Below are positions 1 through 64,000 of a stretch of 64,000 nt of DNA, piece by piece (within the stretch, counting starts at the first letter, position 1; every line of letters starts with the position of its first letter). The notes beneath the pieces are model-generated. The model worked only from the letters and a program-made list of their open reading frames with translations. It did not search any database and had not been told where the DNA came from. This stretch comes from Chloroflexota bacterium. Lineage in GTDB: Bacteria; Chloroflexota; Chloroflexia; Chloroflexales; Roseiflexaceae. The stretch spans positions 1-64,000 of the forward strand of contig JACAEQ010000135.1 of the NCBI GenBank assembly GCA_013388755.1. Reading direction: 5' to 3'. Made by a program: the position numbers and the translations under genes.

Positions 1-87
1 ATCCTCCTGCTGACGATTGGGTGTGGTAACCATATCGTAGCAGAAGCATGCCGCACCTTCAAAAACCCTTGACACCATGCCACCGAC

Positions 88-180
88 TGCTGAAAAACTC
101 TACCCTTGAGAGTCCCCCCGGTGGGGGGAGGTCGGGTGGGGGGCTGTGCGGTGCATAATGCCTTATTTGAAAGGTATTGG
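88..180 (+). repeat. GC-rich dispersed repeat, partial copy 1
   Basis: A run of C then G (ccccccggtggggggagg) is followed by a tail reading through gtgcggtgcataatgcc and ttatttgaaaggtattgg. The same tail occurs at 52390-52447, so this is a shortened copy of that element with part of the left arm missing. Its right end touches the broken histidine kinase gene, which begins abruptly at about position 178. Bases 1-87 hold nothing I can recognise. Confidence 0.75.
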
Positions 181-465
181 AGCTAGACGTCGATCCGCAG
201 CATATGGTGCAGGGCCTGGCGAATCTGCTGGGAAATGCGCTACGCCACGTACCGGCAGGCGGGGAGATCGTTCTTCTGGCGAATACCGCTCTTCGATCGC
301 TTCTGGCGCGGTGACAGGGCGCGCGTACGGAGCGGCGGCAGCCGGCCGGGCCTGGCGATCGCGAAGCAGATCGTTGAGGCGCACGGTGGTGAGATAATGG
401 TCGAAAGCCTGCCTGGTGAGGGAACGACGATGCGCCTGCGTGTTCCCGTGTTCCGCGAAGGGTGA
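178..465 (+). pseudogene. Sensor histidine kinase remnant (C-terminal ATPase domain)
   Basis: Two pieces of a histidine kinase HATPase_c domain lie in different frames. From about 180, one frame reads ELDVDPQHMVQGLANLLGNA, followed by LRHVPAGGEIVLLA, which is an N-box. From about 289, another frame reads FDRFWRGDRARV (F-box), then GGSRPGLAIAKQIVEAHGG (G2 box region) and ends with a GTTMRLRVPV-type C-terminus and a stop at 463-465. The stretch that should lie between them (G1 box, D-x-G-x-G) is absent and the frame changes at about 283-291, so an internal deletion has occurred. The dimerisation and sensor parts are missing because the GC-rich repeat begins immediately upstream. GGSRPGLA also departs from the usual GGSGLGLA. 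The gene is convergent with selD and is most likely non-functional. Confidence 0.8.
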
Positions 466-479
466 CGCGACCCGGCGCG

Positions 480-1526
480 CTATTCCTGTACTTCGATCCG
501 ATTCCCGGCGAAAACCTCGCCAACCGGCCAGCATCCCTGCCCGGCATCGGCGCACAGGCGTTGCAGGTCGGCGGCGGCAGAAGGTGGGAGGGCGAACAGG
601 AGCCCCCCCGAGGTCTGCGGGTCGTTCAGCAGCAGGCGGTACGCTTCACTCACGCCGGCAGTGTACTGTGTGTAGCCGTCACGCGCGACGAACTCCATGT
701 TGCGGGTGAGACCACCGGGCGCGATACGGGCTTCGGCGTAAGTCAAGGCGCCTGGCAGTAGCGGAACCCTGCCCGCGGCGATCCGCAACCCGACGCCGCT
801 CTGGCGCGCTATTTCAGCCGCATGGCCAAGCAGGCCGAACCCGGTGATGTCGGTAGCAGCGTGAACCTCGACGTGTCGCGCCAGTTCAGCGGCGTGCCGA
901 TTGAGTCGCAGCATGGAAGTAACGGCCGCCTCAAGGTGCGCCGGGTCCACCGCACGCCGTTTCAATGCTGTGGTCACCAGTCCCGTGCCGATGGGTTTGG
1001 TCAGCAGCAGGATGTCGCCTGGCTGCGCGCCACTCCTGGTTGTCACCCGCGCCGGGTCGATCAGTCCGGTGACGCACAGGCCATACTTCGGCTCCTGGTC
1101 GACCACGGTATGCCCGCCGCCGACGACCGCGCCGGCCTCGGCCACCTTATCGGCGCCACCCTGGAGAATCGCGCTCATCACCTCGGGTTCGAGCGTCTCG
1201 GGAAAGCCGGCAATTGCCAGCGCAAGGATTGGCCGCCCGCCCATCGCGTAGACATCGCTCAACGCGTTGGCCGCGGCAATCGCGCCATACGTGTATGGGT
1301 CGTCAACAATTGGCGGGAAAAAATCAACCGTTTGCACCAGCGCTGTGTGCTCATCGAGACGATAGACCACGGCATCATCGCTTGCCGCAGGCCCGACAAG
1401 GAGCGCCGGGTGCGCTGGTAGACGGAGCGCCGAAAGTATTTGCGTCAGGGCGCCCGGCCCCATTTTAGATGCTCAGCCAGCGCAGCCGGCAAGGTCCGTC
1501 AGGCGCACTTCGTCGCGATTGTGCAT
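480..1526 (-). CDS. selD: Selenide, water dikinase, probable selenoprotein (in-frame TGA)
   Basis: SelD makes selenophosphate from selenide and ATP for selenocysteine and selenouridine synthesis. An ATG-initiated frame from 1463 covers 327 residues but lacks the conserved N-terminus. Reading upstream in the same frame gives an ATG at 1526, then MHNRDEVRLTDLAGCAG, a TGA at 1475-1473, then ASKMGPGALTQIL. This aligns without gaps to the family motif (E. coli GAGCGCK...): the TGA falls on catalytic Cys17 and the following Lys on Lys20. With TGA as selenocysteine the protein is 348 residues, the usual family length. Other signatures are SDDAVVYRL, QTVDFFPPIVDDPY, NALSDVYAMGG, GGHTVVDQEPKYGL and ITGFGLLGH. 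A G/C hairpin lies 16 nt after the TGA (see the separate entry). A weak GGAAGAG ribosome site precedes 1526. A database annotation starting at 1463 would be truncated. Confidence 0.9.
1447..1461 (-). promoter_or_regulatory. Candidate bacterial SECIS hairpin in selD
   Basis: On the coding (minus) strand, five base pairs (G.U, G-C, G-C, G-C, C-G) between 1461-1457 and 1451-1447 enclose a five-base loop CGGGC. The loop begins 16 nt after the in-frame TGA, and a G is present within its first two bases. Both fit the usual description of bacterial SECIS elements, which recruit SelB to recode UGA. The fold was done by hand and the stem is short, so this is suggestive only. Confidence 0.45.
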
Positions 1527-1554
1527 AGGTTACGTCTCTTCCGTGTACGTTCGA

Positions 1555-1687
1555 CTTTGTCATTGCGCGGAGCGTGAGCGACCACCTGCAGCGAGCGCAG
1601 CGTGGCTGAAGCACTCTCCGCTCGCGCCGCTCGATCGCTTCGCTGCGCGTGCAATGACATCGAACCATCCGTTATTCGGATAGGCAC
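1555..1687. repeat. Palindromic MITE-like repeat, copy A
   Basis: This lies between selD and the RDD gene. It contains the shared core cattgcgcggagcgtgag, ctgcagcgagcgcagcg, gccgctcgatcgcttcg and gcgtgcaatgacat, and ends with attcggataggca, the right terminal repeat of the family. The left terminal repeat is degenerate and may extend to about 1521, close to the selD start codon. Confidence 0.7.
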
Positions 1688-1729
1688 CAGGTGTATCACG
1701 GACAACCCGGCCAGCAGCGCATCACCGGT

Positions 1730-2500
1730 TCAGCGGTCGTGGCGCTGTTGCCGGTACGCCGCAACGATGCGCTCGACCAGTTGCTCGGCAGCGAAGCCGG
1801 GCGGCAGGCCAAGGCGGGCGCTCAGGCCTTCGGCAAGGCGTGTTGCCAGCCGGCGACGCACCGGAGGGGCCAGGTCGCTGCGGCGGTCGAGAAACTCGCG
1901 CAGCAGCGCGTAATCGTACGCTGTCAGGCCAGATATGTCAGGAAGACCGGCCGCTTCATCGTCTGGGTCCGGCACTGGTGGCGTGGCAGCCTCGCGCACC
2001 AGCGTTTCGAGGGTGACATCAGCACGCTCACGCACAACCAGCGTCCCGCTTGCCAGGTCACCCAGACGCCGGGCCCGCCGATCGATGAACATGGTCACGA
2101 CACCAATGCCATACAATGCCGGGAGAAAATCGATCAGCCGGATGACATTGCGAATCGCTGAGCCAAGTACGGTGATCGGTCGCCCGCCTTCCGATACCAC
2201 GCGTAGACCGATCAGCCGTTTACCAGGACTCTGGCCGTTCCATACCAGTTCAAATGCAATATAGTACCCCCATACGATCGCAAATCCCAGCACCACGCCG
2301 AGCGCCAGCAGCACGCTCTCGGCAAATGCAACCAGTTCGGAAGCCAGGCCAAGCGCAAATAACAGGATGACCTGTGCCACCCCAATCAACGCGCTGTCGA
2401 CGATTGCGGCCAGAAAGCGTGAACCAATCCCGGCGACGTCATACGCCAGCTCGATGTTTTCCGGTGTCTCTACCAGGTAACGATCATGCGCATTCGGCAT
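1730..2500 (-). CDS. RDD family integral membrane protein
   Basis: This is a 256-residue protein. The RDD domain occupies about residues 20-165, with the Arg and Asp of the first helix visible in GSRFLAAIVDSALIG, a second hydrophobic pair around residues 60-88, and a third segment near LPALYGIGVVTMFIDRR followed by RLGDLASGTLVVRE, a typical RDD ending. About 85 charged residues follow as a soluble tail, which is longer than in minimal RDD proteins. RDD proteins are poorly understood; some have been linked to ion or compatible-solute transport, so no substrate is claimed. The ATG at 2500 has AGGA 8-9 bases upstream. The gene follows the histidine phosphatase gene by 72 bp on the same strand, so the two may be co-transcribed. 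Confidence 0.85.
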   Translation of the reverse strand: MPNAHDRYLVETPENIELAYDVAGIGSRFLAAIVDSALIGVAQVILLFALGLASELVAFAESVLLALGVVLGFAIVWGYYIAFELVWNGQSPGKRLIGLRVVSEGGRPITVLGSAIRNVIRLIDFLPALYGIGVVTMFIDRRARRLGDLASGTLVVRERADVTLETLVREAATPPVPDPDDEAAGLPDISGLTAYDYALLREFLDRRSDLAPPVRRRLATRLAEGLSARLGLPPGFAAEQLVERIVAAYRQQRHDR

Positions 2501-2572
2501 CTCGGATATCCTGTTCGCCGCCGCGTACCGTAACGCACAGGGCCATACTGTTGCCCCGGTGGGCGATTCGCA

Positions 2573-3241
2573 TCAGGCGCGTTCGGCATCATCGCGCTGC
2601 GCATCCATCATGTCGGGTGCCTGCGAAGCGGCATCGAGATGCAGCATATCATTGACGGCAAGAATGCGCCAGCCGGTTGTTTCGCGCACAATGACCGACA
2701 GCGCGGTGTTGCCGATATGTAACGGGCGCGGCAACGCACCGACAAGGCCACGCGCGGCATGCAACAGCAACGCGCGCACGGGCCCGCCGTGGGTCACCAG
2801 CGCCAGAGTCTGCCCGCTCCGCTCAATCGCCAGGCGCTCCGCCGCACCAACGACGCGATTGTAGAGCTGGCCGAAGGTCTCGCCTCCACCGCGCGGAATA
2901 TCTTCGCCCGACTCAAAACGCGCCAGCAGGTCGGGAAAGCGTGCTTTCACCTCACGGTGGGTCAGCCCACTCCAGGCGCCTACGTCAATCTCGCGCAATG
3001 CGGGTAACGGTTCAGGCGCGTTCCCCAGCATGCCGGCCACGACGGTCGCCGTTTCCCATGCACGCTGCAAGTCGCTGCTATAGATCGCATCGAAGCAGGT
3101 ACGCTGTGCCAGCAGGCGCGCTGCAAGCCGTTCGGCCTGCTCCCGCCCGGCTGCGTTGAGCGGTATATCCGCGCTGCCCTGCCAGCGCCCCTCGGCGTTC
3201 CAGTCGGTCTGGCCGTGACGGATCAGATAGAAGGTGGTCAT
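2573..3241 (-). CDS. Histidine phosphatase family protein (phosphoglycerate mutase-like)
   Basis: This is a 222-residue member of the histidine phosphatase superfamily, which uses a phosphohistidine intermediate. The RHG signature is at the N-terminus (YLIRHGQTDWN, His about 9). The second catalytic His is in LVTHGGPVRALL and the acidic residue is in REIDVGAWSGL. The spacing matches the CobC/GpmB branch (alpha-ribazole phosphatase or broad phosphatase) rather than true dPGM glycolytic mutases. No cobalamin genes lie nearby, so the substrate is open. It lies upstream of the RDD gene on the same strand and is divergent from melA. Confidence 0.85.
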   Translation of the reverse strand: MTTFYLIRHGQTDWNAEGRWQGSADIPLNAAGREQAERLAARLLAQRTCFDAIYSSDLQRAWETATVVAGMLGNAPEPLPALREIDVGAWSGLTHREVKARFPDLLARFESGEDIPRGGGETFGQLYNRVVGAAERLAIERSGQTLALVTHGGPVRALLLHAARGLVGALPRPLHIGNTALSVIVRETTGWRILAVNDMLHLDAASQAPDMMDAQRDDAERA

Positions 3242-3461
3242 ACTACTCGCTGTCTAACCTGCGCTGGTACTGGTGGCCGTGCCGGTCATGCCGTGAGTAT
3301 ACCAGACGACGACATGCCATGCACATTTTGCGAGCAGGTGTGATGTTCGCACGAACGGTACTGTATGTGTCCTGGCAGGGTGGGCGTAGCAATGTATGCT
3401 GCTGGTAACGCCACCAGCGGCCTTGATCGGCAGTTGGAACCGATGGAGGCGTGCCATCTTG

Positions 3462-3470
3462 TGGCATAAT
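3462..3470 (+). promoter_or_regulatory. Extended -10 promoter for melA
   Basis: TGGCATAAT (extended TGn plus a CATAAT hexamer) lies about 67 bases before the melA start codon. No clear -35 hexamer is present at the expected distance, which is tolerated with an extended -10. The rest of the 295 bp divergent interval (3242-3536) shows nothing else recognisable. Confidence 0.45.
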
Positions 3471-3536
3471 GGGATACGCTCGACAGGTCAGGACGCCGGA
3501 GTGGTCGCCGGCCACGAGCGAAAGTGAGGTCGTACA

Positions 3537-4943
3537 ATGGCTCCTAGAATCACCTTTATTGGTGCCGGTAGTACCGTGTTCGCCAGGAACCTCATGGGTG
3601 ACATTCTCAGCTTCCCGGAGTTATCCGATGCCAGGTTGACGCTGTTCGACATCGACCCGGAACGTCTGCGCACGTCCGAGATCGTGGCGCACAAAGTTGC
3701 TGCAGCACTCGACGCGCGACCAGTGATCGAAGCCACCACCGATCGGCGACGTGCCCTCAACGGTGCCGACTATGCAATCTGTATGATTCAGGTTGGCGGC
3801 TATAAACCCGGCACAGTGATTGATTTCGAAATACCGAAGAAGTATGGCCTGCGGCAAACCATAGCCGATACCCTTGGCATTGGCGGCGTGATGCGCGGTC
3901 TGCGTACCATCCCGGTGCTGCTCTCGATGTGCAAGGACATGGAAGAGTTGTGCCCGGATGTCACATTTCTGCAATACGTCAACCCGATGGCGATGAACTG
4001 CTGGGCCATCAGTCGTGCCAGTACCATCAAGACCGTCGGCCTGTGTCATAGCGTGCAGGGAACCGCCGAACAACTGGCAGAGGATATTGGCGTGCCGATC
4101 GAGGAGATTAACTATCGTTGCGCCGGTATTAACCACATGGCGTTCTACCTCACATTCGAACGCGACGGGCAGGATCTCTACCCGCTGATCCGCAAGGTGT
4201 ATGATGAAGGGCGCGTGCCGGACTGGAATCGTGTGCGCTACGAACTGTTCCGCCGTGTCGGCTACTTCGTGACCGAGTCGAGCGAGCACTTCAGTGAATA
4301 CGTTCCCTGGTTCATCAAGCGCGATCGCCCCGATCTGATCGAGCGCTTCAATGTGCCGCTCGATGAGTACATCCGTCGTTGCGAAATGCAACTGGCCGGC
4401 TGGGAGTTCGTGCAACACAAAATTGATCACCCATCTGCCACCAGTGCCGATCTACGCGCCATGATGCATGAGCGTTCCACGGTTAATCCATACCTGACGT
4501 CCGAGTTTATCGAGCGTGTCATTGAGTCGGCTGAAGATCTCGATGCCGGCAAGGTGACGCGCAGCCATGAGTATGGCTCACTGATTATCCACAGTATCGA
4601 AACTGGCCAGCCACGGGTGGTCTATGGTAATGTACCGAATCATGGTCTGATCGATAATCTCCCACCGGGTTGCTGCGTTGAGGTGCCATGCCTTGTTGAC
4701 AAGAATGGCGTCCAGCCGACACGGATTGGCGCACTTCCGCCGCACCTGGCTGCGCTGATGCAGACCAACGTGAACGTTCAGGCGCTCACCGTTGAGGCAG
4801 CATTGACCGGAAAGCGCGAGCATATCTATCACGCGGCGATGCTTGATCCGCATACGGCTGCCGAACTCGACCTTGACCAGATCTGGGCGCTGGTGGATGA
4901 TCTGATTGTTGCGCACGGTGACTGGCTGCCGGCGTATCAGTAA
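3537..4943 (+). CDS. melA: Alpha-galactosidase/alpha-glucosidase, glycoside hydrolase family 4
   Basis: This is a 468-residue GH4 enzyme. The family cleaves glycosides by an NAD+- and Mn2+-dependent redox elimination. The N-terminus is the NAD-binding Rossmann motif (TFIGAGSTVFARNLMGD). The metal ligands are visible as Cys in GLCHSVQGT and His in CAGINHMAFYL. DTLGIGGVMRGLRTIPV and YVNPMAMNCWA match the MelA branch, so alpha-galactosidase is favoured over alpha-glucosidase or galacturonidase. A GAGG ribosome site is 7 bases before the ATG. galT lies downstream on the opposite strand; release of galactose by this enzyme and conversion by GalT would form a raffinose/melibiose-type route. The protein is cytoplasmic, with no signal peptide. 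A strong terminator follows at 5136. Confidence 0.9.
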   Translation: MAPRITFIGAGSTVFARNLMGDILSFPELSDARLTLFDIDPERLRTSEIVAHKVAAALDARPVIEATTDRRRALNGADYAICMIQVGGYKPGTVIDFEIPKKYGLRQTIADTLGIGGVMRGLRTIPVLLSMCKDMEELCPDVTFLQYVNPMAMNCWAISRASTIKTVGLCHSVQGTAEQLAEDIGVPIEEINYRCAGINHMAFYLTFERDGQDLYPLIRKVYDEGRVPDWNRVRYELFRRVGYFVTESSEHFSEYVPWFIKRDRPDLIERFNVPLDEYIRRCEMQLAGWEFVQHKIDHPSATSADLRAMMHERSTVNPYLTSEFIERVIESAEDLDAGKVTRSHEYGSLIIHSIETGQPRVVYGNVPNHGLIDNLPPGCCVEVPCLVDKNGVQPTRIGALPPHLAALMQTNVNVQALTVEAALTGKREHIYHAAMLDPHTAAELDLDQIWALVDDLIVAHGDWLPAYQ

Positions 4944-5058
4944 GAGCCTATTGCGGTTGTCGCCTCATAACCTCGGGGCATAGAAAACACAACCCAATTA
5001 TTGACGCATTGCGCTATACTATAGTCGGAACCAGGACGCAGGCCATTGGGTCAGCGGG

Positions 5059-5098
5059 GCAAATCGGAAGGTTTGCGGGGGGATCATTGGATCCCCCC
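5059..5098 (+). other. Two hairpins upstream of the melA terminator
   Basis: GCAAA (5059-5063) pairs with TTTGC (5072-5076) around a TCGGAAGG loop. Immediately after, GGGGGGATC (5077-5085) pairs perfectly with GATCCCCCC (5090-5098) around ATTG. Neither is followed by a T-run, but the rho-independent terminator begins 38 bases later. They may be part of a structured mRNA 3' end or of a small RNA that uses the same terminator. Confidence 0.5.
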
Positions 5099-5135
5099 AC
5101 CTGGTTTTGGTCTTTCACCTGTGGGTTCTGAACGA

Positions 5136-5172
5136 GGCGGGGTGCGGTTATAGACCGCGCCCCGCCTTTTTT
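5136..5172 (+). terminator. Rho-independent terminator after melA
   Basis: GGCGGGGTGCGGT (5136-5148) pairs with ACCGCGCCCCGCC (5154-5166), with one G.U pair, around TATAG. It is followed by six T residues. The geometry is that of a strong intrinsic terminator on the plus strand. There is no T-run on the other side, so it is not expected to stop galT transcription. Confidence 0.9.
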
Positions 5173-5186
5173 GGTGTTGCTGCCGG

Positions 5187-6251
5187 TTATTCGCGGTAGT
5201 GTCGCTCGGATAGCGAACGCAACCGTTCAGCCGCCTGTTCGGGGGTAATGTCGCGTTGCGCTTCGGCCAGCAACTCGAAGCCGACCATGAACTTCCGCAC
5301 CGTTGCTGAACGGAGCAGCGGCGGATACACATGGGCGTGCAGGTGCCACGCTGGATGCGCTACGCCGTCTGTCGGGCGCTGGTGAAAACCGAGCGAGTAG
5401 GGGAACGATGTCTGGAACAGATTGTCATAACGTGTAGTGAGCCGTTTAAGGATGTCGGCCAGGGCGCGCCGTTCAGATGGCGCCAGGTCGGTGATCGCGC
5501 CGGTATGTCTGCGGCTGATGATCAGTGTTTCGAATGGCCAGACCGCCCAGAAGGGGACAACGGCGACGAAATGGTCATTGATGCATACGATGCGTTCCTG
5601 GCGTTCCAGCTCGATTGCCAGGTAATCTGCGAGGAGTGAACGCCCGGTTACTGCCAGGTAGTCGCGCTGGGATTCATCTTCACGCGCAACATTAAGCGGC
5701 AGGTGTTCGGTGGCCCAGATCTGGCCGTGAGGATGCGGATTGCTGGCGCCCATCATCGCGCCGCGGTTTTCGAAGATCTGGACATAACCAATGTACGGCA
5801 GGGCACCGAGTTCGTCAAACTGTTCGGCCCAGACGTCAACGACCCGCGTGAGCGCATCAACGCTCATCTCGGCCAGCGTCAGATCGTGGCGCGGCGAGAA
5901 GCAGACCACACGGCAGGTGCCGCGTTCGCTACGCGCATACAGGAGCGGATGCCCGCCGGCGGCTGCCTGAATACCGGACGGTATGTACTCGCCGGGTGGT
6001 GTATCCGGCAGCAGGGCGGCGAAGTCGTTGGTAAAGACGAACGTCTGATCATATACGGGATTCGTTACGCCGCCGGCCCTGGCGTTGCCCGGGCAGAGAT
6101 AGCAGGCTGGATCATACACCGGGCGCTGTTCGGGCGCCGGTTGTTCGATCTGGCCCTGCCATGGGCGTCTGGTGCGATGCGGCGAGACCAGGATCCACTC
6201 GCGGGTGAGCGGATTAAAGCGCCGGTGTGGATGGTCATTCAAAGAGAACAT
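5187..6251 (-). CDS. galT: Galactose-1-phosphate uridylyltransferase
   Basis: GalT exchanges UMP between UDP-glucose and galactose 1-phosphate in the Leloir pathway. The protein has 354 residues from the chosen ATG at 6251, which has GGAGG five bases upstream; an ATG four codons earlier overlaps that site. The signature HPHGQ active-site segment is present ([13 protein letters not shown]), whose second His is the nucleophile. The zinc-type CYLCPGN motif is near residue 50, and [10 protein letters not shown] and the [14 protein letters not shown]-terminal HIT-like motif are intact. It converges on melA across a terminator. No galK or galE is in the window. Cytoplasmic. Confidence 0.92.
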
Positions 6252-6331
6252 GCACGCCTCCATCCAGGCTGAGTGGCCGAGTCGTGCATATCATACAGTG
6301 ATTGCCTCGCAAAGTGTGAACGGTTTCCTTA

Positions 6332-6489
6332 GAGCCTGTCCGAAAACCAGATGGTCCATGTCATGGCGAGCGCGAGCGAAGCAAGCTCCTCGCGCGCCGC
6401 TCGATTGCTTCAGCCACGCTTCGCTCGCTGCAGGCGGTCGCTGGCGCTCCTCGCAATGACAGCCTGCCCATGGGTTTTCGGACAGGCTC
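6332..6489. mobile_element. MITE with terminal inverted repeats, copy B
   Basis: This is a complete non-coding element of 158 bp. The left end GAGCCTGTCCGAAAACC and right end GGTTTTCGGACAGGCTC are perfect inverted repeats. It is flanked by TTA on both sides (6329-6331 and 6490-6492), which reads as a 3 bp target duplication. The interior is also palindromic (gcgagcgaagcaag, cgctcgattgcttcag, ttcgctcgctgcagg). There is no coding capacity; presumably it was moved by a transposase encoded elsewhere. The ends and TNA-type target are reminiscent of IS5-group elements, but that assignment is a guess. The right TTA is also the TAA stop codon of the VanW-like gene. Confidence 0.85.
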
Positions 6490-7164
6490 TTAGCGTACTT
6501 CCAGGGCGCGCACGACAATCTGATCGGGCGCAGGGCCTTCAACGACGTGGAGCTGGAGCGTGGCGGCGTGTGTATTGGTGATCTGCAGATCCTGCCGCCC
6601 GCCGAACGACCCCGCCTGGCCGTCAATGTTCCAGATCGCGACGGCATCCTCATCAGCGACGTTCAGTAACCCGATACCGGCGGTTTGCACGTGATTAGGA
6701 AACGCGAATGCCGATGGTGGCAGTACCGGTCGCAGCGCCTGGACATAGCGGCTGGCCAGGTCGCACCAGCCACCACCGGGGATGCCGGCCACCACGCGCA
6801 CACGGACCCGGGTGGGTGCACCGACGCTGGCATTGAAGCTCCACGTGTCGCCAGGGTTGATGATGACGCTGCGCAGTGCGCCGCCATTGGCGTCAAGTGC
6901 GGCGCGTATGTTGTAGCCAGCGTCGCCGTGCAGACTCAATGGCGCACTTTCGCCAATCAACCGGTATTTCTGGCCAGATTGCTGCGTGAACGTTGCCGTG
7001 AGCGACTCGGATCCGGCGAATGCTGGCGATGGCCCGCCGCTCTGCTGCAATGGCATGCCGAAGAGCGTGTGCGGTATGGCTGCCTGGTGTTCATGGTAGA
7101 GAATGACCAGGCTGATGGCCAGGACCAGCCAGAGGCCGGGCGGGCAGCGGAACAACGTAATCAT
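6490..7164 (-). CDS. VanW-like domain protein, membrane-anchored
   Basis: This is a 224-residue protein. Residues 8-25 (LWLVLAISLVILYHEH region) form an N-terminal membrane anchor or signal. From about residue 85 it carries a VanW-like pattern: SVIINPGDTWSFNASVG, then GGGWCDLASRYVQALRPV (family consensus GGGxCQxSTxLY), then a C-terminal beta region ending with RQDLQITNT. VanW domains are widespread in Gram-positive and Chloroflexota envelopes and their function is not settled; the conserved Cys is kept. The stop codon TAA coincides with the target duplication of MITE copy B, so the gene end was preserved when the element inserted. It is transcribed divergently from the SH3-domain gene, with a good promoter at 7199-7227. 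Confidence 0.75.
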   Translation of the reverse strand: MITLFRCPPGLWLVLAISLVILYHEHQAAIPHTLFGMPLQQSGGPSPAFAGSESLTATFTQQSGQKYRLIGESAPLSLHGDAGYNIRAALDANGGALRSVIINPGDTWSFNASVGAPTRVRVRVVAGIPGGGWCDLASRYVQALRPVLPPSAFAFPNHVQTAGIGLLNVADEDAVAIWNIDGQAGSFGGRQDLQITNTHAATLQLHVVEGPAPDQIVVRALEVR

Positions 7165-7198
7165 GGGTTCTTCTTTCGTCAGGCCGGGCGATGCTGTA

Positions 7199-7227
7199 AT
7201 ACTAGCATATATGTTCTATTTTATCAA
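7199..7227 (-). promoter_or_regulatory. Sigma70-type promoter for the VanW-like gene
   Basis: On the minus strand, TTGATA (7227-7222) and TAGTAT (7204-7199) are separated by exactly 17 bases. This lies about 35 bases upstream of the ATG at 7164, in an unusually AT-rich patch of an otherwise GC-rich intergenic region. Confidence 0.65.
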
Positions 7228-7371
7228 CTTACTGTGAACAACTTCCGGGACGCTCATGACGCGGCACTACCCCGGATCATTGACACCCGGCGCGCGTCAT
7301 CAGGTGCAACCACCCATCAGTCATGGGCTATACTGATCACGGTTTTGATGTGCGTCGTGTGAGGTTGTGCC

Positions 7372-8520
7372 ATGCATCAACGATACCTGGTTCTGATTGC
7401 CGGTGCGTTCGCGCTGCTTATGATGGCCGTGCCTGTGCCGGCCTCAGGCCCGGCGCTGGCGCAGACAATTGTTACCGTCACGCCATCGCCGGCGGTCCCG
7501 CTACCCGCGCCGGTCGCCCCGGCGCAGCCAACGGCGTCGCCACTGGCTGCGCTCGCGCGTGAGACTCAGCGCCTGCTCACGGCGGGCCTGGAGCGCACGG
7601 CGGCGGCATCAGCCTATCGTCTGTCGGTTGTGGTTCGCGCCGCTGGTACGGTCGCCGGCGCGCGGGGTGCGCGCGAGGAGGTGCTGACCAGCTACGAGGG
7701 GGATCACAACGGCCCCGATGTATCGTATGTGCTCCGCTCATCCGACCTGATACGCCAGGGGGTTGACCCGGCAACCGGTATCAGCGCCGTGATTGTTGGT
7801 GGAACAACGTATGGCCGGGGGCCGTTGCCGATCCATGGCGTCACAGAGCCGGTCTGGTACAATCTGGGTTCGGAGCCGGTTGTGTTGCTCCAGCCGCGCT
7901 ACCGGCTGGATGAACTCGTGCGCCGGGTTGGCGATGCACTGGATCTGGCGACACTCACGCCGGGACGAACCGAAGCGATTGAGGCGCAGCGTTGCACCGC
8001 GTATCAGTCGGGGAAAGATGCGGTGCAGCCGGTGCTGACGGCACTTGGCAGGCCGCTGACTCCGCCGAGGGCCTCCACGGGAGGGGCGCTACTCGACGTG
8101 CGGATCGATCGTGGCGCGGTGATTCTCTGGCATTGTAGCGACGGCCTGTTACGGCGCATTCAGGTCGTGGCCGCCGGCAGCGTGCGCCAGCAGCCTTCCA
8201 ACGTTTTCGCCAGCAATGTAACGATTGAGTTGCGGGGTATCAATCGCAGGATCGCCATCAGCGCGCCGCAGGAGGCGCAGGCGATTCAGCGCGCCCCTGA
8301 GCCGGGCGCCGTTGCGGTACGGGCCGGGCCGATCCGCAGCATGCGCGGCGCGGGCGGGGTACTGGGGCAACTCAACGTCCAGGAAGCTGTGATCCTGATT
8401 GAACGCAGCGCCGACCAGCGCTGGTACCGCGTTCGCGCATCGGCAGCGACGGGGTGGGTAGGTGCGGCGCTGCTGACGGTGCCGCCGGCAGTGGCGCGGC
8501 AGGTGCCGGTTGTGCCATAG
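7372..8520 (+). CDS. Secreted protein with C-terminal bacterial SH3 domain
   Basis: This is a 382-residue protein. Residues 1-31 form a signal peptide (hydrophobic LVLIAGAFALLMMAV, then ASGPALAQT as a probable cleavage region). A Pro-rich linker covers about 32-60. A middle domain of about 200 residues is not recognisable; it resembles lipoprotein-type beta folds in general pattern only. The last 70 residues (PGAVAVRAGPIRSMRGAGG..., ending GWVGAALLTVP) match the bacterial SH3 (SH3_3) pattern seen in cell-wall binding proteins. An SH3 domain of similar layout ends the lipoprotein at 47727-48485. It probably works in the envelope. TATACT at 7329-7334 may be the -10 element; no good -35 is seen. 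Confidence 0.7.
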   Translation: MHQRYLVLIAGAFALLMMAVPVPASGPALAQTIVTVTPSPAVPLPAPVAPAQPTASPLAALARETQRLLTAGLERTAAASAYRLSVVVRAAGTVAGARGAREEVLTSYEGDHNGPDVSYVLRSSDLIRQGVDPATGISAVIVGGTTYGRGPLPIHGVTEPVWYNLGSEPVVLLQPRYRLDELVRRVGDALDLATLTPGRTEAIEAQRCTAYQSGKDAVQPVLTALGRPLTPPRASTGGALLDVRIDRGAVILWHCSDGLLRRIQVVAAGSVRQQPSNVFASNVTIELRGINRRIAISAPQEAQAIQRAPEPGAVAVRAGPIRSMRGAGGVLGQLNVQEAVILIERSADQRWYRVRASAATGWVGAALLTVPPAVARQVPVVP

Positions 8521-8613
8521 CGCGATCCGTGCAGTCCTGGCGGCCGCCATCACGGTGACATGCTCAGGCCGCGTTCAGCGCTCACCACCTACCACTCGCC
8601 ACCTGCCCTGATA

Positions 8614-9309
8614 CTACGACGTTCTGCCGGGATTGAGTGATGAGGTGGGAAAGACCAGGCTGGCCTGTTCGAGGAGATCGAGGCAGGTCTCAAGGATCTC
8701 GATACCCTTCTCGTCGAGTGGCACGCCGCTCTCCCAGTCGTGCAGCAGCCTGGCAGCTTCGCCATACGTGGCGAGTGTGGTAGCAGTCTCGAGTGTCGCC
8801 GGTAGTCGTGCGTCGATCGCTGCGATCAGCAGGTGCAGGCGTTTGCGCGCGATCTCCATGTTCTCGGCGTGGGGCCGGATCGATTGATCGCATTCGATCA
8901 GCAGGCGTTCTTCTTCTTCCAGGTAATCGCTGATATTGGTCAGGCAGGTCGTCAGTTCATTCGCCAGCGGATCGCTGGCCGTGAAGCGCGCCAGCATGGC
9001 AATACCACGCCGGGCCTCCTCGCGGTAGGTGCGCGCCTCGTTGATTTCTTCGGTGAACCCGAGCGTGCGGGCAAAGGGCCGTTCGCGGTACGGCCAGAGA
9101 TTGCTGATGGTGTACACAATCTGCGCCAGCGATGTTATCTGCGGGCTGTTGGCGAAGGCTAGCAGCGCCTGCGCCAGCCGCGCCTCTTTGAGCACTTTGT
9201 CGCACAGTAATCGCGCTTCCGGCAGCGCGCCGACAATCGTGCGCAAGGCTCTGGCGTATGCTGCCATATCGCGTCGCAGCGCCTGGTTGGCATAATCGAA
9301 CGTGTTCAT
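8614..9309 (-). CDS. Hypothetical alpha-helical protein
   Basis: This is a 231-residue protein that I do not recognise. It is predicted almost entirely helical, acidic, and without signal or membrane segments. Charged heptad-like stretches (SDYLEEEERLLIECDQ, NMEIARKRLHLLIAAIDARL) suggest a helical bundle or coiled coil. The ATG at 9309 was chosen because AGGGAG lies seven bases upstream; a GTG nine codons earlier has no ribosome site. It lies 59 bp downstream of xylB on the same strand and may be the last gene of the sugar locus, but nothing in the sequence ties it to sugar metabolism. Composition and codon use look like those of its neighbours. Confidence 0.6.
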   Translation of the reverse strand: MNTFDYANQALRRDMAAYARALRTIVGALPEARLLCDKVLKEARLAQALLAFANSPQITSLAQIVYTISNLWPYRERPFARTLGFTEEINEARTYREEARRGIAMLARFTASDPLANELTTCLTNISDYLEEEERLLIECDQSIRPHAENMEIARKRLHLLIAAIDARLPATLETATTLATYGEAARLLHDWESGVPLDEKGIEILETCLDLLEQASLVFPTSSLNPGRTS

Positions 9310-9368
9310 GACGCTCCCTGTGCGCGTAGAAGTCACCCGGTGGTGTACCGCCGGAGCGCGGCATGATG

Positions 9369-10889
9369 TTACGCGGATACGCTTGCCATGGCCAGGCGAT
9401 GCATTCCATCGCGCAGTGCCGCATACATGTCGCGATAGATGCCATAGATCGCGTCATAGCGGGCGATACTGCGTTCATCTGGAGCAGTGGTCGCCGTAAC
9501 GCTCACACAGCGACTGACCGCATCGTCCACGCTATGAAAGACACCGGCGCCGATGCCGGCCAGAAGTGCGGCGCCGTAGGCCGGCCCTTCTTCGGCTGCC
9601 AGCGTCGCGACTTCGGCGGCATAGATATCAGCCTGCATCTGGCGCCACAACCGGCTCTTGCCGCCGCCGCCAGTGGCGCGGATCTGTGTCGGGGCCAGGC
9701 CCAGGCCGCGCATGATCTCCAGCCCGTCACGTAATGAAAAGACGACCCCTTCCATCACCGCGCGCGCCATATGTGCCAGCGTATGGCGTGCGGTGAGACC
9801 AATGAACGCGCCACGCGCCAGCGGGTCGAGATGTGGTGTACGTTCGCCGCTCAGGTAGGGCAGGAAGATCAGCCCTTCAGCGCCGGGTGGAACCTCTGCG
9901 GCCATGGCCGTCAGGTCATCGTAGCTCACCATGCGCCCGGCTGGATCGCGCACCGTGTCGCGGAACCAGCGAAACGATCCGCCAGCAGCCAGGGTTACGG
10001 CCATCAAGTGATAGCGCCCGGGAACACTATGGCAAAACGTATGCAGGCGCCCCGGCGGGTCGAGTGCGATCGTCTCGGCATGGGCAAAAATAACCCCGCT
10101 CGTACCGATACTGCTGCTGACGATTCCGGGCCGCACGATGCCGGTGCCGATCGCCGCGGCTGCATTGTCGCCGCCGCCGGCGATGACCGGTAGGCCAGCG
10201 GGCAGGCCGAGCGCATCGGCAACCTCTGGAAGGAGGCCCCCTGTGACATCGGGGCCTTCGAAGACCTGCGGCAACCAGGCGCGCGGGATGTCAAGCGCGG
10301 CCAGCAGGTCATCACTCCAGTCGCGACGGCGCAGATCGAGCAACAACGTTCCAGCCGCGTCGGCGGCATCGGTGGCGCTGACGCCGGTCAGCTTGCGCCG
10401 TATGTAATCTTTGGGTAGGAGTACCCGGGCGACACGGGCATACTGCTCCGGTTCGTGATTCCGCAGCCAGAGGATCTTCGGCGCCTGGAATCCGGTGAGC
10501 GCCGGATTACCGGCGATGTCGATCAGGCGATCGGCGCCGACTCGCGCCGTAATCTCGGCGCACTCGGCGGCGGTGCGTTGATCGTTCCACAACAGCGCCG
10601 GCCGTATGACCTCGTCGTGCTCATCGAGAAACACCGATCCATGCATCTGGCCCGTCAGGCCAAGGCCGGCAATCTCCGCAGGCGCGACGCCGGCACGCGC
10701 AACGACCGTGCGCAGCGCCGTACACGCGCCATGCCACCAGTCCGCCGGGTTCTGTTCGCTCCAGAGCGGCTGCGGCGCGGCAAGTGGATACTCCGCGGTT
10801 GTCGTCGCCAGCACGTGCCCGTGGGCATCGCACAGCAACGCCTTTGCGCCGGTGGTGCCAACGTCCAGGCCGAGAAGATAGGCAGGCAT
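9369..10889 (-). CDS. xylB: Xylulokinase
   Basis: XylB phosphorylates D-xylulose to xylulose 5-phosphate, which enters the pentose phosphate pathway. The 506-residue FGGY-family protein has the N-terminal ATPase motif LLGLDVGTTGAKALL, the substrate loop GLTGQMHGSVFLD and ALLWNDQRT, the catalytic Asp in GGGDNAAAAIG, and the C-terminal FGGY signature region RATGGGGKSRLWRQMQAD. AGGAG sits five bases before the ATG. It follows xylA by 20 bp, so the two genes are an operon (xylA-xylB order). Confidence 0.92.
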   Translation of the reverse strand: MPAYLLGLDVGTTGAKALLCDAHGHVLATTTAEYPLAAPQPLWSEQNPADWWHGACTALRTVVARAGVAPAEIAGLGLTGQMHGSVFLDEHDEVIRPALLWNDQRTAAECAEITARVGADRLIDIAGNPALTGFQAPKILWLRNHEPEQYARVARVLLPKDYIRRKLTGVSATDAADAAGTLLLDLRRRDWSDDLLAALDIPRAWLPQVFEGPDVTGGLLPEVADALGLPAGLPVIAGGGDNAAAAIGTGIVRPGIVSSSIGTSGVIFAHAETIALDPPGRLHTFCHSVPGRYHLMAVTLAAGGSFRWFRDTVRDPAGRMVSYDDLTAMAAEVPPGAEGLIFLPYLSGERTPHLDPLARGAFIGLTARHTLAHMARAVMEGVVFSLRDGLEIMRGLGLAPTQIRATGGGGKSRLWRQMQADIYAAEVATLAAEEGPAYGAALLAGIGAGVFHSVDDAVSRCVSVTATTAPDERSIARYDAIYGIYRDMYAALRDGMHRLAMASVSA

Positions 10890-10909
10890 AGCCGCTCCTT
10901 GACAGATCG

Positions 10910-12079
10910 TCAGCGCACGCCGAGCAGCAGTTCGTTGGTCAGTTGATCGAGACGTTCATACGCCAGGCCATGCCGGCCAAGCGCTGCCCGATCGAACTGG
11001 TGCGCCTTGAGCGCTGATGCCTTCTCCGGGCTGTAATGACCCTGGAACGGCGCCATGGTACCGTCGTCGGCCTGGATCTCCGCCAGGAGTGCCTGGATCT
11101 CGCCATCCGCATTGAAGCGGCGCGCTTTCTCCTTCAGAATCAGGTAGGTGCGCATGCACCCGCGTGCAAAATCCCGCACACCGTCGTAATCCTCGGTGCG
11201 ATACGCGTGTGCATCGAAATGCCGGCTCCCCTGGTAGCCGACGTCCTCGAGGAACTTCACCAGGAAGAATGCTGCTTTCAGGTTGACGGCACCGAAACGA
11301 AAATCTTGATCATACCGCCCGGCCACCTGATCGTTCAGATCAATATGGAACAGTTTGCCTGCGTCCCAGGCCTGCGCGACGCCGTGCAGGAAGTTCAGGC
11401 CAGCCATTGTCTCGTGGGCGACTTCTGGATTGAGGCCGACCATGTCAGGATGGTCGAGGGTGTTGATAAACGCCAGCGCATGGCCGACGGTCGCCAGGTA
11501 GATGTCGCCGCGTGGCTCATTCGGTTTTGGCTCAATCGCGAACTTCAGGTCGTATCCCTGATCCCTGACATAGGTGCACAGGAAATTCAGGGCCTCGCGG
11601 TATCGCTTCAACCCTTCCTGCGGATTCTTTGCCGCGTCGCTTTCGACCCCTTCGCGCCCACCCCAGAAGACATAGACCCTGGCGCCGCACTCGACTCCCA
11701 GGTCAATTGCGCGCATTGTTTTGTGCAGCGCGTACGCGCGTACTCTGGGATCGTTCGATGTGAAACCGCCATCCTTGAAGGCCGGATCGGCGAACAGGTT
11801 GGTTGTCGCCATAGGAACGACGAGGCCCGTCTCCTGGAGTGCTGCCTTGAACTCACGGACGATGCGATCGCGATCCGCCGGTGTCGCATCAATTGGCACC
11901 AGGTCGTTATCGTGAAAATTGACGCCGTAGGCGCCGACGTCAGCCAGCAGGTGGACCAGTTCGACTGGTGAGAGCGGCTGGCGCACTGGTTCACCGAACG
12001 GATCGCGACCGAGATTACCGACCGTCCACAGGCCAAAGGTGAACCGGTGTTCAGGTGCTGGAGCGTATATGTCCGTCAT
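10910..12079 (-). CDS. xylA: Xylose isomerase
   Basis: XylA interconverts D-xylose and D-xylulose (also D-glucose/D-fructose) using two divalent metals in a TIM barrel. The 389 residues match the short class I (actinobacterial-type) length. Signatures are [29 protein letters not shown] with the catalytic His, [43 protein letters not shown] and [19 protein letters not shown]. In the last, NDQ replaces the usual NGQ. The ATG at 12079 has GAGG six bases upstream; a GTG four codons earlier lacks a ribosome site. It is the first gene of the tight xylAB pair and lies 25 bp after an SDR gene. Confidence 0.93.
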
Positions 12080-12104
12080 AATGTGCCTCACAAGCTCAGG
12101 GGAT

Positions 12105-12881
12105 TCAGGGCATCGGCGGCATAGGGCTGGTCAGCGTCCAGCCGCCATCAACCATGAGAGTATGACCGGTAATATGCGCCGCGCCCGGTGATGCCAGGAA
12201 CAGCAGTGCCTGCGCCACATCCGACGGCATTCCGACGCGCCCGGTAGGTGTGATGGCGCCCCAGTGCGTCTCATACGCCGGATCGGTACTCAGGTTGCGT
12301 TCGTTCAGGATTGCGCCGATGCCGAGAGCATTGACGGTAATGCCGTGCGCGCCGAGTTCGCGCGCAAGCGTCTTTGCCATATGGCGCAGCGCTGCCTTGG
12401 TAATGCCGTAGGCGCTCAGGCCGGCAAGGGCCTGCACGCCGGTGACCGATGCGGAGAAGATGATGCGGCCACCGCCACGCTGAGCGATCATCTGGCGTGC
12501 GGCGGCCTGGGCGGCAAAGAACGATCCTTTCAGGTTGACATTGCACAGCCTGTCCCATTCGGCCTCGCTGGTATCGAGGAACGGCGTGCTGATTGTGATT
12601 CCGGCATTGGCCGCCAGAATATCAACGCGACCGAAGGCTGCGACCGCGCGCGCAACCAGGGCGTAGTTGGCGTCGACGCTCGACAGGTCGGCGTCGTGGG
12701 CCAGTGCGCGGCCACCCGCGGCGCGGATTCGTTCAACCAGTGCCGTTGCGCGTTCCGGTTCACCGAGGTGCGCAGCCAGGATAGCGCACCCCTGAGCGGC
12801 GAGCGCCTCACTGATGGCGGCGCCGATCTCGCGGCTGGCGCCGGTAACGATTGCGACCTGGCCCTCGAATTGCGGCGACAT
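12105..12881 (-). CDS. Short-chain dehydrogenase/reductase (SDR), sugar locus
   Basis: This is a 258-residue classical SDR. The Rossmann motif reads [11 protein letters not shown], with Glu replacing the usual first Gly of GxG; LAANAGI (NNAG equivalent), catalytic Ser in IFSASVTG, and Tyr/Lys in [10 protein letters not shown] are present. The C-terminus LMVDGGWTL is typical. The start was moved to the ATG at 12881, which has GGAG five bases upstream; a longer in-frame reading adds 31 residues without SDR similarity. It is immediately upstream of xylA and downstream of a TIM-barrel epimerase-like gene, which points to oxidation of a sugar or sugar alcohol, but the substrate cannot be read from sequence. 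Confidence 0.85.
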
Positions 12882-13026
12882 GTCTACTCCGGAAGCTGGA
12901 CATTGAGCATGAGCGCAACGTGCAACAACCTTGCACCCCGATGGGGCGAGCGGCGAACAGGAACGCAGGCGCATCCGCGGATCATGGTTGCTGCTCGCCG
13001 CTGTCGAGTCTGACGCTCAACACGTA

Positions 13027-14022
13027 TCACTTCTGAAACGCTGCATCGAAGGCCACGGCGCTGGGTGGGAAATCATTCTTCTTCACCAGGGCGCACGCCT
13101 CGGCAGCGCCGAACTCACGATCCATGCCGCTATCTTCCCACTCCACTGACAGAGGACCATTGTAGCCGATACGGGTCAGCGCGCGGAAGATCGGGTCCCA
13201 TGCGATATCGCCGTGGCCGGGCGACACGAAATCCCAGCCACGGCGCGGGTCGCCGAAGTTAAGATGCGATCCGAGAATGCTGGTGCGCCCATTCAGGTTG
13301 CGCCGGCTCTCTTTGACGTGCACGTGGTAGATGCGGTCGGCGAAGGTCTCAATAAACAGCACCGGGTCAACGAACTGGTGGATCAGGTGGCTCGGATCGA
13401 AATTGATGCCAAAAGCGGTGCGTCGCCCGATCGCATTGAGTGTCTTCTCGGTGGTCACGATATCGTAGGCAATCTCGGTTGGATGCACTTCGAGACCGAA
13501 TGTGACGCCCACCTCGTCAAACACATCCATGATCGGGTTCCAGCGCGCGGCGAAATCGGTATAGCCGGCTTCAACCTGGTCCGGGATATTGGGTGGGAAC
13601 GAATAGATCATGTGCCAGATTGATGAACCTGTGAAGCCATTCACCTGTTTGACGCCGAATGCCGCCGCAGCGCGTGCGGTATTCTTCATCTCCTCGGCGG
13701 CGCGCTGGCGCACCCCCTCGGGATCGCCATCGCCCCAGATACGCGGCGGCAGGATGCCCTTGTGGCGCGCATCGATATTGTCGCATACGCACTGACCGAC
13801 CAGGTGATTACTCACCGCAAAGCACTGTAAGCCGTAGTGTTCAAGTAGTTCACGCTTCTCGCGGATATATCGATCAGATTCGAGCGCCTTATCGACCTCA
13901 AAATGATCGCCCCAGCACGCGAGTTCGAGGCCATCGTAACCGAAGCTTTTTGCCTTCTCGGCAAGCGTCGCCAGCGGCAGATCGGCCCACTGGCCGGTGA
14001 ACAGTGTAACAGGGCGGGGCAT
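13027..14022 (-). CDS. Sugar phosphate isomerase/epimerase-like TIM-barrel protein
   Basis: This is a 331-residue member of the xylose isomerase-like TIM-barrel superfamily (AP endonuclease 2/IolE type). Metal-binding residues are suggested by [12 protein letters not shown] (Glu/His), [12 protein letters not shown] (Asp, His), [11 protein letters not shown] (His) and [13 protein letters not shown] (Glu near the C-terminus). It starts at the ATG at 14022, which has GGAGG six bases upstream; an ATG two codons earlier abuts the ribosome site. It is on the same strand as xylAB and follows the Gfo/Idh/MocA gene, separated from it by MITE copy C. Such proteins often isomerise or epimerise oxidised sugars or inositols. 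Confidence 0.82.
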
Positions 14023-14062
14023 GGCCATCCTCCGGTGTTGTACGAGTGCACGTTGCTCTACA

Positions 14063-14206
14063 TGCCTATTCGAATAACGCTACGCCGCCTGTCAGTGCGC
14101 GGAGTGGGCGTGACTGCCTGCAGCGAGCGCAGCCTGGCTGCAGCACGCGCCGCTCGATTGCGTCGCTTCGTGCGCAATGCCATCCAGTCCGCTATTCGCA
14201 TAGGCA
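14063..14206. repeat. MITE-like repeat, copy C
   Basis: The left end TGCCTATTCGAATAACG and right end gctattcgcataggca are inverted repeats, with the family core between (ctgcagcgagcgcagcctgg, cgccgctcgattgcgtcg). It lies between two sugar-locus genes. The base after its right end begins the TAG stop codon (14209-14207) of the upstream Gfo/Idh/MocA gene. Confidence 0.8.
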
Positions 14207-15370
14207 CTAATACTCCGGCGCGACCCACTGCTTGCTCCCGGCAGACTTCTCCACCGCATCCAGAATGGCCTGGCAGCGCACGCCATCCTCGAACGTCGGC
14301 GCAGGTGATACCCCGGCGGCGATACCATTCAGCAGATCATAGATACCGTGAGTGAAGGTATGTTCCCAGCCAATGATATGGCCGGCGGGCCACCAGGCGC
14401 TGAGGTATTTGTGGGTGCCGCCATTGGTGACCAGGACATTACGGAAGCCGGCAACATCGGGCATGTCGTCGTCGAGCAGCACATCGAGCTCATTCATACG
14501 CTCGAGATTGAAGCGCAGACTGCCTTTACTGCCATTGATCTCGAAGCTATTGTAGTTGGCGCGGCCCTTGGCAAAACGCGTGACCTCGAACGTCCCGACG
14601 GCGCCGCTGGCAAAGCGCGCCAGGAAGAGCGCCGCATCGTCCACCGTCACCTCACCCATCTCCGCGCCGGCGGCCGCACCGAGGCCACCGGTCGTGCTGG
14701 CCAGCACCGGGCGGCGCTTGATGAACGTTTCGGTCAGACCGGTGACCTCAGTGATTTCGCCGATCAGCATACGCGCCAGGTCAATAATATGCGCGCCGAG
14801 ATCACCGAGTGTCCCCGCGCCAGCCACATCCTTCTGCAATCGCCAGACCAGCGGGAAGTTCGGGTCCATGATCCAGTCTTGCAGGTAGACGGCGCGCCAG
14901 TGGTAAATCGTTCCCAGCCGTCCGGAGTCGATCAACGTTTTAGCCAGTTGCACCGCGGGCACGCGGCGGTAATTGAAATTCACCATCCCGACGACATGAT
15001 TGCGCTGGACGGCGTCAAGCATCTGCCTCGCTTCGGCCAGTGTATTGGCCAGTGGCTTCTCACAGAACACGTGCTTGCCGTTTTCGGCGGCGGCGATACT
15101 GATGGCTGCGTGCGTATCGCCAGGGGTAGATACGTCGATCAGCCCGATGTCATCGCGCGCGACAAGCTTCCGCCAGTCGGTTTCAAACCCTTCCCAGCCA
15201 AACTGCGCTGCAGCGGCCGCGACCGCGGCCTCATCACGGCCACAGATCGCGCGCATCACGGGGCGACGTGCAACATCGGGAAAGAACGAAGCAACCTGGC
15301 GATAGCCGTTCGAATGCGACTTGCCCATGAACTTGTACCCGACCAGGCCGACGCCGATAGTGGTTGACAT
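14207..15370 (-). CDS. Gfo/Idh/MocA family oxidoreductase
   Basis: This is a 387-residue NAD(P)-dependent sugar or inositol dehydrogenase-type protein. The N-terminal Rossmann domain reads GVGLVGYKFMGKSHSNGY, and the cofactor/active-site Lys is in the family motif HVFCEKPLANTLAEA. The second half holds LGDLGAHIIDLARMLIGE, whose Asp/His are the usual catalytic pair, and a beta-sheet substrate domain. The start at 15370 has GGAGGAG eight bases upstream; an earlier ATG overlaps this site. The stop codon abuts MITE copy C. Together with the SDRs and TIM-barrel proteins it suggests an oxidative route for a sugar or cyclitol. Confidence 0.87.
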   Translation of the reverse strand: MSTTIGVGLVGYKFMGKSHSNGYRQVASFFPDVARRPVMRAICGRDEAAVAAAAAQFGWEGFETDWRKLVARDDIGLIDVSTPGDTHAAISIAAAENGKHVFCEKPLANTLAEARQMLDAVQRNHVVGMVNFNYRRVPAVQLAKTLIDSGRLGTIYHWRAVYLQDWIMDPNFPLVWRLQKDVAGAGTLGDLGAHIIDLARMLIGEITEVTGLTETFIKRRPVLASTTGGLGAAAGAEMGEVTVDDAALFLARFASGAVGTFEVTRFAKGRANYNSFEINGSKGSLRFNLERMNELDVLLDDDMPDVAGFRNVLVTNGGTHKYLSAWWPAGHIIGWEHTFTHGIYDLLNGIAAGVSPAPTFEDGVRCQAILDAVEKSAGSKQWVAPEY

Positions 15371-15686
15371 TGGTGCTTGCTCCTCCTGCATCGCAGGCGC
15401 AGCAGCGGGGCGCAGGGCACAACGGCACGGGAGACGCGCTATGACGTACTCTCGTTGGAGGGGGAAACCGACGCCGCGACCGTACGACCACAGTGTCGTA
15501 GACAGTGCCGTTGCTCATCCTTCGCGGGAGCTGCCCGCCGGTCGATTGCTGTGAGCGCGGATATCGGCCAGGAGTATACCGCAGGCTTCAGGCAGCGTCA
15601 AGCAATGGCAGGATCGCGGCTGACCAACGAGTGCGACGAAATACTGCTATAATGCGTGCTACTGCGTGTGTTCGAGGAAATGATGC

Positions 15687-15980
15687 GTGAGTCAATCCGA
15701 ACGGCGCCTGCTGACCATTGATGTTGAGCGGCGCGGCTATGGCCGCCGCTATACCAGCCTCCCTGTGGATGAGTTGCGCCAGGATGGTTTCAGCATCCGT
15801 TTCGAGGGGGCATACATCCGCCCCCATCATATCGATCTTCTCGAAGGGGATACTATCCGCTGGCGTGATGGCGGCCGCCTGTTTCAGGGCCGGATCGCGG
15901 CGATCAGCCGCACCGAACAGATACTGGACGCGCGCCTGACGGACGTCACGCCTCTGCCGCCGGATGCCTTTTTCCCCTGA
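15687..15980 (+). CDS. Conserved hypothetical small protein
   Basis: This is a 97-residue protein without signal or membrane segments. It contains alternating polar/hydrophobic beta-like stretches (RRLLTIDVERRGYG, FSIRFEGAYIRP, DTIRWRDGGRLFQGRIAAI), suggesting a small beta-barrel. The start is a GTG with GAGG nine bases upstream; an overlapping ATG four bases earlier is in another frame. It is the only plus-strand gene inside the minus-strand sugar locus and converges on the MFS gene with a 6 bp gap. I do not recognise the family. Confidence 0.55.
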   Translation: MSQSERRLLTIDVERRGYGRRYTSLPVDELRQDGFSIRFEGAYIRPHHIDLLEGDTIRWRDGGRLFQGRIAAISRTEQILDARLTDVTPLPPDAFFP

Positions 15981-15986
15981 GCCATG

Positions 15987-17174
15987 CTATTCCTCCGCCG
16001 GACGTACGTTCAGCAAGAGCAACAATGCTGTGACAATGATGGCTGCCGCGACGCCAGCCGTCCAGCCCATGCCATGCGCCAGCCAGAGGGGTGTGGCGAC
16101 CAGCGAGGCAATGACGCGCCCGGCGCCGGTTGCAGCGGTGCCGAACGCGAGCATGGTGCCGCGCGCCAGCGGCGCGATGGCTGAGATCAGTGGAAAGGTG
16201 GCGACAATGCCATACTCGAAGACAATATAGAGCAGCAGGTAGGTTGGCAGCAACAATTCCCAGGCGCCACCGGCCAGCGGTAGTACCGCAATGCACAGGG
16301 CCGTCAGACCGAACGTGATTGCGACCGAGCGCCGGATGCCAAGCCGGTCGCCCAGCAGTGCAACGCCCAGTGAGCCGGCCAGTTCGCCGATGCCTGCCAG
16401 AGCGAAGAGCTGACCGAGCTGCGCCTCGCTCACCGCGAGCGTCGCCTCAAGCCAGGCAGCCTGTACAATCTGCACCATGTCGTAGGCGCACAGCGTCAGC
16501 GCCATGAACAGCAGCGCCGCCAGCGCACCCCCCGCCCGCAAGGCGCTCCAGTCCACCGGCTGTGCGCGGCTGCGTATCGTCGCTCCATTACCGGGCAGGA
16601 GCAGCCAGACCAGCACGAGCGAGATGAGACCGGCTGCGAGCAGCGTCCAGAAGACCGGCGATGAGCGCCGGGTCGCCTCGACGAGATACATCAGCGGCGC
16701 GACACCAGCCAGCGCACCCAGCGCCCATGACGTCTCGAAGATGCCCAGCGCCCAGCCGCGCCGCCCATACGGTGTGCGCGCGGAGAGGTATGCCTGTGCG
16801 GCTGGCTGGTAGAGGGCCACCGCTATGCCCACCAGCGCATAAGCGGCGAGAAATGCGCCAAACGTTGGTGAAAGGGCGCACAGCAGTGTTCCAAGGACAA
16901 AGGTGACCAGTGCGATAATCATCGTCGTTCGTTCGCCACGTGTGTCGGCCATGGCGCCGCCAACCGGGCTGAGCATCGAAGCTGCCAGTTGCACGGTGAT
17001 CAGTGCGCCGATCGTGCGCAGATCGACGGCCAGTTCACCGGTGAGAAACGGCTGCAGCGGATAGACGATGCGAAAGGCGGCGACCAGCGCCAGGCGACCA
17101 ACGGTGACGATCGCGAGCTGGCCTGTGGTGAGGTCGCGGTTGTGACTCGCGCCTATGACGTGGTCAGGCGTCAT
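15987..17174 (-). CDS. Major facilitator superfamily transporter
   Basis: This is a 395-residue protein with about twelve hydrophobic helices. The loop 2-3 motif of MFS antiporters is visible as GGAMADTRGERTTM. A long cytoplasmic loop after helix 6 (LLPGNGATIRSRAQPVDW) divides the two halves. The organisation resembles drug-efflux (DHA-type) permeases more than sugar porters, so its place beside sugar genes does not prove a sugar substrate. Its ATG overlaps the stop of the upstream TPR gene (ATGA), indicating translational coupling. Confidence 0.83.
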   Translation of the reverse strand: MTPDHVIGASHNRDLTTGQLAIVTVGRLALVAAFRIVYPLQPFLTGELAVDLRTIGALITVQLAASMLSPVGGAMADTRGERTTMIIALVTFVLGTLLCALSPTFGAFLAAYALVGIAVALYQPAAQAYLSARTPYGRRGWALGIFETSWALGALAGVAPLMYLVEATRRSSPVFWTLLAAGLISLVLVWLLLPGNGATIRSRAQPVDWSALRAGGALAALLFMALTLCAYDMVQIVQAAWLEATLAVSEAQLGQLFALAGIGELAGSLGVALLGDRLGIRRSVAITFGLTALCIAVLPLAGGAWELLLPTYLLLYIVFEYGIVATFPLISAIAPLARGTMLAFGTAATGAGRVIASLVATPLWLAHGMGWTAGVAAAIIVTALLLLLNVRPAEE

Positions 17175-17629
17175 GGCTCAGGATGCTGTGCAGAGTCGCT
17201 CAATTCCGCGCGCAGGGCAACGAGCTGTCGCTCCGCCTCGCCGCGCCACGACGAGTCACCGCCAAGCTCAAGGTACCGTTCGAGATCCGCGATGGCGCCG
17301 TCAGGTTCACCGTGAAAGCGCCGGATGAGCCCGCGGCGGAGGTATGGCTCCGGCCATTCCGGTGTGAGCTTGATGGCGTGGCTGAGGTCGAGCAGTCCGG
17401 CGGTGCGCTGGCCGAGCTCGCGTTCGCGGATGACGCCGCGCTGGAAATACGCCGAACTGAAGGTGGGCCACACGCCGATTGCGCGACTATAGGCACCTTC
17501 CGCGGCGCGAAAGAAGCCCGTTTCTGCCGTGCGTAAGCCCCAGTATGCCAGGCTGGCGCCCCACATGTACCAGAGATAGGCCAGCCAGCGGCGCCAGGTT
17601 GCAATCTTTGGTTCAGGAGCGTCAGGCAT
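17171..17629 (-). CDS. TPR-repeat protein
   Basis: This is a 152-residue protein. After a hydrophobic N-terminal stretch (WLAYLWYMWGASLAYWG, possibly a membrane anchor), three TPR-like helix pairs follow: AAEGAYSRAIGVWPTFSSAY, RTAGLLDLSHAIKLTPEW and PDGAIADLERYLELGG. TPR domains mediate protein contacts. GGGAGG is seven bases before the ATG. The last codon overlaps the first of the MFS gene by four bases, and the YkgJ gene lies 15 bp upstream, so the three form one operon. Confidence 0.75.
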   Translation of the reverse strand: MPDAPEPKIATWRRWLAYLWYMWGASLAYWGLRTAETGFFRAAEGAYSRAIGVWPTFSSAYFQRGVIRERELGQRTAGLLDLSHAIKLTPEWPEPYLRRGLIRRFHGEPDGAIADLERYLELGGDSSWRGEAERQLVALRAELSDSAQHPEP

Positions 17630-17644
17630 CGCGTCGCCTCCCTC

Positions 17645-17911
17645 TCATGGCCGCGTCGCCCATTCGAGCCGGGCCAGCAGCATCAGCGCCTCGGCATCAC
17701 TGCAACCACACATGTCCTCAGACGGCTGCAGGTTGATACACACCGCCGGGCGTTCGGGGCGACCGAAGAGCTTGCAGCGGTTGTCGGTGGTCAACTGGAC
17801 GCAACGCACACCGGCTGGTTTGCCCTCCGGCATGCCGGGAATCGGCGACGAAATGGATGGCGCGATACAGCACGCGCCGCATCCTGCCCGGCAGTTCATC
17901 TGTACCTTCAT
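17645..17911 (-). CDS. YkgJ family cysteine-cluster protein
   Basis: This is an 88-residue protein with the family pattern CRAGCGACC near the N-terminus (C-x3-C-x2-CC) and further Cys in GVRCVQL, NRCKLFG, AVCINLQPS and MCGCSD, probably a zinc or iron-sulfur site. Family length is about 85-110. The ATG at 17911 overlaps the TGA of the upstream TIM-barrel gene, which implies translational coupling; a longer reading from 17959 lies wholly inside that gene. Function of the family is unknown. Confidence 0.8.
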   Translation of the reverse strand: MKVQMNCRAGCGACCIAPSISSPIPGMPEGKPAGVRCVQLTTDNRCKLFGRPERPAVCINLQPSEDMCGCSDAEALMLLARLEWATRP

Positions 17912-18765
17912 GAGACGTTCCGCGCGTCTGATCCCACCTTCAGCGCCGCTTCGACCCACGTGCGCCTGGCAAAGTCCACCGCGTGGCGAAATCCCTCCTC
18001 GCCGGTATGGCTCGCCTCTTCAATACTGATCCAGCCGTCAAAACCGCCAGCGATCAGGGTGTGCAGCACAGGTTCGATCGGCGCTACACCTGTGCCAATG
18101 AGCACTGGTTCGAAAGCACCCGGGCGGCGAATGTCACTCATGTGCACCGCGACGACTCGTTCACGCACTGCGGCCAGCACTGCCAGCGGGTCGTCGCCGA
18201 GCGCCAGGCAGTTGGCGGTGTCAAAGAGCACACCCAGGGTAGTGTGTGCCGTGCGGTGCACCACTTCCAGGAAGCGCGCCGCCGGTTGCGTGAAATCATT
18301 GGCACGCCAGACCGCGCCACGGACATGGTTCTCGTAGAGCAGGCGCACGCCAGCTGCCGCTGCATCGTCCAGGCATGCGGTCAACCCCGCCACGGCCCAC
18401 GCGAGCCCTTCCGCTTCGGTGATGCCGGGATGCGCCTGGCCGGCGGTCAGGCGCAGGAACGGCACGCCGAGCCGTGCAGCCACCTCGATCCAGGCGCGCA
18501 CATCATCCTGCTGGCGGGCGCGTTCGGTCGCGTCGGGATGGGTAAAGTCCGAGTAGGTGGCCAGCATGACGATCGCGACGCCGGCATCGCGGGCCTCGCG
18601 CGCCAGTGCAGCGAGATACGCCGGCGCGCGGCTGGCGATATGCGCAACGCTGAGATCGGCGCCGTCAAGCCCCAGTGTCGCTGCCATGCGCAACCAGTCG
18701 CCGATTGATATTCGCCTGGCGGCAAGGTCAGGATAAAGCGAAACCGGCAGGCAACTGAGCCTCAT
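17908..18765 (-). CDS. Sugar phosphate isomerase/epimerase (TIM barrel)
   Basis: This is a 285-residue xylose-isomerase-like TIM-barrel protein. Recognisable elements are LGLDGADLSVAHIAS, the Glu in LLYENHVRG, VLFDTANCLALGDDP (Asp), VVAVHMSDIRRPG (His) and DGWISIEEASHTGEEG (C-terminal Glu). These acidic and His positions are the usual divalent-metal ligands. It overlaps the next TIM-barrel gene (18762-19601) by four bases and is followed by ykgJ, also overlapping. The two adjacent paralogues are quite different in sequence, so they probably act on different intermediates. Confidence 0.82.
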   Translation of the reverse strand: MRLSCLPVSLYPDLAARRISIGDWLRMAATLGLDGADLSVAHIASRAPAYLAALAREARDAGVAIVMLATYSDFTHPDATERARQQDDVRAWIEVAARLGVPFLRLTAGQAHPGITEAEGLAWAVAGLTACLDDAAAAGVRLLYENHVRGAVWRANDFTQPAARFLEVVHRTAHTTLGVLFDTANCLALGDDPLAVLAAVRERVVAVHMSDIRRPGAFEPVLIGTGVAPIEPVLHTLIAGGFDGWISIEEASHTGEEGFRHAVDFARRTWVEAALKVGSDARNVS

Positions 18766-19601
18766 GGCGCGATCCCCGCCTGCGCAAAGGCTCGCGCGAG
18801 CGTCCGGTATGTCTGGTCGGCAGCGGTAAACGGGTCATAGTTGGGGCGACGCTGGACCATAATACTGATCTCAGCAGTGATGTACCCGTCATAGCCGGCG
18901 GCGCGCATGGCGTGGAGGTACGCGACATAGTCGAACTCGCCCTCGCCGGGGATGAGGAACTCAAAGTCGGGCACGACTCCGCGTTCGTCCTTGACGTGGG
19001 TATGGACCGTATGGGGCGCAAGCGCCGCAACCGATACGGCGATCGGCACGCCCTGAACGTTGAAATGGCTGATGTCGAAGTTCAACTTCAGAAATGGCGA
19101 ATCGATCACGCGCAGCAGTTCGAGCACGCGTTCCACCCGATCGAGCATCGAGCCGACGTGCGGTTCGGCTGCGATCACAACACCGCACTGTTTACCATAC
19201 TGTACCAGCGCCGCCATGCGCTCGAAGAGCAGCGTCTTGAGTTCATCCCACTGCTCCGGCGCGCCACCAACGGTCGTGTCAACGGCCGGAGGCGTTCCGT
19301 CAAGCGCCCAGTCCACCGCCAGGTCAACTGCTGCGATGAGCCGCGCCTGGTGCGCGGCAGCAAGCTCAGGATCCCGGTCGATCATACTGGTTTGCGCCGC
19401 GATCGCCGGCAGTTCCAGGCCGTGATCCTTGAGCAGGCGCGCAATGCGCTTCCGTTCGGCGGAGTCGAGGCGGCTCAATTCCGTCGTGTAGCCGGGGATG
19501 ACGGTCAATTCGATACCGCTATACCCGGTGCGCGCCAGAAACGGGATCATCTCGTCAACTGGAACGGCAGGCATTCCCCAGGTACAGTAGCCGATCTTCA
19601 T
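18762..19601 (-). CDS. Sugar phosphate isomerase/epimerase (TIM barrel)
   Basis: This is a 279-residue TIM-barrel protein of the IolE/xylose-isomerase-like group. It begins MKIGYCTWGMPAVPVDEM and contains GYSGIELTVIPGYT, VVIAAEPHVGSMLDR (Glu/His), LKLNFDISHFNVQG (Asp, His), VHTHVKDERGVVPDF (His) and YDGYITAEISIMVQ (Glu). The metal-ligand layout is complete. It is translationally coupled to the following TIM-barrel gene by an ATGA overlap and lies 31 bp after an SDR gene, consistent with one catabolic operon. Confidence 0.83.
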   Translation of the reverse strand: MKIGYCTWGMPAVPVDEMIPFLARTGYSGIELTVIPGYTTELSRLDSAERKRIARLLKDHGLELPAIAAQTSMIDRDPELAAAHQARLIAAVDLAVDWALDGTPPAVDTTVGGAPEQWDELKTLLFERMAALVQYGKQCGVVIAAEPHVGSMLDRVERVLELLRVIDSPFLKLNFDISHFNVQGVPIAVSVAALAPHTVHTHVKDERGVVPDFEFLIPGEGEFDYVAYLHAMRAAGYDGYITAEISIMVQRRPNYDPFTAADQTYRTLARAFAQAGIAP

Positions 19602-19632
19602 GACCGTTCTTTCTGGCTTTCGCCATCATGGC

Positions 19633-20475
19633 TCATGCCTCCGGATCGCGCGCCCGGGGCACGAGAATGTCATTGCGCCAGCGCGAACGAAATGATGGGC
19701 GCACCAGCGCTTCAGGTGACTGCAACGTCAACCCGCCATCCGCCGTCAGCACGATGCCAGTGACGAACGCAGCATCGTCGGATGCCAGAAACAACGCGCA
19801 CCCGGCGATATCATCTGGCCTGCCGTAGCGCCCGAGTGGGTAACAGTCGCGTGACATCCGCTCCTCCAGCGGATCGCGCGCCATGCGCTCCATTTCGCGC
19901 TCGCCAACGATCTGGCCTGGCGCAATCGCATTGCAACGGATACCATCACGGCCATACTCCAGCGCCACGCTGCGGGTCAATGCGTTCAGGCCGGCTTTTG
20001 CCACGCTGTACATACCAAACAACGGGTTGGTAATCACTGCATTGACCGTCGAAATGAAGATGATCGAGCCGCCGCCGCCGCCAATCATGGCCGGGACACA
20101 ATAACGCACGCTGAGTAACGGCCCCCGCAGTGAGACCGCCAGGGTCCGGTCGATCTCCTCATCGGTGAGTTCAGCCGGGCGCTTGAGGCTGGCGTACGCG
20201 GCGTTATGCACCAGCACGTCGAGCCGCCCGAACTGTTCCAGCGCCGCTGTGGTCAACGTCTGCCAGGTGGCGGGATCGGCTACGTCGCCCGGGAGCGCGA
20301 CCACCTCGCCGCCAGCGTCGCGGATGTGCTGTGCCGTCTCTTCCAGTTTGTCAACGCGCTGGTGATTGTTGATCACCAGCCGGGCACCTTCGCGGGCAAA
20401 GCGCAGCGCGGTCGCGGCTCCGATCCCGCCCCAACCAGCGCCGGCAACGATCGCGACTCTGCCTGCCAGACGCAT
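19633..20475 (-). CDS. Short-chain dehydrogenase/reductase (SDR)
   Basis: This is a 280-residue classical SDR. The Rossmann glycine motif is AGAGWGGIGAA, slightly longer than the usual TGxxxGIG. VLVHNAAYAS stands for NNAG; the catalytic residues are Ser in FISTVNAVI and Tyr/Lys in YSVAKAGLNALT; VLTADGGLTL closes the core. A 30-residue basic tail follows. The ATG at 20475 has AGGAG eight bases upstream. It is the first gene in transcription order of the sugar locus and is separated by about 140 bp from the metallophosphoesterase gene start region. Confidence 0.85.
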   Translation of the reverse strand: MRLAGRVAIVAGAGWGGIGAATALRFAREGARLVINNHQRVDKLEETAQHIRDAGGEVVALPGDVADPATWQTLTTAALEQFGRLDVLVHNAAYASLKRPAELTDEEIDRTLAVSLRGPLLSVRYCVPAMIGGGGGSIIFISTVNAVITNPLFGMYSVAKAGLNALTRSVALEYGRDGIRCNAIAPGQIVGEREMERMARDPLEERMSRDCYPLGRYGRPDDIAGCALFLASDDAAFVTGIVLTADGGLTLQSPEALVRPSFRSRWRNDILVPRARDPEA

Positions 20476-20613
20476 GGTGGCGTCTCCTTTCATGCCTGTG
20501 GCGGCCTGTATCACGCTGGTTTTGCTGCGGGAACGCCAGGCTGCCGCAGGCTCTCCAGACGCAGAATATGCGGCACCAGGCCAGTCGTAGCGATTATAGC
20601 ACGGCGTGGCACG

Positions 20614-21423
20614 TCATGGTCGATCCGGTAGCGTTAACTCAACGGCAAACGGCTCACCGGGGCGGCTACCGACGATATGGCACTCAACAGGGCCGTAGCG
20701 TCCAGGCAGGGTCCAGCGGCCTGCACGATGCAGGTGCCCGCTGACCACGTGGGTCACTTTCGGCTGGTCGAACACCAGCCGGCCGAGGGTAAAATTGCCG
20801 AGATAGGCGCTCAACAGGCTCCAGAAAGCGCTTTCGGGGCGTGGCGGCACCGCGGGTTCGAAAATCGGCATGTGGGTAACAACCAGAATCTGCCGTACCG
20901 CCGGGTTGGCGACAAGGCCGCCAAGACGGCTGCTGAACCCTTTTGCAAGATACCGCGCCATCGCCCGGTCGCTCCATGGCCAGTCAATATAGTCGGCATC
21001 GTGGTTCACCTGCCCCTTCAGCATACGATACTCATGGTCGCTGAGGGGCAGGTGCGGCGCGCGTGACGAGTAATCATACCAGGCCATGGTGCCGCAGATA
21101 CCGAGGCTGCCCAGCGCCAGGACGTCTTGTTCGAGCCAGATGAAACCCTCCTCACGCGCGATGCGCGGCAGCCATTCCTCCCACAGCGTGCGGCTGCCAT
21201 ATTCGCCACGGTAGACATCGTGATTGCCGGCGATGACGGCGCGTGGGCATGGCAGATCGCGAAAGAGTTGCAATCCGCGCTGAAACAGGCGCAATGGATG
21301 GCCAACATCACCCGCGATGATGAAGCAATCGGGCGCACGGCTGTGGATCTGCTGCGCGAACGCCAGATAGGCATCACGGCTCGCGGGCCGATAGTGAAGA
21401 TCGGCGGTTATGATGATACGCAT
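20614..21423 (-). CDS. Metallophosphoesterase
   Basis: This is a 269-residue calcineurin-like phosphoesterase. All dimetal motifs are present: ITADLHY (D-x-H), IIAGDVGHP (GD), VIAGNHDVYRG (GNHD), LVVTHMPIFEP (H) and HVVSGHLHRAG (GHLH). The ATG at 21423 (MRIIITADLH) places the first metal ligand at residue 8, as usual; the upstream 21 codons lack similarity. The substrate is not predictable. Cytoplasmic, no signal peptide. It is divergent from pbpC. Confidence 0.87.
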   Translation of the reverse strand: MRIIITADLHYRPASRDAYLAFAQQIHSRAPDCFIIAGDVGHPLRLFQRGLQLFRDLPCPRAVIAGNHDVYRGEYGSRTLWEEWLPRIAREEGFIWLEQDVLALGSLGICGTMAWYDYSSRAPHLPLSDHEYRMLKGQVNHDADYIDWPWSDRAMARYLAKGFSSRLGGLVANPAVRQILVVTHMPIFEPAVPPRPESAFWSLLSAYLGNFTLGRLVFDQPKVTHVVSGHLHRAGRWTLPGRYGPVECHIVGSRPGEPFAVELTLPDRP

Positions 21424-21647
21424 GGCGTCTGGTTCCAGGTAACCGGGCGGTCCGGCAGCCCTTCGCCTGCCGGCAGGCAGAAGCACTCGCGGAGGAGGTG
21501 CTCCAGCCTGTTATGGTACACGCGAGACGCCGATACGGCAAGTCGCGTGTCGTGCGTCTTGTCAGCCGCTGATCATTCTCTTTGCCGGCCTGATATGCTA
21601 TGATCGAGACTCAGGATCATAGGGGGCCGGCCGGATGGAGATGATTC

Positions 21648-24212
21648 GTGGCGCGACGTTATTCGCCATACTGGATGGGGCGTGCGCTGCAGTATGCGCT
21701 CCGGCTGCTTGTCGCCAGCGCTGTGCTTCTGGCGCTGGTGGGATGCTGGCTGTGGATCACGACGGACCTGCCAGCGCCGGATCGGTTGCGCGCCCGCGCG
21801 ACCCTCGGCAACACCCGCGTACTGGATCGGCACGGTCGCTTACTCTACAGCGTGCCGGACCCGTTTGGCGCGTATCGCCGGCCGGTCGCGATCAATGATA
21901 TTCCCCTGGTCGTTCGCCAGGCAACCATTGCTGTCGAAGACACCGGATTCTACGCGAACCCGGGCATCGATCTGCGCGGGATTGCGCGTGCAGCCTGGTT
22001 GAACCTGCGGAGCGGCGCGATTGTCGCCGGTGGTTCGACGATTACGCAGCAGCTGGCTCGTTCGTTTCTGCTCGATCCGTCACTGGCGCGGGAGCGCAAC
22101 CTTGAGCGGAAAGTGCGCGAGGCGATCCTGGCGCTCAAATTGACGGCGACCCTGTCAAAGGACGAGATTCTGACATTGTATCTCAACCAGACCTATTATG
22201 GCGGTATGAGCTATGGTGTCGAAGCCGCGGCGCAACGGATCTTCGGCAAGCCGGCGCGCGATCTCGATCTGGCGGAGGCGGCGCTGCTCGCCGGGTTGCC
22301 ACAGGCACCGTCGCGCTACGATCCGCTCGCGTATCCGGATGCGGCGCGTGCGCGCCAGCGTGAGACACTGGCGGCGATGGTGCGCGCCGGTTTCATCAGT
22401 GCTGCACAGGCTGATGCCGCCGCCGCCGCACCGCTGCGCTTTGGTGGCGGCTGCACGACGCCCGGTTGCCTGCCGCGCGCGCCGCATGTTGTGTTCTCCG
22501 TGCTCGAACAGCTGGCGGCAGAGCTTGACCCGGATGCTGTGGCGCGTGGTGGCCTGACCATTACCACAACGCTTGACCTCGGGTTACAGGAATCTGCCGA
22601 GCTGGCACTCCAGCGCCAGCTTGCCGCGCTTGCCGCACCCCACGATGGTGGCCCCGACCGGCGCGCGCGCAATGGTGCGGTCGTGGTGCTCGATCCGCGT
22701 GATGGCGCAATTCTGGCGCTGGTAGGCAGCCCGGATTTCCACAATAATGCGATCCAGGGCCAGGTAAATGCCGCAGTAGCGTTACGCCAGCCTGGCTCGG
22801 CGATCAAGCCGCTGACCTATGCGGCCGCGCTGGAGCACGGCTGGACGCCGGCAACCTCACTTCTGGACGTCCCTGCGTCGTTTACTGACACCGACGGTCG
22901 CGTGTATGCGCCCCAGAACTATGATCGTGCGTTCCATGGCCCGCTTCTGTTACGCGACGCCCTGGCGACGTCATCGAATGTGGCGGCTGTTCGGACGCTT
23001 GACTTTGTGGGTATCCCGGCGCTCCTGGAGATGGCCTCCCGGCTCGGCATTTCTTCGCTGGGTCAGGCGCCCGGGCGCTTTGGTCTGGCGTTGACCCTTG
23101 GCGGGGGAGAAGTCACACTGCTGGAGTTGACGGCTGCGTATGCCGCATTTGCCAATGGCGGCGTTCGTGTTGCACCCTACGCGATTCTGGCAGTCGAGGG
23201 GCCGCCGCCGTTTGACCATCCGGCTGGACCTGGCGATACCACCCCGACAGTGGTGCTCGAACCGGGCGTCGCCTACCTGATCAGCGACATCCTGAGTGAC
23301 CGGTATGCACGGAAGCCTGCCTTTGGCAGTGGATCGCTCGAGATTGATCGCCCGGCGGCGGTAAAAACCGGTACGACAACCGACTGGCGCGATAACTGGA
23401 CCATTGGTTATACGCCGGACCGGGTAGCGGGAGTATGGATTGGCAATGCCGATGGCCGGCCAATGGAATCCGTGACCGGTGTGACGGGCGCGGCGCCGAT
23501 CTGGCGCCAGGTGATGCTGGCGGCACACCGCGGGTTACCGCCGCGTCCGTTCCCGCGCCCGGCAGGTATTGTGGAGATGGCGATCTGCGTCGAAGGTGGT
23601 TTGCTGCCCTCACCGGTCTGCCCGGCCACGCGCATCGAGCGGTTCATTGCCGGGCATACGCCGGGCCGGCCGGATGATACACACGTGATGATGCGAGTCG
23701 ATCCGGTGCTCAACTGTCGCGCGCCGGCTGATTATCCACAGGCGCGCAGCGTGACACGCCTGTTCCGCCTGTTGCCCGCCGACGCCGAGCCATGGGCCGT
23801 TCGCGCGGGCCTGCCGCGCCCGCCGCGCGCGACGTGCCCCGCGCTACCGGGCGCCGCGCATGAGCGCAGTGCACCAGATAACCTGGATGCCGGGAAGGAC
23901 GCGTGGACCTCGGTACCGCTGCTCCCTTCTTCATCGGCTCCACTCGTTATTACATCACCGGCGCCGCGCGCGGTATTTGCGCTGAGCAGCGATATTCCAG
24001 TTGACCGCCAGCGTGCCGCAATTACCGTCGGGATCGCGCCTGGCGTGGCGCAGGTAGAGGTTATCGTTGACGATGAACGGGTAGGGTCAGTCAACGCGGC
24101 GGCGCGTGTGCTCTGGCCGCTTCAGCCTGGCCTGCATCGCGTCTGGGCCGAAGGGCGCGACCCGGCGGGCCGTGTCGTACGGAGCGCCGTTGTGGAGTTT
24201 AATGTGCGATAG
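21648..24212 (+). CDS. pbpC: Penicillin-binding protein 1C (bifunctional transglycosylase/transpeptidase)
   Basis: This is an 854-residue class A PBP. A membrane anchor (LRLLVASAVLLALVGCWLW) precedes the GT51 glycosyltransferase domain (about 55-225) with catalytic Glu in AVEDTGFYANPGID and GGSTITQQLARS, LYLNQTYYGG. The transpeptidase domain (about 300-610) has SAIK at 384-387, SSN in ATSSNVAAVRT and KTGT at 573-576. The C-terminal 90 residues (ITSPAPRAVFALSSDIP to VVEFNVR) match the BiPBP_C domain typical of PBP1C. The start is GTG at 21648. The next gene, 31 bp downstream, encodes an alpha-2-macroglobulin-like protein, the same pairing as pbpC-yfhM in Escherichia coli, where the two are thought to act together in envelope repair and defence. 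Confidence 0.9.
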   Translation: MARRYSPYWMGRALQYALRLLVASAVLLALVGCWLWITTDLPAPDRLRARATLGNTRVLDRHGRLLYSVPDPFGAYRRPVAINDIPLVVRQATIAVEDTGFYANPGIDLRGIARAAWLNLRSGAIVAGGSTITQQLARSFLLDPSLARERNLERKVREAILALKLTATLSKDEILTLYLNQTYYGGMSYGVEAAAQRIFGKPARDLDLAEAALLAGLPQAPSRYDPLAYPDAARARQRETLAAMVRAGFISAAQADAAAAAPLRFGGGCTTPGCLPRAPHVVFSVLEQLAAELDPDAVARGGLTITTTLDLGLQESAELALQRQLAALAAPHDGGPDRRARNGAVVVLDPRDGAILALVGSPDFHNNAIQGQVNAAVALRQPGSAIKPLTYAAALEHGWTPATSLLDVPASFTDTDGRVYAPQNYDRAFHGPLLLRDALATSSNVAAVRTLDFVGIPALLEMASRLGISSLGQAPGRFGLALTLGGGEVTLLELTAAYAAFANGGVRVAPYAILAVEGPPPFDHPAGPGDTTPTVVLEPGVAYLISDILSDRYARKPAFGSGSLEIDRPAAVKTGTTTDWRDNWTIGYTPDRVAGVWIGNADGRPMESVTGVTGAAPIWRQVMLAAHRGLPPRPFPRPAGIVEMAICVEGGLLPSPVCPATRIERFIAGHTPGRPDDTHVMMRVDPVLNCRAPADYPQARSVTRLFRLLPADAEPWAVRAGLPRPPRATCPALPGAAHERSAPDNLDAGKDAWTSVPLLPSSSAPLVITSPAPRAVFALSSDIPVDRQRAAITVGIAPGVAQVEVIVDDERVGSVNAAARVLWPLQPGLHRVWAEGRDPAGRVVRSAVVEFNVR

Positions 24213-24243
24213 AACACATCGCATAGCTGGAAGGATACCCGGC

Positions 24244-27200
24244 ATGGCACAGAATCCTCGTTTCCCACTCCGTGCACTGATCGCCGCTGGCATCGGGGTA
24301 GTGGTGCTGATCGTCAGCGTTCTTGCCGGCCCGCTGTTACTGAACACGCCGCAGATTACCCGCATCGAGCCGGCGGACGGCGCAACCGCGGTCAATCCCC
24401 AGGCGCCGCTGCGTATCGAGTTCAGCCAGGCCGTGCAGGCCGACTCGCTGAAGGCGGCCCTGCGCATTGAGCCGGCTACTGAATTACAGATAGAGGTACA
24501 GGGCGGCGTTGTGCTGGTTCGCCCGGCTGGCGGATTGCAGTACGGCTCCGAGTATACGCTGACCATCGGCGCAGGGGTGCGCAATGCGCTTGGTCGTGCC
24601 TCGGAAACCGTACGAACGATCCGGTTCCGTACCACGCCATATGTGGCGCTGCTCGGTGTCACACCAGTTGATGGCAGCGCAGATGTGCTCCTCGATACGC
24701 CGATTACCGTCGAGTTTGCCGCCCCTGTCGTCAGCGCGGAGGCGGTTGCCGCTGCCGCCGACGACCCGCGCCGCTCAGATGAATTGCCCCAGCCGCTGAC
24801 GCTTCTCGCTGGCAATGATCCGACTGCCATCAAAGGTATCGGGCGCTGGCTTTCGCCAACGCGCTTCGGTTTCTATCCGGCCGGCGGGTTGCGCTCGGCA
24901 ACCGTGTATCGCGCCACGGTCCGCGCCGACCTGACGCCGGATGGCGCTGCCCGGATGGAACGGGCGATGAGCTGGACGTTTACGACCGCGGCACCGCTCC
25001 TTACCGGCACCCGACCGTTCGATGGCGAGGCTGATGTGGCGGCTGATCGCGCGATTGAAGTTCGCCTGCACCGCGATGTTGATACGGCCTCGGCGGGCGC
25101 CAGTTTTCGCTTGCTGGATGCAAGCGGCGCGGCAATTACCGGCAGCATTGAACAGTTCGAAGGTGGGTTTCGCTTCAAACCGGCGGCGCCGTTGGGGCGC
25201 GGTGTGCGTTACCGCGCGACGATCGAGCCTGGCGTCAGCAACAGAACCGGCGCCATCTTGAACGATACGGCGCTGAACTGGGAGTTTACAGTAATTGGCG
25301 ATCTGGAGGTGACACAGGTCGAACCCGCTGATGGCACGCGCGATGTGCTTCCCGACATCAGGCGCATCAGTGTGCGCTTTAATCATCCGGTCGTGCCGCT
25401 GACCGACGTTGCATCTGCCGGTGGTTTGCCCATGGCGGCAACACTCGATCCGCCGGTGCCTGGCATCGGGCGCTGGGTAGATACCTCGACGTTTGTATTC
25501 TCGCCGACCACCGGACTGGACCCGTCAACTGACTACCGGGTGCGCGTTGCGGCTGGCCTCACCGACCAGACTGGCGGCACGCTGCAGAGTGATTATGACT
25601 GGTCGTTTCGGACGATTGAACCCGGGATTGACGATGTGCGCCCGCGCGGGGACTATGCTGCACCGAATGCGCCGATCGAAGTCACGTTCAACCAGGAGAT
25701 GAGCCTGGCATCCCTCCGCAGCGCATTCTCTGTCACGCGCCAGGATGGCACCAGTGTCGCTGGCACGGTGACGACGCGCGGCAAGACGGCGATTTTTACG
25801 CCCGCCGCACCACTTGAACGGGGCGGTACATATACGATCTTGATTGATGGCAGTGTGCGTTCGGCACGTGGCAACGGCACCCTCGTCCAGACCTACTCCA
25901 GCTCCTTCCGCGTCGCGCCCCTGCCGGCCCTGGTCGCGACCGATCCGGCGCCCGGCGATGAAGCCTCCCCTGATTACCGCACCCTGCGCCTGATATTCAG
26001 CACACCGATGGAGTGGTCCTCGGTGAGTCGCAACCTGACGATTCTTCCCAGACCGACGGAAGTCTTTACGTACGAGGATGAAGCCACGCTGTACGTGTAC
26101 TTCCCGCTTGAACCGGAGACATCCTATCAGGTGACCGTTGGTGCGAACGCGCGCGACCCGTATGGCGCGACACTTGGTCAGGACGCTGTGGCAACCTTTC
26201 GCATCGGTTCGCGTGCGCCGTCCATCGAGTTGATCGGCCCGTATCGGGCCGGCGCCTACGATGCTGGCAGCCCGGTGCGCGTACCGATCCAGTGGGTGAA
26301 TGTTCCGAGCGTGAGCTGGCAGGTTGCGCGCCTGACGCCGGAAGCTGCCGCCCGTCTGATCTCCAGCTATGATGCATGGGAGTCGTATGCGCCTGCGGCG
26401 GAAGATCTCGTCTCTGATGGAACGCAGGAGCTCACAGGTGAGCGTAATCGCAGCCAGGTTGATGTCGTCGAGGTTGGCAGCCTTGATCCGGGTGTCTACC
26501 ATCTTGAATTAAATGCGCTGGGACGGCGCATTGACCGCCAGGTGATGGTGGTCAGCCCCTATGCGGTGACGATCAAGCGTAGCCCGGACCGGCTGTTCGT
26601 GTGGGCCGTCGATCTGGCGACCGGCAAGCCGGTCGCCAATCTGCCGCTCAAGGTTGCGGCATATCGCTATGTCGAATCCGGGCGTATTGATGATCCGCTC
26701 GACCTCGGCGCGACCGATGCGGATGGGATACTGAGCGCGCCGTTTGATGGGCGCGATACCGGCACGCTGTTCGTGTGGGCACAGGGTGCCGCCGGCACCC
26801 TGGCGTTCACCAGTAGTGACTGGGATATTGGTATCAGCCCGTGGAGCTTCGGTCTGCAGGCGGATCTGGGGCAGCGCCCGATCGCAGGCAGCCTGTCGAC
26901 CGACAGGCCAATCTATCGTCCAGGGCAGAGTGTGCGTCTGCGCGGTGCGGTACGCGGTGTCGCTGCCGGCGCCGCTCCAGGGCAGCCAGAACGGTACGTA
27001 CTGCCGGGTGCCGGTGACCGCGCCCACCTGCTGGTGAGTGACCCGGAAGGGAACACCATCTATTCGACAACGCTGACCTTGAGCGCGTTCGGTACGTTCA
27101 ATACCGAGTTGCCTCTGGCACAGGGCGCGCCGCTCGGGGCATACTCGATGCTGGCGCGCCTGGTGGGGGCTCAGGGGTTCAGCGAAAGTGCGCCGGTCGT

Positions 27201-30200
27201 GTATGGCAGCTTCAACGTCGCTGAGTATCGCGTGCCAGCATTCGAGGTGACGGTCACGCCGGCGAATCCCGACCTGCTCCGCGGCGATCCATTGAACGTT
27301 GCCGTGCAGGCTGCGTATTTTGCCGGTGGCGCGCCGGCGAATGCGCCGGTGCGCTGGCGCCTGCTTTCGGCGCCACTCTCATTTTCCAGTGATGCCGCGC
27401 CGAATTTCAGCTTCGACAATCTCGATGACGCATATGCCTGGTACATACGGGGCGAACCTGGTTTCATCTATGACGGCGAACTGGTGGCCGATGGCGAGGG
27501 GACAACCGATGCGCAGGGCCGTTTTACGCTCTCTCTCCCTGCCGCAACATATGAGCGTCTGCCGTCTGCCGACGGCGCTGCAACCGGCAGCCGCATCCTG
27601 ACGATTGACGTCGAGATCACCGATGTGGATGGTCAGGTGATCGCTGCTCAGGGCCTTGTGAACCTGCACGCCGGAGCATTCTATATCGGTTTGCGTCCTG
27701 AAGGGTATGTCGCGCAGGCGGGCCAGGCGCAGCCGTTGTCCATCATCACGCTCACGCCACAAGGTGATCCGGCGCCCGGCCGACCGCTTGATGTCGGTGT
27801 GTACCGGCGTGAGTGGTACAGCGTCCGCGAACAGGGTACCGATGGTCGTTTCTACTGGACCTCGGCATACACCGATACGCTTGTGGAGACCCGCGCTGCA
27901 ACCACCGACGCGCAGGGACGCGCAAGCGTCAGTTTCACTCCACCGCAGGGCGGTTCCTATCGCCTCACCGCTACCGCCAGGGATGACGCCGGGCGCAGTA
28001 TCCAGGCCACCGCCTTCACCTGGGCCACCGGCGGCGATGTCTTCTGGGGCATTGATGATAGTAACCGCGTTGATCTGATTGCGGACAGGCGCATCTATCG
28101 CCCGGGTGACACGGCCAACATTCTTGTGACGGCGCCGTACCCGGATATGACGGCATTGCTCACCATCGAACGCGGCAATGTCATCGAGTATCGCACGTTG
28201 ACGTTACAGGGAACCACAGGTGTGCTCCAGGTGCCGATACGCGATGAGTATGCGCCGAATGTCTATGCATCGCTGGTGTTGATCAAGGCGGCCGGTGATG
28301 GAAGCCGCCGTGATGCGCCGTCCGTTCCCGATCTGCGCGTCGGCCTGGTGAGCTTGCCCGTCTCGACCGAGCGCCAGGAGTTGACCATCAACATCATGCC
28401 CGACAGGGCGCAACTCGGCCCGCGCGATACGGTCACGTACACCCTGAAGGCCACCGACCATACTGGCAAAGGGGTGCGCGCCGAGGTAGCGCTGGCGCTG
28501 GTTGACAAAGCCGTGCTGGCACTGGCGGATGATCCAAACCCCTCATTGCGCCAGGCATTCTACGATCGACGTCCGCTGGCTGTGTTTACCGCCAGCCCCT
28601 TGACCGTACTGGTCAATCGGGTAACACTCCGGTTGCAGGCGGGTGATAAGGGTGGCGGCGGCGGTGGAGGCGAGGAGGAGCTGCGCGTCCGGCGCGACTT
28701 CCCTGATACCGCCTTCTGGAACCCGGCGCTTGTCACCGGCGATGACGGTACGGCACAGTTCAGCGTCACCCTGCCTGATACCCTCACGACCTGGCGGCTC
28801 TCGGCGCGCGCAATCACCGTCGACACACTGGTTGGCGAGGCAACGACCGACATCGTTGCCAGTAAGCCGCTGCTGTTGCGACCGACGTTACCGCGTGCTC
28901 TGACCGTCGGCGATCAACCAGTAGTGCAGGCAGTCGTCCAGAACACGACCCCGGCGGCGATTGATGCCATGGTCACGGTCGAGACCAGCCCCACGCTGAC
29001 CATTGAGGGGCCGGTGGAACAGCAGGTGAGCGTTCCCGCGAATGGCACGGCGCTGGTGCGCTGGCGCGCAACGGTGAATATGCCGCTGAATGCTGAGGAC
29101 GAGACAGTACTGGTGTTGCGGGTCAGCGGTGGTGGTCACCAGGACGCGATCGAGGTACGCACCCCCTTGCGACGCCTCACGACGGCGGAGACCACCGCCA
29201 GTGCCGGTCAGGTGCTTGACCAGGTGGTGGAAACGGTGACGTTGCCGCCGGAGAAAGTTGCCACTGGACGGGCTGAACTGGAGTTAACGCCCTCGCTGGT
29301 AACGGGTGTGGTACGCGGTGTCGAGCAACTGGCGCGCACGCCATATCTCAGTAGCGAAGCGAGCGTCAGCAGCTTCATGCCGGCTGCTGCCGCCTACCGC
29401 CTCCTCCAGCAAGCCGGTTTCGACGATCCGCAACTACGCGCGACGCTGGAACGCAGCCTGACGAATGGCCTGCAACGGCTGTATGCACTACAGCACCTTG
29501 ATGGCGGTTGGGGCTGGTGGGGCGGTATGAAGAGTGAACCATACCTGACGGCCTACGCCGTACAAGGAATGGTCGAGGCGCGCCGCGCCGGCTTCGACGT
29601 TGACCAGACAGTTCTGGATCGCGCAATCGGATATCTGATCAATGCGCTCGATACTCCTCCCGCGCCCGCATCGTCGTTGAACGACCCGGACACACGCGCC
29701 TATCTGCTCTTTGTGCTGGGTGAGGCCGGCAAACCCGAGCGCGGACGAGCGGTCAACCTGTACGACGCCCGCAACCAGTTGAGTGTCGCTGGCAAGGCCA
29801 ACCTGCTGATGGCACTCCTTGGCGCCGGTGGCGAGGAGTCGCGTGTCAGGACCCTCATGGCTGAGTTGATGGGCAGCGCCATCCTGACGCCATCTGATGC
29901 CCACTGGGATAGCGGCGGTTCACCATTCCAGGCGATCGACAGCGATGTGACGGCGACCGGGCTGGCGTTGCGGGCGTTGTTGCGCGCCGAGCCGCAGAAC
30001 TTCCTGATTCCGAACGCAGCGCGCTGGTTGATGGGCGAACGCGAGCGCGACGTCTGGCGCACGGCGTATGACTCGGCGGGGGCTGTGCTGGCGCTGGCCG
30101 AGTATGCAACGCGGACCAGTGATCTGAAGGCCGACTACAGCTACCGCGCAGCACTTGATGGTCGCACGATCAGCGAAGGAACCGTAACACCGTCCACGCT

Positions 30201-30843
30201 ACGCGAAGCGGCCCGGCTCACAATCGCCGGTACTGACTTGAAACCCGATGGGAGCCAGGTGACGTTGCAGCGCCAGGCGTCCGCCGGTCAGAGCGGCCTC
30301 GGACGCCTGTACTACACGTTGCGTCTGCGCTACACGGAAGATGCCGCAACGGCCCGGGCGCTCGACCAGGGATTTGGTGTACGGCGTGAGTATATTGCCG
30401 TCGCCAGTGATACACTCAGCCCGACGGGACAACTGGTGACCGAGGCGCGTCAGGGCGAGGTGGTGCAGGTGCGTATCACACTCAGTGTTCCCACCGATGT
30501 GCGATACCTGACGGTTGAGGATTTCCTGCCCGGCGGGCTGGAGGCGCTCGATACCAGCCTCAAGACCACGACGACGGTTGCGCGTGAAGCAGGGCTGGCG
30601 CCGGTGGAGGACGAGGATGGGTCCTACCCATACTGGTGGTACTTTGGCCATACCGAAGTGCGCGCCGGACGGGTGGCGCTGTTTGCCAGCGACCTGCCGA
30701 AAGGCGTCTACACCTACACATACCTGGCGCGAGCGACGGTTCCGGGAGTCTATGCGGCGCCGCCAGCGACCGCCTATCGCACCTATGCGCCAGACGTGTT
30801 TGGCCGGAGCGCCGGAACGTCTTTCACGGTTGTTGCGCCATAG
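24244..30843 (+). CDS. Bacterial alpha-2-macroglobulin-like protein lacking the thioester motif
   Basis: This is a 2199-residue protein, larger than usual for the family (about 1500-1900). An N-terminal signal anchor (residues 12-34) is followed by six Ig-like Big_5 repeats beginning near residues 38, 136, 253, 357, 462 and 563 (pattern xPxDG...V...IxVxFxxxV). MG domains follow, including SLSTDRPIYRPGQSVRLRG. A Gly run precedes the alpha-2-macroglobulin core EEELRVRRDFPDTAFW. The helical TED domain has GGWGWWGGMKSEPYLTAYA, but the CxEQ thioester site is replaced by SSEA at 1703-1706, so no covalent trapping is expected. The C-terminal MG10-like domain ends in TAYRTYAPDVFGRSAG. The ATG has a GGAAGGA ribosome site. 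It sits next to pbpC and is probably periplasm-facing. Confidence 0.9.
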   Translation: MAQNPRFPLRALIAAGIGVVVLIVSVLAGPLLLNTPQITRIEPADGATAVNPQAPLRIEFSQAVQADSLKAALRIEPATELQIEVQGGVVLVRPAGGLQYGSEYTLTIGAGVRNALGRASETVRTIRFRTTPYVALLGVTPVDGSADVLLDTPITVEFAAPVVSAEAVAAAADDPRRSDELPQPLTLLAGNDPTAIKGIGRWLSPTRFGFYPAGGLRSATVYRATVRADLTPDGAARMERAMSWTFTTAAPLLTGTRPFDGEADVAADRAIEVRLHRDVDTASAGASFRLLDASGAAITGSIEQFEGGFRFKPAAPLGRGVRYRATIEPGVSNRTGAILNDTALNWEFTVIGDLEVTQVEPADGTRDVLPDIRRISVRFNHPVVPLTDVASAGGLPMAATLDPPVPGIGRWVDTSTFVFSPTTGLDPSTDYRVRVAAGLTDQTGGTLQSDYDWSFRTIEPGIDDVRPRGDYAAPNAPIEVTFNQEMSLASLRSAFSVTRQDGTSVAGTVTTRGKTAIFTPAAPLERGGTYTILIDGSVRSARGNGTLVQTYSSSFRVAPLPALVATDPAPGDEASPDYRTLRLIFSTPMEWSSVSRNLTILPRPTEVFTYEDEATLYVYFPLEPETSYQVTVGANARDPYGATLGQDAVATFRIGSRAPSIELIGPYRAGAYDAGSPVRVPIQWVNVPSVSWQVARLTPEAAARLISSYDAWESYAPAAEDLVSDGTQELTGERNRSQVDVVEVGSLDPGVYHLELNALGRRIDRQVMVVSPYAVTIKRSPDRLFVWAVDLATGKPVANLPLKVAAYRYVESGRIDDPLDLGATDADGILSAPFDGRDTGTLFVWAQGAAGTLAFTSSDWDIGISPWSFGLQADLGQRPIAGSLSTDRPIYRPGQSVRLRGAVRGVAAGAAPGQPERYVLPGAGDRAHLLVSDPEGNTIYSTTLTLSAFGTFNTELPLAQGAPLGAYSMLARLVGAQGFSESAPVVYGSFNVAEYRVPAFEVTVTPANPDLLRGDPLNVAVQAAYFAGGAPANAPVRWRLLSAPLSFSSDAAPNFSFDNLDDAYAWYIRGEPGFIYDGELVADGEGTTDAQGRFTLSLPAATYERLPSADGAATGSRILTIDVEITDVDGQVIAAQGLVNLHAGAFYIGLRPEGYVAQAGQAQPLSIITLTPQGDPAPGRPLDVGVYRREWYSVREQGTDGRFYWTSAYTDTLVETRAATTDAQGRASVSFTPPQGGSYRLTATARDDAGRSIQATAFTWATGGDVFWGIDDSNRVDLIADRRIYRPGDTANILVTAPYPDMTALLTIERGNVIEYRTLTLQGTTGVLQVPIRDEYAPNVYASLVLIKAAGDGSRRDAPSVPDLRVGLVSLPVSTERQELTINIMPDRAQLGPRDTVTYTLKATDHTGKGVRAEVALALVDKAVLALADDPNPSLRQAFYDRRPLAVFTASPLTVLVNRVTLRLQAGDKGGGGGGGEEELRVRRDFPDTAFWNPALVTGDDGTAQFSVTLPDTLTTWRLSARAITVDTLVGEATTDIVASKPLLLRPTLPRALTVGDQPVVQAVVQNTTPAAIDAMVTVETSPTLTIEGPVEQQVSVPANGTALVRWRATVNMPLNAEDETVLVLRVSGGGHQDAIEVRTPLRRLTTAETTASAGQVLDQVVETVTLPPEKVATGRAELELTPSLVTGVVRGVEQLARTPYLSSEASVSSFMPAAAAYRLLQQAGFDDPQLRATLERSLTNGLQRLYALQHLDGGWGWWGGMKSEPYLTAYAVQGMVEARRAGFDVDQTVLDRAIGYLINALDTPPAPASSLNDPDTRAYLLFVLGEAGKPERGRAVNLYDARNQLSVAGKANLLMALLGAGGEESRVRTLMAELMGSAILTPSDAHWDSGGSPFQAIDSDVTATGLALRALLRAEPQNFLIPNAARWLMGERERDVWRTAYDSAGAVLALAEYATRTSDLKADYSYRAALDGRTISEGTVTPSTLREAARLTIAGTDLKPDGSQVTLQRQASAGQSGLGRLYYTLRLRYTEDAATARALDQGFGVRREYIAVASDTLSPTGQLVTEARQGEVVQVRITLSVPTDVRYLTVEDFLPGGLEALDTSLKTTTTVAREAGLAPVEDEDGSYPYWWYFGHTEVRAGRVALFASDLPKGVYTYTYLARATVPGVYAAPPATAYRTYAPDVFGRSAGTSFTVVAP

Positions 30844-30976
30844 ATGGTCATCGCCAGTGATGGTACGGCGCGGCGCGCGTTGCACGACTGCCCAGGCGGC
30901 CACCTCCCGGTAGCGCGTGAGTGCCCGGGCAGCGGAGAAATCTCCTGTCCCGGGCCAGATCGCCGTGGACGACTTT

Positions 30977-31130
30977 GAGCATCTCCGAATGACGGATGGT
31001 TGGATGTCATTGCGAGCGAAGCGAAGCAATCTCTTACACCGAGATTGCTTCAGCCACGCTTCGCTCGCTGCAGGCTGTCGCTCGCGCTCCTCGCAATGAA
31101 CGAGCGGCGTACAGTTTTTCGGATAGGCTC
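30977..31130. repeat. MITE-like repeat, copy D (inverted orientation)
   Basis: The left end GAGCATCTCCGAATGACGG matches the right arm of other copies, and the right end tttttcggataggctc is the standard terminal repeat. The core contains cattgcgagcgaagcgaagc, gattgcttcagccacgc and ttcgctcgctgcaggctg. It occupies most of the 337 bp space between the alpha-2-macroglobulin gene and the anti-sigma gene, which converge on it. No coding region is seen there. Confidence 0.8.
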
Positions 31131-31180
31131 TTTGCCGGCGTAGGGGCGACGTATGACATGCTGACCAGCCGGCTGGTGAG

Positions 31181-32197
31181 TTATGGTTCCTCCTCGCGCT
31201 CGCTGCCGGAGCTGCGGTCGTCATCCCCATTGTCGTCGCGGTTGTCGTTGCGGTCGTCATCCCCATTGTCGTTGCGATTGTCGTCGCGGTTATCGTTGCG
31301 GTTGTCGTCGCGGTTCTCATCCGGTTGTTCGGGGGTTTGAACAGGCGCTGCGGTTGCCGGAACACGCGTTGGTCGTGGCGACGGGATTGCCCGTGGCGTT
31401 ATCGTCGGCGTAGGAGGAGGGGTCGCCGTCGGTTGTGGCGTGAACGTCGCGGTCGGCGTCACTGTGGCAGTGGGAGGTTGCGTTGGCGTCCTGGTTGGTA
31501 CAGGGGTCGCGGTGCTGGTTGGCGCGGGTGCGCTCGCCGGGTCAACGAGAATCTGCGATGCGGTGACACCCGCCGGGCCGGTACGGCCGGTAACGCGCGC
31601 CTTAGCGCCCGGAATCGCCGGTCCAGCGACGCGCGTCTCGCCAGTCACAAAGATGCGCACGCCGGCAATACGCCAGGTGTTGGTTGCGACCTCCTCGACC
31701 GTGCCGTCGAATGTCACCTCGGTCGTGCGACGGGCGCTAATCAGCCGGTTGACTTCGTCGCGGCGGCGCGCTTCAAAGCGCTGGACGAGGGCCGTGTCTT
31801 GCGCCGTCGTCGCCAGTTGTATGTTTTCAATGGCGCGTTTGACGCCATAGAGCGCATCGCCCGGGAGGCTATCGCCGGATGCTGCAACCGTGCCGGCACC
31901 AATGCCGATCAGCGTCAGCAGCACCATTGCCAGGCCCAGCGCCAGGCGCGTGGATAACCAGTGCCAGCGCCGGGCCAGCTGCATCTCACGGGCAGCCGTC
32001 AGGAAGCGACGCCGCGAGCGCGCCTGCGCCGCGGCTGCTACCGGCGGGCGAATCGTGCGCAGGGCGATGGCCGTTTCGAGGATTGGCCGAAGTTGTGCTG
32101 CATCACGAGGATGGCGTTCCAGGATGCTCTCAAGCGCCTCTCCAGCATCGAGCGCATCAAGGCAGGCGATCAGCGTTTGTTCAAACTGCGTATCCAT
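31181..32197 (-). CDS. Anti-sigma-type membrane protein (DUF5667/DUF5666-like)
   Basis: This is a 338-residue protein. A cytoplasmic N-terminus (about 1-80) includes a DAGEALESILERHP segment. One membrane helix (ALGLAMVLLTLIGIGAGTV, about 87-105) is followed by SGDSLPGDALYGVKRAIENI, the DUF5667 signature. Next comes a beta-rich DUF5666-like domain (TFDGTVEEVATNTWRIAG, TGETRVAG, ARVTGRTGPAGVTASQIL), a Pro/Thr-rich stalk, and an Asp/Asn/Arg repeat tail. It starts 47 bp after the ECF sigma factor gene on the same strand, so it is the likely membrane-spanning regulator of that sigma factor. Confidence 0.8.
   Translation of the reverse strand: MDTQFEQTLIACLDALDAGEALESILERHPRDAAQLRPILETAIALRTIRPPVAAAAQARSRRRFLTAAREMQLARRWHWLSTRLALGLAMVLLTLIGIGAGTVAASGDSLPGDALYGVKRAIENIQLATTAQDTALVQRFEARRRDEVNRLISARRTTEVTFDGTVEEVATNTWRIAGVRIFVTGETRVAGPAIPGAKARVTGRTGPAGVTASQILVDPASAPAPTSTATPVPTRTPTQPPTATVTPTATFTPQPTATPPPTPTITPRAIPSPRPTRVPATAAPVQTPEQPDENRDDNRNDNRDDNRNDNGDDDRNDNRDDNGDDDRSSGSEREEEP
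31215..31322 (-). repeat. In-frame minisatellite encoding DNRDDNRND repeats
   Basis: Near-identical 12 bp units (gttgtcgttgcg / gttgtcgtcgcg on the plus strand) and gtcgtcatccccatt variants repeat within the 3' end of the anti-sigma gene. They encode an alternating acidic/amide tail of DNRND, DNRDD and DNGDD units. The repeat length is a multiple of three, so copy-number change would lengthen or shorten the tail without breaking the frame. Confidence 0.75.
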
Positions 32198-32244
32198 GAT
32201 TTTCTTCGCCTGGCATCTTCTACGCCATCATCGGCGACATATCG

Positions 32245-32781
32245 TCAGGGGGCGGACGTCATGCGCCGCGCGAGCGCAGCGATGGCGCGTGCCTGCAACT
32301 GCTTGATGGCGCCCTCACTCTTGCCGAGCGCGCGCGCAACATCCTGAATCGGCATCTCTGCGCCGAAACGCAGCGCAATCACGCTCTGCTGTTCCTCTGT
32401 CAGCGCAGCAAGCGCCTTGCGCAGATCCTCGCGGTCAATCGTTGCTTCCGCCGTCTCGTCCGGGCCTGGCGCCATGCTCATGAGCGACTCATCGAGCCTG
32501 GCCTGCGGGGCGCGATAGCGATGCCGGTGATGGTCGCTGACGATATGGGCCGCGACGCCGAACAACCAGCCACGTAATGTCGTCTGTGGCGCGGTGCGCT
32601 GGTGCAATGCGCTCAAGAAGCGAACAAACACTTCACTGGCAAGATCTTCGGCCGTCGCGCGATCATTGACGCGTAGCGCGATATAGCCGAAGATCGGCCC
32701 GAAGTATCTGTCGTGGATTTGCGCCAGCGCATCGCGATCAAATCCGCGGGCGCGCACCAGGAGATCAGTATCGTCCGCCAC
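32245..32781 (-). CDS. ECF-family RNA polymerase sigma factor
   Basis: This is a 178-residue sigma70-family protein with regions 2 and 4 only. Region 2 includes QIHDRYFGPIFGYIALRV and ATAEDLASEVFVRFL, with WLFGVAAHIVSDHHRHR at region 2.4. Region 4 has LTEEQQSVIALRFGAEMP and VARALGKSEGAIKQLQARA as the helix-turn-helix. This is the branch often encoded with a DUF5667-type membrane protein, as here, 47 bp downstream. It would direct an envelope or stress regulon; no target promoter could be defined from this window. Confidence 0.9.
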   Translation of the reverse strand: MADDTDLLVRARGFDRDALAQIHDRYFGPIFGYIALRVNDRATAEDLASEVFVRFLSALHQRTAPQTTLRGWLFGVAAHIVSDHHRHRYRAPQARLDESLMSMAPGPDETAEATIDREDLRKALAALTEEQQSVIALRFGAEMPIQDVARALGKSEGAIKQLQARAIAALARRMTSAP

Positions 32782-33114
32782 GCCTCAACCCTCGTCGCTG
32801 GTCGGTTTGTGGCCGGTTCCGATCTGGCACACCAGCGCGCGGCGATAGGTGACAGGTGAGAGTTGCGTCATAGCCAGTTGCACCCCGGCTGCAGAATGTT
32901 GCCTGATAGGGTAGTCGTAGTGTACAGCGAAAAGTAACGGCTGTTGCACATAGCTTGATTCTCCCCGTGCGGTATAATGACGCCTGCGTATAGGAGATGC
33001 AGCTATGGCGGTTGCGGCGTTTCCGTTCTATCACGCTGTGCAGGCGTCGTGGCGCGCCTGATCGCCGGCCCGGGACATCGCACCGTCGTCTATCGGATAC
33101 CGAGGAGGTCGGAC
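32782..33114 (+). promoter_or_regulatory. Divergent intergenic region with TATAAT promoter for the GH13 gene
   Basis: This 333 bp interval between the sigma factor and the GH13 gene has no convincing gene. A perfect TATAAT lies at 32973-32978, with a weak TAGCTT sixteen bases upstream, giving a leader of about 130 bases to the GH13 start. A longer GH13 reading from 32977 overlaps this -10 box and lacks family similarity, which supports the start at 33115. Confidence 0.5.
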
Positions 33115-34734
33115 ATGGCAACGCAACCGGCCGAATATCTCTGGTGGCAGCGTGGCGTGATCTACCAGATCTACCCGCGCTCATTTCAAGATAGCAACAA
33201 TGACGGGGTCGGCGATCTGCGCGGCATCCGCGCCCGCCTCGATCATCTGGTCGAACTTGGCGTCGATGCGCTCTGGATATCGCCGATATTCCCGTCGCCA
33301 ATGGCCGACTTTGGCTATGACGTCGCGGACTATTGTGACATTCACCCGCTCTTCGGCGACCTGGCCGACTTCGATGCGCTGGTGTCGGATGCCCATCGTC
33401 GTGGATTGAAGGTCATCCTCGACTTTGTGCCAAACCACACGTCGGATCAGCATCCCTGGTTTCGCGAGTCGCGCAGTTCACGTTCGAACGCCAGGCGCGA
33501 CTGGTATATCTGGCGCGATCCGGCGCCGGATGGTGGCCCGCCGACCAACTGGCTCTCGTATTTTGGCGGCCCGGCGTGGTGCTACGACGAAACAACGGGC
33601 CAGTACTACCTGCACCTGTTCCTCAAAGAACAGCCGGATCTTAACTGGCGCAACCCGCACGTGCAGGCGGCGATGCTGGACACCATGCGATTCTGGCTTG
33701 ATCGCGGCGTGGATGGGTTTCGGGTTGATGTGATGTGGTTGATGATCAAAGATGCGCACTTTCGCGATAACCCGCCCAATCCTGCCTGGCGGCCCGGCAT
33801 GATGCCGCATATGCAATTGCTTGAAACATATTCGGCCGATCAGCCCGAGGTACACGACATTGTCGCCATGATGCGTCAGGTCCTTGACGAATATGACGAG
33901 CGCATGATGGTCGGCGAGATCTATCTGCCCTACGATCGGTTGATGCACTATTACGGCGTGCGAGCCCCCGAGGCGCATCTGCCGTTCAATTTCACCCTCA
34001 TCCTGCTCCCCTGGGAGGCGCACACGATCGCGCAGGCGATCGAGGCGTATGAAGCGGCCCTGCCGTCAGGCGCCTGGCCAAACTGGGTGCTGGGAAACCA
34101 CGATCAACCGCGCATCGCGAGCCGGGTCGGTGATGCGCAGGCACGCGTCGCGGCCATGCTACTCCTGACGTTGCGTGGCACGCCGACCATCTACTATGGC
34201 GACGAGATTGGCATACGCAATGTGCCGATTCCGCCGGATCGGGTGCAGGACCCCTTTGAAAAGCGTGTGCCCGGCGAAGGTCATGGCCGCGATCCGCAGC
34301 GTACACCGATGCAATGGGACGCCGGTGAATACGCGGGGTTCAGTACGGTGGAACCATGGTTGCCGCTGGCAGGCGATTACCGGCAACTGAATGTCGCGGC
34401 GCAGCGTAACGCGCCCCATTCGATGCTCTCGCTCTACCGGCGCCTCCTGGCATTGCGCCGTTCCGAGCCTGCGTTCTCGGTCGGATCGTATCGCAGCATG
34501 ATGGTCATGGGTGATGCCGGGCCCGCGTCGTCCGTGCTTGCGTATCTCCGCGAGGCTGATGGCCGGCGCTTTCTGGTCGTGCTCAACCTGGCCTCCCGGC
34601 CTGCGCGGTTCAGCCTGGGTGCGTCTGGCGAAGGAACGGTGGCGCTTTCAACCTACCTCGACCATGGGGGCGCAACGGTACGCGGCGAGTTGGAACTGCG
34701 CGCCGACGAAGGGGTGATCGTGGCGCTGGCCTGA
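33115..34734 (+). CDS. Alpha-glucosidase / oligo-1,6-glucosidase, glycoside hydrolase family 13
   Basis: This is a 539-residue GH13 enzyme. It has region I FVPNHTSDQHPWF, the QPDLN motif KEQPDLNWRNP typical of alpha-glucosidases, region II GFRVDVMWL with the nucleophile Asp, region III MMVGEIYLPYD with the acid/base Glu, and region IV LGNHDQPRIAS with the stabilising Asp. DSNNDGVGDLRGI forms the calcium-site loop. A C-terminal beta domain follows. AGGAGG lies seven bases before the ATG at 33115. The QPDLN signature points to exo-acting alpha-1,4 or alpha-1,6 glucosidase rather than amylase. There is no signal peptide, so it probably acts on imported maltose, isomaltose or sucrose-type sugars. 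Confidence 0.9.
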   Translation: MATQPAEYLWWQRGVIYQIYPRSFQDSNNDGVGDLRGIRARLDHLVELGVDALWISPIFPSPMADFGYDVADYCDIHPLFGDLADFDALVSDAHRRGLKVILDFVPNHTSDQHPWFRESRSSRSNARRDWYIWRDPAPDGGPPTNWLSYFGGPAWCYDETTGQYYLHLFLKEQPDLNWRNPHVQAAMLDTMRFWLDRGVDGFRVDVMWLMIKDAHFRDNPPNPAWRPGMMPHMQLLETYSADQPEVHDIVAMMRQVLDEYDERMMVGEIYLPYDRLMHYYGVRAPEAHLPFNFTLILLPWEAHTIAQAIEAYEAALPSGAWPNWVLGNHDQPRIASRVGDAQARVAAMLLLTLRGTPTIYYGDEIGIRNVPIPPDRVQDPFEKRVPGEGHGRDPQRTPMQWDAGEYAGFSTVEPWLPLAGDYRQLNVAAQRNAPHSMLSLYRRLLALRRSEPAFSVGSYRSMMVMGDAGPASSVLAYLREADGRRFLVVLNLASRPARFSLGASGEGTVALSTYLDHGGATVRGELELRADEGVIVALA

Positions 34735-35008
34735 ACGATACGGGTCACGTGATCCGCATCCAGGCGTGACCTGTGGCATTGACGCCGGTCGGAGTGATAA
34801 CGAATCTCTCACCATGCAACCATTGCGCAATGGCGTTGCATGCGTGATAATAGAAATCGGAAGGCTCTTGCCCTGTGTGCGCCCGGCCCCGCCCCGATAC
34901 TGCGGTCCTCGGACGGATGATGGCACTTCCCACGATGCTTTGCAATGATGCACTCACCGCGCAGTGCAAGACGCTGCGTAGAACTGTACGTGGTGCAGGA
35001 GGCCCGGT

Positions 35009-36394
35009 GTGGCAGTTCAGGTCTGGATCGGCGAGAAACCGGAACACGCCAATGAGCGGCGCGCCATTATGGCGCTGGCCGGTGGTCTTGAACGGCTCGA
35101 CGGCCTGTACCTGATCCTGGCCAACTTCAGTGTTGGTGGCCGCAACATTGACCTGGTGGTCATCAAGCAAGACGGCGCCTTCATTATTGAGTTGAAGCAT
35201 TGTGATGGTAAGGTCTTTGGCGATGTCAATGGGCCGTGGTTCGTTGAAGGCTCGAATGGCGAGCGTAAACGTCTCAATCCCGGGCGCAAGAATCCGTACA
35301 ATCAGGTCATCTCGTATTACTACAACCTGATCAATTTTCTCAATGATCGACGAGGCGAGCTTCTCTCGCCGCAGAAGGCCACAACGGTCGATTTCCGTAC
35401 CTGCCGCCGTGTGGTCGTGATTGCACCGACGATCCAGGAAGGGTCGAAGATCGAGACTGATTGGAAGGTCGAACTCAAGGGCCTTGACGAATTGCCTGCC
35501 TACCTGGTTACCGAGCGCTCGACCGAGATCGATCTGACCGACGAGGAGATGTTGCGTATTCCGGAGGTGTTGCACCTCACGCGCTGGCAGGAAATCAACA
35601 CTTTGCTGGCCGGTGTGCTGCCGCGGCTGGAACAGGTGGAAGCCGAACCGGCGCATGCCGAACCGGTGCCGGCTGTGCTGGCCCTGCCGGCGGCGCCGGG
35701 CGATGACACTGATTCGACCACGTCACCCGCGCCACCCGCGCCGGTAGCACCGGCCATGGGGCGCTTCCAGCGGATCTGGAGCACATGGACCGGGCGAGTT
35801 GCGCTGGTATTGAGTCTGGTGGTCGTCGCGCTGATCGGCGTGCTGGTGGCGCAGGCCAGGCCCCTGCCACGCCCCGATCAGCCGGCACAGAGCATGGTGG
35901 TCACGACAAGCCTGCCAGCCGGCGGCGCTGACGCCGGAATGGCCAGTGCCTTCAACGACTGTGTCTGGAGTGGCTTCCAGCCGGTCGGGCGGCGCCTGGT
36001 GGGTGACGGAGCATGGGAAAACGTCGGTGTCGGCGGCAACGCGCCAGGCCTCACGCCCGATGTTGTGGTGACGCTCGAAGAAGTTGGTTTCTGCGAAGGC
36101 CAGATCACCATGACCTGGAGCATGCGCAATAATCTGCGCGATGCCAGTGTGGTGCTGCCGCTGAACGCAGAGAATCTCCAGGTGCGCGACTCGGTCGGCA
36201 CACGGTACCTGCTGGCCGACGAGAAGTCGCGGCCGCGTGAGATGCGCGCCGCCCCTGGCGAACGTGTCCAGGGCAATGCAATCGTGGATCGCCCGGTGAA
36301 CCTGAACGCCCGTACGCTGGTGATTGTGCTGACAGACGAACCATTCGGCGAGACGACCTGGCTGGTGCCGGTGCCGCCATCCGACGTACCGTAA
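35009..36394 (+). CDS. NERD-domain protein with transmembrane segment and extracytoplasmic domain
   Basis: This is a 461-residue protein. Residues about 10-125 resemble the NERD (nuclease-related) domain, with NIDLVVIKQDGAFIIELKH giving the D...ExK nuclease-like core. A Pro/Ala-rich linker (about 210-250) leads to one membrane helix (GRVALVLSLVVVALIGVLV, about 262-283). About 170 residues then follow outside, with two Cys (NDCVWSG, GFCEGQ) that could form a disulphide, and a beta-sandwich-like pattern. The start is GTG with AGGAGG seven bases upstream. NERD proteins have uncertain roles in DNA processing or signalling. The gene stands alone, converging on tatC with a 30 bp gap. The 274 bp before it show nothing clear. 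Confidence 0.75.
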   Translation: MAVQVWIGEKPEHANERRAIMALAGGLERLDGLYLILANFSVGGRNIDLVVIKQDGAFIIELKHCDGKVFGDVNGPWFVEGSNGERKRLNPGRKNPYNQVISYYYNLINFLNDRRGELLSPQKATTVDFRTCRRVVVIAPTIQEGSKIETDWKVELKGLDELPAYLVTERSTEIDLTDEEMLRIPEVLHLTRWQEINTLLAGVLPRLEQVEAEPAHAEPVPAVLALPAAPGDDTDSTTSPAPPAPVAPAMGRFQRIWSTWTGRVALVLSLVVVALIGVLVAQARPLPRPDQPAQSMVVTTSLPAGGADAGMASAFNDCVWSGFQPVGRRLVGDGAWENVGVGGNAPGLTPDVVVTLEEVGFCEGQITMTWSMRNNLRDASVVLPLNAENLQVRDSVGTRYLLADEKSRPREMRAAPGERVQGNAIVDRPVNLNARTLVIVLTDEPFGETTWLVPVPPSDVP

Positions 36395-36424
36395 TCTCGG
36401 CCAGAACGAGTGTGGTAGCGTGTC

Positions 36425-37363
36425 TTACCCTGGCGACGCAGCCGTTGCGGGCCCTTCCTCATCATCTGGACGCTTTGGCACAAAGCGCGCCAGCAGGATC
36501 CCCAGTTCATACAACAGATACATTGGCACCGCCAGCAACAGCAAGTTGTACGGGTCGCCCGTGGGCGTGATGAACGCAGCGATAATGGTAATCACCACAA
36601 TCGCGTAGCGTCGCGTTGCGCCAAGCCGGGCCGCCGAAACCACACCGAGTCGTGCCAGCAGATAGACGATAGCCGGCAACTGGAAGATCAGACCATTCCA
36701 GAGCAAGAGCATCGCCACAGTGCCGATGAAGCTATCAACACGCGGCTGACTGACGATGGTGGTGCCGTCCACACCGAAGCCGAGCAGGAACCCGAGCGCC
36801 GCCGGAACCGTAAAGAACCAGCCGAACGCCACCCCGGCAATGAACAACTCGGTGACGAACGGCAGGGCGATGAACAGGATGCGTTTCTCGTGCGCCAGGA
36901 GACCAGGCAGGAAGAAGGCGACGATCTGATACAGCACGACCGGCATTGCCAGCATGATGCCGACGACCAGCGCCATACGCATATAGGCGAAAAAGACCTC
37001 GCCAGTTTCGATACCCTGCAGTTGCGTACCGGGCGGCGCCAGGTGATGCACCAGGAACGCCGGCAACGGGTCGCCGAGCAGCACCGGGCTGTTGACGATC
37101 CAGAAGCCAATGGCGGTCGCGATACCGATCGCCAGCAGCGCCTTCACCAGGCGGTTGCGCAGTTCGAGCAAATGTGGCACAAATGCCTGCCAGGCATCAC
37201 CGACACTGGAGAACTCGGTAAGGCTGGAGGCCAGATCCTCATCCGGCGCATCGGCGTCGTCTTTGACGAAGAAGCGCACCAGCACGATGACGGCGAGCGG
37301 CAGCAGGATCAGGACTGTCAGGATGCTGACAACAATGATGAGTTGAGTGGGCGTCAGTTCCAT
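36425..37363 (-). CDS. tatC: Twin-arginine translocase subunit TatC
   Basis: TatC is the core membrane receptor for twin-arginine signal peptides. The protein has 312 residues and six TatC helices, with the conserved N-terminal motif WQAFVPHLLELRNRLVKALL (family: HLxELRxRL). An additional N-terminal helix (LIIVVSILTVLILLPLAVIVLV) precedes it, making the protein longer than the typical 250. FFLPGLLAHEKRIL and the FVTELFIAGVAFGWFF segments fit. The ribosome site GAGGG overlaps the tatB stop region. It is co-transcribed with the upstream tatB-like gene, 11 bp away. The acidic, Pro-containing C-terminal tail is unremarkable. Confidence 0.9.
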   Translation of the reverse strand: MELTPTQLIIVVSILTVLILLPLAVIVLVRFFVKDDADAPDEDLASSLTEFSSVGDAWQAFVPHLLELRNRLVKALLAIGIATAIGFWIVNSPVLLGDPLPAFLVHHLAPPGTQLQGIETGEVFFAYMRMALVVGIMLAMPVVLYQIVAFFLPGLLAHEKRILFIALPFVTELFIAGVAFGWFFTVPAALGFLLGFGVDGTTIVSQPRVDSFIGTVAMLLLWNGLIFQLPAIVYLLARLGVVSAARLGATRRYAIVVITIIAAFITPTGDPYNLLLLAVPMYLLYELGILLARFVPKRPDDEEGPATAASPG

Positions 37364-37374
37364 ACGATCGACCC

Positions 37375-38268
37375 TCAGGACGGCGCCTCAACGCCACGTG
37401 CCGGAACCATCGCATCCTCAACGCTGCCGGCAGTACCATTATCCGATGCGAGGACGACCGGCGCAACCGCACCAGGAGCTGGCGCGATTGCCGGCACATT
37501 GTCTGCCGGCGCATGGTCAACGACCGGCGCCTGTTTCTCCTGAGCCATGCGCCGTAGCACCTGCACCCGCAGCCTGGCCAGTTCTTCGGCTATCGAAGCC
37601 ACCTGCCGGCTCAGCGCATCAATTGCCGCCATATCGGCAGAAGCCAGCGTGAGGTCGGAGGCAGCCGGCGGTGGAGCGGCGTCGGTACGCGCGCCGAGCG
37701 CGACGGTCTCGCCACCGGCGATTGTGGCCGGAACAGGGTCAGCCGGTGTCACCGGGTGGGCGTGTTCCGCCACGCGCGCGCGGCGCGCGCCGATGGGCCC
37801 GGGGTCAACCTCAAACTCATCAGGGGGCGCAGCGGCAGGCGTGGTGGCAGCCGGTGGGATATCAGGAGTCGTGCCGGCAGCAGGCGGGCGGATCGCGGGA
37901 TCGCTGCTGGCGACACCGGTTCCGGCGCTCTTCAGATCGATTGCAGATGTACTGGCGACTTCCTGCGCCGACTCCTCAATCAGCTTGCTGGCATCCACCA
38001 GGTCGGAGCGTACCGTCTGCAGATCCTGGCGCACGCTTTCAACCTCGCGCGTCAGTTCGGCGCGCAAGGCTTCCAGCTCAGTCTCGAGATCCTGGCGGGC
38101 GCGCAGGATGAGTGCCGCGTCCGGCGACTGCTGGACCCAGTTACGGATACGCACAACGAACCGGCCAGCCTGGCGCGCGAACTCTGGGAGTCGCTCAGGC
38201 CCGAAGACCAGCAGCATAATGATCAGGATCAGCAGGATTTCGCCTGGTCCAACCCCCAGGAGCTCCAT
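37375..38268 (-). CDS. tatB: Sec-independent translocase protein TatB-like
   Basis: This is a 297-residue protein with the short N-terminal helix and hinge of TatA/TatB (GEILLILIIMLLVFGPERLPEFARQAGRF). The amphipathic helix follows, then a coiled-coil region (LETELEALRAELTREVESVRQDLQ), and a long Pro/Ala-rich tail with a final helical stretch (AAIDALSRQVASIAEELARLRVQVL). The FGPERLP hinge and the long tail favour TatB over TatA; the tail is longer than usual. GAGG is seven bases before the ATG. It forms an operon with tatC. No tatA was found in the window. Confidence 0.82.
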   Translation of the reverse strand: MELLGVGPGEILLILIIMLLVFGPERLPEFARQAGRFVVRIRNWVQQSPDAALILRARQDLETELEALRAELTREVESVRQDLQTVRSDLVDASKLIEESAQEVASTSAIDLKSAGTGVASSDPAIRPPAAGTTPDIPPAATTPAAAPPDEFEVDPGPIGARRARVAEHAHPVTPADPVPATIAGGETVALGARTDAAPPPAASDLTLASADMAAIDALSRQVASIAEELARLRVQVLRRMAQEKQAPVVDHAPADNVPAIAPAPGAVAPVVLASDNGTAGSVEDAMVPARGVEAPS

Positions 38269-38631
38269 AACACGGCCTCAATGTACCGGCGCCGCTGCAC
38301 GTCTTCCATGCGTACCGGGCGTTGTGTCGTCACACGTGAGACACAAGAAAGCGCCACAGCCTGCCGCACAGCGCCGGATGCCAGCCGGACGTATAGCAGC
38401 GCCTGTGGCGCCTCAATACCAGAACGAACGTGGTGCGTCCAGGCAGGGTGGTGTGGAGAGCCACAGGCCCGCCACATGTCCGTTGTTTCGGCGGTGGGGC
38501 GTCGCTCATCTAGCGCGTAAGGACGTAGCGCGCCGTGCCCCGGCAGCGCCGCCGGGGCGTCTCGCTGGAGGTCTCCTCCAGCGGGCGCTCTACACGGTCC
38601 ACCGCGTAACTCGTATGAATAACGTACAGGG
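38269..38631. other. 363 bp gene-free interval between acpP and tatB
   Basis: Both neighbours are on the minus strand. I see no convincing coding region here; frames open across it are shadows without ribosome sites. The half near acpP carries two hairpins (see 38537-38583). The promoter of tatBC should lie in the half near 38300, but no clear hexamers were identified. Confidence 0.6.
38537..38583. terminator. Two strong hairpins downstream of acpP
   Basis: GCCCCGGC/GCCGGGGC (38537-38558, six-base loop) and CGCTGGAGG/CCTCCAGCG (38563-38583, three-base loop) are perfect stems placed 49-95 bases beyond the acpP stop. Neither has a T-run, so if they end transcription they do so as non-canonical or rho-assisted structures. 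They may also stabilise the mRNA 3' end. Confidence 0.4.
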
Positions 38632-38880
38632 TCAGGCCGCCTGCAACTTCTGCTCGATATACGACAGCGCGTCCTGCACTGAAATGATCTTCTCTGCGTC
38701 CTCATCAGGGATCTCGACGCCGAACTCCTCCTCGAGCGACATGATCATCTCGACCAGGTCGAGCGAGTCGGCATTCAGATCCTCGCTAAAGCGAGCGCCA
38801 GGTACAATTTTGCTTTCGTCGACGCTGAGTTGCTCTGCGACGATCTTTCTGAGCCGAGCCTCCATTTCGGGCGAGGGCAT
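38632..38880 (-). CDS. acpP: Acyl carrier protein
   Basis: This is an 82-residue acidic helical protein carrying the phosphopantetheine attachment site in [18 protein letters not shown] (Ser of DSL). It carries acyl chains in fatty acid synthesis. ERL and [12 protein letters not shown] sequences are typical. AGGAG is eight bases before the ATG. nusB lies 53 bp upstream, and fabG, the partner reductase, about 1.1 kb upstream on the same strand with the Asp23-like gene and a MITE between. Confidence 0.93.
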
Positions 38881-38933
38881 GCGACCACTCCTTTCAACAG
38901 CCAGATTGTGCGAATGCGATAGTGGGTGCGAGC

Positions 38934-39362
38934 TTATCTCTTACGCCGCTCGCGGTAGCGACTGACAACTGTACCCAGGACGCCATTGACAAAACGACTG
39001 GAGTTGTCGCTACCAAACTGCTTGGCCAGCTCAACCGCCTCGTTGATCACGGCCTTAAGCGGCGTTTTCTCATCTTCATCAATAAGGGCCTCGAAGAGCG
39101 CGATACGCAGAATGGCCTTATCAACACCCGGCATCTGGTTCACGGGCCAGCTTGGCGCCGCCTCTTCAATGATCCGGTCGAGATAGGCATGATGCTCCCA
39201 TGCACCAAACACGAGACGCCGCAGGAAGCGCTCCCCTTCTGGCGGAAGCTGTTCTTCATCAAGGCGCCGTGCCACCACCTGGTCAGGCGCGTGGTCGGTT
39301 GCATCGACTTCGAACAAGATCTGGAGCGCGATCGTGCGCACACGGCGCCGCAGACTAGCCAT
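38934..39362 (-). CDS. nusB: Transcription antitermination protein NusB
   Basis: NusB is a 142-residue RNA-binding helical protein that with NusE binds boxA of rRNA operons. Features are the Arg-rich N-terminus ([20 protein letters not shown]), [20 protein letters not shown] and the C-terminal [20 protein letters not shown] with GVLG. The ATG at 39362 overlaps the end of the Asp23-like gene by eight bases; a longer reading from 39407 lies inside that gene. nusB next to an Asp23/YqhY gene is a widespread arrangement. Confidence 0.9.
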
Positions 39363-39714
39363 CGTCGCGCGTCTTTCCCGCAGATGTCGCCGTGGCAATA
39401 TCCTCAATGGAAACGTTCACTGCCACGACGCGAACGCCGGCCAGTTCAGCGAGCGCCGCCGCCACGGCAGCCTGCGCGGTAGCCGCCAGCCGGTTCAGCC
39501 GGATGCCCGGAGCCGCAATCACGGCACATTCAACCACGACCCCTGACGCACCATTGATCAGCGCCGCGCCGGGGCCGCTGGATACCACCGGTTCCTGGCA
39601 GGTGGGCATCACGCGGGCCAGCCGGATGACACCCGGCACCTCCCGGAGCGCGGCGCGCACCAGTGCAAGCAACGGCGGCATCGCCACCGTCACGTTCCCC
39701 GATGGCTTCGACAC
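39355..39714 (-). CDS. Asp23/Gls24 family envelope stress response protein
   Basis: This is a 119-residue protein of the Asp23/YqhY type: two alpha/beta halves with [23 protein letters not shown], then [25 protein letters not shown] and [13 protein letters not shown], which match the family beta-strand/helix order. The start is GTG at 39714, about ten bases after GAGGAG. The gene precedes nusB with an eight-base overlap, as YqhY does in Bacillus relatives, where it influences acetyl-CoA carboxylase and membrane lipid metabolism; acpP and fabG nearby fit that theme. Confidence 0.75.
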
Positions 39715-39805
39715 AATCAGCGGACTCCTCGATGCTACGCACCTTGCCGCGGTATTCTAACGTCTTTCAACCGCAGCGTCAAGGTTCGAGTGCCGCCATA
39801 CCTGG

Positions 39806-39956
39806 TGCCTATCCGAAAAACGATACGCATCGTATCATTGCGAAGAGTGTGAGCGACAGCCTGCAGCGAGCGAAGCGAAGCAATCTCCTCTCGCGCCGCT
39901 CGATTGCTTCGCTTCGCTCGCAATGACATCCAACCATCTGGTATTCGGACAGGCTC
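39806..39956. repeat. MITE-like repeat, copy E
   Basis: The left end is TGCCTATCCGAAAAACG and the right end is attcggacaggctc, with the family core between them (ctgcagcgagcgaagcgaag, cgctcgattgcttcgcttcg). It fills the space between fabG and the Asp23-like gene. The first base of the right terminal repeat is the G of the fabG stop codon TAG (39958-39956). Confidence 0.85.
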
Positions 39957-40708
39957 TAATGCATAACCATGCCGCCGTCGACCGTCAGGGTCTGCCCGGT
40001 TATGTAGGCTGCGGCGTCAGAGGCGAGAAAACAGACCAGATTGGCCACGTCCTGCGGTGTACCGAGGCGCCCGAGCGGAATGGCCTCAAGGATCGCGGCA
40101 CGCACCTGTTCGCCAAGTTCGGCGGTCAGTTCCGTCTCAATATATCCGGGTGCGACGGCATTCACCGTAATATTACGTGATGCCATCTCGCGTGCCACGG
40201 CACGGGTGAAGCCGATGACCCCGGCCTTTGCGGCAGCATAGTTGCTCTGGCCGGCATTGCCGATCAATCCGACGACCGATGTGATATTAATGATCCGCCC
40301 GTTGCGCGCCTTTGTCATTGGCCGCAGCACCGCCTTCGTGCAGAGATAGACACCACGCAGGTTGGTATCAATGACGGCATCGAAGTCGTCTTCCTTCATG
40401 CGGAGCAGCAGCGTGTCGCGGGTGATGCCAGCATTGTTCACCAGGATGTCGATCGTGCCGTACTGATCGAGGACGGTTTTGAACAGGCGGTCAACGTCAC
40501 CTGCTTCGCTGACATCGGCCTGCAGCGCGACCGCAGCGCCATCAGCGGCAGCGATGGCTGCAACGGTCTCCGTGGCGGCAGCGGCGTTACCGCGATAGTT
40601 GACGACCACTGTTGCTCCGGCGTTGGCCAGCGTGGTGGCGATCGACCGCCCGATGCCGCGCGATCCGCCGGTGACAACGGCGATTCTTCCCTGGAGAGAA
40701 ATCTGCAT
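39956..40708 (-). CDS. fabG: 3-oxoacyl-[acyl-carrier-protein] reductase
   Basis: FabG reduces 3-oxoacyl-ACP with NADPH in fatty acid elongation. The protein has 250 residues, with VVTGGSRGIGRSIA, ILVNNAGITRDTLL, catalytic Ser in INITSVVGLIGNAGQ, Tyr/Lys in YAAAKAGVIGFTRAVA and the C-terminus ITGQTLTVDGGMVMH. These are specific FabG features (RDTLLLRMKEDDFD). GGAG is seven bases before the ATG. acpP lies downstream on the same strand. Its final TAG lies at the edge of MITE copy E. Confidence 0.93.
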   Translation of the reverse strand: MQISLQGRIAVVTGGSRGIGRSIATTLANAGATVVVNYRGNAAAATETVAAIAAADGAAVALQADVSEAGDVDRLFKTVLDQYGTIDILVNNAGITRDTLLLRMKEDDFDAVIDTNLRGVYLCTKAVLRPMTKARNGRIINITSVVGLIGNAGQSNYAAAKAGVIGFTRAVAREMASRNITVNAVAPGYIETELTAELGEQVRAAILEAIPLGRLGTPQDVANLVCFLASDAAAYITGQTLTVDGGMVMH

Positions 40709-40802
40709 CAGTATGCTCCGGCGCTCGAAATCTGGCCGCGAGTCGCGGCGAAAGTATTGCGGAACCGTGCTTCCGGCAAGCTACGACGTGGCACCAACAG
40801 GT

Positions 40803-41699
40803 TCACTTTTCGGCGATCTGGTACAGTGTTGCGCCATCGATCAGCACGATCGGGCGATCTCGGGCAGATTTGATCGCACCGGGAGTGAATTCGGTCGACG
40901 TGATGACAACACCCTTGTTGCATCCTTCACGTTTCATTTCTTGCAGCAGGCTCTCGACGGCGCCGGGAGCCACCTTGTCGGCCACCGAGAGGCGCAGGCG
41001 CCACGGCTCTCCTTCGCGTTCCATCCAGATGTCAAGATACTTGTCTTTGTCGAGAAAACGGTAATCCTTAAACGTGAACCCCTTCTTTTTGAACAGGTTA
41101 TTGACATACGTGCCGAGTTGCGGCAACGACAGACCACGAATATCGTCGGGAACGCGAATGGCGCCCGGGCGTTCAAGCGCGCCGCCACGCTGCTTCACTT
41201 CCTCGCGCACTGCCCGGTTGCGTTCCTCGATGCGCCCGGCAGTGCTGGCGCCGAAGGTACTGAAGGCAATGAGCGAGAACCCGATGAAGCCACTGATCGT
41301 GAGCCAGGCATCCAGCGGCGTCGTGCCAGGCGTTGTCAGCCCGGCGCTCCCGGTCAGACCCAGCGACGTCTGGAAGATCAGGATCCACAGCAGGCCACTG
41401 GCGATCACTGCACCAATGCATCCGGTGATGAACCCGTGCAGGCCATAATGACGCGGCACGCTCCGCGCCAGCATCAATCCCACACCGACCGGGACAATAC
41501 CGGCGAGGAAACCGGCAATACCGCCGGCAAGCAGCGAGAGTGGCATCAACGCGCCGCCAGCCAGTGCATACAACAACACCGGCAACCAGCGAATCTCACT
41601 CAATCCTTCATTTGTTTCCGTCACAAAGCGCACAATCGGGTTGGCCCGGCGCTCGTTGGTCGGGGATGTCTTCGGTTGGTCGGACACGTCAATACTCAT
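40803..41699 (-). CDS. Membrane protein with Mrr-like restriction-endonuclease-fold domain
   Basis: This is a 298-residue protein. The N-terminal half holds hydrophobic helices around residues 40-80, 88-110 and 132-152. The C-terminal 100 residues have the layout of an Mrr_cat/RecB-like nuclease domain: LPQLGTYVNNLFKKKGFTF (helix), DKYLDIWMEREGEPWRLRLS (strands with Asp), GAVESLLQEMKREGCNKGVVITST and ARDRPIVLIDGATLYQIAEK. The (Q/E)xK that normally follows the Asp is not seen (RLRLS in its place), so catalysis is doubtful. It lies between fabG and nrdR on the same strand. Its role is unknown. Confidence 0.65.
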   Translation of the reverse strand: MSIDVSDQPKTSPTNERRANPIVRFVTETNEGLSEIRWLPVLLYALAGGALMPLSLLAGGIAGFLAGIVPVGVGLMLARSVPRHYGLHGFITGCIGAVIASGLLWILIFQTSLGLTGSAGLTTPGTTPLDAWLTISGFIGFSLIAFSTFGASTAGRIEERNRAVREEVKQRGGALERPGAIRVPDDIRGLSLPQLGTYVNNLFKKKGFTFKDYRFLDKDKYLDIWMEREGEPWRLRLSVADKVAPGAVESLLQEMKREGCNKGVVITSTEFTPGAIKSARDRPIVLIDGATLYQIAEK

Positions 41700-41729
41700 C
41701 TGGTGTTATGAAACCTGTGAGCGTGGCGA

Positions 41730-42188
41730 TCAATGCTCACGTTCGAGTAATTCGTCCACTGCCTCGCGCAATTTGCCGATATCGGCAAACGAACGGTAGA
41801 CCGAGGCGAAACGGATGTATGCGACATCATCAATCTCACGTAATCGCCGCATCACCAGGTCGCCGATCATGGATGATGGGACCTCCGGCTCGTCGCGCGC
41901 CATCAGTTCTGCTTCCACATCGTTGGCAAGCGCCTCCAGCGCCTGTGCCGAAATCGGGCGCCGGTAACATGCAGTACGCACGCCGCGCATCAACTTCTCT
42001 CGCTCATACGGCTCCCGTTCACCATTCTTTTTCACGACCGTGATGCTCACCGACTCGACGCGCTCGTAGGTGGTGTATCGCCGGCCGCACGATGCGCATT
42101 TGCGCCGTCGGCGGATCGACTCGCCACTGTTGAGCTTGCGCGTATCGATCACATCACTGTCAGGATGCTGGCAGTACGGGCACCGCAT
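41730..42188 (-). CDS. nrdR: Transcriptional repressor NrdR
   Basis: NrdR represses ribonucleotide reductase genes. The 152-residue protein has an N-terminal zinc ribbon ([17 protein letters not shown] and [15 protein letters not shown], four Cys) and an ATP-cone domain starting [20 protein letters not shown]. Length and motifs are canonical. It is separated by 30 bp from the Mrr-like membrane gene downstream. The upstream region has a TATAAT-like element and a direct repeat (42213-42236). Confidence 0.95.
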
Positions 42189-42212
42189 GGATGGCTGACC
42201 TTGTTTTGCTGC

Positions 42213-42236
42213 GCACTATAGCAGAGCATTATAGCA
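42213..42236 (-). promoter_or_regulatory. Tandem GCAnnATAGCA repeat over the likely nrdR promoter
   Basis: GCACTATAGCA (42213-42223) and GCATTATAGCA (42226-42236) are direct repeats with a 13 bp period. On the minus strand the second contains TATAAT (42233-42228), about 40 bases from the nrdR ATG. This could be a promoter overlapped by an operator; it does not match the spacing of published NrdR box pairs, so autoregulation is only a possibility. Confidence 0.35.
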
Positions 42237-44982
42237 CAGGCGACGCCAGGCGATGTACCCAGCAGAGCAGCAGGTAGGCTGCGGCAGTGTTCTGTGCCAG
42301 GCCGGAGGGTTGCTCGCCGGCTCCGCCGTACAGCCGTAACGTGCTGACGATCAGCCGGCCCGCGCCCCATGTCACTTCTGCGGCATAGTCGTGGATGCGC
42401 ATCGTCCGGGTATCGATGCGGCGAAGGATCGGTTGCGCCGCCATGCCCAGCGGGAGCGTATCGAGCGCGTAATCGGTGGCGCAGCCAGAGAACTGGAGCC
42501 CGGCCCAGCCATCGTGTGGGAAGTCGCCCCACGCCGGGTGCGGCTCGCAGAGACGTAGCGCCTCGCGCCAGAATGGCATCTCCACGGTCGCAACCGGCCC
42601 GGGAGGGCCATCGCCATCCTGCAACACGACTGCACGCCCGCCGGCGCGTACATACGCCGAGAGGGCGCGTGTCCAGGCGCTGGCGATCACCACAAATGAC
42701 GATCGTACCAGGTCAGTACGTGTCCCCGTATCTCCGGTCAGGTCGGCATTCGTGATGTCGACCGCCGTGGGCGCGAGGCGCGCCAGGTCGCGCAGGCGCC
42801 CCACAAGATCATATACGGCGACTCCGCGCATCGTTGCCCAGGCAGCGGCAGGAAAGAACCAGAGCGGCCAGGCGTTGTCCGTCCGTTCTGTTCCCACCTG
42901 CAACGCAACGCGCAGGACGGCGCGGCGCGGTGCGCGTACATCCGGCGCAGCGAATTCGGCCACGCCGATTTCGCGCACGTCGCCGGGTGAGAACTCCCGG
43001 GCCGACACCATCTCACCGGCGGCAAACGGCGCCTCGCCGTCAAATGCAACGCTCCAGGCAGCACGTGCCGGGCCGGTCTGCTGGCCGTAATGAGAGGCGA
43101 TCAGGTGTGGCCGGACCAGCGTGCCGGCAGTGTAGCTCCATGTGTCCCAGTATGCCGCACGGTCGCCGCCACGCACCCAGGCGCGCCGCCGGTCCCAGCC
43201 GACCAGTGCGACCAGGTCGGCATTGAAGCGGCCGAACTCGCCGGGGTCATACTTGAGAGCCCCGGTAGCATCCCACATGCCGGCAGTGCTGATCGGCGTG
43301 TCGGCTTCGCCGGTGACAACGTAGCCGGTGATTTCACGGTAGGTGCGTGTCAGTTCGATGGTCCATTTACGGTGGAGCATGCCGTGTGCATAGGAGAGGC
43401 GTTCCAGTTCAGTGCTGCGCTCCCACAGACCATGAGCGCGGAGCCGTTCTTCAAGTAAGGGCGCCTCATTCATCCAGCGCGCGCCGGTCGGGTTCACCGC
43501 CGGGTCAGCGCTCAACCACCAGGTCGGCACGTCACCGGCCATCGTGAGGCGTGACAGATCGCGGAAGGTGTCGTAGTCGCAATACTCGCCGAACAGCCAT
43601 GGTTGTTCGGGGCGCCAGCGTGGCGTGAACGTATCGAGCAGGTTGCGGAAGTAATGGAGATCGGCATAGAAATGATAGTCATAGTACTCCGCGAACTCAT
43701 TGAGCAGGCCGCCGTACGCCTCTCCCGAGCCGCTATTGTCGCGCAGCAGCGCGTCGCCGCACAGATTGCGCACCATGCTGTACAACGGGCCAAGGATCTC
43801 GGCGCTGACGTCGCGACTCAGTTCGCACCCCAGGCTGTAGATGATGACCGAGGGATGGCGGCGTGCCTGGAGCACGAGGCGTTCGTATTCGATCGGGGTC
43901 TGCCGGCGGAAATGCTCCGTCGGATGTGGCAGCCACATGGGCAACTCAACCCACAATAGCATGCCGAGTTCATCGGCCAGGTCAAAATAATAGGGGGGCG
44001 GGAACCACAGGCAGAGTTTGACGCCGTTGTAGCCCAGGCGCTTCAGGCGTTCGAAATCGGCGCGCACCCGTTCCGGCCCGGGGTTGCACGACAGGGTCTC
44101 CCAGTACCATCCCCACGACAGGATCATGCGCGGGTAGAGGGGTGTTCCATTCAGGAGCAGTGTCGGGCCAGATGTTTCGACCGCACGCAAGCCGAAACGC
44201 ACCTCCAGCCGGTCATCGTTGCCGGCACGCAACACGGCGCGATAGAGCGCCGGGTTGGCCGGCGACCATGGCTGCGGGTCCGGCGTCGGGCCATCCATGC
44301 GCAGGCGATACCGTGTGCTCGCGGTACGTTCTTCGGGGTTGGCATCTTCGCTGGCCGAAAGAATGAACGTTCCATCGGGCCGGTACAGTTCGAGGGTGAC
44401 GCGCGATGGCGCATCGAGTAGTGCTTCAACGGTGACATGGCCGTCGGGCGTGCCGCGCACCACCGCATCGAGGAAACGGGCCGGGCCGGTGGCGGCCAGA
44501 GCAACTTCCTGCCAGATACCGCCGTGACCATGGCCCCAGACATATGGCGGGAAACCGGCCAGCGTCTCGCGCAACGGAAAGCGCCCCGGCAGCGCGGGCG
44601 AATCTGGCCCGCCGGTCAGTCCGGCGGGCTTTTCGACGCGTACCAGCAAGCTGGCATGCTCGCCGGCGGCGACCGCATCGCTGATCTCGATGTCGAATGC
44701 ATCCCACATGCCGGTATGGGCCCCGACATACTGCGGTTCGGCGGTGCCGCGGGAGATGAATACCTCGCAATGATAGCTGATGGCGCCGAAGTGGAGGAAG
44801 ATGCGGCGACCGGCATACTCATCAGGTACAGTAAATGTTGTGCGATACCAGGCCGGGCCGGCACGATCCTTCGGCAGACCGGCATCTTCCCAGCAACCCG
44901 GAACCGCCACCGGTATCCAGTGCTGATCGTCGTCAAACCGAAACTCCCACGGGCCGGGGAGCGGCAGGTGATGGATAGGCAT
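42229..44982 (-). CDS. Glycoside hydrolase family 2 protein (beta-galactosidase/glucuronidase-like)
   Basis: This is a 917-residue GH2 enzyme. The N-terminal jelly-roll sugar-binding domain has GPWEFRFDDDQHWIPVAVPG, AWYRTTFTVPDEYAGR and VWGHGHGGIWQEVALA. An Ig-like domain is followed by the TIM barrel from FGLRAVETSGPTLLLNG, with RLKRLGYNGVKLCLW and HPSVIIYSLGCELSRD. There the acid/base Glu (about 388) is preceded by Cys rather than the usual Asn of NE. The nucleophile Glu is in PWLFGEYCDYD (about 464). The last 350 residues include a glutamine-amidotransferase-like fold. No signal peptide is present. GAGG is five bases before the ATG at 44982; a GTG two codons upstream is less likely. Substrate unknown. 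Confidence 0.85.
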   Translation of the reverse strand: MPIHHLPLPGPWEFRFDDDQHWIPVAVPGCWEDAGLPKDRAGPAWYRTTFTVPDEYAGRRIFLHFGAISYHCEVFISRGTAEPQYVGAHTGMWDAFDIEISDAVAAGEHASLLVRVEKPAGLTGGPDSPALPGRFPLRETLAGFPPYVWGHGHGGIWQEVALAATGPARFLDAVVRGTPDGHVTVEALLDAPSRVTLELYRPDGTFILSASEDANPEERTASTRYRLRMDGPTPDPQPWSPANPALYRAVLRAGNDDRLEVRFGLRAVETSGPTLLLNGTPLYPRMILSWGWYWETLSCNPGPERVRADFERLKRLGYNGVKLCLWFPPPYYFDLADELGMLLWVELPMWLPHPTEHFRRQTPIEYERLVLQARRHPSVIIYSLGCELSRDVSAEILGPLYSMVRNLCGDALLRDNSGSGEAYGGLLNEFAEYYDYHFYADLHYFRNLLDTFTPRWRPEQPWLFGEYCDYDTFRDLSRLTMAGDVPTWWLSADPAVNPTGARWMNEAPLLEERLRAHGLWERSTELERLSYAHGMLHRKWTIELTRTYREITGYVVTGEADTPISTAGMWDATGALKYDPGEFGRFNADLVALVGWDRRRAWVRGGDRAAYWDTWSYTAGTLVRPHLIASHYGQQTGPARAAWSVAFDGEAPFAAGEMVSAREFSPGDVREIGVAEFAAPDVRAPRRAVLRVALQVGTERTDNAWPLWFFPAAAWATMRGVAVYDLVGRLRDLARLAPTAVDITNADLTGDTGTRTDLVRSSFVVIASAWTRALSAYVRAGGRAVVLQDGDGPPGPVATVEMPFWREALRLCEPHPAWGDFPHDGWAGLQFSGCATDYALDTLPLGMAAQPILRRIDTRTMRIHDYAAEVTWGAGRLIVSTLRLYGGAGEQPSGLAQNTAAAYLLLCWVHRLASPVL

Positions 44983-45228
44983 TGGCACCTCGCATGATGC
45001 AGAGCGGCGGGTGCATGCTACACCAGATTCACACCTGCGGATTCAGCGGCGCCGGAGGTGCGGCGCGATGTCGCGCCTGCAGGTGCCAGGAGCGAGCTAC
45101 GGGGAAGCTCCGCCTGCTGGCGCGCGCTGCGCGCCGGTGCGCTATCAGGCGCCGCGTGGTGAGCTTCCCGGAAGCAGTGTGTTGAGGACGTCTGTTGCAC
45201 CCGGCGCTGGTGGGCCAGCATGGCTGGA

Positions 45229-45888
45229 TCAGGGGTTAAAGTCAACCAGTCGTGCATTCACCAGGTAGACGACGCGCTCGGCAATGTTTGTGGCGCGATC
45301 CGCGACCCGTTCGAGATAATATGCCGAAAAGAGCGCCCCGGGAACCCACGCAGACGCCGCAGGGTCGTGTGTCATCTGGCGCAGCAGTGTCTTCTCGACC
45401 TGCTCATAGAGCGCATCAACGTCATCATCGACCGGTCCGATCGCTTCGGCACGAGCGACGTCGTGTGTTACAAATGCTTCAAGCGCCGTGGTCAGCATCG
45501 TCGTCGCCATCTGCGCCATCTGTACCATCTCCGCCGGGATTGTCTCCGGAAGGGACGCTGCATCGCGAATGACCGCGCGCGCAATGCCTTTGGCATAATC
45601 GGCAATCCGCTCAAGCTCGCCGGCAATCTCGATCGTGACGACTAATCGTCGCATATCGGTTGCCACCGGTTGCTGGGTCGCAATCAGGCGCAATGCATGC
45701 GTCTCAATGTCGCGTTCCGCCTCATTAATACGCTGGTCGTTAGCAATGACCTGCCGGGCGCGCTCGGAATCGTGTTCGCGAAGTGCGCTGAACGCCTCGT
45801 TCACGGCCCGGGTCGCCATGTGCCCGAGGTGCTGCAATTCGGCGCTGAGGGTGCCCAGATCTTCATCGAAATGGAACCGCGCTCTCAT
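45229..45888 (-). CDS. phoU: Phosphate transport system regulatory protein PhoU
   Basis: PhoU links the Pst phosphate importer to the PhoR kinase. The 219-residue protein has two PhoU three-helix bundles: ELQHLGHMATRAVNEAFSAL and VIANDQRINEAERDIETHAL with RLVVTIEIAGELERIADYAKGI, then MATTMLTTALEAFVTHD and GALFSAYYLERVADRATNIAERVVYL. The E/DxxxD metal-cluster motifs are kept in both bundles. AGGAGG is seven bases before the ATG. No pst genes are in the window. The 246 bp upstream of the neighbouring GH2 start (44983-45228) hold no recognisable gene. Confidence 0.93.
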   Translation of the reverse strand: MRARFHFDEDLGTLSAELQHLGHMATRAVNEAFSALREHDSERARQVIANDQRINEAERDIETHALRLIATQQPVATDMRRLVVTIEIAGELERIADYAKGIARAVIRDAASLPETIPAEMVQMAQMATTMLTTALEAFVTHDVARAEAIGPVDDDVDALYEQVEKTLLRQMTHDPAASAWVPGALFSAYYLERVADRATNIAERVVYLVNARLVDFNP

Positions 45889-45918
45889 GTGCTACCTCCT
45901 GCCCACGAGGGTATGAAG

Positions 45919-46020
45919 TGCCTCTCCGAAAACCGCTCCGCCTGTCGTTGCGCGGAGCGCCAGCGACCGCAGCATAACTGACGCAATCGCGGCGTGTGAT
46001 CCGGAGATTGAGTTGTGTCG
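45919..46020. repeat. MITE-like repeat, copy G (left part only)
   Basis: It begins TGCCTCTCCGAAAACCGC and follows the same sequence as copy H for about 110 bp (attgagt, gtgtc, cgtgca). It then runs into a G/C-rich block instead of completing its right end. Together with copy H it forms a direct repeat 224 bp apart. Confidence 0.75.
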
Positions 46021-46125
46021 CGTGCACCGCCCCGCCCCCCGCCCAACCTCCCCCTGCCGGGGTGAAGAGCCAGACTCCCGCCCCCAGCGGGGGCGGGCCG
46101 GGGTGGGGGCGGCGGGCTTCTTCGC
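46016..46125. repeat. GC-rich dispersed repeat, diverged copy 3
   Basis: The block ccgccccgccccccgccc, then agactcccgcccccagcggg and ggccggggtgggggcgg, matches the centre of the element at 52321-52447 (cgactcctccccccagcggg). It sits between the two copies of the MITE direct repeat, as though inserted in one of them. The terminal AT-richer tail seen in the other copies is missing. Confidence 0.65.
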
Positions 46126-46142
46126 AACGTAGAAGCGTTCTC

Positions 46143-46285
46143 TGCCTCTCCGAAAACCGCTCCGCCTGTCATTGCGCGGAGCGCCAGCGACCGCAGCATA
46201 ACTGACGCAATCGCGGCGTGTGATCCGGAGATTGAGTCGCGTCACGTGCAACGCCATCCAGCCATCCGTTCTTCGGATAGGCTCT
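46143..46285. repeat. MITE-like repeat, copy H
   Basis: This is a full copy: left end TGCCTCTCCGAAAACCGC, right end cttcggataggctc, then TA. The first 110 bp are almost identical to copy G, so a local tandem duplication is likely. Together the repeats occupy most of the 578 bp between phoU and the DegT gene. The remainder, 46286-46466, holds no clear gene. Confidence 0.8.
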
Positions 46286-46466
46286 ATGCTAACAATACAC
46301 CCGGTCGCACTTCCTGTGAGAAAACGCTCCGCTATTGCACGGCAACATTCGTTGACCATGTCAGTGGCAGCAACCGCGTACCTCCGGTCATTGACAGTCC
46401 TCCCCTGCCATGCTACCGTAGCGCCGCCTGTTGTGTGCGGTTGCGATTAGCGGGAGAAAGAATCAG

Positions 46467-47660
46467 ATGGCTGCACTTGCAATCAATGGCGGCACGCCAA
46501 CGCGCCGCCGGCCGTGGCCGCGCTGGCCGCAGTGGGACTCGCGTGAAGAGCAACGGCTGCTCGATACGCTGCATGGGGATGACTGGGGCGGCTTCACACC
46601 GGTGGTCGCCGAGTTTGAACAGGCGTTCGCCCGGCATCATGGTACCGCATACGGTATTGCCGCCGTGAACGGCACACAGACGCTGGTCGCTGTGCTGATG
46701 GCGGCCGGGATTGGCCCTGGAGACGAGGTTATTGTGCCGCCGTACACCTTCATCGCAACAGCATCGGCCGTGCGGCTTGTCGGGGCGACGCCGGTATTTG
46801 CCGATATCGAGGCCGACACCTACAATCTCGACCCGATTGCAGCCGAAGCAGCGATCACGCCGCGTACGCGGGCGATCATTCCGGTCCACTTCGCCGGGCA
46901 GGCCGCCGATATGGATCGTCTGGTTCCGCTGGCGCGTCGGCATGGCCTGTTGCTGATCGAAGATGCCGCCCACGCGCACGGGGCGGCATGGCATGGGCGG
47001 ATGTGCGGCTCGCTGGGCGATGCCGGCTCGTTCAGCTTTCAGAGTAGCAAGAACATGACCGCCGGCGAAGGGGGCGCACTGACGACCAGCGACAGGGATC
47101 TGGCGGACGCGATCCGCAGCCGGGTGAATCAGGGGCGCGCCATTCACGGCGCCTGGTACGAGCATCCCAATCTTGGCACGAATATGCGACTCTCTGCCTG
47201 GCAGGCTGCGGTGTTGCTGGCGCAACTGGAACGGCTCGATGATCAGACGGACCGGCGCATGGCCAGCGCTCGCGCACTGAACTCCCTGTTCGCCGAAGTC
47301 GAAGGGATTCAGCCAATGCGCTGGGATCCACGCGCCGATCGGCATGCGTTCCACCTGTACATGGTGCGCTATGATGAACGCGCGTTCGGTGTGCCGCGCG
47401 CTGTCTTCCAGCAGGCGCTGGCAGCGGAGGGCATTCCTTGTTCGACGGGCTATCCCTTCCCGCTCTACCGCCAGGAATCGCTTGGCCCGGCATTCGCGCG
47501 CGCAGCACCTTGCCCAAACGCCGAGCAGGCCTGCCGCGAGGCGATCTGGTTGCCGCAATCGTTGCTGCTGGCCGATCCGGCAGAGATGGAAGACGTCGCC
47601 GCAGCGGTAACACGAATCCGCGATCACCGTCACGAACTCGCGCGTCTGGCGCTCGAATAA
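46467..47660 (+). CDS. DegT/DnrJ/EryC1/StrS family aminotransferase
   Basis: This is a 397-residue PLP-dependent sugar aminotransferase-type protein. It has TPVFADIEADTYNLDP, VHFAGQAADMDRL, LIEDAAHAHGAAWHG (Asp binding the PLP ring), and the Schiff-base Lys in FSFQSSKNMTAGEGGAL. NLGTNMRLSAWQAAVLLAQL belongs to the conserved C-terminal part. The N-terminus AALAINGGTPTRRRPWPRWP resembles the AHBA-synthase-like branch. The ATG at 46467 has GGGAGA eight bases upstream. It stands alone, without visible NDP-sugar genes. A second family member lies at 57471-58733. Confidence 0.88.
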   Translation: MAALAINGGTPTRRRPWPRWPQWDSREEQRLLDTLHGDDWGGFTPVVAEFEQAFARHHGTAYGIAAVNGTQTLVAVLMAAGIGPGDEVIVPPYTFIATASAVRLVGATPVFADIEADTYNLDPIAAEAAITPRTRAIIPVHFAGQAADMDRLVPLARRHGLLLIEDAAHAHGAAWHGRMCGSLGDAGSFSFQSSKNMTAGEGGALTTSDRDLADAIRSRVNQGRAIHGAWYEHPNLGTNMRLSAWQAAVLLAQLERLDDQTDRRMASARALNSLFAEVEGIQPMRWDPRADRHAFHLYMVRYDERAFGVPRAVFQQALAAEGIPCSTGYPFPLYRQESLGPAFARAAPCPNAEQACREAIWLPQSLLLADPAEMEDVAAAVTRIRDHRHELARLALE

Positions 47661-47726
47661 TGCACTATAATGGCGGAACGCCAGGCGCCGATTGCAGGGT
47701 GCCTGCCAGGTTGAGGTTGAACAACT

Positions 47727-48485
47727 GTGGGATATCGCGCGCCAACAGTAATGAGCCTGGGATGGCTGCTGGCGCTCGCGCTGGCCGGGTGTGGTGGGCT
47801 GCCACTACCTGGCGCAAGCCGGGTTGCGCCGACGATTATCGTGACGCTGACAGCCACGCCGGCGCCACCGACGGAGACGGTTCCCCCGAGCGCCACGCCG
47901 GCGCCGCCAACGGCGATCGCAACGGCGACCGAGAGTGCCACGGCAAGTACAACGCCGAGCATGACGCCGAGCGCCACGTGGACACCCTCGCCGTCGCCAG
48001 CGGCAACCGAAACCACCACGCCAACCGCTACAGCGGGACCAACCGAAGAACCGCTCTACCTTGCGCCGACGCCAATCCCGGGAGTGCCGACCGTGGCGCC
48101 GCCGACTGATACGCCAACCCCCAGCGCGACGCCAACGCCCATGGCTACGGCTTCACCAACCCCTGACAGCAACGCCTCGCCCACACCGACGGCCACCTAT
48201 CCGCCGGTTCCGGTTATTTCGTCATTGCGTGGCACGGTGGCCAATGCCGGTAATGTCCGTGCCGATCCGAATGTTCGCGCCTCCTCGCTCGATCGGGTCA
48301 ATACGGGTGAGGAGGTGCAGTTGCTCGGTCGCAGCGATAATGGCCGCTGGTACCTGGTGCTGACGGTGCGCGGCGTGGCCGGATGGGTCAGCGCGACGCT
48401 CCTCAACGTGACACCCGAAACAGCGGCGCAGGTGCCGCTGAACCCCGACATTGTGCTGCCGACCCCACCCGGCGGCACGCCGTAG
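47727..48485 (+). CDS. Lipoprotein with Thr/Pro-rich stalk and SH3 domain
   Basis: This is a 252-residue protein starting at GTG. The signal peptide ends in a lipobox (LLALALAGCGG), so Cys would be lipidated. Residues about 35-165 are a low-complexity Thr/Pro/Ala stalk (repeated TPTPT-like units), and the last 70 residues form a bacterial SH3 domain (SLRGTVANAGNVRADPNVRAS, GEEVQLLGRSDNGRWYLV, GVAGWVSATLLNV). It is probably an outer-surface, cell-wall-linked protein. It lies 66 bp after the DegT gene and 19 bp before rnhA. Confidence 0.8.
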   Translation: MGYRAPTVMSLGWLLALALAGCGGLPLPGASRVAPTIIVTLTATPAPPTETVPPSATPAPPTAIATATESATASTTPSMTPSATWTPSPSPAATETTTPTATAGPTEEPLYLAPTPIPGVPTVAPPTDTPTPSATPTPMATASPTPDSNASPTPTATYPPVPVISSLRGTVANAGNVRADPNVRASSLDRVNTGEEVQLLGRSDNGRWYLVLTVRGVAGWVSATLLNVTPETAAQVPLNPDIVLPTPPGGTP

Positions 48486-48504
48486 AGTGAGTGTGACCGT
48501 GCCC

Positions 48505-49212
48505 ATGTATGAGATCATCACCGATGGCGCATGCCGTGGCAACCCGGGCCCTGGCGGCTGGGCAGCGCTGATCATGGGTGATGGCACCATTACCGAGATC
48601 GGCGGCGCGGAAGCGCAGACCACCAACAACCGTATGGAATTGCGCGCGGCAATCGAAGCGTTGCGCCAGGTTCCGCCGGATGCGCCGGTGCGCCTGATTA
48701 CCGACAGTACCTATCTGCTGAAAGGCGCGACGCGCTGGATCAAGCTGTGGAAAAAACGTGACTGGCTTACGATCAATGAGACGCCGGTCGAGAACCGGGA
48801 CCTGTGGGAGGAACTCGATGCCCTCGCCGGGCAGCGGGTCAGGTGGGAACTCGTCCGCGGCCACAGTGGTGACCCGCACAATGAGCGTGCCAATGCAATC
48901 GCCCAGGCCTATGCCGCCGGACGCGCGCCGGAGTTGCGTAGTGAATCGTGCACGGAGTGTGCCGGTGCAATCACCCGCGCCGCCAGCCATGCACCGGGGC
49001 CGCACGGTGACCCGGCGCGACGCGGCGTGAGGTATCTGAGCCTGGTACAGGGCGTACTGGAGCGGCACATGACCTGGGATGCCTGCCGTGCGCGGGTGCA
49101 TGGCGTCTCTGGTGCGCGCTGGAAGAAATGCGTGTCAGATGAGGAAGAGCGTGCAACCGTTACGAGCTGGGGATTGCCGGTCACGGCGCTCGCTGCGCTG
49201 GATACCGCGTGA
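48505..49212 (+). CDS. rnhA: Ribonuclease HI with C-terminal viroplasmin-like domain
   Basis: RNase HI cuts the RNA of RNA:DNA hybrids. The 235-residue protein has the catalytic domain in residues 1-140: Asp7 (IITDGACRGNPGPGGW), Glu45 (NNRMELRAAI), Asp67 (LITDSTYLL) and His120 (VRGHSGDPHNE). The fourth carboxylate position, Asp134 in E. coli, is Asn130 (ERANAIA). Residues about 172-220 (RYLSLVQGVLERHMTWDAC, VHGVSGARWKKC) match the viroplasmin/hybrid-binding domain pattern, here at the C-terminus. In most eukaryotic RNases H1 that module is N-terminal. The start was set at the ATG at 48505; upstream GTG codons give only a few extra residues. Confidence 0.88.
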   Translation: MYEIITDGACRGNPGPGGWAALIMGDGTITEIGGAEAQTTNNRMELRAAIEALRQVPPDAPVRLITDSTYLLKGATRWIKLWKKRDWLTINETPVENRDLWEELDALAGQRVRWELVRGHSGDPHNERANAIAQAYAAGRAPELRSESCTECAGAITRAASHAPGPHGDPARRGVRYLSLVQGVLERHMTWDACRARVHGVSGARWKKCVSDEEERATVTSWGLPVTALAALDTA

Positions 49213-49280
49213 CCGTCGGCTCGCGTAACTGTTCCCGTGCCTCCAGGAACACGCGCCACTTGCCCGCCTGAGCGGTACCT

Positions 49281-49385
49281 TGCGTCGGCGGGGCGACGCG
49301 CGGTGGCGCATGCGGAAGCCATTCCGCCGCCGAATCTGCATTGCGGGGGCCTCCCCCGAATCTCCAATCGCGCGGAGTTTCCGGC
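49281..49385 (+). repeat. Third repeat family, copy 1
   Basis: The sequence gcgtcggcggggcgacg, tggcgcatgcggaagccatt, ccgccgccgaatctgcattg and cgggggcctcccccgaatct closely matches the reverse complement of 55028-55139. About 65 bp to its left, at 49217-49243, a gtcggctcgcgtaactgttc motif resembles the direct repeat flanking the other copy. It occupies the rnhA-efp intergenic region and has no coding capacity. Confidence 0.7.
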
Positions 49386-49444
49386 AGCTCGCTCCTGGCA
49401 GGGACGTGCAGGACAATTCGCCACACCCACCCCTGTTGCCGCAG

Positions 49445-49474
49445 TTGCCCGAACCACTGACTCTCTGGTATACT
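49445..49474 (+). promoter_or_regulatory. Sigma70-type promoter for efp
   Basis: TTGCCC (49445-49450) and TATACT (49469-49474) are separated by 18 bases, about 100 bases before the efp start codon. The long leader that results contains the hairpin at 49534-49557. Confidence 0.65.
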
Positions 49475-49533
49475 ACGCAATAGATCGTGTAAGGTACAGG
49501 GATTACGGGTTCACGTGTTGAGAGGTTACTGAT

Positions 49534-49557
49534 GCGCCGCTCACCGCTGAGCGGCGC
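49534..49557 (+). other. Leader hairpin in efp mRNA
   Basis: GCGCCGCTCA (49534-49543) pairs perfectly with TGAGCGGCGC (49548-49557) around CCGC and is followed by TTT. It lies between the promoter and the efp ribosome site, which begins about eight bases later. It could act as a weak attenuator or limit access to the ribosome site. An ATG at 49532 with GAGAGG upstream opens a short overlapping frame across the hairpin. Confidence 0.55.
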
Positions 49558-49577
49558 TTTCTGTGGAGCAAAGCACT

Positions 49578-50141
49578 ATGGCGACAACATCAGATCTGCG
49601 CACCAACATCATCATTCGCTACAATGGCCAGTTGCATCGCGTCACCGAATTCTACCACCATGCTCCCGGCAACTGGCGCGCAATGGTTATTATGAAACTG
49701 AAGAACCTGACGACCGGCAAAACAATCGAAGAGCGTGTACGCGCTGGTTCTGAGATCGACATCGTTCGCGTCGAGAAACGCCCGATGCAATATCTTTACC
49801 GCGATGGCAATATCTTCCATTTCATGGATACGGAAACGTTCGAACAGATCGAGGTGGCGGAAGACGTCATCGGCGAGCCGGCGAAGTTTCTCAAAGAGAA
49901 TGAAATGGCCGACATTCTGTTCTATGACGAGAACCAGATTCTTGGCGTCGAAGTGCCGCTCTTTGTTACACTGCAAGTCGTCGAGGCCAGTGTTGCCGTG
50001 CGGGGCGATACGGCGACGAATGTCAACAAGCAGGTGACGCTCGAGACCGGTGCCGTTATCTCGGTGCCGGCGTTTGTCAACCAGGGCGATTTTGTGCGCG
50101 TGGATACTCGAACCGGCGAGTATATCGAACGTATGAAGTGA
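49578..50141 (+). CDS. efp: Translation elongation factor P
   Basis: EF-P relieves ribosome stalling at consecutive prolines. The 187-residue protein has three domains: KOW-like N-terminal domain (1-65), OB domain (about 66-130) with MQYLYRDGNIFHFMDTETFEQ, and C-terminal OB domain with GDTATNVNKQVTLETGAVISVPAFVNQGD and the ending VRVDTRTGEYIERMK. In domain I the loop that normally carries the modified Lys or Arg (PGKG or PGRG) reads APGNWRAMV, with Asn32 at the tip. TGGAG lies about nine bases before the ATG. It has its own promoter and leader hairpin. Confidence 0.95.
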   Translation: MATTSDLRTNIIIRYNGQLHRVTEFYHHAPGNWRAMVIMKLKNLTTGKTIEERVRAGSEIDIVRVEKRPMQYLYRDGNIFHFMDTETFEQIEVAEDVIGEPAKFLKENEMADILFYDENQILGVEVPLFVTLQVVEASVAVRGDTATNVNKQVTLETGAVISVPAFVNQGDFVRVDTRTGEYIERMK

Positions 50142-50187
50142 TGGGTGACCGGCTGCGAACTGCCGGGTAACCTGTCCGGCAAGTGTT

Positions 50188-51867
50188 ATGGTCAAAGTGG
50201 TCACACCGGATCAAATGCGCGCTCTTGAAGCTGCCACAGTTGCCAGGGGTGTTGGTTGGGAAGCGTTGATGGAGCGGGCCGGTGCCGGAGTGGCGCGGGT
50301 GGCGCTGTCCCTGCTGGGCGATCCTGCCGGGCGCCGGGTGCTGATACTGGTCGGGCCGGGCAACAATGGTGGCGATGGGCTGGTGGCGGCGCGCCATCTG
50401 CACGATGCCGGGGCGCGCGTTACCCTCTATGTGTGGCGTCGCGCCGAGAAATGTGCTGATGCAAACTGGCGCATGTGTCGTGAGCGCGCCATTCCGGAGA
50501 CACATGCCGCCACTGATGCGCAGCGTGACCAGTTGCGCGCCTTGCTTGCCACCAGCGAACTGGTTATTGATGCCCTGCTCGGTCATGGCGCCAACCGCAT
50601 GGTCGAAGGCGATCTGGCCGATATTCTTGCGGTGCTGAATGCATGCAGCGGGGTGGCTGGCGCCGCTCCGGCGCCTGGTAAGCCGTTGATCCTGGCGATC
50701 GATGTGCCGACGGGTGTGCAGGCCGGGAGCGGCGCCGTGCTCGGCATTGCGGTGCGTGCAGCCGCGACGGTCTCGACCGGGCCGATCAAGCGCGGGCTGT
50801 TACGTTACCCGGCGCGGGAGCATGCCGGTGAACTGATAAGTATAGACATCGGGCTTTCGACGGCTGACCTGGAGGGCGTTATGACCGAACTGATCGGCGC
50901 GGACCTGGCGCGCACATTGCTCCCACCGCGCCCCGCCGATTCGCATAAGGGGACCTTTGGTAAGGTGCTGGTCGCTGCCGGGTCGGCGCAGTATCCCGGA
51001 GCGCCGGCGCTGGCCAGCGCTGGCGCGGCGCGAGTCGGTGCCGGCCTGGTGACCCTCGCCGTCGGGAGAAGCCTGGCTGGAGGACCGGGGCGCATCCCGG
51101 AGATTACGCTGCAATTACTCCCCGAAGCCGAATGGGGCGTGCTGGGCGAGGCTGCCGCCGATGAATTGCTCAAGACCCTTGGCGATTACCAGGCGCTGCT
51201 CACCGGGCCCGGCCTGGGCCGCGAGGCGGCGACCCGCGCGTTCATTGAGCGGTTGCTTGGTCTGGATTCGCCGCGCCACCGTGGGCAGATCGGTTTTCGT
51301 ATCGCTGGTGCGGGGAGCGATAAGCCGGCGGTGAAGCAACGCCCTGAGTTGCCACCAACAGTGATTGATGCTGATGGTCTGAATATCCTGGCTGATCTTG
51401 CGCATGACCCTGAGCGGCGTGAAGCGGCCCACGGCACGATCTGGGAGCGCCTGCCGCGTGGTCGTTGTGTGCTGACGCCCCATCCGGGCGAGATGCGCCG
51501 CTTGCTCGGCGTCGAGTCCCTCGACGGCGATCCGGCTGACATTGCGGCACAGGCAGCCACCCGATGGGGTCAGGTGGTCGTGCTCAAAGGCGCAACCACC
51601 GTCATTGCGGCACCGGAAGGGCAGGTGCGCCTGAACGATGGCGGTAACCCGGCCCTCGCGACGGCAGGCACGGGGGATGTGCTGGCCGGCGCGATCGCCG
51701 GGTTGCTGGCGCAGGGTCTGGCGCCGTTCGATGCTGCCACGCTCGGTGTCTACCTTCATAGCGCTGCCGGTCGCATCGTTCGTGATGAGCTTGGCGACAC
51801 AGGCGCGCTGGCAGGCGATCTCTTACCACGACTGCCGCTGGCAATTCGCGCGCTCAAGGTGTCCTGA
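50188..51867 (+). CDS. nnr: Bifunctional NAD(P)H-hydrate epimerase / ADP-dependent NAD(P)H-hydrate dehydratase
   Basis: This is a 559-residue metabolite-repair fusion. The N-terminal YjeF_N epimerase domain (about 1-225) has TPDQMRALEAATVARGVG, LVGPGNNGGDGLVAARHL and AIDVPTGVQAGSGAV. The C-terminal carbohydrate-kinase-like dehydratase domain (about 235-559) has SHKGTFGKVLVAAGSAQYPG, LLTGPGLGREAATR, VIDADGLNIL, TPHPGEMRRLLG and GNPALATAGTGDVLAGAIAG. It repairs hydrated NADH and NADPH. The order efp-nnr-fmdB is on one strand with short gaps (46 and 13 bp), suggesting co-transcription. Confidence 0.93.
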   Translation: MVKVVTPDQMRALEAATVARGVGWEALMERAGAGVARVALSLLGDPAGRRVLILVGPGNNGGDGLVAARHLHDAGARVTLYVWRRAEKCADANWRMCRERAIPETHAATDAQRDQLRALLATSELVIDALLGHGANRMVEGDLADILAVLNACSGVAGAAPAPGKPLILAIDVPTGVQAGSGAVLGIAVRAAATVSTGPIKRGLLRYPAREHAGELISIDIGLSTADLEGVMTELIGADLARTLLPPRPADSHKGTFGKVLVAAGSAQYPGAPALASAGAARVGAGLVTLAVGRSLAGGPGRIPEITLQLLPEAEWGVLGEAAADELLKTLGDYQALLTGPGLGREAATRAFIERLLGLDSPRHRGQIGFRIAGAGSDKPAVKQRPELPPTVIDADGLNILADLAHDPERREAAHGTIWERLPRGRCVLTPHPGEMRRLLGVESLDGDPADIAAQAATRWGQVVVLKGATTVIAAPEGQVRLNDGGNPALATAGTGDVLAGAIAGLLAQGLAPFDAATLGVYLHSAAGRIVRDELGDTGALAGDLLPRLPLAIRALKVS

Positions 51868-51880
51868 GAAGGGTGGACGT

Positions 51881-52306
51881 ATGCCAATCTACGAGTACCT
51901 CTGCCCACATTGCAATGGCCGTTTCCAGAAACTGGTGCATGGTTTCCGTGACCCGGACGGGCTGGCGTGCCCACGTTGCGGCGCCGCCGATGTGCGCCGC
52001 GCCATCTCGCGGGTCGCCGTGCTGAAGTCAGAGGAGTCGCGCGTGGAGGCGCTGGCCGATCCGTCCATGCTTTCCGGCCTCGACGAGAATGACCCGCGAT
52101 CGATCGCGCGCTGGGCCAGGAAGCTTGGCAAGGAACTTGGTGAGGACGCCGGCGAAGATTGGGATCAGATGGTTGACGAGATGCTGGAGGAAGAGTTGCA
52201 GCGTAAGGGTGCCGATGAAGAGGCGGAGGGGGATGAACCGGAAACCGGCGAACCTGCTGCACCCAGGAAGCACAAAGCCGGCACTGATGACCTTGGCTGG
52301 GGCTAG
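51881..52306 (+). CDS. FmdB family zinc-ribbon protein
   Basis: This is a 141-residue protein starting MPIYEYLCPHCNGRFQKL, with the second Cys pair in LACPRCGAADVRRAISRVAV, the FmdB/CxxC_CXXC_SSSS zinc ribbon. The remainder is acidic and helical (ENDPRSIARWARKLGKELGE, DQMVDEMLEEELQRKG), as in many family members. GGGTGG is five bases before the ATG. Its TAG stop is immediately followed by the GC-rich repeat. The family role is regulatory or unknown. Confidence 0.88.
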   Translation: MPIYEYLCPHCNGRFQKLVHGFRDPDGLACPRCGAADVRRAISRVAVLKSEESRVEALADPSMLSGLDENDPRSIARWARKLGKELGEDAGEDWDQMVDEMLEEELQRKGADEEAEGDEPETGEPAAPRKHKAGTDDLGWG

Positions 52307-52448
52307 GTGCACTACCTTTAACAAACGCCCGTCACCCCCACCCCGGCCCCCCCCCGCCGGGGGAGGGAGTCCGACTCCTCCCCCCAGCGGGGGGAGGTCG
52401 GGTGGGGGGCTGTGCGGTGCAGAACGCCTTATTTGAAAGGTATTGGCT
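52307..52448. repeat. GC-rich dispersed repeat, complete copy 2
   Basis: The left end (gtgcactacctttaac, aaacgccc) and the reverse complement of the right end (ccaatacctttcaaataagg) form an imperfect inverted repeat. Between them lie long C and G runs forming palindromes (ccccccccgccgggggaggg, ctccccccagcggggggagg). It starts at the base after the fmdB stop codon and ends before the DUF3592 gene. Partial copies are at 88-180 and 46016-46125. No coding capacity. Confidence 0.75.
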
Positions 52449-52466
52449 CTAAGTCAGGTGTCGCCA

Positions 52467-52967
52467 ATGTTGCTACTCCTCATTCCGGCGGTACTGATCG
52501 CTGTTGTTGCCGCGATTGTTGCGCACCAGGCATACAGGGCGCAGCGCCGCGTGCTCGATGCTCGCCAATGGGTTCGCACCAGCGGTTTGATTATCTACTC
52601 AGGGGTGCGCGAACAACTCGTGCGCCAGCCGGAAAGTATCGGCTCCGGCTACCGCATGGCGACGCGTTATGCGCCACATATCGTGTATCGCTACACGGTG
52701 AACCAGGCGGATTATCAGGCGGAACGACTGACCCTCGGTACAACGCTGCTTCATTCAGAAGAGGCGGATGCAGCGCGGGACGCAGCGCGCTATCAGGTTG
52801 GCAGGATGGTAACGGTCTACTATGACCCGGACGACCCGGCGGACGCGACGCTCAACCCGCGCACTGGTATGGGGACGATGATCCTCTGGGGTGTTGCGCT
52901 GCTCTTGCTCGGATGCGCCCTCTATGTTGCCGGGCAGGCAATTGCGCCCTGGCTTCGTGGTTTATGA
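52467..52967 (+). CDS. DUF3592 family membrane protein
   Basis: This is a 166-residue protein with one N-terminal helix (LLLLIPAVLIAVVAAIVA), a beta-rich middle (HIVYRYTVNQADYQAERLTL, YQVGRMVTVYYDPDDPADATL) and a C-terminal helix (GTMILWGVALLLLGCALYVAGQ). VxVYYDPxxPxxAxL is the DUF3592 signature. The ATG at 52467 has AGGTG upstream; an earlier TTG lies inside the repeat. Function unknown. Confidence 0.8.
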   Translation: MLLLLIPAVLIAVVAAIVAHQAYRAQRRVLDARQWVRTSGLIIYSGVREQLVRQPESIGSGYRMATRYAPHIVYRYTVNQADYQAERLTLGTTLLHSEEADAARDAARYQVGRMVTVYYDPDDPADATLNPRTGMGTMILWGVALLLLGCALYVAGQAIAPWLRGL

Positions 52968-53018
52968 GATAACCGGCCAGGCTCCGGCGCACCGCAACAT
53001 TCCACGCATGGAGGAATC

Positions 53019-53573
53019 ATGCGGTTTCGTGATCATCTTCTGGCCGCAGCCGTAACCGGGCTGGCGCTTTACCCGCGAGCGCCGCAGCGCGCTGCGCTGA
53101 TGGCCCTGGGGGGTGTGGCGCTCGACATTGACCATTTCCTGCTTTATGCCCTGCGCAGTGGCGACTGGCGTCCATCTGGCGCGCTCCGCTATGATCGCCG
53201 CCGCCATCGCCCGCCTCGCCGAGGTGATACCCGGCCGCGTTATGGCTCGTTGCGCTCCGTGGCGCACCAGCCGCTGGCGACGCTTCCGCTGGCCTGGCTT
53301 GCTGCGCTCTGCTGGCCGGCGCTGCGTCCGTTCGTTGCCGGAATCACCATGCATCTGGCGCTTGATCTGCATCTGCCAGATCATGACTGGCGTGTTCGCC
53401 GCCGCGCCCAGGAGCGCTGCGAGCGCTGTGGTGTTGCCGGTTTGCCGCTTACCGTCCACTATATCGTCCATCCGCACCGCGGCGGCAATCGCTGGTCGGC
53501 GGGTAATCGCGCGCTCTGGTGTTCGCTGTGCGCCCGCGAAGCGTATGAGTCGCGCGCTGAGAGGTACGCCTGA
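53019..53573 (+). CDS. Putative membrane-bound metal-dependent hydrolase
   Basis: This is a 184-residue protein. It begins MRFRDHLLAAAVTGLAL; GGVALDIDHFLLYALRSGDW carries the D-x-DH-type metal motif seen in the YdjM/DUF457 group, and FVAGITMHLALDLHLPDHDW supplies further His/Asp. Near the C-terminus a CERCG...WCSLC arrangement could bind zinc. Membrane segments are short and Ala/Leu rich. GGAGG lies about six bases before the ATG. It is not strongly assigned; the metal site is the main evidence. Confidence 0.65.
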   Translation: MRFRDHLLAAAVTGLALYPRAPQRAALMALGGVALDIDHFLLYALRSGDWRPSGALRYDRRRHRPPRRGDTRPRYGSLRSVAHQPLATLPLAWLAALCWPALRPFVAGITMHLALDLHLPDHDWRVRRRAQERCERCGVAGLPLTVHYIVHPHRGGNRWSAGNRALWCSLCAREAYESRAERYA

Positions 53574-53714
53574 ACATCATGATCCATCGTGTGCTACGGC
53601 AATTCATCATCCCGGCGCGCCCAGCCGAGGGGTTCAACCCGAGGCGATAGGTTCGTCGGTGATTGTTGGTTCTGGGACGGCTCATGGTCTCGCCGCCGGC
53701 ACAGGAGGAATGCG

Positions 53715-54053
53715 CTGGTACCACCGGATGATCTCACCTGCCGCGATGCCATTCGCGGGATGCCGCTTGCATTCAACCCGCACGCAGCTCGTGGATTGCG
53801 TGCGACGATTCAGTTCTGCTTCAGCGGTGCTGAACCGGGCAATTATTACCTGCATATTGCGGGCGGCGAATGCACCTTTTACGAAGGGCGTGCGCATCGC
53901 CCTGATGTAAGCATCCATGCTTCCTCGGAGGTCTGGCTGGCGATCTGCCGTGGCGAAATTGATGGCGGCCTGGCTTTTCTGCGTGGCCGCTACCGCGCCG
54001 AGGGCAATCTGTGGCTCTTGATGCGCCTGCGGTCACTCTTCCCGCCGTTGTGA
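53715..54053 (+). CDS. SCP2 sterol-binding-like domain protein, probable CTG start
   Basis: This is a 112-residue protein matching the SCP2 fold: DAIRGMPLAFNPHAARGLRA helix, then TIQFCFSGAEPGNYYLHIAG, GECTFYEGRAHRPDVSIHAS, SEVWLAICRGEIDGGLAFLR and GRYRAEGNLWLLMRL. No ATG, GTG or TTG gives a complete domain with a ribosome site. However, CTG at 53715 lies six bases after AGGAGG (53703-53708). Upstream in the same frame the sequence is Arg/Gly-rich and unlike protein. Either CTG is used or a frameshift has removed the original start. SCP2 domains bind lipids. Confidence 0.6.
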   Translation: MVPPDDLTCRDAIRGMPLAFNPHAARGLRATIQFCFSGAEPGNYYLHIAGGECTFYEGRAHRPDVSIHASSEVWLAICRGEIDGGLAFLRGRYRAEGNLWLLMRLRSLFPPL

Positions 54054-54057
54054 ACCG

Positions 54058-54792
54058 TCACGACCCATCCTGGTGCTCGCGTGCCAGGATCATCACCCGG
54101 AAGGACTCGGCATAGGCCAGGCCGGCTGCCTTGCCTGTCTCAGCGGCCCAGTCGCGTAGCCACTGCCCATCGCCGACCTGAACCTGGCTGGCATGGCAAC
54201 GTAGCGCCTCGATCTTGCGCTCGATCGTCGTTGAAATATCAACATGAATTGTGTGTGGCCCGTCCTGATCGTGGGTGATATAGAGTTCCTTCACCTGGTG
54301 CGGTTCCAGCCCTTCAGCCAGCAACTCGGGGAAGATCGGGCGCGTCGGCGCGCTTGGAAAGACCGCGGTGACCGCCGCCTCCGCGGCGGCGCGGTGGTCG
54401 GCATGGTTGATATATTCATCGCCATAGAAGAAGGCGGCCGGATCGCCGCAGACAACACGATCCGGCTTGAGACGGCGGATCAGGCGCGTCAGATCGCGGC
54501 GTAGTTGCAGTGTTGGCTCCAGCATGCCGTCGGGGTAGCCGAGGAAATGGACCTCCTTCACACCCAGGACGGCGGCGGCGGCGCGCTGCTCTTCCTCACG
54601 GATACGTACCAGTTCGCGCAGGTCCTGGTCAGGGTCATTGCTGCCGGCTGAGCCGTCGGTGACGATGCAGTACATGACGTCGTGGCCGTCATCGGCCCAG
54701 CGCGCGGCGCTGCCCCCCATGCTGAACTCCGGGTCGTCAGGGTGGGCAAAGATGCCAAGAATCCGTAATGGGCGAGATGGTGTGGTGCTCAT
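54058..54792 (-). CDS. LmbE/PIG-L family deacetylase
   Basis: This is a 244-residue zinc-dependent N-acetylglucosaminyl deacetylase-like protein. The signature is ILGIFAHPDDPEFSMGG (AHPDD) near the N-terminus, with the third metal ligand in INHADHRAAAEA and VVCGDPAAFF in between. The family includes GlcNAc-PI deacetylase, MshB and BshB (mycothiol and bacillithiol synthesis), and drug-modifying enzymes; the sequence does not say which. It converges on the SCP2-like gene with a 4 bp gap. Cytoplasmic. Confidence 0.87.
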   Translation of the reverse strand: MSTTPSRPLRILGIFAHPDDPEFSMGGSAARWADDGHDVMYCIVTDGSAGSNDPDQDLRELVRIREEEQRAAAAVLGVKEVHFLGYPDGMLEPTLQLRRDLTRLIRRLKPDRVVCGDPAAFFYGDEYINHADHRAAAEAAVTAVFPSAPTRPIFPELLAEGLEPHQVKELYITHDQDGPHTIHVDISTTIERKIEALRCHASQVQVGDGQWLRDWAAETGKAAGLAYAESFRVMILAREHQDGS

Positions 54793-55016
54793 TCGACATG
54801 CTCTCTTTGTTGGGGCGGCTCGCAGGCCAGGGCGGCGAGCGGTCGCGCTGCCGCAGGCTATGGCGCGACGAGGTTCGCGTCACTGCGGGCATCCTGTCTT
54901 CGATTGGAACAGCAGCAAGTTTACACCAGGCGCAGTTTGCCGTCCAGCGTATAGCGGGCAGGGTAGATGGCGAAATTGTCGCCGCCCCGCCGACGAAACA
55001 TACATTCTTTCGAGAC

Positions 55017-55191
55017 ATGTGAACGGTGACGAGTCGCGGTAACTGTTCACGATCGGAGGTGTGGGGGATGCCCCCGCAATGAACAATCGGCGGCGGGAGG
55101 GCTTCCGTAAGCGCCATGATGCATCGAACCGCCGACGCAAATAAGACATGATTACCCCAGATGTGAACAAATACGAGTCGCGGGTAATTTG
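55017..55191. repeat. Third repeat family, copy 2, between direct repeats
   Basis: The core 55028-55139 is the reverse complement of the element at 49281-49385 (gaacaatcggcggcgggagg, gcttccgtaagcgccatgat, gcatcgaaccgccgacgc). It is bracketed by imperfect direct repeats beginning ATGTGAAC at 55017 and 55161 and continuing acgagtcgcgg and taa. It takes up most of the 432 bp between the LmbE gene and tRNA-Lys. The rest, 54793-55016, holds nothing recognisable. Confidence 0.65.
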
Positions 55192-55217
55192 CACAACAGC
55201 CGGTGTTATGCTATTAT
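55189..55217 (+). promoter_or_regulatory. Promoter of tRNA-Lys
   Basis: TTGCAC (55189-55194) and TATTAT (55212-55217) are exactly 17 bases apart and end eight bases before the mature tRNA, the usual distance for a tRNA promoter. The -35 box lies at the end of the second direct repeat of the repeat element. Confidence 0.8.
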
Positions 55218-55224
55218 TCCACGC

Positions 55225-55299
<75 letters not shown>

Positions 55300-55316
55300 G
55301 TTGCGATACAGGCGAG

Positions 55317-55340
55317 AGCACAGCATTGCTGTGCTTTTTT
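55317..55340 (+). terminator. Rho-independent terminator after tRNA-Lys
   Basis: AGCACAGC (55317-55324) pairs perfectly with GCTGTGCT (55328-55335) around ATT, followed by five T residues, 18 bases after the tRNA CCA end. Confidence 0.9.
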
Positions 55341-55517
55341 GATTTCCCTGCCGCATTGCCCGGCAACATCGCTGCCGGGTGTGACTTCCTCGATCTCGCG
55401 ACTCGCTCTTATGCTGCGTTAACGCGCTGCTAGTGTCGTTCCAACACTGGCCCGATATACTTCGCCACAGTAAATGATCCAGTTGATACGGCCCTCGTGC
55501 CGAAGGAGCAAACACCC

Positions 55518-55958
55518 ATGGCTATTCGATATCGCCACAGCCCGGTTGCCGAGATGCTGAGCATGAGCGCAGCGATGGATCGTGCAATGAATGAATTGAT
55601 AACGGCTGCGCCGGCGCGCGATGCTGCCGCTGCGTCGCTGCCGCTGAACCTGTATGAGACCGAGACGGGGTATGAAGTGCGCTTTGCTGCGCCGGGCCTG
55701 CGTGCCGACGATATTGAGATTACCCTGCACAAGGGTGTGCTCACAATTCGTGGCAAGATCCAGGAGATCGCGCCGGAAGGTGCGCGCGTCCATGCCCGCG
55801 AGCTCTATAGCGGCGACATTGCCCGCTCGGTGAAGTTCCCGGTCGAAGTTGATGCGGAAGCCATTGAGGCCACCGCTGCCGATGGGATCGTGACCATTCG
55901 CGTCGCGAAGGCCGCGGCTGCGCAGCCGAAGAAGATCAGTGTTACCGTCGGCGCATAG
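55518..55958 (+). CDS. Small heat shock protein Hsp20/alpha-crystallin family
   Basis: This is a 146-residue chaperone. The alpha-crystallin domain runs from SLPLNLYETETGYEVRFAAPGL to the C-terminus, with the A-x-x-x-G-V-L-T-I motif as HKGVLTIRGK and the later ADGIVTIRVAKAA. The C-terminal ending KKISVTV supplies the I-x-V anchor (ISV). AAGGAG is nine bases before the ATG at 55518; a GTG seven codons upstream overlaps it. There is no CIRCE element in the 177 bp before it. Cytoplasmic oligomer that holds unfolded proteins. Confidence 0.92.
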   Translation: MAIRYRHSPVAEMLSMSAAMDRAMNELITAAPARDAAAASLPLNLYETETGYEVRFAAPGLRADDIEITLHKGVLTIRGKIQEIAPEGARVHARELYSGDIARSVKFPVEVDAEAIEATAADGIVTIRVAKAAAAQPKKISVTVGA

Positions 55959-56118
55959 GTTGAGTGCCGGGAACAGAACGCCACGCACCAGGGGGTGTCC
56001 ACAACATATCCGATGCGGTGCAGCGGCTTCGCCCGTCGCGCCGCATCACTGCGATCAGGAGTGGTACCAGGTCGCATCGGTGTCTGTCTGCACGCAACCG
56101 GGTAGATCACACTGCCGC

Positions 56119-57474
56119 TCATAACTGTCCTGTGTCGGGCCAGTCGTCCAGCAGCGCGCGGTATGCAGCATCCGCGTAGCGCGCCGGGTGGCATGCAGGC
56201 GCGTATGGCGGCAATGCGTCACCGGCGATGTGCGCCGCGAGCAGTTCGGCTGCACCGCACGCTGCCATGATGCCATAGCCGGATAGTGCGCCAATGACGA
56301 ATGACCCACGCGGCCCGGCCGGTCCAATAAGCGGGCGGTTCTCGCGCGTCCTGGTGTAGTAACCGCCATCGAGCACGGGTCGCGGCGGGCGTTCGGTATA
56401 CGCGCTGAGCGGCGGGATCATGCGCGCCAGGCCGCGCAACACGACGTCGGGGAAGTGTGGCGCCGGCGGAAGCGGAAAGGTCTCCGCCACCGGCGCAGCA
56501 TCGTAGGCCCAGAGACCCAGCACCCACGTGCTGCCTGTGCCCCCTTCCGGGCGGCAGTGCACCCCCGCCGGCAGGGTGCCGAGCAGGTGACGCAGCTCAT
56601 CGTCCTCGGCAAGCATCTCGCGCTCGTCGGCGCTCCAGGCCAGCGTCTGGGGATCGGCGCAGATGATCATGGGCGCATCGCGTGGGATGGCGCCGAGATA
56701 ATCTTCAAACGCCACCTTCCGGTGTCGCTCGGAAAAGACCGGTAGATCGATGCGGGCCATCTGCCCGACCAGGCGCAGGAACGGGCCGGCCGCGTTCACA
56801 AAGGCGCCGGTTGCAACGCGCTGTGCTCCGTCGTCGAGCGTTACCGCCGTCACGTGCCCGCCGGTCGCCTCCACTGCCGTGACACGCGCGCGCGCCAGCC
56901 GGACGCCGCGGCTGCGGCCGCGCTCCAGCAGCGCCATGCCCAGTTGTTGCGCGCTCAGCCAGCCACAACGCCGCGCGTGCAGTACGGCGACGGTATCTTC
57001 GGCCAGGTAGGGGAAATAATGCCGGATCGTCGCATGGTCAAGGATGAGATCGGCGCCATCGGGCTGGTTGTGGTAGCCGTGTGCCGGGTGGGGTGCGTAC
57101 GACGCGCTGCTCGAGTGCACACGCAATGGCCCGGCGCCGAGCGCGGCGGCTTCCTCGCCGGCCTGCCGCAAGAGCGCGACACGCTCCGGCGCGGCGGTCA
57201 CGTAGAGATAACCGCGCCGGTTGAGCAAAAAGGCATTGCCGGTGGCGTCCGCCAGCGCCTCGATCAAGTCGATGCTGCGATTCATCAGCGCAACCATCGC
57301 ATTGCCGGGGCCAGGCCACCAGTTGCGATAACATTCGGTAGACTTGTCGCTGGTCAACGACAGGGGTGCGCGTTCATCCACCAGCAGCACCGACGCGCCG
57401 CGCGCTGCCAGCGCATCGGCTGCGGCCACGCCCGCAATTCCCGCGCCACAGATCACAACATCACTTCCACTCAC
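56119..57474 (-). CDS. FAD-dependent oxidoreductase (DAO/sarcosine oxidase-like)
   Basis: This is a 451-residue flavoprotein. The N-terminal dinucleotide motif is VVICGAGIAGVAAADALAARG with Glu/Asp in LLVDERAP. The central substrate part has GYLYVTAAPERVALL and GWLSAQQLGMALLERGRSRG, and the C-terminal flavin-closing segment is RENRPLIGPAGPRGSFVIGAL with GYGIMAACGAAELLAAHI. The family oxidises amino acids or amines such as sarcosine or glycine. The GTG start overlaps the stop of the upstream DegT gene (GTGA), so both are translated together. A sugar-amine or amino-alcohol oxidase linked to the aminotransferase is possible but unproven. Confidence 0.82.
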   Translation of the reverse strand: MSGSDVVICGAGIAGVAAADALAARGASVLLVDERAPLSLTSDKSTECYRNWWPGPGNAMVALMNRSIDLIEALADATGNAFLLNRRGYLYVTAAPERVALLRQAGEEAAALGAGPLRVHSSSASYAPHPAHGYHNQPDGADLILDHATIRHYFPYLAEDTVAVLHARRCGWLSAQQLGMALLERGRSRGVRLARARVTAVEATGGHVTAVTLDDGAQRVATGAFVNAAGPFLRLVGQMARIDLPVFSERHRKVAFEDYLGAIPRDAPMIICADPQTLAWSADEREMLAEDDELRHLLGTLPAGVHCRPEGGTGSTWVLGLWAYDAAPVAETFPLPPAPHFPDVVLRGLARMIPPLSAYTERPPRPVLDGGYYTRTRENRPLIGPAGPRGSFVIGALSGYGIMAACGAAELLAAHIAGDALPPYAPACHPARYADAAYRALLDDWPDTGQL

Positions 57475-58733
57475 AGCGCCCTCAGGACCTTGTTCAGCGC
57501 CTCCGTCACCTGTGCCGTCTGTGTCGCGCTGAGATCCGGGCTGACGTCAATATGCAGCGCCCGGCCAAGCACGTCGAGCGAACGGGGGCACATATCGTGC
57601 GTGTACGCAATGTCGCGCGCCGCCCAGCGCCACGGCCCGCCCTGTTCCGACCAGGTTCTCTTGTTCATAATCGGCGCCCAGTGGCAGTACACGTGATAGT
57701 CAACAACGTCGGGCCGGTAGAGCAGCATCGCGCCGAGACCTTCGGCACGCAACGCATCCACCGCCCAGCGGGCGCGCTCGGCCGACGGCAGGAGCAGGAC
57801 CAGCGCCAGCGCGGCATCGCCTTCCGGGTCGTGCAGACGCCGGAATTCCACGCCGGCTGAACGCGCGGCGTCGCCAATCCCTGCGACGATCGAGGCGCGG
57901 TTGCGGCGCATATCGGCGAGGACGCCATCGAGCTTTCCGAGTTGTGCCAGCGCAACCGCCGCCTGCAATTCACTCATGCGGAAGTTGACGCCCGGCAGGA
58001 TTTCGTCGGCAGGCACGTTGTTCCGCTGGCCACCGATAACATCGTGGTACATGACGGCGCGAGTATAAATGGCGCGGCTGCCGGTCATCATCACGCCGCC
58101 TTCGCCGGATGTCATGATTTTGTTGAATTGCAGGCTGAAGGCGCTCGCATCACCAAATGTGCCGAGGCGTTTCCCCTGAAACGATGCGCCCGCCGCCTGC
58201 GCCACATCTTCGATCAGCGCCACGCCGCGCCGGCGCGCGATATCGGCCAGGGCATCCATGCGGCACGGTGCGCCGCGCATGTGCACCGCCGCGATGGCCC
58301 GTGTGTGTGGTGTGATCCTGGCCTCGACATCGGCCGGGTCCAGCGTGAGCGACTCGTCAACTTCGGCGATCACCGGGATTGCGCCGAGCGCCACAGCAGC
58401 CGATGCAGTCGCGATCCAGGTGTACGCCGGCACGATGACCTCGTCGCCGGGGCCGACACCGAGCGCGGCCATGGCGCACATCAATGCCGCCGAACCGGAT
58501 GTGACCGCCAGTGCGTGGGCCGCGCCCATGTGTGCGGCGAAGGCTCGTTCGAATGCTTCGGCCTTCGACGGGCCGGGAAATGGACCGTAGTAGCGAAAGA
58601 GGCGCTTGCTGCGCAAGACCTCAAGTACCAGTTGCTCTTCTTCCGCGCCGATCCGCATACCGCCCGGGTACATCGGTGGCAGCGGATTCGTCACCGCCGG
58701 CTCGCCGCCTTCGATTGCCAGTCGTTGAGACAT
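57471..58733 (-). CDS. DegT/DnrJ/EryC1/StrS family aminotransferase
   Basis: This is a 420-residue PLP enzyme. Features are AIPVIAEVDESLTLDPADVE, RAIAAVHMRGAPCRMDAL, LIEDVAQAAGASFQG with the PLP-ring Asp, and the Schiff-base Lys in FSLQFNKIMTSGEGGVMM. The YRMSELQ-like segment is NFRMSELQAAVALAQL. Closest in overall look to the scyllo-inosose/sugar aminotransferase branch. AGGAGG lies ten bases before the ATG. It is coupled to the FAD oxidoreductase by a four-base overlap. It differs clearly from the other DegT protein at 46467. Confidence 0.88.
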   Translation of the reverse strand: MSQRLAIEGGEPAVTNPLPPMYPGGMRIGAEEEQLVLEVLRSKRLFRYYGPFPGPSKAEAFERAFAAHMGAAHALAVTSGSAALMCAMAALGVGPGDEVIVPAYTWIATASAAVALGAIPVIAEVDESLTLDPADVEARITPHTRAIAAVHMRGAPCRMDALADIARRRGVALIEDVAQAAGASFQGKRLGTFGDASAFSLQFNKIMTSGEGGVMMTGSRAIYTRAVMYHDVIGGQRNNVPADEILPGVNFRMSELQAAVALAQLGKLDGVLADMRRNRASIVAGIGDAARSAGVEFRRLHDPEGDAALALVLLLPSAERARWAVDALRAEGLGAMLLYRPDVVDYHVYCHWAPIMNKRTWSEQGGPWRWAARDIAYTHDMCPRSLDVLGRALHIDVSPDLSATQTAQVTEALNKVLRAL

Positions 58734-58828
58734 CGTGGTCCTCCTCTACCTACGCGCCGCGTGTGCATCGCCACGGGCAGGCGCATGATGCTGCCAATGT
58801 GCAAAATGGTCAAGGCCGGCAGTCGTGG

Positions 58829-58834
58829 TATACT
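58829..58834 (+). promoter_or_regulatory. Possible -10 box for prs upstream of a MITE
   Basis: TATACT is preceded, 16 bases earlier, by TGGTCA (58807-58812). If used, the prs transcript would carry the whole of MITE copy F in its 5' leader. Confidence 0.4.
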
Positions 58835-58861
58835 CCCCGTGCGTCTGCAACTGATTCGAAC

Positions 58862-59014
58862 AGTGCCTATCCGAAAAACGATACGCTCAGTGTGAGGAGC
58901 GCGAGCGACAGCATGCAGCAAGCAAGGCGTCGCTGAAACATTTCGTATCGCGCCGCTCGATTGCTTTACTACGCTCGCTCTGACATCCAACCATCCGTTC
59001 TGCGGATAGGCAGT
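58862..59014. repeat. MITE-like repeat, copy F, in the prs leader
   Basis: The left end is AGTGCCTATCCGAAAAACG and the right end is gttctgcggataggcagt, with a family core more diverged than in other copies (agcgacagcatgcagcaagc, ccgctcgattgctttactac). It ends 29 bases before the prs start codon, so it lies between the putative promoter and the ribosome site. Confidence 0.8.
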
Positions 59015-59043
59015 AATCACAAGAGCACGGCAGGGGGAGTACC

Positions 59044-59991
59044 GTGAGCGCTGATGACATGCTGATCTTTCCTGGATCAGGAAGCCCGCAACTGACCCGG
59101 AAGATTTGTGACTACCTCGGCACCATCCCTGGTCAGTGCGAGGTATTGCGCTTTTCAGAAGGCAATCTTTTCGTACGTATTCTAGAAAATGTGCGTGGCC
59201 GGCACGTGTACATCGTCCAGTCAACGGCGTTCCCGGCCAACGACAACTTCATGGAGCTTCTGTTCTGGATCGACGCCTTCAAACGCGCCAGCGCCGCGTC
59301 GGTGACCGCTGTCGTCCCATTCTTCAGTTACGCCAAGGGCGATAAGAAAGATGAGCCGCGCGTCTCGATCCGCGCCCGGGTCTGCGCTGATGCGATTGAG
59401 GCAGCCGGCGCCGACCGGATCGTGGTGATGGACCTGCATGCGCCGCAGATCCAGGGCTTCTTCAAGATTCCGGTTGATGATCTTTATGCGCTGCCGGTGT
59501 TGTGCGACCGGGTGCGCCAGTTGAACCTGGATAATCTGATCGTTGTCGCGCCAGACAGTGGCTTTGCCAAGAAGGCGCGCAAGTATGCCCGCTATCTTGG
59601 CGTTTCGATGGCAGTTGGTGACAAAGAACGCGTTGCCCACGATGAGCATGCCCATATTGTCGAGATTATCGGCGATGTGCGCGGGAAGACCGCGCTGATC
59701 GTTGATGATTTCACGATTTCGGCCGGGACGCTGGTTGAGGTTGCCGAGCAGTTGCTGGTGCGCGGCGCCCGGGAGGTGTATGCCGCGGTCACCCACGGGG
59801 TCTTCGCTGTTGGCGCAATGGAACGGCTCGCCGCCAGCCCGATCCGGCGCGTGCTGATCACCGACAGTGTCGAGACGCAGCCGGTGACGCTGACGCCGCA
59901 GATCGACGTGGTATCGGTGGCGCCCCTGTTTGGTGAGGCGATTCACCGCATTCACAATCGCGAGAGCATCAGTGTGCTGTTCCCACGATAG
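59044..59991 (+). CDS. prs: Ribose-phosphate pyrophosphokinase
   Basis: PRPP synthetase makes phosphoribosyl pyrophosphate from ribose 5-phosphate and ATP. The 315-residue protein has VVPFFSYAKGDKKDEPR (ATP loop region), VMDLHAPQIQGFF (pyrophosphate/metal motif DLH), VVAPDSGFAKKARKYA (PP loop) and the PRPP-binding ALIVDDFTISAGTLVEVA. The catalytic KxRxxxH is altered relative to enzymes such as that of Bacillus: VAHDEHAHIVEIIGDV follows KERV. The start is GTG with GGGGGAG six bases upstream. It is followed 11 bp later by the WalJ-like gene. Confidence 0.88.
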   Translation: MSADDMLIFPGSGSPQLTRKICDYLGTIPGQCEVLRFSEGNLFVRILENVRGRHVYIVQSTAFPANDNFMELLFWIDAFKRASAASVTAVVPFFSYAKGDKKDEPRVSIRARVCADAIEAAGADRIVVMDLHAPQIQGFFKIPVDDLYALPVLCDRVRQLNLDNLIVVAPDSGFAKKARKYARYLGVSMAVGDKERVAHDEHAHIVEIIGDVRGKTALIVDDFTISAGTLVEVAEQLLVRGAREVYAAVTHGVFAVGAMERLAASPIRRVLITDSVETQPVTLTPQIDVVSVAPLFGEAIHRIHNRESISVLFPR

Positions 59992-60002
59992 GCAACCGGC
60001 CT

Positions 60003-60815
60003 ATGAGCCTCACGGCAACATCACTCGCATCAGGGAGCAGCGGCAATGCCCTGCTCGTTCGGCATGGCGATGCAGCGCTGCTGGTGGATTGTGGTCTGTC
60101 GCAGCGCGCGATTGAGCGGGCGCTGGCGCGTGCCGGGTTGCGCCCCGGCGATCTGCATGCCATCCTGCTCACCCACGAGCATGGCGATCATACGCTCTCG
60201 GCGCCGTCGCTGGCCCGCCGTCACGGTGTCCCCCTGGTCGCGAGCGGGCCAACGCTGGCTGCACTGAGTGCCGATCTTGCAGGCGTCGCCGTGCGTGAGT
60301 TGCCGGTGGGCACATGTGCCGGCGTTGGCGCATTCAGCGTGCGGAGCTTTCCTGTACCACACGATGCCGCGGCCCCGGTTGGATATGCGATCGCCGCCGG
60401 CAACTGGCAGGTCGGTGTCGCTATCGATCTCGGGAGCTGGACCGAGGATGTCGTCGAGGGCCTGGCCGATGCGGACCTGGTCGTCATTGAAGCCAACCAT
60501 GATCAGACGTACCTCTGGAGCGCGCCGTATTCCAAGCCTCTGAAGCAGCGCATCCATGGCCCATCCGGCCATCTCGACAATATTGCCGCCGGCCGGTTAC
60601 TCGCGCGCCTCGGTGCCGATGGCCGGCGTCGTAGCGCCTGGCTCGCTCACCTGTCGCAGGAAGCGAATTCGCCGCACATTGCCGAAAAAGTGGTACGCGG
60701 CGTTCTGGCGCTTGCTGGCGTGACCTGGATCAACGTCACGGCGCTGCCGCGACGCGCGCCACTGAGCTGGAGCAGTGACCGACACATGGAGCAGATGACA
60801 TTGTTTGAATCCTGA
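60003..60815 (+). CDS. Metallo-beta-lactamase fold protein, WalJ/YycJ-like
   Basis: This is a 270-residue MBL-fold hydrolase. It begins LTATSLASGSSGNALLVRHG, as in the YycJ/WalJ branch; metal motif HAILLTHEHGDH, then SFPVPHDAAAPVGYAI (His), GVAIDLGSWTEDV (Asp), and VIEANHDQTYL, with GPSGHLDN and WLAHLSQEANSP (His) near the end. WalJ homologues are putative 5'-3' DNA exonucleases. The last residues are EQMTLFES, where Q264-F268 fits the beta-clamp-binding pattern QLxLF. It is co-oriented with prs, probably co-transcribed. Confidence 0.87.
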   Translation: MSLTATSLASGSSGNALLVRHGDAALLVDCGLSQRAIERALARAGLRPGDLHAILLTHEHGDHTLSAPSLARRHGVPLVASGPTLAALSADLAGVAVRELPVGTCAGVGAFSVRSFPVPHDAAAPVGYAIAAGNWQVGVAIDLGSWTEDVVEGLADADLVVIEANHDQTYLWSAPYSKPLKQRIHGPSGHLDNIAAGRLLARLGADGRRRSAWLAHLSQEANSPHIAEKVVRGVLALAGVTWINVTALPRRAPLSWSSDRHMEQMTLFES

Positions 60816-61132
60816 TCCCTCAAGATAACAGATAGATCATCTCTTCTTCCTTCTGGCTTAACCTGAGCTCTGCCCCTCGTTAACTCTCGGGCTGCACAAT
60901 TCGCATATCAGCCGACCCCTCTCGTATCACACAGACTGCCGGAGTGCAGGCGGTGTCTGCGACAGCACTCCCGCGCGTTGTGGCTATGCAGCCAGATCGG
61001 CGGCGCGACGAAGCGCTGGAAGCCGGCTGTGCGTCGCGAGCCGCCCGTCGATCAGGGTATCACGCTACTGCAGACCAGAACAAAGCGGAATCCGCGCCAC
61101 CGCGTGATTCGTGTAACTATCTGGAGGTATCG
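60816..61132 (+). other. 317 bp gene-free interval before the ABC transporter operon
   Basis: No gene is visible. The frame of the substrate-binding protein is open back to 60944, but the first 63 codons are unlike a signal peptide and the twin-arginine signal begins exactly at 61133 after GGAGG, so this region is taken as promoter and leader. No clear hexamers or hairpin terminator were found. Confidence 0.6.
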
Positions 61133-62701
61133 ATGGATCAGATCACCCGGCGCCGCTTCAGCCGCCGTGCCATGCTGCGCACCGCGCTCACCGCCGGCGC
61201 TGCAGGAGCCCTCGCCGCCTGCGGGCAGGCAACGCCGGCTGCGCCAACTACCGCTCCTGCGGCACCAACCGCGCCCGCTGTGCCGGCAAAGCGCGGCACA
61301 TTGCGTCTGGCGCATACCCTCGAATGGGCCGGGAAGGAAGTGCTTGCTCCGGCCTCGCCCGTCCGGTTCTTCCCGCCGATCGAATTGCTCTATAACCGTC
61401 TGGTGCGCCTCGACCGGTCTGGCCGCCCTGAACCCGACCTGGCGGTGGCATGGGAAACGGATGCCACCGCAACGCAGTGGACGTTCAGGCTGCGTGAAGG
61501 TGTGAAGTTCCACGACGGCAGGCCGTTCACGGCGAAGGATGTCCTCTATACCACACGCTATGTCATGAACCCGGAGCTCGAATCTCCCGGTGCGGCAGTG
61601 CTGCAGATTGTGGATCTCGAGAAACTTCAGGCACCCGACGACCGGACGGTCGTCTTTACGCTCAAGCAACCGCACGCCGACTTTCCGTTGCTATTGTTGC
61701 ACTACTCGATGTATATCATTCCCGACGGCATCGGCGATGACATCAATACGGCCGGTATCGGCACGGGGCCGTTCAAGTTGAAGCAATTCGCCCCTGAAGG
61801 AACGACCAGTGTTGTCGCCAATGACGAGTACTGGGAAGGGCGTCCCGGCCTTGATGGCGTCGAGATGGTTGGGATTGCCGACAGTGAGGCGCGTATCGCA
61901 GCGCTGCTGGCCGATCAAATAGACTATAACAGCGTCACGCCGGAAACCGCCGAACTGGTGAAGCGCAACCCGAACTATGTGCTCATGTCGCTGCCGACCG
62001 GCGGCTGGAACGTGCTGGTCATGCGCACCGACCAGGAGCCCTTCACGGATCCGAAGGTGCGCCTGGCGATGAAACTGGTGGTCGATCGCGAGGCGCTGGT
62101 AAAAACGGTGCTCTCAGGTTATGGCCAGGTCGCGTCCGATCATCCGGTCTGGCCGGGCGACCAGTACCACCTGAAGATCGATCGCCCTCAGGATATTGCG
62201 CGCGCCCGGCAGTTACTCTCGGAAGCGGGCTTCTCCAATGGCCTGGACGTGACGTTGTACACCTCGAGCATCGACTCGGCCATGATTCCGTTGTCGGTCG
62301 CCTACAAGGAGATGGCGGCTCTGGCCGGGATCAACGTCACGATCCAGCAGGTTTCCGCCGATGGTTACTGGAACGATATCTGGATGCAGATGCCATTCTG
62401 TAACTCATCGTGGGGCGAGCGCCAGGCCGACCAGGTGCTCAATGAGGTCTATCGCTCCGGCGCTAGCTGGAACGAGACGTTCTGGAGCAATGCGCGGTTC
62501 GATGGATTGCTCGACGAGGCCCGTCGTGAACTCGATTTCGAAAAGCGGAAGGCGCTCTACCAGCAGGCGCAGCAACTGCTGGCCGACGAGGGTGGCGCGA
62601 TCATCCCGTTCTTCACCGATGACCTGAGCGCTGCGCATAAGCGCGTGCGCGGCGTTGATCAGCGCTATTTCGACTGGGCACGTGTGACGATCGAGGCGTG
62701 A
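61133..62701 (+). CDS. ABC transporter substrate-binding lipoprotein (dipeptide/oligopeptide type), Tat signal
   Basis: This is a 522-residue SBP_bac_5 family protein. The signal has a twin-arginine motif (TRRRFSRRAML), hydrophobic LTAGAAGALA and a lipobox ending LAAC at about residue 30, followed by a Pro/Ala/Thr linker. The mature part has the family motif WTFRLREGVKFHDGRPFTAKDV, then RTVVFTLKQPHADFPLLL and GTGPFKLKQFAPEGTT. Such proteins bind peptides, but also oligosaccharides or nickel. GGAGG lies six bases before the ATG. It is followed by two permease genes; tatB and tatC are at 36-38 kb. Confidence 0.9.
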   Translation: MDQITRRRFSRRAMLRTALTAGAAGALAACGQATPAAPTTAPAAPTAPAVPAKRGTLRLAHTLEWAGKEVLAPASPVRFFPPIELLYNRLVRLDRSGRPEPDLAVAWETDATATQWTFRLREGVKFHDGRPFTAKDVLYTTRYVMNPELESPGAAVLQIVDLEKLQAPDDRTVVFTLKQPHADFPLLLLHYSMYIIPDGIGDDINTAGIGTGPFKLKQFAPEGTTSVVANDEYWEGRPGLDGVEMVGIADSEARIAALLADQIDYNSVTPETAELVKRNPNYVLMSLPTGGWNVLVMRTDQEPFTDPKVRLAMKLVVDREALVKTVLSGYGQVASDHPVWPGDQYHLKIDRPQDIARARQLLSEAGFSNGLDVTLYTSSIDSAMIPLSVAYKEMAALAGINVTIQQVSADGYWNDIWMQMPFCNSSWGERQADQVLNEVYRSGASWNETFWSNARFDGLLDEARRELDFEKRKALYQQAQQLLADEGGAIIPFFTDDLSAAHKRVRGVDQRYFDWARVTIEA

Positions 62702-62828
62702 GCCGCCAGTATGGCAGATGGGCCAGCGGACGGCACACGCCATGAATGTTTTGCCGCCCGGTACGCTGCCGCACATGCTCCGTCCGGTACGGAACATACG
62801 CGGTGGCGCGGCGTGAACGAGCGAGACG

Positions 62829-63788
62829 ATGCTGAACCTGATCACGCAACGTGTTGTCCTGTCGCTCGTGACCCTGCTGATTGTCTCGGTCATCATTTTT
62901 GTTTCTACCGAGGTCTTGCCCGGTGATGTCGCGACGGCCATCCTGGGGCGTGAGGCGTCGCCGGCCCGGCTTGCCGCATTGCGCGAACAGCTTGGCCTGG
63001 ATCGCCCGGCATTCGACCGTTACCTCGAATGGCTGGGTGGCGCGTTGCGTGGTGAGTTCGGCATGTCGCTGGCACGGCGGAACACGGCGGTGGGCCAGCT
63101 CATTGCCGAACGGCTGCGGAACACGGTGCTGCTCAGCGCCGTGGCCGCGGCCACTGGCCTGCCCCTTTCGCTGGCGCTCGGCGTCATTGCCGGCCTGTTG
63201 CGTGACCGTGTGCCCGATGTGCTGATCTCGACAATTGCGCTGATCGGCATGAGCCTGCCCGAGTTCGTTATCGGTTCGGTGCTCATTCTGACGTTCGGCG
63301 TGCTGTGGGCGCTATTGCCTGCGGTTACGGTCGTGCCGCCCGATGCGCCGCTGGATGTGCTTCTACCGAACCTGGTATTGCCAGCGGTCACCCTGATTAT
63401 TGTCATGGTCGCCTATATTCTGCGCATGGTGCGTAGCAGCCTGATTGAGGCCCTGGCCAGCGACTATGTGCAAATGGCGACCCTCAAGGGCCTCTCTCGG
63501 CCCCGGGTGGTGCTGTTGCACGCGCTGCCCAACGCCCTGTTGCCGACAATCAACGCCGTGGCGCTCACCGTCGCCTGGTTAATCGGCGGCGTGGTGGTGG
63601 TTGAAACCGTGTTCAATTTCCCCGGCATCGGGCGCCTGATGGTGACGGCAGTCGAGGATCGCGACCTGCCACTGGTGCAGGCGCTTGGGTTGCTCGGCGC
63701 CGCGCTGTATATCGCCATCAATCTTGGCGCCGATCTGCTGACGCTCTGGTTGAGCCCGCGACTGCGCGCGCGTCTGCTGCAGATGTGA
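62829..63788 (+). CDS. ABC transporter permease, DppB type
   Basis: This is a 319-residue inner-membrane permease with six helices. The N-terminus TQRVVLSLVTLLIVSVIIFV is followed by LPGDVATAILG and LREQLGLDRPAFDRYLEWLG, the classic DppB/OppB start. The EAA loop is visible as SDYVQMATLKGLSRPRVVLLHALPNALLPTI, which contacts the ATPase. WLIGGVVVVETVFNFPGIGRLM is also a DppB motif. It starts 127 bp after the substrate-binding protein gene. Confidence 0.92.
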   Translation: MLNLITQRVVLSLVTLLIVSVIIFVSTEVLPGDVATAILGREASPARLAALREQLGLDRPAFDRYLEWLGGALRGEFGMSLARRNTAVGQLIAERLRNTVLLSAVAAATGLPLSLALGVIAGLLRDRVPDVLISTIALIGMSLPEFVIGSVLILTFGVLWALLPAVTVVPPDAPLDVLLPNLVLPAVTLIIVMVAYILRMVRSSLIEALASDYVQMATLKGLSRPRVVLLHALPNALLPTINAVALTVAWLIGGVVVVETVFNFPGIGRLMVTAVEDRDLPLVQALGLLGAALYIAINLGADLLTLWLSPRLRARLLQM

Positions 63789-63797
63789 TGGTCACGC

Positions 63798-64000
63798 ATG
63801 GATGCGACGATTATCGCTCGTTACACGACCGACGGTTCCTCGCTGCGCGAGGTCTGGCGCACGTTCCGCCATTCGACGGCTGCGCTGCTGGGGGCGATCA
63901 TCCTGGTGCTGCACCTTGTGGTGGCGCTGGCGGCGCCGCTCCTGGCGCCGCACTCACCGACGGCGATCAATCCGGAGCTTGCGCTTGCTGCGCCATCGTG
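63798..64000 (+). CDS. ABC transporter permease, DppC type, 5' part only
   Basis: The ATG at 63798 opens a frame running off the window edge: MDATIIARYTTDGSSLREVW, then RTFRHSTAALLGAIILVLHL and VVALAAPLLAPHSPTAINP. FxxxxxAxxGxxIL followed by LAPHSP is the usual DppC N-terminus with its first helix. It is 9 bp after dppB-like gene and is the second permease of the importer; the ATPase genes should lie beyond the window. Confidence 0.85.
   Translation, partial: MDATIIARYTTDGSSLREVWRTFRHSTAALLGAIILVLHLVVALAAPLLAPHSPTAINPELALAAPS

Follow-up and report, generated by a model that had tools for sequence, protein, structure and literature searches.

The stretch of DNA analyzed here, 64,000 nt of a Chloroflexota genome and called the window below, contains eight copies of a family of miniature transposons (MITEs). 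One of them, singled out as copy B in a preliminary description of this DNA and named copy 2 here, abuts an ORF so closely that its right target duplication doubles as the stop codon of that ORF. The copies, the parts of copy 2, and one unoccupied copy of a second repeat are as follows.

6332..6489, + strand: MITE copy 2, 158 bp, a member of the 158-bp subfamily with perfect 17-bp terminal inverted repeats (TIRs) GAGCCTGTCCGAAAACC.
6329..6331, no strand: left target duplication of copy 2, TTA.
6490..6492: right target duplication of copy 2, TTA, doubling as the TAA stop codon (- strand) of ORF 6490-7164.
6359..6386, + strand: TGTC-tagged REP-like unit 1 of copy 2, TGTCATGGCGAG..GCAAGC, with TGTCATTGCGAG..GCAATC as its counterpart in other copies.
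6403..6461, - strand: opposed REP-like unit 2 of copy 2, GATTGC...CTCGCAATGACA.
1543..1687, - strand: MITE copy 1, left terminal repeat unrecognizable, right end GTGCCTATCCGAATA on the - strand.
14062..14207, - strand: MITE copy 3, diverged, single in clustering, flanks TAC/TAA.
30977..31130, + strand: MITE copy 4, in an older 12-member cluster, flanks TTT/TTT.
39805..39956, - strand: MITE copy 5, in the same older 12-member cluster, flanks CTG/TAA.
45918..46030, - strand: MITE copy 6, truncated, 96% identical to copy 7 across 113 nt.
46142..46284, - strand: MITE copy 7, diverged, single in clustering, flanks TCT/TAT.
58863..59013, - strand: MITE copy 8, diverged, single in clustering, flanks ACA/TAA.
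52363..52445, + strand: unoccupied copy of a GC-rich repeat, matching the joined flanks of the MITE insertion at L078 18742-18876.

The eight-copy family of the preliminary description is real. Within the window, nhmmer profile searches recovered all eight at the positions it had given, and the end motif was matched 11 times against 1.07 expected, a number reached by 0 of 100 shuffles. The perfect 17-bp terminal repeats of copy B and the TTA on both of its flanks were confirmed at 6332-6489. More general statements hold in part. Terminal repeats are conserved in the family, but copy 1 has no recognizable left end and copy 6 is truncated. The TTA duplication is a property of the family genome-wide, where 42 of 88 end-paired copies have TTA or TAA, but within the window copy 2 alone retains it; copy 4 has TTT/TTT, and in the remaining copies the flanks differ or are lost. 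Copy 2 had also been considered recently mobile; its duplication is intact, but 10 of its 158 bases deviate from the consensus of its subfamily, which was drawn from 30 copies. Seven 133-bp copies elsewhere have just 2 to 5 changes apiece. The window also contains a 12-base tandem repeat (GTCGTCGCGGTT-like) at 31184-31327, within ORF 31181-32197 (- strand).

Profile searches covering 464 kb, made up of the window and twenty sampled stretches of 20 kb each from this genome, found 31 copies, counted after nhmmer hits were merged by hand, with the fragments L080 1-37 and L079 19715-19757 excluded and two half-elements in L084 counted separately. Extrapolation gives ∼340 copies per genome, a rough figure because the twenty stretches were taken from contigs already known to carry copies. 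The 5.08-Mb genome contains 248 exact matches to the end motif and 129 to the end together with the REP foot; the reversed pattern gave 0 in both cases. A genome-wide search for the terminal repeat, the check proposed in the preliminary description, yielded 527 matches with two mismatches allowed, versus 29 for the reversed pattern. The examined DNA of this genome contained 155 nonredundant hits (E values up to 1e−6, fragments included), of which 88 were end-paired and at least 110 bp long; 52 of these had a length of 158 bp and 7 a length of 133 bp, and the remainder had other lengths. These 88 fell into clusters of 58, 12 (the older cluster, including 30977 and 39805), 10 (shortened, 133-bp type), and 2, plus six single copies that include 14062, 46142, and 58863 in the window. 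Identical 3-bp flanks were found at 48 of the 88 (TTA at 25, TAA at 17, others at 6). The MITE query had no match in plasmid and phage DNA, and none of 399 other sampled genomes of the phylum had the pattern of end plus core. Three scans of viral contigs were uninformative, since the pattern and its reversed control both gave zero.

Two MITE insertions with TTA duplications sit within copies of another repeat family, which is GC rich and palindromic (...GTGCGGTGCAGAACGCCTTATTTGAAAGGTATTGG) and serves as a landing site for MITEs. Twenty-three copies of this family were aligned in the examined DNA, and in the window it is found at 113-185, 46035-46110, and 52312-52451. The MITE plus one TTA was taken out of each insertion, and the joined flanks were aligned to unoccupied copies of the repeat. 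For the insertion at L067 14889-15046, the joined flanks match window positions 52331-52446; those of the L078 insertion match the unoccupied copy listed above. The alignments shown were free of gaps within 10 bases of the junction in 5/5 cases for L078, where the empty copies contain just one TTA at that point, and in 4/5 cases for L067, where the empty copies have TTG or TCG, not TTA. The repeats are short, noncoding, bounded by TIRs, flanked by target duplications, and represented by empty sites within the genome, all of which support the MITE identity proposed beforehand. They are true miniature transposons that encode no enzyme, and they form a high-copy family. A MITE as such is ordinary; what was unexpected is the pair of REP-like hairpins inside it, a putative module.

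Genes in the window and the sampled stretches were called with a purpose-written, codon-usage-based gene caller. None of the 31 copies lies within a gene: 16 are in tandem gaps, 10 in convergent gaps, 4 in divergent gaps, and 1 at an edge, and 6 run into the end of a gene by no more than 8 bases. Of all TTA/TAA sites, 2192/2852 are coding, and genic insertions have presumably been removed by selection. Convergent gaps look favored, with 10 of 30 placed copies compared to 49/324 gaps and 7721/54029 intergenic bases. Targeting of stop codons was considered and rejected, as the duplications overlap a stop codon in 6/27 cases (copy 2 included) versus a background of 94/660, which is no clear enrichment.

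The 158-bp subfamily has a peculiar pattern of substitution. Among 47 copies from this genome, A/C or G/T accounts for 23 of the 29 shared allele pairs; another repeat family has 3/9 shared pairs of this kind. When the ancestral state was guessed by the analyst, A:T to C:G changes made up 364/500 changes outside the outer 13 bp versus 7/69 in the ends, and only 2/22 changes in the 133-bp subfamily. The signature was seen in the interior of the 158-bp elements and not in the ends, the 133-bp subfamily, or the other repeat family. Sequencing error is an unlikely source, because the 133-bp subfamily shares the same contexts without the signature. Four-gamete pairs amount to 78 to 91% beyond 3 bp, close to the permuted level. 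Some distant sites are associated (14 and 27, P = 2e−5; 90 and 105, P = 0.001). At a number of neighboring site pairs, the two changes never occur together in one copy (e.g., 59/61, 0 versus 5.5 expected).

The preliminary description had attributed the movement of these elements to a transposase acting in trans. The exact end pattern was found in 12 of 60 genomes, the present one included. Pairs of ends 909 to 912 bp apart occur eight times in G026 and six times in G047 (same order) and once in G035, and G012 has one pair ∼918 bp apart. All five insertion sequence (IS) loci examined from G026, G047, and G035 have TTA/TAA duplications. The IS is coded in two frames whose overlap falls on a stretch of G and A; its products match Pfam DUF4096 and DDE_Tnp_1, and NCBIfam transpos_IS5_3 is matched by the second frame above the cutoff and by the first frame below it. 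A close transposase is encoded in 5/60 genomes, namely, G026 (the source of the query), G047 (78%), G035 (79%), G012 (77%), and G003 (73%, interrupted by internal stops), all of which also possess the ends. The other 7 of the 12 end-bearing genomes, including the present one with its 248 ends, gave no close transposase match. Also observed in G003 (L041, L042, and L043) were ∼77-bp MITEs with IS-like ends, several of them in tandem arrays with a period of ∼260 bp.

The sequence GAGCCTATCCGAA is common to the MITE ends and the ISs of G026 and G047, and five plasmid ISs are similar. Relatives of the transposase were found in 602 plasmid records, the best being an ISAzo38-family element at 63%. 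All five of the relatives examined (H1, H2, H4, H7, and H11; 48 to 63%) are flanked by duplications of TTA or TAA, and their ends are of the kind GAGCCTATCCCGAT or GAACCTATCTCAAT. Judging from these sequence matches, the predicted partner class is that of IS5-family, IS427-like elements of ∼910 bp, which were found in relatives only. The draft assembly of the genome itself gave 0 transposase matches and has no DUF4096, and no autonomous copy was found in it. Two sets of candidate partners in this assembly were rejected: DDE_Tnp_1 had four hits (on contigs C13 and C74 and two on C8), and the fetched loci were without matching ends; DDE_Tnp_4 had one hit (C74), at which matching ends were not seen. 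At the C74 locus (L032 743-1680), two overlapping frames encode a transposase that combines HTH_Tnp_4-like and DDE_Tnp_4 parts; the locus has no MITE ends, and we take this hit to be an ISL2/HARBI1-like element. A partner acting in trans, as proposed beforehand, is probable to the extent that ISs with matching ends exist in relatives. The preliminary description had also named the lack of any element with matching ends in the genome as one half of what would count against it, and for this assembly that half literally applies. We weigh the matching IS of the relatives above its absence from this assembly and judge the interpretation to be supported.

The MITE core reads TGTCATTGCGAG...GCAATC...GATTGC...CTCGCAATGACA and is a head-to-head hairpin pair with a TGTC foot on each hairpin. 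The foot is present on both units in aligned copies, and the dimer is in the consensus of every main cluster here. What had been described beforehand as a palindromic core looks, from its sequence, like a pair of REP-like hairpins. According to a published survey (PMC3733652), CGTC REPs have a CGTC or TGTC tag and a stem starting with AT, occur mainly as head-to-head dimers and mainly between genes, are known from five phyla, and have no dedicated transposase and mostly diverse flanks. The core appears to follow the plan of this superfamily, with an incomplete fit in stem length and tail. The ATTGC/GCAAT stem has 5 perfect pairs with mismatches beyond, compared to a stem of 8 to 9 bp and a loop of 4 to 5 in the CGTC REP plan; the ATTCCCGC type of Caldithrix has 8 stem pairs and a longer loop. 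A CCA-type tail was not found, as the ATTGCGAG-type copies seen continue after GCAAT with CTC or CCC. At the IS loci, the core TGTCATTGCGAG was not found inside the IS with two mismatches allowed. The predicted fold of −86.9 kcal/mol (z = −5.5) was equaled by 0/200 shuffles, and a fold this strong makes an RNA or cruciform role possible. The partner pairs tested for compensatory pairing in the core gave no association.

A scan for end plus core in one genome per species, covering 84,980 species and possibly leaving out the present genome, returned 11 stretches from eight MAGs. One Caldithrix MAG supplied four of these stretches; the other MAGs belong to Calditrichaeota, KSB1, and Sedimentisphaerales, and four have no phylum name. 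The second end was recognized in L057, L058, and L064 and is degenerate in others, and L061 has one end and one foot only. The eight MAGs gave no transposase match, but this set lacked a positive genome, so the empty answer shows nothing. In three MAGs, the pattern TGTCATTSCSRSN{4,30}SAATC had 149, 228, and 391 matches versus 0 for the reversed pattern. Forty places of the ATTGCGAG type in the Caldithrix MAG were picked by hand among 100 listed of the 228 matches, with the TGTCATTCCCG type excluded and with one locus (L232) that had already been examined. A head-to-head dimer was found at 36 of these 40 places. Thirty-five of the 36 dimers are bounded on both sides by ends of type T1 (GAGTCTGTCCGAAAA) or T2 (GTATCCGCTCAAT) and one by neither, while shuffled flanks gave a both-sided match in 1/7200 per end type. 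T1 ends enclose 28 dimers; their 6-bp duplication is perfect in 18, agrees at five of six positions in 5, and agrees at four or fewer in 5. T2 ends enclose 7 dimers, with an 8-bp duplication that is exact in 5 and seven of eight bases in 2. T1 ends resemble the ends of the Chloroflexota family, but because their duplications are 6 bp, they may be served by a different transposase. Two further Caldithrix elements (L058 5242-5359 and L218 1284-1401) have T1 ends around a different core (GTAGGACAAATTG...), which indicates that T1 ends are not bound to the REP core.

Twenty places in the KSB1 MAG (G062) gave 23 feet, of which 11 have T1-like ends, 6 have TATACTCGTTAAGGGTTA-type ends, and 6 lie in two further repeated flanks recognized by eye; these ends are mostly readable on one side only because a contig end cuts 18/20 loci. 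Contigs of this MAG often break within these elements, which points to many copies and to sequence lost from the assembly around them. Other KSB1 elements, with ends GAGCCTATCCGAAAACC, were examined at 13 loci, several of which bear the other hairpin type, TGTCATTCCCG; both ends are present at 10/13, and 6 of those 10 have TTA/TAA duplications. In the third REP-rich MAG (G064), a T1-like match was found on one side in 3 of the 8 loci shown and on both sides in none. A fourth end pattern (T4) guessed from these loci was rejected, as no pair was obtained. Different ends are thus found around the same hairpin pair, on both sides in one genome (Caldithrix) and on one side in another (KSB1), and the occurrence of one hairpin pair in MITEs that differ in ends and duplication lengths is our reason for reading it as a portable module. 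A case is on record in H. neapolitanus, in which all CGTC-1 dimers lie within 41-bp palindromes, interpreted in the survey as REPs inside palindromes (PMC3733652). By analogy, this looks like the same arrangement as REP dimers in MITEs. Among the titles and abstracts that surfaced in part of the open-licence literature, none described CGTC REP dimers as MITE cores.

We consider it very probable that the repeats are nonautonomous miniature transposons of the IS5 family (IS427-like), mobilized in trans, with a REP-dimer core as a portable module. Acting in trans, an IS427/ISAzo38-type DDE transposase would recognize the GAGCCTRTCCGAA ends and insert the unit at TTA/TAA, with three bases duplicated. 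The autonomous element would have been lost or never assembled here. The TGTC-tagged REP hairpin pair would ride as a portable module in MITEs of several transposase families, and the removal of insertions inside genes would leave the intergenic copies, 6/31 of which abut a stop codon.

The likeness of the core between phyla might instead reflect convergence on any stable hairpin rather than one portable module, and the variation of inner stems and loops from genome to genome is in keeping with this. However, TGTCATTGCGAG and GCAATC are identical letter by letter in several phyla, the hairpin pattern gave its 149, 228, and 391 matches in three MAGs versus 0 when reversed, and two end types of one genome enclose the same core, which makes convergence unlikely. 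We give a somewhat smaller chance to the idea that the hairpins are retained for a host function (as a 3′-end stabilizer, terminator, or gyrase site) and that their transposon origin is long past. The strong fold (z = −5.5, 0/200 shuffles) and the 10/31 copies in convergent gaps speak for such a function, but the 42/88 intact duplications and the little-changed 133-bp copies suggest fairly recent movement, and stop-codon overlap (6/27 versus 94/660) is not clearly enriched. A host function is in any case compatible with trans-mobilized MITEs.

Least probable of all, in our view, is that the units are REPIN-like REP dimers moved by the tyrosine transposase RAYT and that the outer inverted repeats are incidental. 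REPINs are paired inverted REP hairpins that form a mobile unit with RAYT transposases and are reportedly miniature mobile DNA; the core here is likewise made of head-to-head TGTC-tagged hairpins that resemble CGTC REPs, and the G064 dimers have no established outer ends. Against this, the outer repeats mark where the copies stop, next to TTA/TAA duplications of 3 bp, and where the empty sites begin, and 35/36 Caldithrix dimers lie inside outer ends, most of them with 6- or 8-bp duplications. In the published survey, moreover, no adjacent transposase was reported for CGTC repeats (PMC3733652).

Beyond the trans-mobilized MITEs of this genome, TGTC/CGTC REP dimers in general may not be free-standing but a portable core that spreads between phyla inside MITEs served by several transposase families unrelated to one another. 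We advance this tentatively and lean slightly against it. If true, it would answer the question of what moves CGTC REPs, as ordinary transposases would account for their spread, and the hairpin pair would be of use to whichever MITE contains it. The question would then become why MITEs with different ends retain one hairpin pair.

Among known systems, REPINs with RAYT are alike in that inverted REP hairpins move as a pair, but they are not known to have outer TIRs with target duplications, and they have another tag and another class of enzyme. ISs of the IS427 group (IS5 family), including ISAzo38-like elements, share the GAGCCTATCC-like ends and the 3-bp TTA/TAA duplication, and the autonomous relatives have two overlapping ORFs, but the core of the MITE is absent from the IS. 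The limits of the IS427 group are loose, because duplication lengths differ among published members: 2-bp duplications are reported for most Paracoccus members and 4 bp for one (PMC3281130), while ISLxx6 has a three-base duplication and is assigned to IS427 yet has IS1031 features (PMC2516522). Chunjie (Geobacter) and Nezha (cyanobacteria) are likewise bacterial MITEs; Chunjie is present in dozens of intergenic copies according to a review (PMC10969869). The CGTC-tagged REPs (Di Nocera et al. 2013) are like the core in their tag, AT stem start, dimers, and intergenic sites; their published flanks are mostly diverse, whereas the dimers here are bounded by MITE ends.
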